Shown: piece by piece, positions 1 to 32,573 of the stretch
How positions within the stretch are numbered: the first letter of the stretch is position 1
Layout: every line of letters begins with the position of its first letter
Source: an uncultured bacterium
GTDB taxonomy: Bacteria > Patescibacteriota > Saccharimonadia > CAILAD01 > BJGX01
Direction of reading: 5' to 3'
Length of the DNA: 32,573 nucleotides
Assembly (NCBI GenBank): GCA_903832035.1
Contig: CAILAD010000022.1
Span: 1 to 32,573 of the forward strand
Notes under the pieces: model-generated
What the model saw: only the letters and a program-made list of their open reading frames with translations
Database searches by the model: none
Told to the model about the DNA's origin: nothing
Made by a program: the position numbers and the translations under genes

Positions 1-345
1 ACTGAACAGATTGTGGATAACTCCAGGCAGATGTACGCAACACCTAGAAGCGAAGTCGAAAAGATGATTTCAATTTGGACCGGTACGGACGAAGCTGAAA
101 ATAAAGATGCTGATAAGCAGCCTCAGAACTACTCATCCAAACACACTCAGTATGCACAGCAAAAGCCACATACACCCTCTGTGAGCGGAGTAGAGCCTAA
201 GAAGTATAGTGAGTTAGTAAACAAAAATAAAAACCACCACAGCGGCCCTAAACAGCACAATAATAATGGTGGAAATCATTCTAGCAGTAATAGGAACCGA
301 CATCAGAACAAGCCATTCTACCCCGCTAAAAATAAGTCTGAGTAA
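1..345 (+). CDS. C-terminal fragment of an unknown protein with a low-complexity N/H/K/S-rich tail (open at left window edge)
   Basis: Frame open from base 1 (ACT GAA CAG ATT GTG GAT...) to TAA at 345; the listed start at 13 is only an internal GTG. Confidence 0.5.
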   Translation, partial: TEQIVDNSRQMYATPRSEVEKMISIWTGTDEAENKDADKQPQNYSSKHTQYAQQKPHTPSVSGVEPKKYSELVNKNKNHHSGPKQHNNNGGNHSSSNRNRHQNKPFYPAKNKSE

Positions 346-750
346 CCGTCGAGCTTAATATATATTAAGACCAAACAAAGTTAGCTTATTGCTTACTTAA
401 TTGTTAGTAGTGTAAATAGTTATCACAGCAGTACTATTTACGGCCCTATTGGAGAATATAAAAATACCTTCATAAGTACTTGGATATAGAGGACTACTTA
501 CACCCGAAAGGTGTTATATATTCAGTGTCGCACAATGTATATTTTACGACTAAAGACTGAGCCTTACTAAATAACTTATAAATATGCTTATTTAGCTTAG
601 TTTTCAGATTTAATTTTATTTTATTTTTTTTACTCCCCTGTCTACCTTAAGCTTAACTCACTCTAAACTATACTTTTATGTGATTTTACCACTATTTACA
701 CATAAACAAAAACCGAACTTAATGTAGGCTAGAGCGAGTCTAAAATGCAA

Positions 751-1569
751 TTATTTATAGAAAACCTTGCCATTTATCCGTAGGTCTATATATTCGCCCA
801 CCTTTTTATTCTGCTTTTTTAGCTGGTCTAACACGGTTACTAGGTCGGTTATTTGTTCTTTAACTGGCCTAGTGGTATCAAGTCGTATTTTATAACCTGA
901 ATTAGTGACTGCGTAAATTTCAGTTGTTGTATCCTGTATTTCATAATTCGCAACCTTAATACCATTTGAAGGTAGGGCAGAATTGATATCCGAAACGAAT
1001 TTTACAAAAGTATCAGGAACTGTCTTCTCCCCTGCCTTCACCGGTAAGTTAGTACTATCTATCACCATTGGCAATCTCTTCAGTAACTCCTCTGTTGGTT
1101 GCCCTGCATACGCTCTACCATCCTCTGCTAATATAGATGTTGTAATACCTGATTTCCAGATTATACTCGGCTTCTGTTCGGTTATTGTCACCTTAATGGT
1201 ATTAAACGGTATTCGGTTTATTTTCGTACTAGCTATCTGGTAGTTATCTTTTTTAAGCTGTTTATTAATCTGATCGGCGGAAATGAAAAGTATGTTCTGG
1301 TTAAAAAATGAGCTGCCTACTATGTTTTCCACCTGAGATCTAATACTGTCTTCTGTTAGTGTCTGTTCACCAGTCACCTGGATTTTCTTTACTTTAAATA
1401 ATGACGAAATAACAACTACATAAAATAAACTGCCAAAAATAAGAATGGTCAATAAAATCATTAGGAACTTTTTGAAAGTAAATTTCTTTTTCTTTTTCTT
1501 AAGCTTAGGACCTGAATTTGGATCAAAAAAAACCTTAGTCTGTCTATTCTTAACCACCCTCCTTTCCAT
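751..1569 (-). CDS. ftsQ: Cell division protein FtsQ/DivIB (Lys-rich cytoplasmic N-term, one TM, POTRA-like domain)
   Basis: KKKKKKFTFKKF + TM + 'FKVKKIQVTGEQTLTEDSIRSQV' POTRA-like; last gene of the dcw cluster. Confidence 0.85.
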   Translation of the reverse strand: MERRVVKNRQTKVFFDPNSGPKLKKKKKKFTFKKFLMILLTILIFGSLFYVVVISSLFKVKKIQVTGEQTLTEDSIRSQVENIVGSSFFNQNILFISADQINKQLKKDNYQIASTKINRIPFNTIKVTITEQKPSIIWKSGITTSILAEDGRAYAGQPTEELLKRLPMVIDSTNLPVKAGEKTVPDTFVKFVSDINSALPSNGIKVANYEIQDTTTEIYAVTNSGYKIRLDTTRPVKEQITDLVTVLDQLKKQNKKVGEYIDLRINGKVFYK

Positions 1570-1570
1570 G

Positions 1571-2710
1571 CTATTTTCCTGCTCCTATAATTAGCTTGGC
1601 AATCCTGGTAGCTGAATCAGGAATCCAAAATTCGTGTATAGATTTTTGTAGGTACTTCTTAGCATCCTTATTAGAGAGAATTTTATCAATCTCCGAACAC
1701 AAACCTATTGGTGTTAGTTTTTCTTGATCAATAATTCTAGCCGCACCCATCTTCACTAAGAATTCAGCATTTTTTTGCTGATGATTATTGGCAGAATGTG
1801 GACTAGGGATTAGTATGGTCGATTTGGAGTGCGCAGCGACCTCGGCAATCGAGCTAGCACTTGGTCTAATTACAGCTACGTCTGTCAAGAATAAGGCATC
1901 CCCCATCTCGCCGTGTAAAAATTCGTAGGGACGATAACTATCTTTCAAATTATCCGGTAATCTGTCGAGAGCAATTCTTGCTCTCTCGATTCCTTGAGTT
2001 CCAGTATGGTGAATAATATTATACTTACTGGTTATTATCTCGATACCGCTAAAAATAATATCATTTATAGACTCAGCCCCCTGTGATCCTGCAAATACAA
2101 ATATAATTGGCTTTTTAGCCTTGAAGTCGAATTCATTATTAGCCTTTTTAATATTGGTACTAAGTAATTCTTTTCTAACAGGGTTACCAGTGAATACTAT
2201 CTTATTTTTTTCTGGTAATTCACTAAACGCTTCAGCCGGAAAACCGGTAGCGATAGCTTTAGCGCTAGATGCAAGCATCTTACTTGCAACACCAAGTACA
2301 GAATCAGAATCGTGTATTACTAAAGGGATATTTAATGAAGACGCGGCTAGACCGACAGGGAGTGATACGTAGCCACCTTTTGTAAACACCACATCAGGCT
2401 TGAACTTTTTTAGGATTTTTTTAGCCTGGAAATATCCTTTGCCAAAACGGAATAAGTCAGCCGCATTTTTTTTGTTAGTCTTTATATCTCGAAGTTCCTG
2501 ATGCCATTTACGTCTATAGCGACGAAATTTTCCTGTAGAAATAGCGACGTAATCAATACCATAGTTAGATATTAATTTTCTTTCCATGTCAGAACCTGAA
2601 CCTATAAAGACAATACTGCTATCTTTATCAGAATCACGCAGCGCGTCTACTACTGCTAATACCGGTGTTATGTGCCCGGCTGTTCCGCCGCCGCAAACCA
2701 CGATTTTCAT
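1571..2710 (-). CDS. murG: UDP-GlcNAc:undecaprenyl-pyrophosphoryl-MurNAc-pentapeptide GlcNAc transferase MurG
   Basis: N-term 'MKIVVCGGGTAGHITPVLAV', 'FVFAGSQGAESIND', dcw context. Confidence 0.95.
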   Translation of the reverse strand: MKIVVCGGGTAGHITPVLAVVDALRDSDKDSSIVFIGSGSDMERKLISNYGIDYVAISTGKFRRYRRKWHQELRDIKTNKKNAADLFRFGKGYFQAKKILKKFKPDVVFTKGGYVSLPVGLAASSLNIPLVIHDSDSVLGVASKMLASSAKAIATGFPAEAFSELPEKNKIVFTGNPVRKELLSTNIKKANNEFDFKAKKPIIFVFAGSQGAESINDIIFSGIEIITSKYNIIHHTGTQGIERARIALDRLPDNLKDSYRPYEFLHGEMGDALFLTDVAVIRPSASSIAEVAAHSKSTILIPSPHSANNHQQKNAEFLVKMGAARIIDQEKLTPIGLCSEIDKILSNKDAKKYLQKSIHEFWIPDSATRIAKLIIGAGK

Positions 2711-3860
2711 CTAGCTGTTCTCCTTTCGTGTAACGTGAAATGTTTTGCAAAATGCCAATCGCTATAAGCAAAGCTAGCAAGCTAGTTCCACCGTAACTGA
2801 CAAATGGCAGGGTAATACCTGTTAATGGTACTAGACCAACCATTGCTGCTACGTTGAAAAAGGCCTGAAAGCCTATCCATGCTATTATACCCCCGGCAAC
2901 AAGTCTAGAGTAATCATCTGGGGCATCTCGCACGATCCTATATCCCCTCCAGAGAAATCCTATAATCAAAGAGATTATAAGTATGCAGCCCAAGAATCCA
3001 AACTCCTCACCAATTATAGCGAAGATGGAGTCATTGGTTGCTTCTGGTAAATACCCGTAGGCCTGCAGACTTTTACCAAGTCCCTTACCCAAGACTCCGC
3101 CCGAACCAATTGCTATTAATGCCTGATTGATATGATAGCCGGACCCAGTTGGATCATTGGATGTATTTAGAAATGTTAAATACCTAGCCAGGCGGTAGCT
3201 TGAGCTAGCTACCAACAATACCGCTCCCGCGATTAGACTAGTAAACGCAATTAAGAACATCTGAATTGAAACGCCTGAAAGAAAATACATCGTAAGAATT
3301 GTCGACACGATAACGGATGCCGAACCCATGTCTTTTTGCAAAAATACAACTAGCGCCATAGACAGTCCTATTATAGCCATAATTGGTAATAGTCCCTCTA
3401 TTGGATTATTTAGTTTTTCTTTATTTTTCTGTATCCACGCGGCGACAAATAAAATTACCCCAAGCTTAAAAAATTCCACTGGTTGAAAGTTGATTAATGG
3501 ACCTAGGTGAATCCATCTAGAGGCGCCATTTGATTTAACCGATATTCCCGGCACCAACACTAAAAACATCAGTAGAAGCGAACCGTAGAAAAATACGCTC
3601 GCATACTTCTGCCAGAATGTGTAATGTATTCGACTAATAAAATACCAAAGTAATACTCCCAGCCCTAAGCTAAAAGTCTGGGTAATGAAAAAAGTATTTT
3701 TACTGCTACTACCCCCTGTTTGCTTGAGTACAGTTATCCAGCCGATTGAGTAAATCATGATAAGCCCAATCGCTATTAGGGCAAATATTAAAATTGTAAG
3801 AGTGTAGTCAGGCCTATGTGATGCTTGAAACGGCTTGGTTTTTCTTCTTTGGGGGTTCAT
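2634..3860 (-). CDS. ftsW: SEDS-family peptidoglycan polymerase FtsW
   Basis: Multi-TM SEDS protein: 'YLPEATNDSIFAIIGEEFGFLG', 'PLTGITLPFVSYGGTSLLALL'. C-terminus overlaps murG by 77 nt. Confidence 0.95.
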   Translation of the reverse strand: MNPQRRKTKPFQASHRPDYTLTILIFALIAIGLIMIYSIGWITVLKQTGGSSSKNTFFITQTFSLGLGVLLWYFISRIHYTFWQKYASVFFYGSLLLMFLVLVPGISVKSNGASRWIHLGPLINFQPVEFFKLGVILFVAAWIQKNKEKLNNPIEGLLPIMAIIGLSMALVVFLQKDMGSASVIVSTILTMYFLSGVSIQMFLIAFTSLIAGAVLLVASSSYRLARYLTFLNTSNDPTGSGYHINQALIAIGSGGVLGKGLGKSLQAYGYLPEATNDSIFAIIGEEFGFLGCILIISLIIGFLWRGYRIVRDAPDDYSRLVAGGIIAWIGFQAFFNVAAMVGLVPLTGITLPFVSYGGTSLLALLIAIGILQNISRYTKGEQLDENRGLRRRNSRAHNTGISSSRRAA

Positions 3861-3870
3861 ATTCTGAAAC

Positions 3871-4893
3871 TTAGCCTCTCATTATTAAGCCAAGGAGCAT
3901 GCCTAGAACTGCACTAACGGCACCAATCACCCACAAACGCATAGTGACTTTTGTTTCTGGCCAACCTATAGCCTCGAGGTGATGATGTAGTGGTGCAGAT
4001 AAGAATATCTTCCTCTTAAAGACTCTCTTAGAGAATATCTGTACCAGGCTCGAACCAGCTTCAATTACAAACACAGCGGCAATCACCGGCAATATAAAAA
4101 CCGAATTCGTCAACATGGCAACCACACCTAGTGCGGTACCGAATGCAAATGAACCTGTATCCCCCATAAAGAACCGAGCTGGGAAGATATTAAACCAAGT
4201 ATAGGCCAGCACTGCCCCTACCATAGCGAGACAGAACCCAGCGATACCATAATTTCCCTGCGCAAAAGCAATAACGCTATAGGCTCCAAAACATGTAGAC
4301 AGCAATCCTCCAGCTAATCCATCTAGTCCATCAGCTATGTTTACCGCATTCGCTGTTGATACAACAACTAGGACAAACAAAGGAATGTATAGCCAGCCTA
4401 TTTCGAAATTACCGACTGCTGGTACGTGGATTTGGCTATAGCCTAGTCTAAAAAAGAAGTATAAAGCTCCGGTCAAGGCAACAGCTAATATAAGCGCCAT
4501 CTTAAGAGAGCCACGTATACCGGCTATTCCACTATTTCCCCTTATATTTATAAAATCATCCAGTAGTCCTACCCCACCCGCAGCAACAAGGCCAAACACT
4601 GGCAGGTAGGTCTGCGATCTACTCCAGTTTAGAGTAAGCATAGTAATTGTTACTGCAACAACACCCACAATTCCAGCCATAGTTGGTATATTTCGTTTAT
4701 GCTTTGCAGCATGCAATTTATAGTATACTGGTGCTTTTTCTCCCGTCATCGCATCTGTACGGATTTTCTTCCAGACTTTGTACTTAAAAGCGAAATGCGT
4801 ATATAAAGGAGTGAAGGCCATTGCCAATATAAAGCATATGAAGCCCTGAAAAAGTATGTGTGTCATTTCGACAGTAAGTGTTGTTCCAAACAT
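3871..4893 (-). CDS. mraY: Phospho-N-acetylmuramoyl-pentapeptide transferase MraY
   Basis: 'NAVNIADGLDGLAGG', 'FMGDTGSFAFG', 'APLHHHLEAIGWPETKVTMRLW'. Confidence 0.97.
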   Translation of the reverse strand: MFGTTLTVEMTHILFQGFICFILAMAFTPLYTHFAFKYKVWKKIRTDAMTGEKAPVYYKLHAAKHKRNIPTMAGIVGVVAVTITMLTLNWSRSQTYLPVFGLVAAGGVGLLDDFINIRGNSGIAGIRGSLKMALILAVALTGALYFFFRLGYSQIHVPAVGNFEIGWLYIPLFVLVVVSTANAVNIADGLDGLAGGLLSTCFGAYSVIAFAQGNYGIAGFCLAMVGAVLAYTWFNIFPARFFMGDTGSFAFGTALGVVAMLTNSVFILPVIAAVFVIEAGSSLVQIFSKRVFKRKIFLSAPLHHHLEAIGWPETKVTMRLWVIGAVSAVLGMLLGLIMRG

Positions 4894-4923
4894 AACGTCT
4901 CCCTATTTTACCAAATTTTACTC

Positions 4924-6654
4924 TTAATTCCCACTAGGTGGTACCTGATAATACTTGAATAATTCTTTGGCTACAGTTGAAAAGGCTGGTACAGCAGTCA
5001 CTTCTGCAAAGCCATCGACCTTCGGATAATCTATCCTAACAAACATAATAAACTTGGGGTTATCGGCAGGGGCAAAGCCAATGAAGCTACCTATATTCTT
5101 ATTTGCTTCATAGCCTAGCCCATCAGCTCTTGGCACCTGCGCTGTACCGGTCTTACCGGCGATACTGTATCCTTTCATTCTCGTCATCCAGCCCGAGCCA
5201 TGCTCAACCACTTGAGTCATCATTTGCGTTATTTTACTGGCTGCATCTGAACTAATAACTGACCTGACTACCTCTGGTTTATTTGGAATCAAATCACCAT
5301 TATTATCAAGTGTTCCTGCTACTATCGTAGGCTTAACTAGCACACCCTTGTTAGCAATTGCTGATACTGCAGAAAGCATTTGAACTGAATTTACAGAAAT
5401 ACCCTGCCCGAAAGTCATGTTGGCATAGTCTACGTCATAAGTCGTAGGGGGTTTAATTTGGCTACTAACCTCACCGGCCTGCTCGATACCGGTAACTTTA
5501 CCTAATCCGAACTTCTTCAGGTACTCATAAAATAACTGCTTTCCGGCTGCGGTTATCTCCTTGGGATTACCTCCTAGTTGTTCAAGGACAAATACCACGC
5601 CTGTGTTTAGTGATTTCTGAATAACATCAGTCATATTCTGAATACCGAACTTGTGATTTTCAGCGTTCTTAATGGTCTTACCACTAATTACAACTTCTCC
5701 AGTATCATTATATGTCGTTTCTGGTTTAACCTTACCAGCATCTAACCCTGAAGCCATAGTTATAGTCTTAAATCCACTACCGGGCTCAAACAAGCTAGAC
5801 ACACTGCTATTAGAAAAGAGTTTATAGTCTGTTACATTTCTAAAATTATTTGGATCATAACTTGGATAGTTAACCATGGCTTTAATTGCACCTGTGCTTG
5901 GATCCATAATAATTATGCTACCAGATTCAGCCTTGTTTCCATCTACAGCAGCCTTTAGAGCATCGCTAGCAACTTGCTGTAATCCCCTATCAAGTGTTAA
6001 AACGTAACTTTTACCATCCTTCGGATCGATGAGCGTATTTTCTGCACTATTTATAGGCACCCCTAATGCATCTGTAACTGTATTGTAACGACCTGTAGTA
6101 CCAGATAAATCACTGTTCGCAAATTGTTCTAAGCCGTACTGCCCCTCCCCGTCATCGTTTACATACCCCAAGACCTGTGAAAATAGATCGGCTTCAGGAT
6201 AATAACGACTAGCTCTCTTCTGTAAAATGACACCAGGTAGGGATAGGCTCTTTAACTTATCGGCCTGTTCACTACTTACGGCTTTATTAATTTCAGCGTA
6301 CCTAGTATTTGCTGTTAACTTGTCGATTATCTGATCACTGGGTGTATTTATTATCTTCGATATCTCATCTGATGTCTTTCCGGGGTCCTTGACGAACTTG
6401 GGGTCTACAGCTAAGTTATATACCTCAGTGTTAAGCGCTATGGGATATAAGCCATCTGACTCTTTTATGTAAACAAGTCCTCTTTGGGCAGGGATGTCGA
6501 ACTTCCTTGACTGCTGTTGTATGGCTTTAGATGCGTATTCCTTGCCTTGAATAGCTTGTACGTAGAATAATTTCCCGACAGCGAGCAGCCATAGGATAGC
6601 AAAAACAATGGCGACTCCAAATAGCCTTAAGCTTGGTCGAGATTTAGGAAGCAT
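4924..6654 (-). CDS. ftsI: Class B penicillin-binding protein / FtsI transpeptidase
   Basis: SxxK in 'FEPGSGFKTITMASG', SxN 'SLNTGVV', KTG 'AGKTGTAQVP', PBP dimerisation domain N-terminal. Confidence 0.95.
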   Translation of the reverse strand: MLPKSRPSLRLFGVAIVFAILWLLAVGKLFYVQAIQGKEYASKAIQQQSRKFDIPAQRGLVYIKESDGLYPIALNTEVYNLAVDPKFVKDPGKTSDEISKIINTPSDQIIDKLTANTRYAEINKAVSSEQADKLKSLSLPGVILQKRASRYYPEADLFSQVLGYVNDDGEGQYGLEQFANSDLSGTTGRYNTVTDALGVPINSAENTLIDPKDGKSYVLTLDRGLQQVASDALKAAVDGNKAESGSIIIMDPSTGAIKAMVNYPSYDPNNFRNVTDYKLFSNSSVSSLFEPGSGFKTITMASGLDAGKVKPETTYNDTGEVVISGKTIKNAENHKFGIQNMTDVIQKSLNTGVVFVLEQLGGNPKEITAAGKQLFYEYLKKFGLGKVTGIEQAGEVSSQIKPPTTYDVDYANMTFGQGISVNSVQMLSAVSAIANKGVLVKPTIVAGTLDNNGDLIPNKPEVVRSVISSDAASKITQMMTQVVEHGSGWMTRMKGYSIAGKTGTAQVPRADGLGYEANKNIGSFIGFAPADNPKFIMFVRIDYPKVDGFAEVTAVPAFSTVAKELFKYYQVPPSGN

Positions 6655-6655
6655 A

Positions 6656-6979
6656 CTAGTGCGCCGTTGCGTAGGAAACCGTATCAGTCTTAATTAAACC
6701 GGCACTGGTAGCATTCGCTTTTGCCTGAGCAAGCGACTGCACGCGTGCAGCTTCAATTTGTAGCTTTTGCTTCTCTGTGGTCAGATTTGCTTGAGTATTT
6801 TGTAGATTTGAAATCTTGTAGTTGAAGACTGAAGTTTTAGTAATTTGGTTGAGGTACAAAAGAGATAAGACAATAACAAATCCTAGAAGTAATAAACCAA
6901 CCGAAAAAGGACCCGTTTGGAATGATAGTTTATTTCGGGTTATATTTTGGTTTCGGCGTAATGCTGTTGCAGATGTCAT
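6656..6979 (-). CDS. ftsL: FtsL-like single-TM coiled-coil division protein
   Basis: Short TM + coiled coil directly upstream of ftsI. Start moved from 7042 to 6979 (MTSATALRR...) because AAAGGAGAATCAATG gives a strong Shine-Dalgarno there; the upstream extension is a CAAAAA repeat. Confidence 0.75.
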   Translation of the reverse strand: MTSATALRRNQNITRNKLSFQTGPFSVGLLLLGFVIVLSLLYLNQITKTSVFNYKISNLQNTQANLTTEKQKLQIEAARVQSLAQAKANATSAGLIKTDTVSYATAH

Positions 6980-7004
6980 TGATTCTCCTTTTTGTATTTG
7001 TATA

Positions 7005-7028
7005 TTTTTGTTTTTGTTTTTGTTTTTG
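7005..7028 (-). repeat. Tandem hexamer (CAAAAA)x4 (TTTTTG on + strand) in the leader of ftsL
   Basis: Plus strand reads TTTTTGTTTTTGTTTTTGTTTTTG. Confidence 0.9.
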
Positions 7029-7070
7029 ATGTAGTTTAGCAAGCTTGAAAAACTATAAATAGTTCAATAC

Positions 7071-7142
7071 TTACTGAACTGTAATTACACGTACCTTTAG
7101 TTTTCTGGCTCGTGGGCTTTCGTTTTTGATGACTAAGGTCAT
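7071..7142 (-). CDS. Unannotated 23-aa small ORF between rsmH and ftsL (MTLVIKNESPRARKLKVRVITVQ)
   Basis: Complete ATG...TAA ORF preceded by AAAAAGGAGGGTCAAATG, one of the best SD sequences in the operon; absent from the supplied ORF track because of its length. Confidence 0.6.
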   Translation of the reverse strand: MTLVIKNESPRARKLKVRVITVQ

Positions 7143-7165
7143 TTGACCCTCCTTTTTATTTTTGT

Positions 7166-8065
7166 TTAATTAATTTTCTCAACGGCTCTAAGTTTAGCAC
7201 TTCTAGCGCGCGGATTTGATTTATCGAATTTATCGCCCGTAATGGGCTTTTTGGTAACCGGACTGAATTCAGGATCTGTTTCGATTTGTCCAAATTCATT
7301 TCTTCTGGGTGTGCATAGGCTTTTAAAGCTACGCTTAACCATCCTATCTTCCAGTGAATGGAAGCTTATAATAGCTACCCTACCACCAATACTAACTTCT
7401 TCTGGGATTACCTTTAGAAGTCTATCTAACTCTCCTAGTTCATCATTTACTGCTATTCGGAGTGCTTGAAAACTCTTGGTGGCTGAATTTATTTTTCCGT
7501 GTCTACCAATTCTGTTAGATATTATGTCTGCAAGCTGTGTGGTTGTTTTGATCTCTGAGATATTTCTCTGTTTTACAATCTCACTTGCTATCGCTCTACT
7601 CTGTCTTTCTTCACCGTACTTATAAAGTATGTCCGCAATATCCTTTTCAGTGTATCCATTGACGATATCGTAAGCTGTTAGTTGGGACGTTGCGTCCATT
7701 CTCATATCTAGAGCTCCTTCACTGCTAAAACTAAATCCTCTTTCGGGAGAATCTATCTGCGGTGAACTAACGCCAATATCAGCAAGTATCATATCGGGCT
7801 TTTTACTAAATACTTGCCAGTCAATATCGCCAAAATCTGATTTTATAATTTTAACGTTACTTCTACCGGTGAACTTTGTCTGTAAGTATTCTACTGCTTC
7901 CGGATCTCTGTCAAAAAGATATCCAAAGCCAGTATCCCCTACTCGCTCAAGCAAAGCTTCGCTATGGCCTCCGTATCCGGCGGTTAAGTCTGCGAAGACT
8001 TCTCCACTTCTTGGAGCTAGAACTTCCAATACATTATCTAATAAAACTGGTATGTGTTTTTTCAT
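7166..8065 (-). CDS. rsmH: 16S rRNA m4C1402 methyltransferase RsmH (MraW)
   Basis: 'HIPVLLDNVLEVL', 'FADLTAGYGGHSEALL', 'SFHSLEDRMVKRSFK'. The listed start at 8071 is a TTG; ATG at 8065 preferred. Confidence 0.96.
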   Translation of the reverse strand: MKKHIPVLLDNVLEVLAPRSGEVFADLTAGYGGHSEALLERVGDTGFGYLFDRDPEAVEYLQTKFTGRSNVKIIKSDFGDIDWQVFSKKPDMILADIGVSSPQIDSPERGFSFSSEGALDMRMDATSQLTAYDIVNGYTEKDIADILYKYGEERQSRAIASEIVKQRNISEIKTTTQLADIISNRIGRHGKINSATKSFQALRIAVNDELGELDRLLKVIPEEVSIGGRVAIISFHSLEDRMVKRSFKSLCTPRRNEFGQIETDPEFSPVTKKPITGDKFDKSNPRARSAKLRAVEKIN

Positions 8066-8073
8066 TGTCAAGG

Positions 8074-8214
8074 TTACCTATTCAGCAGCCAGCTATGTAT
8101 TTCTGTTTTTGTTTTTGATTCTACCCTAGATTGGGTAGTTAAATGTGGCAAGGACCTATTTAATAAGTCCTTGTAAAGTTGAGATAGTTTGTGAGGTGGA
8201 GTTTTTTGTTGCAT
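8074..8214 (-). CDS. Candidate 46-aa small ORF between mraZ and rsmH (MQQKTPPHKLSQLYKDLLNRSLPHLTTQSRVESKTKTEIHSWLLNR)
   Basis: Complete ATG...TAA ORF ending 8 nt before the rsmH ATG; no convincing SD at its own ATG. Confidence 0.4.
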   Translation of the reverse strand: MQQKTPPHKLSQLYKDLLNRSLPHLTTQSRVESKTKTEIHSWLLNR

Positions 8215-8347
8215 GTACGTGCTAGAGTTTTGTTTTAAGCGTCACCCTCCAGAAACGCTTACTGACTGCCAAATAGTTAACTTTGATTTTTGTGTTTGTT
8301 TTAGTTTTCAATGAGCATTTGTCTTTAAAAGACCATCTGATGAATTC

Positions 8348-8698
8348 TTACTTAGAGCTTATTCGGAAGTACTTTCCGGCCCTAACAGCGATAATGTCAT
8401 TCTTATCACCTAAGAGTCTCATGTGATGAGCTTCTAATGTTATTCTCCCCTGCTTAGCATCCAGCCTAGCAATTGTTTTACCTGATCTTAGTCTCACATT
8501 AAGGTCGGCTTTAGCCTCATCTAGTATGTCACCTCGCAAGGCATCTTCTACGTCATTATTCCAGACTGATTCTGGGTAGATATGAAGGTAATCCTTGAAG
8601 CCAGGTGTAATAACTACATTTTGGCCAAATTCTTTTCTAAGTTGCGTAGGTATTGTAAGTCTATTTTTACTATCTAGTTTTCTCTCGAAATAATCCAT
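8348..8698 (-). CDS. mraZ: Transcriptional regulator MraZ
   Basis: 'KLDSKNRLTIPTQLRKEF' (DxKxR motif), first gene of dcw cluster. Confidence 0.96.
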   Translation of the reverse strand: MDYFERKLDSKNRLTIPTQLRKEFGQNVVITPGFKDYLHIYPESVWNNDVEDALRGDILDEAKADLNVRLRSGKTIARLDAKQGRITLEAHHMRLLGDKNDIIAVRAGKYFRISSK

Positions 8699-8714
8699 CT
8701 GATATTATTCTTTC

Positions 8715-8769
8715 TTACCCACTGTTACCCACTACATCTAGTATACACTCACCAATTACCCACTGTAAA
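8715..8769 (-). promoter_or_regulatory. dcw operon promoter overlapped by MraZ-box-like TGGGTAA repeats
   Basis: Minus strand: -35 TTTACA (8769-8764), 18-bp spacer GTGGGTAATTGGTGAGTG, -10 TATACT (8745-8740). AGTGGGTAA copies at 8764-8756, 8733-8725 and 8723-8715; the last two are 10 bp apart. Confidence 0.75.
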
Positions 8770-8878
8770 CCGTTTTAGCATAACTTTTTTATATACTATT
8801 AGTTTTTCTTTTGCCTTTATTAGGCTAAAAAATAGTACTTTACGAACAGACTGCGAAACAGTCATGCCTATATTTTGC

Positions 8879-8884
8879 TATAAT
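8879..8884 (+). promoter_or_regulatory. Extended -10 (TGCTATAAT) placing the predicted TSS at the ATG of the VIT-like gene
   Basis: TTTTGCTATAAT-ATTTAA-ATG: 6 nt between -10 and start codon. Confidence 0.65.
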
Positions 8885-8890
8885 ATTTAA

Positions 8891-9388
8891 ATGAGACGCA
8901 GAAAAACAATATCACCAGACTATTTTCACAGCGGTTTTTTTGGTGTTGAAGATAGCTTAGTATCGACCACTGGAGCTCTAGCAGGTATAGCCATATCTGC
9001 TACGAGTAAGGAGGCTATTATAGCAACAGCATTAGTAATAATTGCGGTAGAATCAACATCTATGGCGGCCAGTGAATTCATTAGTGAAGAGACTGAAGAG
9101 GATGTAGAGAAAGAAAAAATTCCCGCCAATCCAATCATAAGTGGGCTAATAATATTTGTAGGCTACATTATTGCTGGTATGGTGCCGCTCATACCATACC
9201 TATTACTTCCCCACCTCCAAGCAATACCCGTAAGTATTGTTGCGGCCTTGATGGGTTTGCTAGCGCTCGGTATATTCAAAGGCAAAGTAACTCACAAGAG
9301 TAGGTTCAGGGCTGCTGTAGAGGTGCTAATTATTGGTGGTATTGCTGCCGGAATTGGTCTGGCCGTTGGCATTATTTTTAAAATCTAG
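8891..9388 (+). CDS. VIT1/CCC1-family (vacuolar iron transporter-like) membrane protein
   Basis: 'FFGVEDSLVSTTGALAGIAISA...' followed by a Glu-rich cytosolic stretch and three more TM segments. Confidence 0.75.
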   Translation: MRRRKTISPDYFHSGFFGVEDSLVSTTGALAGIAISATSKEAIIATALVIIAVESTSMAASEFISEETEEDVEKEKIPANPIISGLIIFVGYIIAGMVPLIPYLLLPHLQAIPVSIVAALMGLLALGIFKGKVTHKSRFRAAVEVLIIGGIAAGIGLAVGIIFKI

Positions 9389-9391
9389 AGA

Positions 9392-10741
9392 TCAATTTAG
9401 CTTCGACTGGACGTAAGACTTTAATTCAGCTATCTTTATTCGCTCTTGCTTCATAGTGTCTCTATCTCGAACGGTTACAGCATTATCTTCTAGACTATCG
9501 AAGTCTACAGTCACACACAGAGGTGTACCGATTTCGTCTTGTCTTCTGTATCGCTTACCAATCGATTGGGTTTCATCGTATTCAACATTAATATCACCGG
9601 AGATAATTTCGAATACTTCGCGAGATAGCTTACTTAGCTCGGGCTTTTTACTTAGTGGCAGTACTGCCACCTTAACAGGTGCTAGAGATGGCTTAAACTT
9701 CATAACTACACGAGTTTCTTCACCTACCTGTTCTTCTGTATAGGAATCGGCTAGCACTGCAAGGAATAATCTATCCATACCAACGGAAGTTTCAATCACC
9801 CAAGGTGTAAATCGTTTCTTACTCTCTTCGTCGAAGTACTCCAGTTCCTTACCGCTAAATTTACTATGTCTACTAAGGTCCCAGTCACCTCTGTTGTGAA
9901 TACCCTCCATCTCTTTAAACCCAAACGGGAAGTTATACTCAATATCCCACGCGTCTTTGGCGTAGTGAGCTCTTTCATTTTCACCGTGCTCTCTAAATCT
10001 AAGATTGCCTTTATCCAAGATAGTCTCATGCCACTTCATGCGACGCTCCTTCCATTGACTAAATATCTTGTCGGCTGATTCTGGGTCAACAAACATTTGC
10101 ATCTCAGCCTGCTCGAATTCACGCTGTCTAAAAAGGAAATCTCCTGGTGTTATTTCATTTCGAAATGCCTTACCAATTTGTGCTACGCCGAATGGTAACT
10201 TAGCTCTTGTAGTTTCTCGAACATTATCAAAATTTGTATAAATACCCTGACAGGTTTCACCTCTAAGATAAGCTACTGCATTGTCATCCTCGAGTGGGCC
10301 AAGAAAAGTCTTCATTAATAAGTTGAACTGTCTAATATCGGTCCAATCATGACCACCGCAGTTAGGACAATCAAATTTATTTACTAGCTTAGTTAGTTCT
10401 GGGATATCTACGCTATCCACATTAGCTAATTTATCTGCCCTAAACCGCTTTTTACAACTCTTACAATCAACCATCGGGTCGCTGAATCGCTCAACATGTC
10501 CACTAGCCTCCCAGACTTTTGGGCTTTGAATAATTGCACTATCAATGCCTGAGATATTATCATTTATATAGACCATTTCTTGCCACCACAGCTTCTTGAT
10601 ATTATTCTTTAACTCCACCCCGTAAGGTCCGAAGTCGTACATGCCCGCTACTCCGCCATATATCTCGCTGGCTTGAAAAACAAAGCCTCGCCTTTTAGCA
10701 TAGCTAACCAATTGTTCCATAGTAATTTTAGATTTATTCAT
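9392..10741 (-). CDS. glyS: Glycyl-tRNA synthetase (single-chain class II)
   Basis: 'AKRRGFVFQASEIYGGVAGMYDFGPYGVELKNNIKKLWW', 'FRNEITPGDFLFRQREFEQAEMQMF', 'YDETQSIGKRYRRQDEIGTPLCVTVDFDSLED'. Confidence 0.96.
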   Translation of the reverse strand: MNKSKITMEQLVSYAKRRGFVFQASEIYGGVAGMYDFGPYGVELKNNIKKLWWQEMVYINDNISGIDSAIIQSPKVWEASGHVERFSDPMVDCKSCKKRFRADKLANVDSVDIPELTKLVNKFDCPNCGGHDWTDIRQFNLLMKTFLGPLEDDNAVAYLRGETCQGIYTNFDNVRETTRAKLPFGVAQIGKAFRNEITPGDFLFRQREFEQAEMQMFVDPESADKIFSQWKERRMKWHETILDKGNLRFREHGENERAHYAKDAWDIEYNFPFGFKEMEGIHNRGDWDLSRHSKFSGKELEYFDEESKKRFTPWVIETSVGMDRLFLAVLADSYTEEQVGEETRVVMKFKPSLAPVKVAVLPLSKKPELSKLSREVFEIISGDINVEYDETQSIGKRYRRQDEIGTPLCVTVDFDSLEDNAVTVRDRDTMKQERIKIAELKSYVQSKLN

Positions 10742-10759
10742 AAGTCACTATATTATACC

Positions 10760-11476
10760 CTAAAACTGACGTTCTTGAAAAACGCCCAAGCTCTTAAAGC
10801 GTAAACCAAAATGATATTCGTAATAGTGAAATATTAACTTCTCACTTTCTTTAAATATTTCATCAATACCAGATATTCTAGCGAGCTGCTCAAGTGGGTT
10901 TTTATACACCAGTCGCCAGAACTTGATTGTCTTATCTGATATTATTCCATAGTGCGAGTTAGGGTGAAAAGGCACAACTTCACCGGAGTCGTAAGATAAA
11001 TAGTGCCTGGATCCCGCGACTGTACCGCCTAACTCAGGTTGCGAACCTAGACACACGAGCAATTTCAAACTAAAGTACTGGCGCAATAATTGGGGATCAA
11101 CTTCCCTCACCTCTGAAATACACTCAACATATAAATCATATGCCGACTCATTGGGCTGATCCTCGGGTAACATTTTGTCCATAATCTCGTTAATTAGGTG
11201 AGCGCTCATTAGTATTTCCTCATCTATAGATTGAAAATTAAATAGCTCTCTTGCTTCGGCGCCAATAATTGTTGCAAGTGATTTATTACCAACAACCCTA
11301 ATATCTATTAGGCAGTAGGGCTCTAGGTGGCCTGACAGTTTAGCCTTACCCTTCCTAATTCCCTTAGCTACAAGCTTCACTTTGCCCTTCTCTAGGGAAT
11401 AGAAACTAATTATCCTGTCAGCCTCTCCCAGGTTATACCTCCTAAGTACAAATCCTGTTAGGCTCTGCTCTCTCAT
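10760..11476 (-). CDS. recO: DNA repair protein RecO
   Basis: 'TGFVLRRYNLGEADRIISFYSLEKGKVKLVAKGIRKGKAKLSGHLEPY'; start overlaps upstream gene by 4 nt. Confidence 0.9.
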   Translation of the reverse strand: MREQSLTGFVLRRYNLGEADRIISFYSLEKGKVKLVAKGIRKGKAKLSGHLEPYCLIDIRVVGNKSLATIIGAEARELFNFQSIDEEILMSAHLINEIMDKMLPEDQPNESAYDLYVECISEVREVDPQLLRQYFSLKLLVCLGSQPELGGTVAGSRHYLSYDSGEVVPFHPNSHYGIISDKTIKFWRLVYKNPLEQLARISGIDEIFKESEKLIFHYYEYHFGLRFKSLGVFQERQF

Positions 11477-11850
11477 TCTAATATTTTGATTATGTTATCA
11501 ACCAAATCTCTGGGCGAAACTTGTGATTTTACAAAATAAGCATCAACCCCAAGACTTTCCTTAACGGTGTCATGTAAGCTGACGTCGGACTCAGTCAAAT
11601 TAGTTAAGATAATAATACGCATATTATTATGCCTTGGATCTTTGCGTATCGCCTTAATTAGCTTTAAACCATTCATCTTAGGCAGAAGAATATCCACAAT
11701 AGCCAAATCAGCCAAGTTATCATTCAGCCAATCAAGCGCCTGGAGGCCGTCTTCGCTTGGGTTAGTATTAAAGCCTGCACTATTTAGCTTGATATTATAC
11801 ATATCGCGCAGTATCTGATCATCTTCGACAAATAATATAGTTTTCTTCAT
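11473..11850 (-). CDS. Stand-alone CheY-like response regulator receiver domain
   Basis: 'ILFVEDDQILRDMY', phospho-acceptor 'LAIVDILLPKMNG', 'IILTNL', 'YFVKSQ'; no output domain. Confidence 0.92.
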   Translation of the reverse strand: MKKTILFVEDDQILRDMYNIKLNSAGFNTNPSEDGLQALDWLNDNLADLAIVDILLPKMNGLKLIKAIRKDPRHNNMRIIILTNLTESDVSLHDTVKESLGVDAYFVKSQVSPRDLVDNIIKILE

Positions 11851-11859
11851 ACCCCTACT

Positions 11860-12519
11860 CTACTCCTCTACTGTACCACTATCAAATACATTTAGTTGCT
11901 TAGAAATAGGCACTTTAACATAAAGCTTATCTTTATTGTTAATTTTTCTGTAGCTAATACTAATACTCATTGATTCAAGCAAGACACTAAGCATGAAGTA
12001 TGCTGCAATTTCACTTAATTGATACTTACCTTTGGTTACGTCAATATGTCTATAGGAATTAATTATTTTCTTAATGTCATCTTTCAGCCACTCTGCTCTT
12101 TTTGAATAAAGAGAAATGATAAGAAAATTACCCCTTCTTCTAGAATCCACAAAAATATTCTTTGACTTCGTGTTTGGAGAGAGCAAGGCGTCCATGCAGT
12201 AGACGAATAACGATTCATCAACACTAATCAGTGAGATAGAGTAAGTAGATTTTGATTTAAAATTAATTACTGAGTTATTTTCTAATGATGAAAATAGCTT
12301 TTCTACATGAGTACTTTTTCTGTGAACAGCCGAATGATTTATGACGCGGTAAATAAATTCTACAAACCTTGCATCACGGAGCTGTTGGGAATATATTTTT
12401 TTTAAATTAATAACTACTATGTCTTTGTTTTTGGGAGTACTAATTTCATCCAGATAACCAATACTAGAATTAGCAGAACTAACCGAGCCCTGTAGAATGG
12501 CAAATAAAATTGACTTCAT
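11860..12519 (-). CDS. Degenerate histidine-kinase-like (HATPase-fold, probably inactive) partner of the receiver protein
   Basis: C-terminal half follows HATPase_c pattern (DESLFVYCMDALL...NFLIISLYS...LSEIAAYFMLSVLLESMSISISYRK...KLYVKVPIS) but lacks recognisable N, G1 and G2 boxes. Start at 12519 preferred over 12585 because of AGGAGTGGAATG; the longer ORF would run through a 16-bp perfect hairpin. Confidence 0.5.
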   Translation of the reverse strand: MKSILFAILQGSVSSANSSIGYLDEISTPKNKDIVVINLKKIYSQQLRDARFVEFIYRVINHSAVHRKSTHVEKLFSSLENNSVINFKSKSTYSISLISVDESLFVYCMDALLSPNTKSKNIFVDSRRRGNFLIISLYSKRAEWLKDDIKKIINSYRHIDVTKGKYQLSEIAAYFMLSVLLESMSISISYRKINNKDKLYVKVPISKQLNVFDSGTVEE

Positions 12520-12533
12520 TCCACTCCTAGAAT

Positions 12534-12576
12534 ACCAAAGACCCAAATCGTTTAATTCTGGATTTGGGTCTTTGGT
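12534..12576 (-). promoter_or_regulatory. Perfect 16-bp inverted repeat, candidate 5' leader hairpin of the HK-like gene
   Basis: Minus strand ACCAAAGACCCAAATC-CAGAATTAAAC-GATTTGGGTCTTTGGT; no T-tract on either side; SD AGGAG follows within ~10 nt. Confidence 0.75.
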
Positions 12577-12635
12577 GTAACTCATATACTTATACTATAG
12601 TGCGATACTCACTACAGGCAAGCATAAGTAGTTTA

Positions 12636-13319
12636 CTAGGGATTAAGTTTTACAGTTCCAAGAATGGTATTAAAGGCTGATAAATACTTTGTATTATCAT
12701 CAGTTTCTATAATAAATGTCTTCTCTCTAATTGGAACAATCACCACGGTACCCTTTGTTATTTTGTCAGAAAGTTCTCCCGAGTACCGATAACCTTTAAT
12801 TCCTGAGACAGTAGTATCTTCACGACTAACTTTTTTTTCTGAATACAGAGAATCGTACTCTGTTTTTGTTGAATCTATATTCTGGTTTTTGAGGGAAAAA
12901 AGTAGTGGGTAATTTACAATCTTTGAGTCAACGTAGTCTGGGGCTGAAAAGCCATCAATCGTCCCTACGGAACTATCTGGTGTAACCATAAGACTCCAGG
13001 ACTTTGGTAGTTGAATTGAAAAATTACCAGCAAAGTCAGGTGCAGTATATGTCCTTGTGCTACTAACAGCTAGTTGCGCTACGGCCTGATCATCCTTGGT
13101 CTTCTGAACTGATGCACCTGAAGCCTCCCCAGCCTGTCTGGCATCGTTGATCTTTTTATCGTTAGTAAATGCTCGGCTTGCGAAAATCAGTAGGAGTATC
13201 AGTAGGATTGCTGAAATTACTGCCATAGCAATAAGCGGTAATTTATTGCTCTTAGACTTCTTACTGGGCTCCATGCCTGACGGCTGGATTGGTGTGTAGG
13301 GTTGTTGGGGGGTATCCAT
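12636..13319 (-). CDS. Membrane-anchored extracytoplasmic protein, PsbP-like fold suspected
   Basis: Pro-rich N-term, one TM (LPLIAMAVISAILLILLLIFA), then 'NFSIQLPKSWSLMV...' domain. Confidence 0.45.
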   Translation of the reverse strand: MDTPQQPYTPIQPSGMEPSKKSKSNKLPLIAMAVISAILLILLLIFASRAFTNDKKINDARQAGEASGASVQKTKDDQAVAQLAVSSTRTYTAPDFAGNFSIQLPKSWSLMVTPDSSVGTIDGFSAPDYVDSKIVNYPLLFSLKNQNIDSTKTEYDSLYSEKKVSREDTTVSGIKGYRYSGELSDKITKGTVVIVPIREKTFIIETDDNTKYLSAFNTILGTVKLNP

Positions 13320-13328
13320 ATCTTGTCC

Positions 13329-13856
13329 TTAATTCTTTAAGTTAGGGTCTCCAGGTATCCAGTCGACTGGACAAAGGCCACCAGTTTGAAGTGCTTTTAC
13401 TACACGCATAGTCTCTTCTACACTTCGACCAACATTACCGTCAGATATAACGACGTAGCGAAGTTTTCCTTCAGGGTCAATTATGAAAGTACCTCTTTCG
13501 GCCTCGCCAGAATCTTCGGCTAGTACTTCATAGTCCCTTGAAAGATTGTGTGAAGTATCGGCAAGGATTGGAAAGCCAACTTCTTTTAGGTCTCTTTCAA
13601 ACCATGCTTTATGACTGTAGATACTGTCTGTACTAGCTGCTAAAACTTCCGTATCTAACTTCTTGAAATCGTCATACATTTTTGCGAATCCTTTAATTTC
13701 TGTGGGACAGACGAAGGTAAAGTCTCTTGGGTAGAAAAATAATATTACCCATTTACCTTTGTATTCAGCGAGGCTAACTTCTTTGTAGTCATCTTTGACG
13801 CCTTTCTGATAAGCACTCAGATTAAAATCTGGTGCTGGCTGATTTAGTTTTAACAT
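13329..13856 (-). CDS. 2-Cys peroxiredoxin (AhpC/Prx type)
   Basis: 'FFYPRDFTFVCPTEIKGFAKMYDDF' and resolving Cys 'GGLCPVDWIPGD'. Confidence 0.94.
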   Translation of the reverse strand: MLKLNQPAPDFNLSAYQKGVKDDYKEVSLAEYKGKWVILFFYPRDFTFVCPTEIKGFAKMYDDFKKLDTEVLAASTDSIYSHKAWFERDLKEVGFPILADTSHNLSRDYEVLAEDSGEAERGTFIIDPEGKLRYVVISDGNVGRSVEETMRVVKALQTGGLCPVDWIPGDPNLKN

Positions 13857-14474
13857 CTATTCTCCTTCGTTATTATTATTTTCAGTTTGATAGCCCGGGA
13901 TATTGCTACTAACTCTTTTATTTACTTCTTCCCAGTCAATGTTTGCCATATATTTTTCGATATAATCTGCTCGTTTAGTTGCGTAATCAATAAAGTAGGC
14001 GTGTTCATACACGTCCATGACGACTAGAGTAGTAGTATTCCAAACTCCACCTTGATTATGAACGTCACAGATGTAATTTTCAAGTTTTTTGGTATCAAAA
14101 TTGTAGGCCAATACTACCCAGCCTCGAGCAGTCATTCCTAACGCCTTAAACTGTTCACTCCATGCATCAAAACTACCGAAGTTTTTGTTTATTAACTCTG
14201 CGATTGATCCAGTAGGCACTCCACCTTGTCCGCCCATACCTTCAAAATAATACTCGTGCAATACAACACCGTTAAGAGCGAAGCCTTTTTCTATAGTTAG
14301 CTCTCTTAGGTCTGAGTAAGTAGCATTAGCTGTAGTCAAGTCTACTCCACTTAGCTTTTCATTAATTTCATTATATTTTTTTACGTAACCTGCATACAAA
14401 ACATCATGGTGTTCTTTGAGTTGTTTTTCACTTAAGCCATCGAGCTTTGAATACTTTAGCGGTTTTACTTCCAT
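13857..14474 (-). CDS. Fe/Mn-family superoxide dismutase (divergent)
   Basis: Ligands readable: His in 'EHHDVLYAGYV', His in 'NGVVLHEYYF', Asp/His in 'MDVYEHAYFIDY'; Gln in 'HNQGG'. Confidence 0.85.
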   Translation of the reverse strand: MEVKPLKYSKLDGLSEKQLKEHHDVLYAGYVKKYNEINEKLSGVDLTTANATYSDLRELTIEKGFALNGVVLHEYYFEGMGGQGGVPTGSIAELINKNFGSFDAWSEQFKALGMTARGWVVLAYNFDTKKLENYICDVHNQGGVWNTTTLVVMDVYEHAYFIDYATKRADYIEKYMANIDWEEVNKRVSSNIPGYQTENNNNEGE

Positions 14475-14523
14475 GTAGTCTCCTTATTTGTAACTTTATT
14501 GTAACTTAAGAGAGACTGCTTAG

Positions 14524-15003
14524 TCAAAAGCGGTAGAAGTGTGTATTGTTAGTTTTTTTAGTAACTTCAATATTAGGTAGCTCAAAAACATAACTTGCAA
14601 AATAACTATTTGCTTTCATCTCTGACTGTAATTTCTTCTCTAGTTTTGGCATATACTTCGTAAGTAAAAAAGTAAAAACTAAATCAGCATCACTGACGTC
14701 GGCTCTCCACAAACTCTTTAGCTTAACTTTTGCATTTGGGTATTTAAATAGCCTCAAGTTACTGATAAGCCACAATATAGGATTAATCTCATAACCAATC
14801 ACTCTATAGCCTTTTTTAGCTGCGATAACTAACATCTTACCGTCGCCTGATCCCAGATCGATTACTAGACTTTTTGTTGGTATCTTAACTATTCTAAATA
14901 TTCTTTCTAAATCTTTTTTAAAAGTCGGTAGATATGGGGCACCAAAAAAAACCACGAAACAAAAGAGTAATGTGATTACTGCAGATATCCAAAAAAAAAT
15001 CAT
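14524..15003 (-). CDS. Class I SAM-dependent methyltransferase with N-terminal TM
   Basis: 'LVIDLGSGDGKMLVIAAKKGYRVIGYEINPIL'. Confidence 0.75.
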   Translation of the reverse strand: MIFFWISAVITLLFCFVVFFGAPYLPTFKKDLERIFRIVKIPTKSLVIDLGSGDGKMLVIAAKKGYRVIGYEINPILWLISNLRLFKYPNAKVKLKSLWRADVSDADLVFTFLLTKYMPKLEKKLQSEMKANSYFASYVFELPNIEVTKKTNNTHFYRF

Positions 15004-15470
15004 TATCTATTTTTTTCGAGCCAGTCTATAACTTCTGGTACAGTTTTCAATGGCTGAATCTTTGGCCAAACTGCCAATATTTTCAGATCTTCGCCCACCA
15101 GTACGGCTGAACGGACAGTGCCCATGTATTTTTTACCGTACATATTTCTCTCACCCCAGGCACCGTAAGCATTTATCATGTTATTTTCTGGATCGGATAA
15201 TATATCAAACGGTAGATTATGGTGAGCTGCAAATTTCTCATGACTCTTTACGTCATCCTTACTAACTCCATAAACATCCAACCCAACAGACTGAAGCTTC
15301 TCGAAGTTATCCCTTAAGCTACAGGCCTGGATAGTACAACCAGGAGTCTCATCTTTCGGGTAGAAATATATAAGCGTCTTCTTACCCTTCAAATCTTTTA
15401 GTTCATGAACCTTACCAGATTGATCTTCAAGTTTAAAATCTGGGGCTTGATCTCCTACATTTAATGACAT
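15003..15470 (-). CDS. bcp: Thioredoxin-dependent peroxiredoxin (Bcp/PrxQ)
   Basis: 'VGDQAPDFKLEDQSGK', 'IYFYPKDETPGCTIQACSLRD'. SD AAGGAGG upstream of ATG 15470. Confidence 0.93.
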   Translation of the reverse strand: MSLNVGDQAPDFKLEDQSGKVHELKDLKGKKTLIYFYPKDETPGCTIQACSLRDNFEKLQSVGLDVYGVSKDDVKSHEKFAAHHNLPFDILSDPENNMINAYGAWGERNMYGKKYMGTVRSAVLVGEDLKILAVWPKIQPLKTVPEVIDWLEKNR

Positions 15471-15487
15471 ACACACCTCCTTATAAA

Positions 15488-16207
15488 TTAATTACGTTCT
15501 CTTAAATACTGGTCCCATTTATGGAATAACGCGGCAGTAGCCTTCAAGTCTTCCACATTATATTTTGCAATCTCTAAACCCCTACCCTCTCTAAAGTATT
15601 CTCCAACCTGACTTCCATCCATTTCGCCCTTTGGTGACTGAATACCAAAAGCCCTACACCATCTGTGAAGACTACCCTTGTACATTGCGGTTCCATAAAA
15701 AGTCAGTAGCTCAGCTAAGTCCCAATGCAGTGCACCGGTAAATTTACTAGAATTATATCTATTAGAAATTAAATCCTTAGATGGTTTAATACCATGAACA
15801 GCCGAACGAATATTTATGTATGGAACATCGGAGCGACGACCAAAGAAACTAATAAATTCATCAGCGGTTTCAGCAAGCGCCCAAAACTTTATCAAGATCT
15901 CCTCTTCTGTCATGGGCACGTACTTAAAATCACCTTCTTCGATATCGGTCTGTTTACCTGTGGGATCTTGGTAATAAACAGCTCCTTTGCCAGAATCTAT
16001 ATCAAAAACACCGATAGCTACGATAAAGCCAGTTAGCGGACTAAAAACTAACTGGTCTTTAACGTATTCAAGTTCTTTTTCATACCCAGTTGGATCCTCT
16101 TTTTTTTCAGGAGCCCTCTTGAGTAAATCTTTTTTTGTAATCTCATCGAATTCATCCCAGTTTTCTGAGGCAAATTCAACATCAAATACTAAACGTTTTT
16201 TATGCAT
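15488..16207 (-). CDS. Predicted DEDD-type 3'-5' exonuclease (PolB-like RNase H fold)
   Basis: 'LVFDVEFASENW' and 'YNVEDLKATAALFHKW' DEDD-like motifs. Confidence 0.6.
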   Translation of the reverse strand: MHKKRLVFDVEFASENWDEFDEITKKDLLKRAPEKKEDPTGYEKELEYVKDQLVFSPLTGFIVAIGVFDIDSGKGAVYYQDPTGKQTDIEEGDFKYVPMTEEEILIKFWALAETADEFISFFGRRSDVPYINIRSAVHGIKPSKDLISNRYNSSKFTGALHWDLAELLTFYGTAMYKGSLHRWCRAFGIQSPKGEMDGSQVGEYFREGRGLEIAKYNVEDLKATAALFHKWDQYLRERN

Positions 16208-16233
16208 GATTCTATTTTATCACAGTTAGAGTG

Positions 16234-17460
16234 TTATCTCTGTTGGACAAATGTAAATGCGTAACCGTGATTACCAGCTCGACCGGTTCGGCCAATTCTG
16301 TGGATATAATCTTCGTAGTTTGATGGCTGATCGAAGTTTATGACATGAGTAACATTTGGAATATCTAAACCACGGGCGGCCACATCAGTAGCAACTAATA
16401 TTTCTACTTTTCCGTTAGTGAATGCTCTAAGAGCTCTCTGTCTTTGCGGCTGAGATTTATTACCGTGAATCGCTTCAGCAGGCAAACCTTTTTTAGTAAG
16501 CGATTCTGCTAATTTCTGGACGCCCCATTTTGTTTCACCGAATACTAATACTTTTGAAAAGTCTGGTTGGGCTAGCATCTTTTCAAGTAAATCTTCCTTG
16601 TCAGCATGAGATGCGAATGGAATTATATCTTGTTCAATATGCTCACTTGTTTCTGCTGTTCGGACTGAAATAGTTACTGGATCAACTAACATAGTGTCCA
16701 TTAATTTCTGAATTTCAGGAGTTATAGTTGCGCTAAAACATAGCGACTGACGCTTAGTAGGTAATTTATCTAGAATAAAGCGAATATCATCGATAAATCC
16801 CATATCTAGCATTCTGTCGGCTTCATCGAGTACTACTATTTCAGTGTTCCTTAGGTCTAATTTACCTTGATTTTCAAGGTCTTTTAATCGACCTGGTGTA
16901 CCAATAACAACGTGCGGTCTTCGAGAGAGTTCTCTTATTTGACGTTGAATATTTACACCACCAACACAGATTGTGCTGTATATCTGCATGCCTCTAGCGA
17001 ATGATTTAAATTCTTCCTCGATTTGCACGGCAAGTTCACGGGTTGGTGCCATAACAAGTGCTAGGATACCCTTTGGCTGCTCTTTACGAGTCTTTAGTAA
17101 GTGAATCATTGGTAGTGCAAAAGCGGCAGTTTTACCTGTACCGGTGTTTGCGAGACCAATTACATCCCTTCCCTTTAGCACTTCAGGTATTGCACCGTCC
17201 TGTATTTGGGTTGGCGTAACAAAGCCCTTCTGTGACAAGTTGTCTTCAAGTGCCTTCACAAATCCAAAGTCAGTAAAATTATGCTGTGGCACGTATTCTA
17301 CTCTATCCTGAGGTGTGACTGATTTATTAACGAATTTTTTAGGGTCAATATATTTTCCCCTTCGGTTTCCACCGCCTGATTTAGAACCACTGTTACTTCC
17401 TTTGTAACCAAATGGTTTTCGGCCACGAGTATTTCGTGAGCCATAAGAATTGTTTCTCAT
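16234..17460 (-). CDS. DEAD-box ATP-dependent RNA helicase (RhlE-like)
   Basis: 'GLANTGTGKTAAFALPM', 'VLDEADRMLDMGF', 'SATITPEIQ', 'HRIGRTGRAG'; basic Gly/Arg/Lys-rich N-terminus. Confidence 0.96.
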   Translation of the reverse strand: MRNNSYGSRNTRGRKPFGYKGSNSGSKSGGGNRRGKYIDPKKFVNKSVTPQDRVEYVPQHNFTDFGFVKALEDNLSQKGFVTPTQIQDGAIPEVLKGRDVIGLANTGTGKTAAFALPMIHLLKTRKEQPKGILALVMAPTRELAVQIEEEFKSFARGMQIYSTICVGGVNIQRQIRELSRRPHVVIGTPGRLKDLENQGKLDLRNTEIVVLDEADRMLDMGFIDDIRFILDKLPTKRQSLCFSATITPEIQKLMDTMLVDPVTISVRTAETSEHIEQDIIPFASHADKEDLLEKMLAQPDFSKVLVFGETKWGVQKLAESLTKKGLPAEAIHGNKSQPQRQRALRAFTNGKVEILVATDVAARGLDIPNVTHVINFDQPSNYEDYIHRIGRTGRAGNHGYAFTFVQQR

Positions 17461-17601
17461 AGTTTTTAGAGTTTACCTTTTCTGTAATTGTTATTGTTTT
17501 GCTGTCTAATCCGGTGAACAGCGAGATTACAGTTTTATAGCTCGGTATTCACTCTTAATATTAGTCTTATAAATATATCATAAGATTCATTAGATGTCAA
17601 T

Positions 17602-18390
17602 CTAAACTGTTTTGCCAAATTTCCAAATGGCTAGCGGTATGAAAACTGCCATAATCACCAGTGACCAGGTAATAATAATCCATACCTGATCGGTGGGTCC
17701 GCCTAGCATCAGGGATCTGACTGAATTAATTAGTTGAGTGACTGGCTGATTGCGTGAGAAAACCTGCAGCCAGTTAGGCATCGTATCGACTGGTACAAAA
17801 GCTGAGCTAGCGAAGGTTAATGGGAAGACAAACAAGAATCCGGCCGTCTGAACTGCTTCTGAATTACGTATAAACATACCGAGGGTTGCTGTAAGCCATG
17901 AGAATGCATAACCAAATAGCAGTACTATGCCTAGTGCGGCCATCAATTTGCCACCGCCAGCCTGATAACGAAAGCCTAGGATTGTTCCGAATACTAACAT
18001 TATTAGAACTATAAATGTCATTCTCATAGAATCAGCAAAAGTTCTGCCGGCTAGCACAGCGGCCCTAGACATAGGTAAGCTTCTAAATCTATCTATAGCT
18101 CCCTTGTCCAGGTCCTCAATTAAAGCTATCGGGGTTTGTAGAGTACTAAATAGAGCTGTCTGGGCCATAATTCCTGGAAGTAGAAAGTTGATATATTTGG
18201 CACCTGGTGTAGCTGCACTTATCGCACCACCAAAAACATAGTTAAATAGCAACAAGAACATTATTGGTTGGATGCTTGAAAAAACAATAATTTCAGGTGT
18301 TCTTCTGAAGCGCATAATATTTCTACGCACTATTGCACCTATATCACTCAGGGTCATTCTAAAACTCTTCATCATAGTACTGGATTCCAT
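17602..18390 (-). CDS. ABC-2 type (DrrB-like) transporter permease
   Basis: Six-TM ABC-2 pattern, 'FPLTFASSAFVPVDTMPNWLQVFSRNQPVTQLINSVRSLMLGG'. Confidence 0.9.
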   Translation of the reverse strand: MESSTMMKSFRMTLSDIGAIVRRNIMRFRRTPEIIVFSSIQPIMFLLLFNYVFGGAISAATPGAKYINFLLPGIMAQTALFSTLQTPIALIEDLDKGAIDRFRSLPMSRAAVLAGRTFADSMRMTFIVLIMLVFGTILGFRYQAGGGKLMAALGIVLLFGYAFSWLTATLGMFIRNSEAVQTAGFLFVFPLTFASSAFVPVDTMPNWLQVFSRNQPVTQLINSVRSLMLGGPTDQVWIIITWSLVIMAVFIPLAIWKFGKTV

Positions 18391-19370
18391 TACTTTTCAC
18401 CCCTTTTATTAAGTTTTGATGAACTCGTAGACTTATTACCTGTAACTGCCAAAAAAACGTCGTCTAGGCTTGGTCTGTGGACGGATAGATCCTTGGGTTT
18501 AATACCAGCTTTTTCTAGTTGAGTGACAATTTTTACCAGCATATCTGCCCCTTTGGCAGCTCTCACACTAATTGACTTAGTTATATCGTCAACGATTGTA
18601 TCGCACTTCGCAACACTAGACATTATCTTAAGGGTTTCATCCTGATTCTTGTCTTCTACCTTAACCTCGACTACATCTCTTCCTAGACTCGACTTGAGCT
18701 CATTTGTAGTACCTTGCTTTACGACCTTACCTCGATCAATAATACTTATGTAGTCGCATAGCGCATCAGCTTCTTCTAGATACTGAGTAGTTAATAATAA
18801 CGTCCTACCCTCATCTACCAACTCTCTTATAAGGTGCCAGAGCTCCTGTCGGGTTCTTGGGTCAAGTCCAGTAGTCGGTTCGTCTAGGAATAAAACTTCA
18901 GGCTTACCAACTAAGCTGGCTCCCAAGTCGAGCCTTCTTCTCATACCGCCGCTGTAGGTCTTAGCGGGCCTGTCGGCTGCGTCCGACAAGCTTAGCCTCC
19001 TAAGTAGTTCGTCTGTACGTTTTTTGGCTTCTTTTTTTGGTACATGATAAAGTCTGGCAACCATCATCAGTGTCTCTCTTCCAGTTAAGAAATCATCAAC
19101 GGCCGCAAATTGTCCAGCTAGTCCAATCATCCTACGAATCTTAGTAGGGTGATGCTTTACATCTACTCCGTTTACTGTAACTTCTCCAGAATCTGGTTCT
19201 ATTAGGGTGGCCAGAACTCTAACTAGAGTTGTTTTACCAGCGCCATTGGGGCCTAAAAGTCCATAAATAGTACCCTTATCTACCCTAAGGTCTATTCCGT
19301 CTAGGGCCTTCACGTCTCCGTAGTATTTTTTTACATTCTTTACTTGAATTACAGTTTGCTTTTTGTCCAT
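18390..19370 (-). CDS. ABC transporter ATP-binding protein (DrrA-like)
   Basis: Walker A 'LLGPNGAGKTT', signature 'YSGGMRRRLDLGASL', Walker B 'VLFLDEPTTGLD'. Confidence 0.96.
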   Translation of the reverse strand: MDKKQTVIQVKNVKKYYGDVKALDGIDLRVDKGTIYGLLGPNGAGKTTLVRVLATLIEPDSGEVTVNGVDVKHHPTKIRRMIGLAGQFAAVDDFLTGRETLMMVARLYHVPKKEAKKRTDELLRRLSLSDAADRPAKTYSGGMRRRLDLGASLVGKPEVLFLDEPTTGLDPRTRQELWHLIRELVDEGRTLLLTTQYLEEADALCDYISIIDRGKVVKQGTTNELKSSLGRDVVEVKVEDKNQDETLKIMSSVAKCDTIVDDITKSISVRAAKGADMLVKIVTQLEKAGIKPKDLSVHRPSLDDVFLAVTGNKSTSSSKLNKRGEK

Positions 19371-19394
19371 TACAATATAATACCTTATCTAATA

Positions 19395-19961
19395 TTAACT
19401 CGCTAGAATAAATGATACTTCGTTATGACGAAATATGCCCGGCTTCCACGGCGGGTCAAATCTCGAGACAATTGCCTCGCCAGTTACCTTTAGAGATTGG
19501 GATTCAGCCCAATTCAGTAGTTCATTTATTTTGTTTATTATCCTCCCTTCGGTAGCTAGCCCAGAAAAACTCAAGGCTACTTCCTGGTGGGGTGCCACTT
19601 CTGCTATCAGTACATCAGAATTATTTGGTTTTGGAAGTGTACTTAGTTTGTATTTAGATGGCATAATAAAAGTTACGGTGTAAGATTTACCTTTTTGCTT
19701 GGATGTACTAACAGGAGCGGTCATGGCTATTTTTTCTGATTTAAATTCTCGCGACGAAACAGGGGCAGTCATAGAGATAGAGCTATTTTTCTTATTATTA
19801 CCAAAGATAAAATCGGCTAGTAAACCAAAGCCATAACTCCCTGCAGAGCTATGTGAATCTGAAATTACAAAAACTTTAGCTTCAATATGTTTTTCATATT
19901 GCCTTACACTAAACTTTTTATCTGATTTTATAAGTTTATATTTTGGGGTTTCAATCGACAT
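19395..19961 (-). CDS. SOUL heme-binding family protein
   Basis: 'ETPKYKLIKSDKKFSVRQYEKHIEAKV', 'ISMTAPVSS', 'IAMTAPVSTS', 'YTVTFIMPSKY'. Confidence 0.9.
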   Translation of the reverse strand: MSIETPKYKLIKSDKKFSVRQYEKHIEAKVFVISDSHSSAGSYGFGLLADFIFGNNKKNSSISMTAPVSSREFKSEKIAMTAPVSTSKQKGKSYTVTFIMPSKYKLSTLPKPNNSDVLIAEVAPHQEVALSFSGLATEGRIINKINELLNWAESQSLKVTGEAIVSRFDPPWKPGIFRHNEVSFILAS

Positions 19962-20039
19962 GACTTAAATATAGCAACTAATACGGCTTTATGCTAACTT
20001 GTTGTGGTTAGAATGCTACAAAGGAGGTAGAATATTATT

Positions 20040-20129
20040 ATGGGAAAAAAGAATTTCTACATAGCTAGTACAATTACAATATTATTATTGGTTTTTGGAC
20101 TAGTACTGACAGTAACATTTTCTAAATAG
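20040..20129 (+). CDS. 29-aa single-TM micro-protein (MGKKNFYIASTITILLLVFGLVLTVTFSK)
   Basis: AAAGGAGGTAG SD ~12 nt upstream of ATG; Lys-rich N-term, one hydrophobic helix; TAG 10 nt before photolyase ATG. Not in the supplied ORF track. Confidence 0.6.
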   Translation: MGKKNFYIASTITILLLVFGLVLTVTFSK

Positions 20130-20139
20130 TTGATTTAAT

Positions 20140-21570
20140 ATGCAAACAAATTCGAGCAGCAGAATAAAAGAGCTAAATAATTCTAATAATCTACCAGGTA
20201 AATGTGTTTTATATGTTATGAGTCGCGACCAGCGAGTACAGGACAACCACGCCCTGTTTTATGCACAACAAAGCGCTATAAAAAATAATCTACCGATAGT
20301 GGTTTTTTTTAACTTACTCAACTCAACCGGTGAGCGAACTCGAGAACATTACGAGTTTATGATCTCTGGACTTAAACAAGTCATGAAGGAGCTGGCCGAG
20401 TTAAAAATAACTTTTATTCTAAAGACTGGTGGATACTTAGATAATCTAGTGAATGTGGAAAAAGAGATTAATCCATCAGAAATTTATTTTGATTTTAGTC
20501 CACTAGATGGACCGAGAAAAGTAGTCGCTACATTTAGCAAAAAATCAAAATCTAAATGTTTTATGGTAGATGCTCACAATATTATTCCTACATGGGTTGC
20601 CTCTGATAAAGAGGAATTCTCAGCCTACACGATGAGGATAAAAATTCACAAACTCTTACGTAATTACTTAGAAGAACCACCCCTTATAGTTCCAGGCTTG
20701 ATAAAAGCAAGCGTTGAGGGCACAGACCCAGACCTTTTCATGAAGCTAACCAAAGATGTTGTTAGCAAACTAACTTCGTCAGGTATTAATGTCACCGCAA
20801 AAGCTGGCACTGAGGCTGGTCTAAAACATCTCAATAAATTTATCAAGAATGACTTGAGTGATTACTCTAAGGCCAGAAATGACATAGCAAATGACAGGCA
20901 GAGTGGGTTGAGTCCATACCTTCACTTTGGACAGTTATCATCATTGAGAATTGCTCATGAAGTAATGAAGGCAGCCAACAAACAGCCCCTATTATTTAAG
21001 GAGGCGAAATTAACGCAAGATGATGGTAAGAGCTCAATAGAAACTGGAATGAATGCTTTATTTGAGGAAATGATTGTTAGAAAGGAGTTATCTGATAATT
21101 TTTGTTTACATTCAAGATCTTATAATAATCTTGACGGCATAAGGGATTGGGCAAAAGACACACTGACTAGCCATATTGGTGATAAAAGAGATTATGTTTA
21201 CAGCGAAGAGCAATGGGAGGGCTCGCAAACCCATGACCCTGCCTGGAACGCCGCTCAAAATCAATTAAGGAGTACTGGCAAGATTCATGGCTACATGAGA
21301 ATGTACTGGGCTAAGAAAATCCTAGAATGGTCAAAATCACCTGAAGAAGCTGTTAGAACGGCTATTTACCTAAATGATAAATACTCTATAGATGGTGGTG
21401 ACCCTAATGGTTACGTAGGTATTTTGTGGTCAATTGGTGGAATTCACGATAGGCCCTGGATTGAGCGTAAAGTTTTTGGGAAAATACGATACATGAATTC
21501 GGAAGGCTTGAAGAGGAAATTTGATCTCGATAAATATGTAAAAGAAAATAGCCAAACTACTTTAGTCTGA
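20140..21570 (+). CDS. phr: Class II CPD DNA photolyase
   Basis: 'SRDQRVQDNHALFYAQ', 'DRQSGLSPYLHFGQLS', 'GDPNGYVGILWSIGGIHDRPWIERKVFGKIRYMN', characteristic of class II. Confidence 0.93.
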   Translation: MQTNSSSRIKELNNSNNLPGKCVLYVMSRDQRVQDNHALFYAQQSAIKNNLPIVVFFNLLNSTGERTREHYEFMISGLKQVMKELAELKITFILKTGGYLDNLVNVEKEINPSEIYFDFSPLDGPRKVVATFSKKSKSKCFMVDAHNIIPTWVASDKEEFSAYTMRIKIHKLLRNYLEEPPLIVPGLIKASVEGTDPDLFMKLTKDVVSKLTSSGINVTAKAGTEAGLKHLNKFIKNDLSDYSKARNDIANDRQSGLSPYLHFGQLSSLRIAHEVMKAANKQPLLFKEAKLTQDDGKSSIETGMNALFEEMIVRKELSDNFCLHSRSYNNLDGIRDWAKDTLTSHIGDKRDYVYSEEQWEGSQTHDPAWNAAQNQLRSTGKIHGYMRMYWAKKILEWSKSPEEAVRTAIYLNDKYSIDGGDPNGYVGILWSIGGIHDRPWIERKVFGKIRYMNSEGLKRKFDLDKYVKENSQTTLV

Positions 21571-22339
21571 CACTTAGGCCTTTACCGCCAAAGACATCGC
21601 AAACAAAAACCGGATTGTTTTCAGTGCTTAGTTTGTCGCTATACCTATAGCCTAAAGATGAAAATTTTGGTAATTCACTTTTATTATCAATCCTACTTTT
21701 TATAAGCCAATTAGCAAATGCTCCCCGTGCTATTTTTGAATGAACCGCTACGTTACTGTACTCTTCTTTGATTTTACTATAAGTCAAGAAGTGTGGAGTT
21801 ATGATACGTTCCTTGCTGATGTAGGGTAAAACAGCCCTACCATATTCATCCGATGTAAGATTAATTATCAATTCATCTTTACTCAGTGTATTGGCAAGTT
21901 CATTACTCCAGAAATTATACAAATTATTATATGGTGTTTTGTCGAATCTATATCCCATCTCTACTCTATACGGAGATACTCCGTCTAAAGGACGTAATAT
22001 CCCATATAACCCAGATACGATCCTTAACTTATCATTAGCATATTCGAAATCTTCAATACTGAAATCATCAACCTGAAGTCCACTATAGACATCGCCCCTG
22101 AAACTAAGTACAGCCAAGCCTGTATTTTCACTATCCGTTGACCATTCAGAAAATGTATGTTGTATTTCGCTAGCCAATTTATCAGATACTTTCATCACTT
22201 TTTTTAGTTGAGATATATTTAGTCCTTTTAGGTAGCTAGCCAACTCTACTGATTTCTGTAGGAATTCAGGCTTGCTCATGTTGAGCCTTTTATCTGTAGT
22301 TGGTCTCATTGTTTTTGATGAATGTATCAAATATAACAT
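21557..22339 (-). CDS. yaaA: YaaA/DUF328 family peroxide-stress protein
   Basis: 'SSKTMRP', 'FRGDVYSGLQVDDFS', 'GLYGILRPLDGVSPYRVEMG', 'INLTSDEYGRAV'. Confidence 0.9.
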   Translation of the reverse strand: MLYLIHSSKTMRPTTDKRLNMSKPEFLQKSVELASYLKGLNISQLKKVMKVSDKLASEIQHTFSEWSTDSENTGLAVLSFRGDVYSGLQVDDFSIEDFEYANDKLRIVSGLYGILRPLDGVSPYRVEMGYRFDKTPYNNLYNFWSNELANTLSKDELIINLTSDEYGRAVLPYISKERIITPHFLTYSKIKEEYSNVAVHSKIARGAFANWLIKSRIDNKSELPKFSSLGYRYSDKLSTENNPVFVCDVFGGKGLSVRLK

Positions 22340-23169
22340 TCAGAAGTAGCCTCTATGATTGCCTCCGTGAAGGCCTGTTTTATTGAATTAATATTTGTTA
22401 AATTAGGGGCTAATGAGATTGGGTCGTGTGTTATAGAGGCATCATACTCAAGCTGTAAAGATTGGACCTCGCATTTCACGCCTTTTTTTTCTAGAAATGC
22501 TTTATTTCGCCTTGTATTATAGAGTCGGCAAATGTACCCCCCTTTATAAACATAATCACACAGCACCTCGGAGGGTAAGCCATAAGACTGAAGTTTGGAG
22601 CTAAATAGTTTGGCAAGAGAAGTTAAAAATTCTGGGTCGCAGCTAACCGTTTCATTGGGGGCTGCCTGTGCATCACCCTCAGTTCCCCTGTTAGACAGTA
22701 TGAAGGGTCGCATCATTACTCTCTCATTGCTATCTCTGTCACCAATTAAATAATGGGCTGTATTATCCCAGGCCACAACGTAAGTTAATTCGCTTCTGTT
22801 TCTTAGCTGGTCTGTAATAGCTTCATGAAAGGGTTCGTAAAATTTCTCCGTACAGTACTCCATTTCACCTAGTGTCAACTCTAATCCCTTCTTCCATATT
22901 TCATTACGATTTGGTTGATTATAGTCATAAAGCTGAAATCCAGCGGCGTCACCAGGTTCATGGTTGAGATCTCCTAGGGCTCTACTCTTTTCAGATATTA
23001 TTGTCGCTAGGCCATTAACGGGAACAGTCAAGTCAGTTCCATAATCTGAGAACCTAATTTTTTGCTCCTGAGTGAGTGCTACCCTATCATCGAACTCACC
23101 AAAATCATGACTAGCATGGTGGGCAGTATATATAACAGGGACTTGGTTATTTCCTTTTATGAGCTTCAT
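22327..23169 (-). CDS. N-formylglutamate amidohydrolase-like protein
   Basis: 'VIYTAHHASHDFGEFDDR', 'DYGTDLTVPVNG', 'SRALGDLNHEPGD'; family-level pattern only. Confidence 0.6.
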   Translation of the reverse strand: MKLIKGNNQVPVIYTAHHASHDFGEFDDRVALTQEQKIRFSDYGTDLTVPVNGLATIISEKSRALGDLNHEPGDAAGFQLYDYNQPNRNEIWKKGLELTLGEMEYCTEKFYEPFHEAITDQLRNRSELTYVVAWDNTAHYLIGDRDSNERVMMRPFILSNRGTEGDAQAAPNETVSCDPEFLTSLAKLFSSKLQSYGLPSEVLCDYVYKGGYICRLYNTRRNKAFLEKKGVKCEVQSLQLEYDASITHDPISLAPNLTNINSIKQAFTEAIIEATSECYI

Positions 23170-23224
23170 TATAATAATAATAACATGAAGACGATTAAGT
23201 AAAAAAAGACTACCGGCCTTGGTG

Positions 23225-23593
23225 CTACTTCTTCTTAGATCTATTTAGTGTGATTGCTTCTTGGATTAGGTTTTTTAAAGCTTTTTCATTTAACTTATCG
23301 CCTTCAAACAATTTTATTGCTCTACGTTGATTACCTCTTAACTCATCATTGAATACTTTATCGGGATCAGGCAAACTTGCACCATAAAGAAAACCTATCT
23401 TAACGCTAGTTTTATAAGCATCTGCAATAGCAATCATACCATCACAGTAAAAGGTAGGTGTTCCCATATATTTCCATTCCTCAATCATTCCAATATCAGA
23501 GGAATTGAATATATCACGAATTTTTTTCAGTAACGGTCCGCGCCAATCAGTTAGTTCGGCAATTAATTTATCGATTTTTTTAGTTGGTGACAT
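23225..23593 (-). CDS. DUF1801/YdhG-like small protein
   Basis: 'EEWKYMGTPTFYCDGMIAIADAYKTSVKIGFLYGASLPD'. Start reassigned from 23692 to MSPTKKID at 23593, preceded by TGCTACAAT-N6-ATG. Confidence 0.65.
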   Translation of the reverse strand: MSPTKKIDKLIAELTDWRGPLLKKIRDIFNSSDIGMIEEWKYMGTPTFYCDGMIAIADAYKTSVKIGFLYGASLPDPDKVFNDELRGNQRRAIKLFEGDKLNEKALKNLIQEAITLNRSKKK

Positions 23594-23849
23594 GTAGATA
23601 TTGTAGCAGATTTTAGACTTATCAGGATGCTTAACGACAGGTGGCCTGCAATAATAACACCTCAGCAAAACACAATGATTAATTTTTACCAAAAACAGAA
23701 TTGGTACTCATTACTAAATGATGGCAAAGCTGCAAGTGTAAATACATATGAATAGATGTTTTGGCCTAAATATAAATTAATAGCAATATAAAACACGACT
23801 ATACTAACAATCGCTATAGTGTTAATTAGTCTAAATATTCAATGTGTGG

Positions 23850-23855
23850 TATAAT
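23850..23855 (+). promoter_or_regulatory. -10 element TATAAT upstream of the RRM gene, implying a ~150-nt leader
   Basis: GTGTGGTATAATAATGACAAG; next long + strand ORF starts at 24013. Confidence 0.5.
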
Positions 23856-24012
23856 AATGACAAGTCAAGAAACTCTAATTAATTATCGTAAAAATTAATA
23901 GCCCAAAAAGCTCAACATTTTAGTTATTAAACAGACCCCTTGTCGTATGTTCAATAAACTAATGCTGTTCTCATGAATAATGAGCTCACAAAACAAGAAA
24001 GGCAGACAAAAT

Positions 24013-24294
24013 ATGTCAGCAAAATTATACGTAGGAAGATTACCCTACTCAACAACAGAAGAAGAATTAAAAACTATATTTGGTGCACACGGTACAGTAA
24101 CTAGTGCTCAGATAATCATGGACCGAGATACTGGCCGTTCTAAAGGTTTCGGATTTGTCGAAATGGAAACAGCTGAACAAGCTGAAGCTGCAATCAAATC
24201 ACTAGACAATAGTGAAGTTGAAGGACGAAGCATCATGGTTAACATGGCTCGACCAAAAGAAGACAGACCTTCCGGCAATAGCTACAGAAGCTAA
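24013..24294 (+). CDS. Single-RRM RNA-binding protein
   Basis: RNP2 'KLYVGRLPY', RNP1 'SKGFGFVEM'. ATG 24013 begins the RRM; ORF could extend to 23980. Confidence 0.93.
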   Translation: MSAKLYVGRLPYSTTEEELKTIFGAHGTVTSAQIIMDRDTGRSKGFGFVEMETAEQAEAAIKSLDNSEVEGRSIMVNMARPKEDRPSGNSYRS

Positions 24295-24355
24295 GTCAAC
24301 TACTAACTAAATTAATATCTAAATATTTTCTGAACATTGTTCTGGGGCTTTAACT

Positions 24356-25342
24356 ATGAAGAAATCTAAAAAGAAAATAACTATTATACGTTCCGAACAC
24401 CCGGAGCTTAGATCAATGGGACCCAAGTACACAAAGCTTTTACTTGAAGCTCTATCTACAGGTTACGAAAATGTAACTGTGCTCATGATCAACAACCAAA
24501 GTGATATTTCCAAGCTAAAAGATCTAAAGCCAAATTTAGTTATAGTTGGGATGAAGAATTTACCTCTACCTAAAGATAAATTTGATGATAGTATTACGCC
24601 TGTCGCACTACTAGAAAAATTAAAAATCAATTTTGCAGGCTCAAAGGATGCGTCAAGATCAATTGGCAGGCAAAAGGAATTGGCAAAAGAAGTCATGAAA
24701 AAAGCCAACATACCTACGGCCGGATACTTCATGGCTAAACCTGATCAATACCGCACAGGCAACAATCTACCATTAAAGTTTCCACTATTTATAAAACCAC
24801 CGCACCGCGGACAAGGCCTAGGAATAGATGCGGACTCGGTTGCGAGAAATTTCAAAGAGTATGAATCAAAAGTTAAGTCTATACATAAACTATTCAATAG
24901 TAAATCACTTGTAGAGCAGTACTTAAATGGTCGAGAATTTACAGTGGCTATAATGGAGCATGAGAATGGTCAGGCTCTCAATACTATGCCCGTGGAATTA
25001 ATTGCAGCTGAAAATGATAGAGGTGACAGGATTCTAGGATCGCGTATAAAAAATGAGGATAATGAATCTGTCCTTCTAATAGCTGAGCCACATATTAAAA
25101 AAGTAGTTATCGCACTAGCAGAATCAGTGTTTAGACAGCTAGGTGCAAGAGATTACGCTCGAGTCGATATACGCATGAGTGATGCAGGTACAGCTTATTT
25201 TATAGAGGCAAATTTATCACCAGGTCTAGGTCATGGCTATTTCACAAGGGCGTTTAGCATTAACACTGGCGTAGGCTACGACAAGCTTATATGCAGGATA
25301 TGCGATATATGCATGAATAAGAATCGTAAATTATTAAACTGA
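24356..25342 (+). CDS. ATP-grasp ligase, D-alanine-D-alanine ligase-like (divergent)
   Basis: 'FPLFIKPPHRGQGLGI', 'LVEQYLNGREFTVAIM', 'YFIEANLSPGLGHGYFTRAFSINTGVGYDKLI'. Confidence 0.7.
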   Translation: MKKSKKKITIIRSEHPELRSMGPKYTKLLLEALSTGYENVTVLMINNQSDISKLKDLKPNLVIVGMKNLPLPKDKFDDSITPVALLEKLKINFAGSKDASRSIGRQKELAKEVMKKANIPTAGYFMAKPDQYRTGNNLPLKFPLFIKPPHRGQGLGIDADSVARNFKEYESKVKSIHKLFNSKSLVEQYLNGREFTVAIMEHENGQALNTMPVELIAAENDRGDRILGSRIKNEDNESVLLIAEPHIKKVVIALAESVFRQLGARDYARVDIRMSDAGTAYFIEANLSPGLGHGYFTRAFSINTGVGYDKLICRICDICMNKNRKLLN

Positions 25343-25392
25343 TCTAAGAAAAGTTTTTAGTTTAGCGAAGGGCTTAATTTTTAAATACGTTA
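25302..25392. repeat. 91-bp direct repeat, copy 1 (3' end of ddl-like gene + 3' fragment of rdgB)
   Basis: Aligns base by base to 28226-28316 with 3 mismatches (offset 2924 bp). Confidence 0.97.
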
Positions 25393-25411
25393 CTACTAAC
25401 AGTTTACAGGT

Positions 25412-25929
25412 ATGGGTCTCTCTGAAGTGCATCGCACGCTTGTTGAGAAGTATGATTTTAAAGTAACTAAGCAACAATACTTTATTGACTATGAATGTAT
25501 GGCCATAGGGCTGTATACCAGAATAGCCAAGCCCATACCGGGCATAAGAATTTATAAAATTTTTGTATGCGCGTGGGATAAAGTTGGCTATAGCATCTTC
25601 ACCTAAGGCGGCTTGGATAAAAAATCACTCTAAATATATAGGTCATCTAAATATTTCAAGCTTATTACGTCCGCTTACGACAATTACGTGGCGAATGGAA
25701 AGCCTAGCCCAGAGTATATATAAAAGCTCTCGAGCAAATACAGTCATCAATAGGTAACACGCTGGGAATAGAGGATTCGACTAACGGCACCCGTGCTGCA
25801 AAGAGCGCTGGTTTAATATGCATCGGTTTGAATGTTGACGGCTTTAATCTACAGGATCTGTCGATGGCAGACACTATAGTTAGAACCTATGATGATTTAC
25901 TTGGTATTTTTATTAAGATGCTTAATTAG
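25412..25929 (+). pseudogene. 5'-truncated, multiply frameshifted HAD hydrolase (beta-phosphoglucomutase-like)
   Basis: Successive frames give HRTLVEKYDFKVTKQQYFIDYECMAIGLYTRIAKPIPGI / YARGIKLAIASSPKAAWIKNHSKYIGH / KYFKLITSAYDNYVANGKPSPEYI / IGNTLGIEDSTNGTRAAKSAGLICIGLNVDGFNLQDLSMADTIVRTYDDLLG; catalytic DxDG N-terminus missing. Confidence 0.88.
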
Positions 25930-26763
25930 AGCATCTGTCTTTTCAAGAAATTTATTGATTAAATCTTGTTCAATATTATCGGCATGAATACGCTCAACCG
26001 CCCAATAAATCATGTACAGCGAGATGACCTCCTCGGCATATTCTCTGTCTATTCCTGTAATTTGAAGGTACTGCTCCAACAATAACCTATATATTTGTTG
26101 GCCGTAGCCTTTCGTGATTTCTTTAAAACGGAAATAGGCGATGTCCATTAATGGGTCACCAATGAAGGCATCACCGTAATCAATAATGCCTTCGTAATGC
26201 TTATCTTTGACGAAAATTGCACTCAAAGCAAAATCTCCATGTACAAGCATACCTATTTCTAGCTTAATTTTTGGCGCAGTGCTTTGCCAATAGGTTGACA
26301 AGTTTTTCTTTTGATCACCAGAAAGCAGGCTAGATGAGCGTAGCTTATCGAGCGCCACATCTAAAAAAACTCCCCAACTATCGTAAATGCCACGAAACTG
26401 GTCGTTGGTAAGCTTAGCCGGGCCAAAGCCACTGAATAGTATCCTACGGTCGAGTGCGAGGTCTTTCGCTATGTCACGAAATATCTCTACCTCCTCGTAC
26501 AAGTCAATTTGGTCATCAATTGTCGCGCCGCTAAAAGCGCTCATCACAAGTTCATCATCACTTACTGATATTAGGATTGGTACATGTGCACCGAGCTTAG
26601 CGAGAGCCTGGTACACGAAGCCTTCGAACCGATATTGAGTCTTGCCATTGGTGCGACGATTCTTGGTAACTGTAGGGAACTGGCTACTAGTATTGAGATA
26701 GACGATACTCTCTGTGCCAAGCCCAACAACAGACGATTTAGGTTGACTCTTACCCACAGGCAA
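25897..26763 (-). CDS. Aminoglycoside phosphotransferase/choline kinase-like (APH) protein
   Basis: 'GMLVHGDFALSAIFV' catalytic loop-like, 'GIIDYGDAFIGDPLMDIAYFRF'. Start is TTG 26763 or GTG 26757, overlapping the upstream 57-aa ORF. Confidence 0.8.
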   Translation of the reverse strand: MPVGKSQPKSSVVGLGTESIVYLNTSSQFPTVTKNRRTNGKTQYRFEGFVYQALAKLGAHVPILISVSDDELVMSAFSGATIDDQIDLYEEVEIFRDIAKDLALDRRILFSGFGPAKLTNDQFRGIYDSWGVFLDVALDKLRSSSLLSGDQKKNLSTYWQSTAPKIKLEIGMLVHGDFALSAIFVKDKHYEGIIDYGDAFIGDPLMDIAYFRFKEITKGYGQQIYRLLLEQYLQITGIDREYAEEVISLYMIYWAVERIHADNIEQDLINKFLEKTDALIKHLNKNTK

Positions 26764-26923
26764 TAATATCCTTGCCCCCTAAGCTCGTAACTGTTTCCTG
26801 CTCTTCTTCGGGAAACTTATCGAGCAATTCTTGCATTACTTGAGCTTCAAATTCATCTTTACGCTCATCCAGCTTTTCTTGCTCACCGTATGGACCTTCC
26901 GGATTGTTAGCGTAGGCAATCAT
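26750..26923 (-). CDS. 57-aa acidic small protein (MIAYANNPEGPYGEQEKLDERKDEFEAQVMQELLDKFPEEEQETVTSLGGKDIIACG)
   Basis: Start overlaps the stop of the 364-aa gene as ATGA (26923-26920); 3' end overlaps the APH-like start by ~14 nt. Not in supplied ORF track. Confidence 0.65.
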   Translation of the reverse strand: MIAYANNPEGPYGEQEKLDERKDEFEAQVMQELLDKFPEEEQETVTSLGGKDIIACG

Positions 26924-28014
26924 ACTGTCTGACCAAAGTAATTGTCTAATGCTGGTTTTAAGGCAACAACGTGCGAACCGCCATAAACTACAAAGGGCTT
27001 TTTGCCTTGTTTGGTCGCGTCGGTAATAATATCAAACAAGTGGCGGTCTCGGAACTCGATATTCATTTTTGCTACTTCGTTTAGTCGGCTACCACCAGAT
27101 GGCCCCGTAGCCTCTACTAGCTGAGTACCGCTGGCCCCGGGTAGAGTCAACGCTCCATCCGCGCCAACTTCAAATTGGGGTAAACCCAGCTCCCGCAACA
27201 CCGGATTAAATTTCTCCATCGCAAATTTAGTTCCATCAGCTGCCATTTGGGCCAAAAGTGCGTCACGTAATTCTGGTTGTTGACTGATTTTGATTTTTTC
27301 TTCTTCGCTGTACTCACGAAAACCTGGAAGCCCGCAGCGAGCTAGCTGAGAATATATGTCGCCACCAGGGTCTATCGTTCGGCCAGGCTCCTTTACCAAG
27401 CTTGACCCAATACCTCGCAGGGTAGTAAACAGTGTCGCTTCCTCAATACTAACACCGCGACGCGTTAAGTCTTCAAGCTCTTCCTTTGGGGTAGGGTCTC
27501 CAGATGTGCGCTCTATTCCAGCGCCATCTGCTAAAAACATCGTTAAGCCACTGTCAGCGCGGTCCAAAATGGCGCGGGTTCGGTCTGTAAAGCTACCATC
27601 GCCACCCTCATAAACTACAAACCGTTCTTCCGGTGGGGTGGCATCGATATACTTATCAAACTCAACCTCGGTGTCGGTATGCGACTTAGCCTCGGGATTG
27701 TAATCATGTCCGCTAAGGACCTCGCCAGTCGCTTCGTTTAGCCTTACTTGGGCAATGATTGTAGCTTGCGGATAATGCTCGACTGCAATCTGGCCGGTGG
27801 CGGCACGCTCGGCATTGGCCTCCTCGTAAGCTTTATCGTAGCCTTTGTACTCCCGCCAAGCATCTTCTTCGCGGGGAGCTTCAGGGCTCTCGGTTTCTGT
27901 CTCGCTCGCATCAGTATTGCCAGTATTCACCTTGTCTTTTATCGCCAAGAGTTCTTCCCTAAGGGCTGCACCGGCCGACTGCTTATCACTTTCTTCATGT
28001 GGCTCTTTATCCAT
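26920..28014 (-). CDS. 364-aa protein with C-terminal TraB/GumN-like signature
   Basis: 'MNIEFRDRHLFDIITDATKQGKKPFVVYGGSHVVALKPALDNYFG' resembles the TraB/PrgY/GumN C-terminal GxxH segment; highly charged N-terminus; visibly GC-richer than neighbours. Family call tentative. Confidence 0.45.
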   Translation of the reverse strand: MDKEPHEESDKQSAGAALREELLAIKDKVNTGNTDASETETESPEAPREEDAWREYKGYDKAYEEANAERAATGQIAVEHYPQATIIAQVRLNEATGEVLSGHDYNPEAKSHTDTEVEFDKYIDATPPEERFVVYEGGDGSFTDRTRAILDRADSGLTMFLADGAGIERTSGDPTPKEELEDLTRRGVSIEEATLFTTLRGIGSSLVKEPGRTIDPGGDIYSQLARCGLPGFREYSEEEKIKISQQPELRDALLAQMAADGTKFAMEKFNPVLRELGLPQFEVGADGALTLPGASGTQLVEATGPSGGSRLNEVAKMNIEFRDRHLFDIITDATKQGKKPFVVYGGSHVVALKPALDNYFGQTV

Positions 28015-28225
28015 GGTCTTATAATACCAAAAAAGAGCCCTTCCAGGCTATTCCCTGTTCCTTGCTCGCTAAACAACTCAAGGCCAAGCAAACTGTCGTC
28101 GGTCGTCGTTGGCAGCCTTACCAATCACCCCACCTGTCTTGCTATTCGGTATTGGGATGACTTGCGTGCTCGCTACAGATACATCGACATCGTTGGTGCC
28201 CGAAGTCTCTAGACCATTCGTCCCG

Positions 28226-28316
28226 GCGATATATACATGAATAAGAACCGTAAATTATTAAACTGATCTAAGAAAAGTTTTTAGTTTAGCGAAAGGCTTA
28301 ATTTTTAAATACGTTA
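28226..28316. repeat. 91-bp direct repeat, copy 2 (ddl-like 3' fragment + intact rdgB 3' end)
   Basis: See copy 1 at 25302-25392; three substitutions (g/a, t/c, g/a). Confidence 0.97.
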
Positions 28317-28803
28317 TTTTGTCATCAGTCTCGTTAAGCTCAGCCCTCGTAACGGAATAGCCCTCGGGGATGAATATTTTATCCCAGCCATAACCACCCT
28401 CTCCTTTGGGGTGCTTTGCAATTACTCCACCCATCTGACCCTGAAAAAACTTCATATCAATTCCATTATAATATCCAAAGACACACTTAGCCGTGGCATT
28501 CCTACTTAAACCGTCTAAGGTACGGCAAATTGTCTCAAAGGGCACTTCCTCTACAAAAAATTTTATAAATGGACCAGGAAGGCGTCCCATAGCTTCGAAT
28601 TCTAATGCTACGTCTTCTACGATGACTGGGGATTTTACGACATCGTAAGCTTGGACGACCTTGTGTTTTACTATTTCCATAAGATCAAGTGATTGGATTT
28701 CGTCCAAATTGACTTTTTGATGTTGGACTTTAAAACCTAACTACTGAGCTAGGTAATCTGCCTTGCTTTGATTGCCAGTAATGAAAGTTATATCTTTATT
28801 CAT
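28258..28803 (-). CDS. rdgB: RdgB/HAM1-type XTP/dITP pyrophosphatase with in-frame TAG at codon 21 (28741-28743)
   Basis: MNKDITFITGNQSKADYLAQ*LGFKVQHQKVNLDEIQSLDLMEIVKHKVVQAYDVVKSPVIVEDVALEF...GGYGWDKIFIP; the TGNxxK motif lies upstream of the amber codon. Confidence 0.85.
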
Positions 28804-28810
28804 TATTTGC

Positions 28811-28820
28811 ATTATATAAT
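28811..28820. promoter_or_regulatory. Palindromic bidirectional -10 (ATTATATAAT) shared by divergent rdgB and Nudix gene
   Basis: + strand TATAAT 28815-28820, N6, ATG 28827; - strand TATAAT 28816-28811, N7, ATG 28803. Confidence 0.65.
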
Positions 28821-28826
28821 ATATCT

Positions 28827-29213
28827 ATGGCTAGATGTGCATTCGCAATCATAAAAAATAAAAGCAATAAACTACTTCTTGTTCAAATAGCTCCGCCCTT
28901 CAGGGAAGATCATAAATGGAACTTCCCAGGAGGAGTAATTGAAGACGGTGAAGCTCTTGAAATAGGGTTAGCCCGAGAAGTCGTAGAAGAAACAAATATT
29001 GTCTGCGAAATTACAGAAATGATCGATAAGTTTTATACTCAAGATCCAGAAAATAACATTCATATTTTTAAAGCAAACTACATCTCTGGTGAGATTAAAC
29101 CTCAATTGCATGAAATACTGCAAGCAAAATGGTTCTCAGTCAATGAAGCTCTAAAGCTGCCGATGGCGCATAACTCTCTACACTATCTAGAGGATATAGC
29201 CAATGGAGAATAA
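28827..29213 (+). CDS. Nudix hydrolase
   Basis: Nudix box 'GGVIEDGEALEIGLAREVVEETNI'. Confidence 0.93.
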   Translation: MARCAFAIIKNKSNKLLLVQIAPPFREDHKWNFPGGVIEDGEALEIGLAREVVEETNIVCEITEMIDKFYTQDPENNIHIFKANYISGEIKPQLHEILQAKWFSVNEALKLPMAHNSLHYLEDIANGE

Positions 29214-29245
29214 GTTTTTTTATTCCTCAGTCCTTACGCTCAAAT

Positions 29246-29761
29246 TCACAATTCCAATGCACTACTAGTAGATAAAATATATTCAAGAATAGGTTTGAAA
29301 TTTTCGTAGTTATGGTGCACTTCGCCAACATCATGAGGTTTAACAAATGACCTTTCCGAAACCTCATGCTCTTGTTTGAAATCGTGAACTTTTATTACAT
29401 CGGCTAAATAGAGCAATTGGTAAGCTATTGGGGGATACTTTTTATTAGCATCGATGTCTCTAATTTTTTTTATTTTCCAGTACCCTATTAATTGTAAATT
29501 ATTAATCTCAACTTCGGCTTCCTCCAGGCACTCTCTTATTAAACAGACTTCTGGCGTTTCACCCGGCTCAAGATGACCCCCAGGCAAACCCCATCCTCTG
29601 GCAGGCTTTGTTAAGAGAAGATTATTATTTTTGTCAAAAACTGCGCCCATGACAGAAGTTATTGGCTGAACGCTTGGAGTTATTACTTTTGATACGTAAA
29701 ACTTAACCTCTGTAGATTTATCTTCTCCCCAGAATATTTTTTTGAAATAATATTTTTTCAT
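29246..29761 (-). CDS. Nudix hydrolase
   Basis: Nudix box 'GGHLEPGETPEVCLIRECLEEAEV'. Confidence 0.93.
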   Translation of the reverse strand: MKKYYFKKIFWGEDKSTEVKFYVSKVITPSVQPITSVMGAVFDKNNNLLLTKPARGWGLPGGHLEPGETPEVCLIRECLEEAEVEINNLQLIGYWKIKKIRDIDANKKYPPIAYQLLYLADVIKVHDFKQEHEVSERSFVKPHDVGEVHHNYENFKPILEYILSTSSALEL

Positions 29762-29887
29762 ACTATCAATTATATACCAATTTCAAATGTGGTAGTTTAT
29801 GTATTTCTTAGTTCTGTCACTATTTATGTTGTTATATTTTAAATTGGAGTATACAATAACGTTAATTTAAAAAAAGGGGTGATATAA

Positions 29888-31063
29888 ATGAAAAGTAATA
29901 AATTTATTGTGGCGTTAGCATTGCTGTTAGTTGTGGTGCTTATAGGTATTGGTTTACTTACATGGCATAACCGTTCGAGAGGTTTAGATACCTCAAAGCC
30001 GATTAGGATTGGGCTAGAGGCACCCCTTAGCGGATCTCAGAGCAATGTAGGCAAGGGTATGCTTAATGGTGCAATATTAGCTGCAAACGATCTAAACTCT
30101 TCAAAGGGTATACTTGGTAGAAAAGTGATAATTGTACCAATAGATGACGCAGCAGACCCTGAAACTGGCGTTAAGGCAGCAAAAACAGCAATTGCTTCTG
30201 GTCTAGACGCAGTAGTTGGACCATACAATTCTGGGGTTGGTGCTAAGACTCTACCACTTTATATTGCGGCAGGAATTTTACCTATGAGATTTACTTCATC
30301 AGACTCAACTAGTGGCCTAGGATACACTTTACAGCCTATGACATCACAAATTGCTCCAGTTGCTACAAATGCAGTTTCTAAATGGGTTAAAGCTAAATCT
30401 GTCTCAATAATATACGACTCAACAACAACATATACTGTAAATGCTGCCCAGACTATGAAGACTGACTTCAGTAACGCCGGGATAACTATTAATGACTACC
30501 AGGGCATAACCCCAGGAGCAGATAACTATTCTTCAAATGTAACCCAATCTAAATCTAGCAATCCAAGTCTCATATATATAGTTACCTATTATCCAGAAGC
30601 TGGTCTAATAGCTAAAGAAATAAAGCAATCAGGAACAAATTCTATGTGTCTAGCAGACTTTGGTGCGTATGATGATGCATATGTTACAGCTGCCGGTATT
30701 CAAGCTGCCCAGAACTGTCCTGTGGTGGGGGTTCCAGCACCTTCAGATTTTCCAGGATCCTCAGAATATATGTCTAGATATTCAAAAACTTTTGGGGTAG
30801 CGCCTGGTACGTGGTCACCATATGCATATGACTCTGTAAATGCTTTGGCAAAGGCCTCTTCCGTGGCCGGAAACCTCAAATTGAATAGTTTATCAACCGC
30901 TCTTAATGGCTTAAAGGACTTCAAGGGGTGGACTGGCTCTATAAGCTTCGATACCAAAACGGGAAATAGGCTTCCGGCTCCAGTTGTAATAGTGGCTACA
31001 GACAGCAAGGGTGAACTACACACTGATACCGATTGGATCAATAGCATTAAATTCACTTATTAG
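29888..31063 (+). CDS. Branched-chain amino-acid-type periplasmic-binding protein (LivJ-like, Peripla_BP_6)
   Basis: TM/signal anchor then 'IRIGLEAPLSGSQSNVGKGMLNGAILAANDLNSSKGILGRKVIIVPIDDAADPETGVKAAK'; SD AAAAGGGGTG. Confidence 0.9.
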   Translation: MKSNKFIVALALLLVVVLIGIGLLTWHNRSRGLDTSKPIRIGLEAPLSGSQSNVGKGMLNGAILAANDLNSSKGILGRKVIIVPIDDAADPETGVKAAKTAIASGLDAVVGPYNSGVGAKTLPLYIAAGILPMRFTSSDSTSGLGYTLQPMTSQIAPVATNAVSKWVKAKSVSIIYDSTTTYTVNAAQTMKTDFSNAGITINDYQGITPGADNYSSNVTQSKSSNPSLIYIVTYYPEAGLIAKEIKQSGTNSMCLADFGAYDDAYVTAAGIQAAQNCPVVGVPAPSDFPGSSEYMSRYSKTFGVAPGTWSPYAYDSVNALAKASSVAGNLKLNSLSTALNGLKDFKGWTGSISFDTKTGNRLPAPVVIVATDSKGELHTDTDWINSIKFTY

Positions 31064-31320
31064 ATCTTAATAATATTAGTCTTTTAGTACTGCAAAGTGT
31101 TTCTAAATGCAAAAATGTAACATAATTATAAAATGTAAATTACTGGAAGTATTACCGTTCAGCAACATAAACAAACTCCAAAGGAAATAAATAACCCGGC
31201 GAGTGAAGCTGCGATAAATTAAAGGCACAATTAACAAGTAAGACGGCTTCATAAGGGGGCTCAACCTGCTACTATTCGTAAAAAATAAGCAGATAAATCG
31301 TAGAATAAATATCTAAACAA

Positions 31321-31348
31321 AAAGAGCCGAGTTAACGGTTCTTTTTTT
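31321..31348 (+). terminator. Rho-independent terminator
   Basis: AAAGAGCCG-AGTTAA-CGGTTCTTTTTTT, 9-bp stem with one G-U. Confidence 0.75.
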
Positions 31349-31462
31349 AATATTTCTACCTTTGTTGACGCAAAAGCAGAATTAGGGACTTAGGTCTGAA
31401 GTTCTGCTGTATCATCTGGCTGGCCTTGGTGTTTGAAGTTAGAAAGTATTATATAAGCAATG

Positions 31463-31942
31463 TTACTTTATATAATCTCTTAAATCGTCTGCAACTTTTT
31501 CAATACCTTGGTTTCCGTTTATAGAGTAGTTTGCAATTCCTTTTGATTTGAGCTCCTTGAAGTTGTCTAGTTGGCCATTAAACCAAGGCGAAACATCATC
31601 ATATTTTTCATCAGCCATTCTTTTTTCGTTTCTTTCGCTCAGAATATTTAATGGCACTTCTAAGATTACTATTTTGAATCCTTTTTGCTTTGCTTTTATT
31701 AGTAAGTCGTCAGGAATATAACTAGCAAAGTAGATAACACTTTCTCTAGAAATTATTTCATTTGTAGTTTGCGGCACCAATACTTTATTTTTAAGATCAT
31801 TATTTGGCCATACATTATTATTGGCCTTCATGACTTCTTCGTCTGTTTCAGCTATGTGTAAGTCTGTGTGTTCTCGCAAATATCGCATCAGTGATGATTT
31901 GCCACCACAAGAGGGTGCTAGAACGATTATTCTATAATTCAT
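31463..31942 (-). CDS. Small P-loop NTPase / kinase-like protein
   Basis: 'IIVLAPSCGGKSSLMRYL' Walker A; AK/shikimate-kinase-like size. Confidence 0.65.
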   Translation of the reverse strand: MNYRIIVLAPSCGGKSSLMRYLREHTDLHIAETDEEVMKANNNVWPNNDLKNKVLVPQTTNEIISRESVIYFASYIPDDLLIKAKQKGFKIVILEVPLNILSERNEKRMADEKYDDVSPWFNGQLDNFKELKSKGIANYSINGNQGIEKVADDLRDYIK

Positions 31943-31958
31943 GCAGCTATAATATCAT

Positions 31959-31979
31959 AAAAGACCCATCGGGTCTTTT
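31959..31979 (-). terminator. Terminator after the Fic gene (near-symmetric stem)
   Basis: AAAAGACCC-ATC-GGGTCTTTT, 9-bp perfect stem, 3-nt loop. Confidence 0.75.
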
Positions 31980-32033
31980 AATCATAAGTACATTGACTGA
32001 AGAGATGGTACCTAGTCAAACACTAAGCACTAT

Positions 32034-32573
32034 CTATAAACCAAGTAATTCTTGAGCAGATATAATCGAAGAAGCTATAAAATACTGTAATGGAATAATG
32101 TTATCATCCATCTGTGCTGCCTCTAAATATTTATAGTACGCATACTTCTTTTCTTTTAAAATTATAGGAGGAACTAAGTTTGATTGAAGAGCCATAATAA
32201 GTAATATAAGTCTTCCCGTTCTGCCATTGCCATCACTAAAGGGGTGAATTTTTTCGAATTTTGAATGAAAGTTTGTCATATTAACTATAGTGTCTAGCTT
32301 TTTATTTTTAACATCTAGTACTAGATCATCCATTAAGTCTGGTATCTTCAAATAATTAGCAACTGTTGTTCTTGACCCTTGAATTCTTACGGTATGGTTT
32401 CTATATACACCTGCATCGCTAACTATGCCATTCATAAGTCTCAAATGAATAGATTTTATTATCTCAATATCTAATTCAAATTTATTATTTGTTAATTGAT
32501 CAATGATCCATAGAAGCACAGATTGATGGTTTTTTGCCTCAAGTTGTTCAATTGCGGTTCTATTTGATAGCAC
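32034..32573 (-). CDS. Fic/DOC family protein (N-terminus beyond right window edge)
   Basis: Fic motif 'HPFSDGNGRTGR' preceded by 'HSKFEKI'. Confidence 0.93.
   Translation of the reverse strand: MLSNRTAIEQLEAKNHQSVLLWIIDQLTNNKFELDIEIIKSIHLRLMNGIVSDAGVYRNHTVRIQGSRTTVANYLKIPDLMDDLVLDVKNKKLDTIVNMTNFHSKFEKIHPFSDGNGRTGRLILLIMALQSNLVPPIILKEKKYAYYKYLEAAQMDDNIIPLQYFIASSIISAQELLGL

What the first reader, a model, noticed from the sequence alone, without database searches (positions are those of the whole stretch)
25897..28014. Overlapping three-gene cargo operon: TraB/GumN-like protein, acidic 57-aa protein, APH-like kinase
Inside the insertion, 28014-26920, 26923-26750 and 26763-25897 are all on the minus strand and overlap start-to-stop (ATGA; ~14 nt), indicating translational coupling. 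The small middle protein is highly acidic and missing from the ORF track. A kinase-fold enzyme, a small acidic protein and a hydrolase-like partner on a GC-shifted, repeat-bounded island could be an undescribed accessory module (defence, toxin-antitoxin-like, or resistance/modification). The functional role is inference.
Basis: partly seen in the sequence, partly recalled or inferred. Interest (0 to 1): 0.72.

Follow-up and report, generated by a model that had tools for sequence, protein, structure and literature searches.

The report
Patchwork insertion with long target duplication
Three overlapping genes on a small foreign DNA island of a Saccharibacteria genome are probably a patchwork rather than a three-part system, but the island is one of several insertions in this lineage that copied 60-200 bases of their target and so left both neighbouring genes whole.

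Summary
The overlapping genes are real: 28014-26920, 26923-26750 (ATGA overlap) and 26763-25897 (14-nt overlap), on a GC-raised 2.9-kb island between 91-bp direct repeats. They do not form a recurring module: of 393 class genomes, 11 have the first gene, 7 a kinase match, only this one both. Four related genera keep the first gene between uvrB and uvrA. The kinase's close relative ends a sugar/cyclitol-type cluster whose HAD gene survives here as a decayed copy. The 57-aa ORF is probably the stump of a HExxH-protease gene that follows the first gene in the same-genus genome.

More notable is the island's edge. In G012 and G004 the same gene is also bounded by 84- and 61-nt direct repeats; G009 gives the empty site for G012, showing a copied target in which each copy decayed in its unused half. 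Further repeat-bounded inserts lie elsewhere in this genome. The copies span gene boundaries, so neighbouring genes stay whole. No transposase or integrase is seen.

The first protein has the TIKI/TraB residue pattern but no significant match; the kinase lacks the canonical metal-binding Asn. No defence match was found. Interest lies in the insertion pattern, not in the trio.

The parts
25302..25392 (.). left copy of the 91-bp direct repeat: 3' end of the ATP-grasp gene (stop 25342) plus a duplicate of the ham1 3' end
25412..25923 (+). decayed HAD-hydrolase gene (frameshifts, stops), N-terminus missing at the island edge
   Evidence: tblastn with the HAD of L037, two pieces, E 7e-20; frames
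25897..26763 (-). APH-fold kinase, 288 aa, TTG start; catalytic-loop Asn replaced (HGDFALSA)
   Evidence: Pfam APH E 2e-10; 40% identical to the G205 protein over its length
26750..26923 (-). 57-aa acidic ORF, probably the 5' stump of a zincin-like protease gene
   Evidence: coding-like GC by codon position
26920..28014 (-). TIKI/TraB-like protein, 364 aa
   Evidence: relatives in 10 other class genomes; invariant H103, E108, E136, R322, H348
28080..28220 (-). C-terminal remnant of an unidentified gene
   Evidence: open frame ending in a stop, cut at the repeat; no relative among fetched loci
28226..28316 (.). right copy of the 91-bp direct repeat: ham1 3' end plus a duplicate of the ATP-grasp 3' end

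Best explanation
The region is a horizontally acquired, partly decayed patchwork insertion, not a three-gene system. One piece carries a TIKI/TraB-like hydrolase gene that in relatives belongs between uvrB and uvrA, followed by the 5' stump of a zincin-type protease gene (the 57-aa ORF). It is joined near 26750-26763 to a second piece from a sugar/cyclitol-type cluster: an APH-fold small-molecule kinase and a HAD phosphatase gene that has since decayed. The insert entered the junction of the convergent ATP-grasp and ham1 genes and copied 91 bp of it, so that both genes kept their 3' ends. The same kind of insertion, with 60 to about 210 bp of copied target, carries the same gene in G012 and G004 and other cargo elsewhere in this genome. 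The likeliest mechanism is repair of a staggered break: overhangs of 60 or more bases are filled in and a captured fragment is joined between them; in a streamlined genome only insertions that keep both neighbours whole survive. Overlapping start and stop codons reflect dense packing and would couple translation, but do not show a shared function. Shown: overlaps, repeats, GC shift, separate home neighbourhoods, HAD remnant, empty site for G012. Inferred: stump origin of the 57-aa ORF, break-repair mechanism, enzyme activities.
For: Repeats and GC shift. First gene between uvrB and uvrA in G001, G006, G008, G010. First gene and kinase together only here among 393 genomes. Kinase relative at the end of HAD - FeADH - GT - GT - unknown - IMPase - APH in G205; window HAD remnant matches that HAD. 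57-aa ORF: score 55 against the N-terminal part of the HEVGH protein that follows the first gene in same-genus G001 and 55 against its G004 relative, shuffling p 3e-4 or lower, above all 865 segments of other proteins. Target duplications: G012 84 nt and G004 61 nt around the same gene, G001 99 nt beside it; G009 without the gene aligns with the outer flank of one G012 copy and the inner flank of the other; further cases in this genome at L091 (60 nt, 82%) and L095 (177/217).
Against: The 57-aa similarity is short; BLASTP reports nothing and the profile score is 5.9 bits. All three genes share raised GC3, so they may have been neighbours in one donor for some time. No empty site or donor was found for the window island itself. 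The G001 repeat is exact and 99 nt long, which equals a common assembler word size, so that case could be an assembly artefact. Single-crossover integration of a circle carrying the same target would leave a similar footprint.
Confidence: 0.66

Rival explanations
1. A functional accessory operon: hydrolase and kinase act together on a metabolite or glycan, and the 57-aa acidic protein regulates one of them.
For: Tight overlaps with an AAGGA before the kinase start; all three frames intact beside decayed HAD and ham1 genes; similar GC3.
Against: No co-occurrence in other class genomes; separate home neighbourhoods; catalytic-loop Asn of the kinase replaced; 57-aa ORF resembles a protease N-terminus.
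Confidence: 0.14
2. A defence or toxin-antitoxin module with the 57-aa protein as antitoxin.
For: Small acidic protein next to an enzyme gene on a foreign island; in G004 the first gene is followed by an EcoO109I-like restriction gene.
Against: No PADLOC match; no relatives in the phage, viral or plasmid searches made; no conserved partner for the small ORF.
Confidence: 0.05
3. The island is a site-specific element (or its remnant) and the repeats are its attachment sites, or it entered by single-crossover integration of a circle carrying the target sequence.
For: Long direct repeats at gene 3' ends are typical of attachment sites (general knowledge).
Against: No integrase, tRNA or Rfam element; targets differ completely between genomes and the copied length varies from about 52 to 210 nt, which a fixed attachment site would not give; a circle would have to carry each target beforehand.
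Confidence: 0.15

Closest known systems
TIKI / TraB / PrgY / GumN superfamily of hydrolases (PF01963 and relatives)
   Same: Invariant H103, E136, R322, H348 in the order and similar spacing of H41, E67, R228, H252 in YbaP and relatives and of the 2His/2Glu plus basic residue set described for TIKI enzymes (PMC6254334).
   Different: No PF01963 match above cut-off, profile comparison E 0.055 with probability 1%, no PDB fold match; a long insertion before the first His.
APH phosphotransferase family (PF01636)
   Same: Significant match; HGD catalytic and IDYGD metal loops; alignment to APH(2'')-type structures.
   Different: Asn of HGDxxxxN replaced by Ala in the window protein and in its close relative; home context is a sugar/cyclitol-type cluster, not a resistance cassette.
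Transposon and integrative-element insertions with target duplication
   Same: Foreign segment between two copies of the target sequence.
   Different: Copied target is about 52 to 210 nt and variable, far longer than the few to about fourteen bases usual for transposons (general knowledge); no recombinase gene seen.
Genomic islands of Patescibacteria
   Same: Small horizontally acquired segment; exchange among Patescibacteria is common (PMC12455944).
   Different: That survey does not, in the passages read, describe insertions with long target duplications.

Membership tests
TIKI/TraB superfamily | significant sequence or profile match | tested here: not met
   PF01963 best E 0.009 to 0.09, below cut-off, in relatives only; hhalign E 0.055; PF01963 finds nothing in 99 relatives
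TIKI/TraB superfamily | 2His/2Glu set plus a conserved basic residue, in order | tested here: met
   H103, E108, E136, R322, H348 invariant in 10 sequences; E108 as second Glu is my assignment; compare
TIKI/TraB superfamily | TIKI fold | tested here: inconclusive
   model pLDDT 82.6, no PDB match at E<=0.001; one uncharacterised viral match, E 2e-6
APH phosphotransferase | profile match above cut-off | tested here: met
   41.2 bits against cut-off 23.2
APH phosphotransferase | HxDxxxxN catalytic loop | tested here: not met
   HGDFALSAIF: Asp present, Asn replaced
aminoglycoside resistance enzyme | reaches a resistance-family cut-off | tested here: not met
   best 36 bits against 205
known anti-phage defence system | match to a defence protein model | tested here: not met
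   no PADLOC match up to E 0.1
toxin-antitoxin pair | toxicity neutralised by the small partner | not testable with these tools
   needs expression
site-specific integrative element | integrase gene and a fixed attachment site | tested here: not met
   no integrase ORF or tRNA; unrelated targets with variable duplication length
insertion with target duplication | empty site holding a single copy | tested here: met
   met for the G012 insertion with G009 as empty site; not available for the window island

The most novel reading that the evidence does not exclude
Saccharibacteria of this order take up foreign gene cassettes by a recombinase-free process that copies 60-200 bp of a gene boundary, leaving both neighbours intact, and the TIKI/TraB-like gene and proteins with a similar acidic N-terminal leader (LxxELxxI) are favoured cargo, perhaps as effectors toward the host.
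Probability: 0.15. Interest if true: 0.7.

Novelty: new variant of a known kind. Interest (0 to 1): 0.42.

Why it matters
Overlapping genes on an island can be a recombination patchwork, so overlap alone should not be read as a functional operon. If the long target duplications hold up across more genomes, they would show how ultra-small bacteria with almost no spare intergenic DNA can still take up genes, a question that becomes directly testable by looking for empty sites in sister strains. The TIKI-like gene tied to uvrB and uvrA is an unnamed family that merits study on its own.

Tried and rejected
Scans of named genomes found only relatives already known. Viral, phage and plasmid searches were negative, as was a viral-contig scan for the repeat core. 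The kinase-like look of the G015 extension could not be tested: no Pfam or PHROGs match, no convincing relative, model pLDDT 39. Similarity of the 57-aa ORF to a G090 protein was set aside as weaker and without shared context. Promoter and terminator scans did not exceed shuffles; no Rfam hit or tRNA. Two repeat pairs were discarded as other things: L102 in G012 (reads like duplicated tRNA sequence) and L109 in G004 (reads like a dispersed intergenic repeat); L037 is a pair of similar coding genes. Literature searches found no description of long target duplications in Patescibacteria.

Full report
Observation. The three ORFs, their strand, coordinates and overlaps are as described. They lie between 91-bp direct repeats at 25302-25392 and 28226-28316 with three mismatches; outside them the sequence differs at once. 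The left copy holds the 3' end of the ATP-grasp gene (24356-25342), the right copy that of ham1 (28258-28707, minus). Each copy carries the joined 3' ends of both genes, so both stayed whole at that end. The repeat occurs nowhere else in this 632-kb, 96%-complete assembly. GC and GC3 are raised in all three genes.

First gene. Relatives at 32-42% identity occur in the same family and order (Saccharibacteria by record titles, one named UBA4664) and in two more distant genomes with good scores. In G001, G006, G008 and G010 the gene overlaps or abuts the end of uvrB and precedes uvrA, in G001 with two small genes between. No true UvrB was found in the window genome. H103, E108, E136, R322 and H348 are invariant in ten sequences, matching in order and spacing the invariant residues of YbaP and relatives and the set described for TIKI enzymes (PMC6254334). 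Yet Pfam scores stay below cut-off, profile comparison gives E 0.055, and the model (pLDDT 82.6) has no PDB match. TIKI-like is a motivated but unproved label.

Kinase. It matches Pfam APH, aligns with APH(2'')-type structures and falls far below resistance cut-offs. Its catalytic loop reads HGDFALSAIF, without the canonical Asn. The only close relative in 393 genomes is in G205, of another family, as last gene of a cluster that begins with a HAD hydrolase and holds an iron-alcohol-dehydrogenase-like gene, two glycosyltransferases, an unknown gene and an inositol-monophosphatase-like gene. That HAD matches the window next to the kinase in broken frames (E 7e-20). Kinase and HAD gene thus share an origin, and the HAD copy has decayed.

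57-aa ORF. It has coding-like composition but no convincing direct relative. In same-genus G001 the gene directly after the first gene encodes a 256-aa protein with HEVGH; relatives exist in G004, G017 and G033. The 57-aa sequence aligns with the N-terminal part of the G001 and G004 proteins and ends at a CG conserved in both. Shuffling gives p 3e-4 or lower and none of 865 segments of other proteins reaches either score; BLASTP alone sees nothing. Place and sequence together make a truncated protease gene the likeliest reading.

No module. Of 393 class genomes 11 have the first gene, 7 a kinase match, one both. No defence match.

The insertion pattern. Around the same gene, G012 has 84-nt repeats at 81% identity and G004 61-nt repeats at 84%; beside it G001 has an exact 99-nt repeat around a 76-aa gene. 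G009, of the same genus as G012 and without the gene, is the empty site: its yaaA-like/DUF5684 junction matches the outer flank of one G012 copy and the inner flank of the other. The copy next to the yaaA-like gene is conserved in the yaaA half, the copy next to DUF5684 in the DUF5684 half, as expected if each copy decayed where it is not needed. The duplications cover the end of one gene and the start or end of the next: ATP-grasp and ham1 here, yaaA-like and DUF5684 in G012, the protease gene and uvrA in G001. In 242 kb of loci at hand only the window, G012 and G001 pairs and one pair of similar genes reach 55 nt at 78%. In a further 535 kb the window genome shows two more, L091 (60 nt, insert a 426-aa gene) and L095 (177 of 217 positions, insert a truncated epimerase gene and an rmlC-like gene, copied target the start of a VanW gene), and G004 one at L118. 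So the process is not confined to the TIKI-like gene. Variable length and unrelated targets speak against a fixed attachment site; no recombinase was seen. Break repair with fill-in of long overhangs and capture of foreign DNA is the simplest mechanism, but it is inferred. Exchange among Patescibacteria is documented (PMC12455944).

A possible leader. The N-terminal profile of the TIKI-like family has as its best other matches, among 812 ORFs, proteins with an acidic, probably disordered start and an LxxELxxI-type motif: L091 426 aa, L091 551 aa, the G001 protease, L108 203 aa (E 0.1 to 0.5). A pattern test gives 5 proteins against 0.26 for shuffled N-termini, but three are family members and the pattern was drawn from the same data, so this is only a lead.

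Limits. One genome per species, no metagenome scans, draft assemblies; the 99-nt exact repeat in G001 may be an assembly artefact.

Noticed in passing
28803-28741, minus strand: ham1 (XTP/dITP diphosphatase) carries an in-frame TAG at codon 21 (MNKDITFITGNQSKADYLAQ*LGFK), so it is probably a pseudogene or restarts downstream.
   Followed up: partly
whole assembly G000: No true uvrB was found although the assembly is 96% complete; only weak matches.
   Followed up: partly
L091:7954-9652 (G000 contig 13): A second repeat-bounded insert in the same genome: 426-aa repetitive protein gene between 60-nt copies that include the start of an M16-peptidase gene.
   Followed up: partly
L095:11-1483 (G000 contig 17): A third: truncated epimerase gene and rmlC-like gene between copies of about 210 nt that include the start of a VanW-like gene.
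   Followed up: partly
L019:4252-4846: Exact 99-nt repeat around a 76-aa gene before uvrA in G001; copied target includes the first eight codons of uvrA. Length equals a common assembler word size.
   Followed up: partly
L091, L019, L108, window 28014: Unrelated proteins share an acidic, probably disordered N-terminus with an LxxELxxI-type motif; possible common leader.
   Followed up: partly
L018:6302-8311: G015 protein of 669 aa fuses the TIKI-like domain to a C-terminal extension with a pattern (VLKVLK ... GDNVLW ... ILIVDTG) that recalls a kinase fold; not testable here.
   Followed up: partly
L020:7135-9203: In G004 the TIKI-like gene is followed by an EcoO109I-like restriction enzyme gene.
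   Followed up: no
L037:2907-9320: Seven-gene cluster in G205 (HAD, FeADH-like, glycosyltransferases, IMPase, APH-like kinase) that looks like an undescribed sugar or cyclitol pathway.
   Followed up: partly
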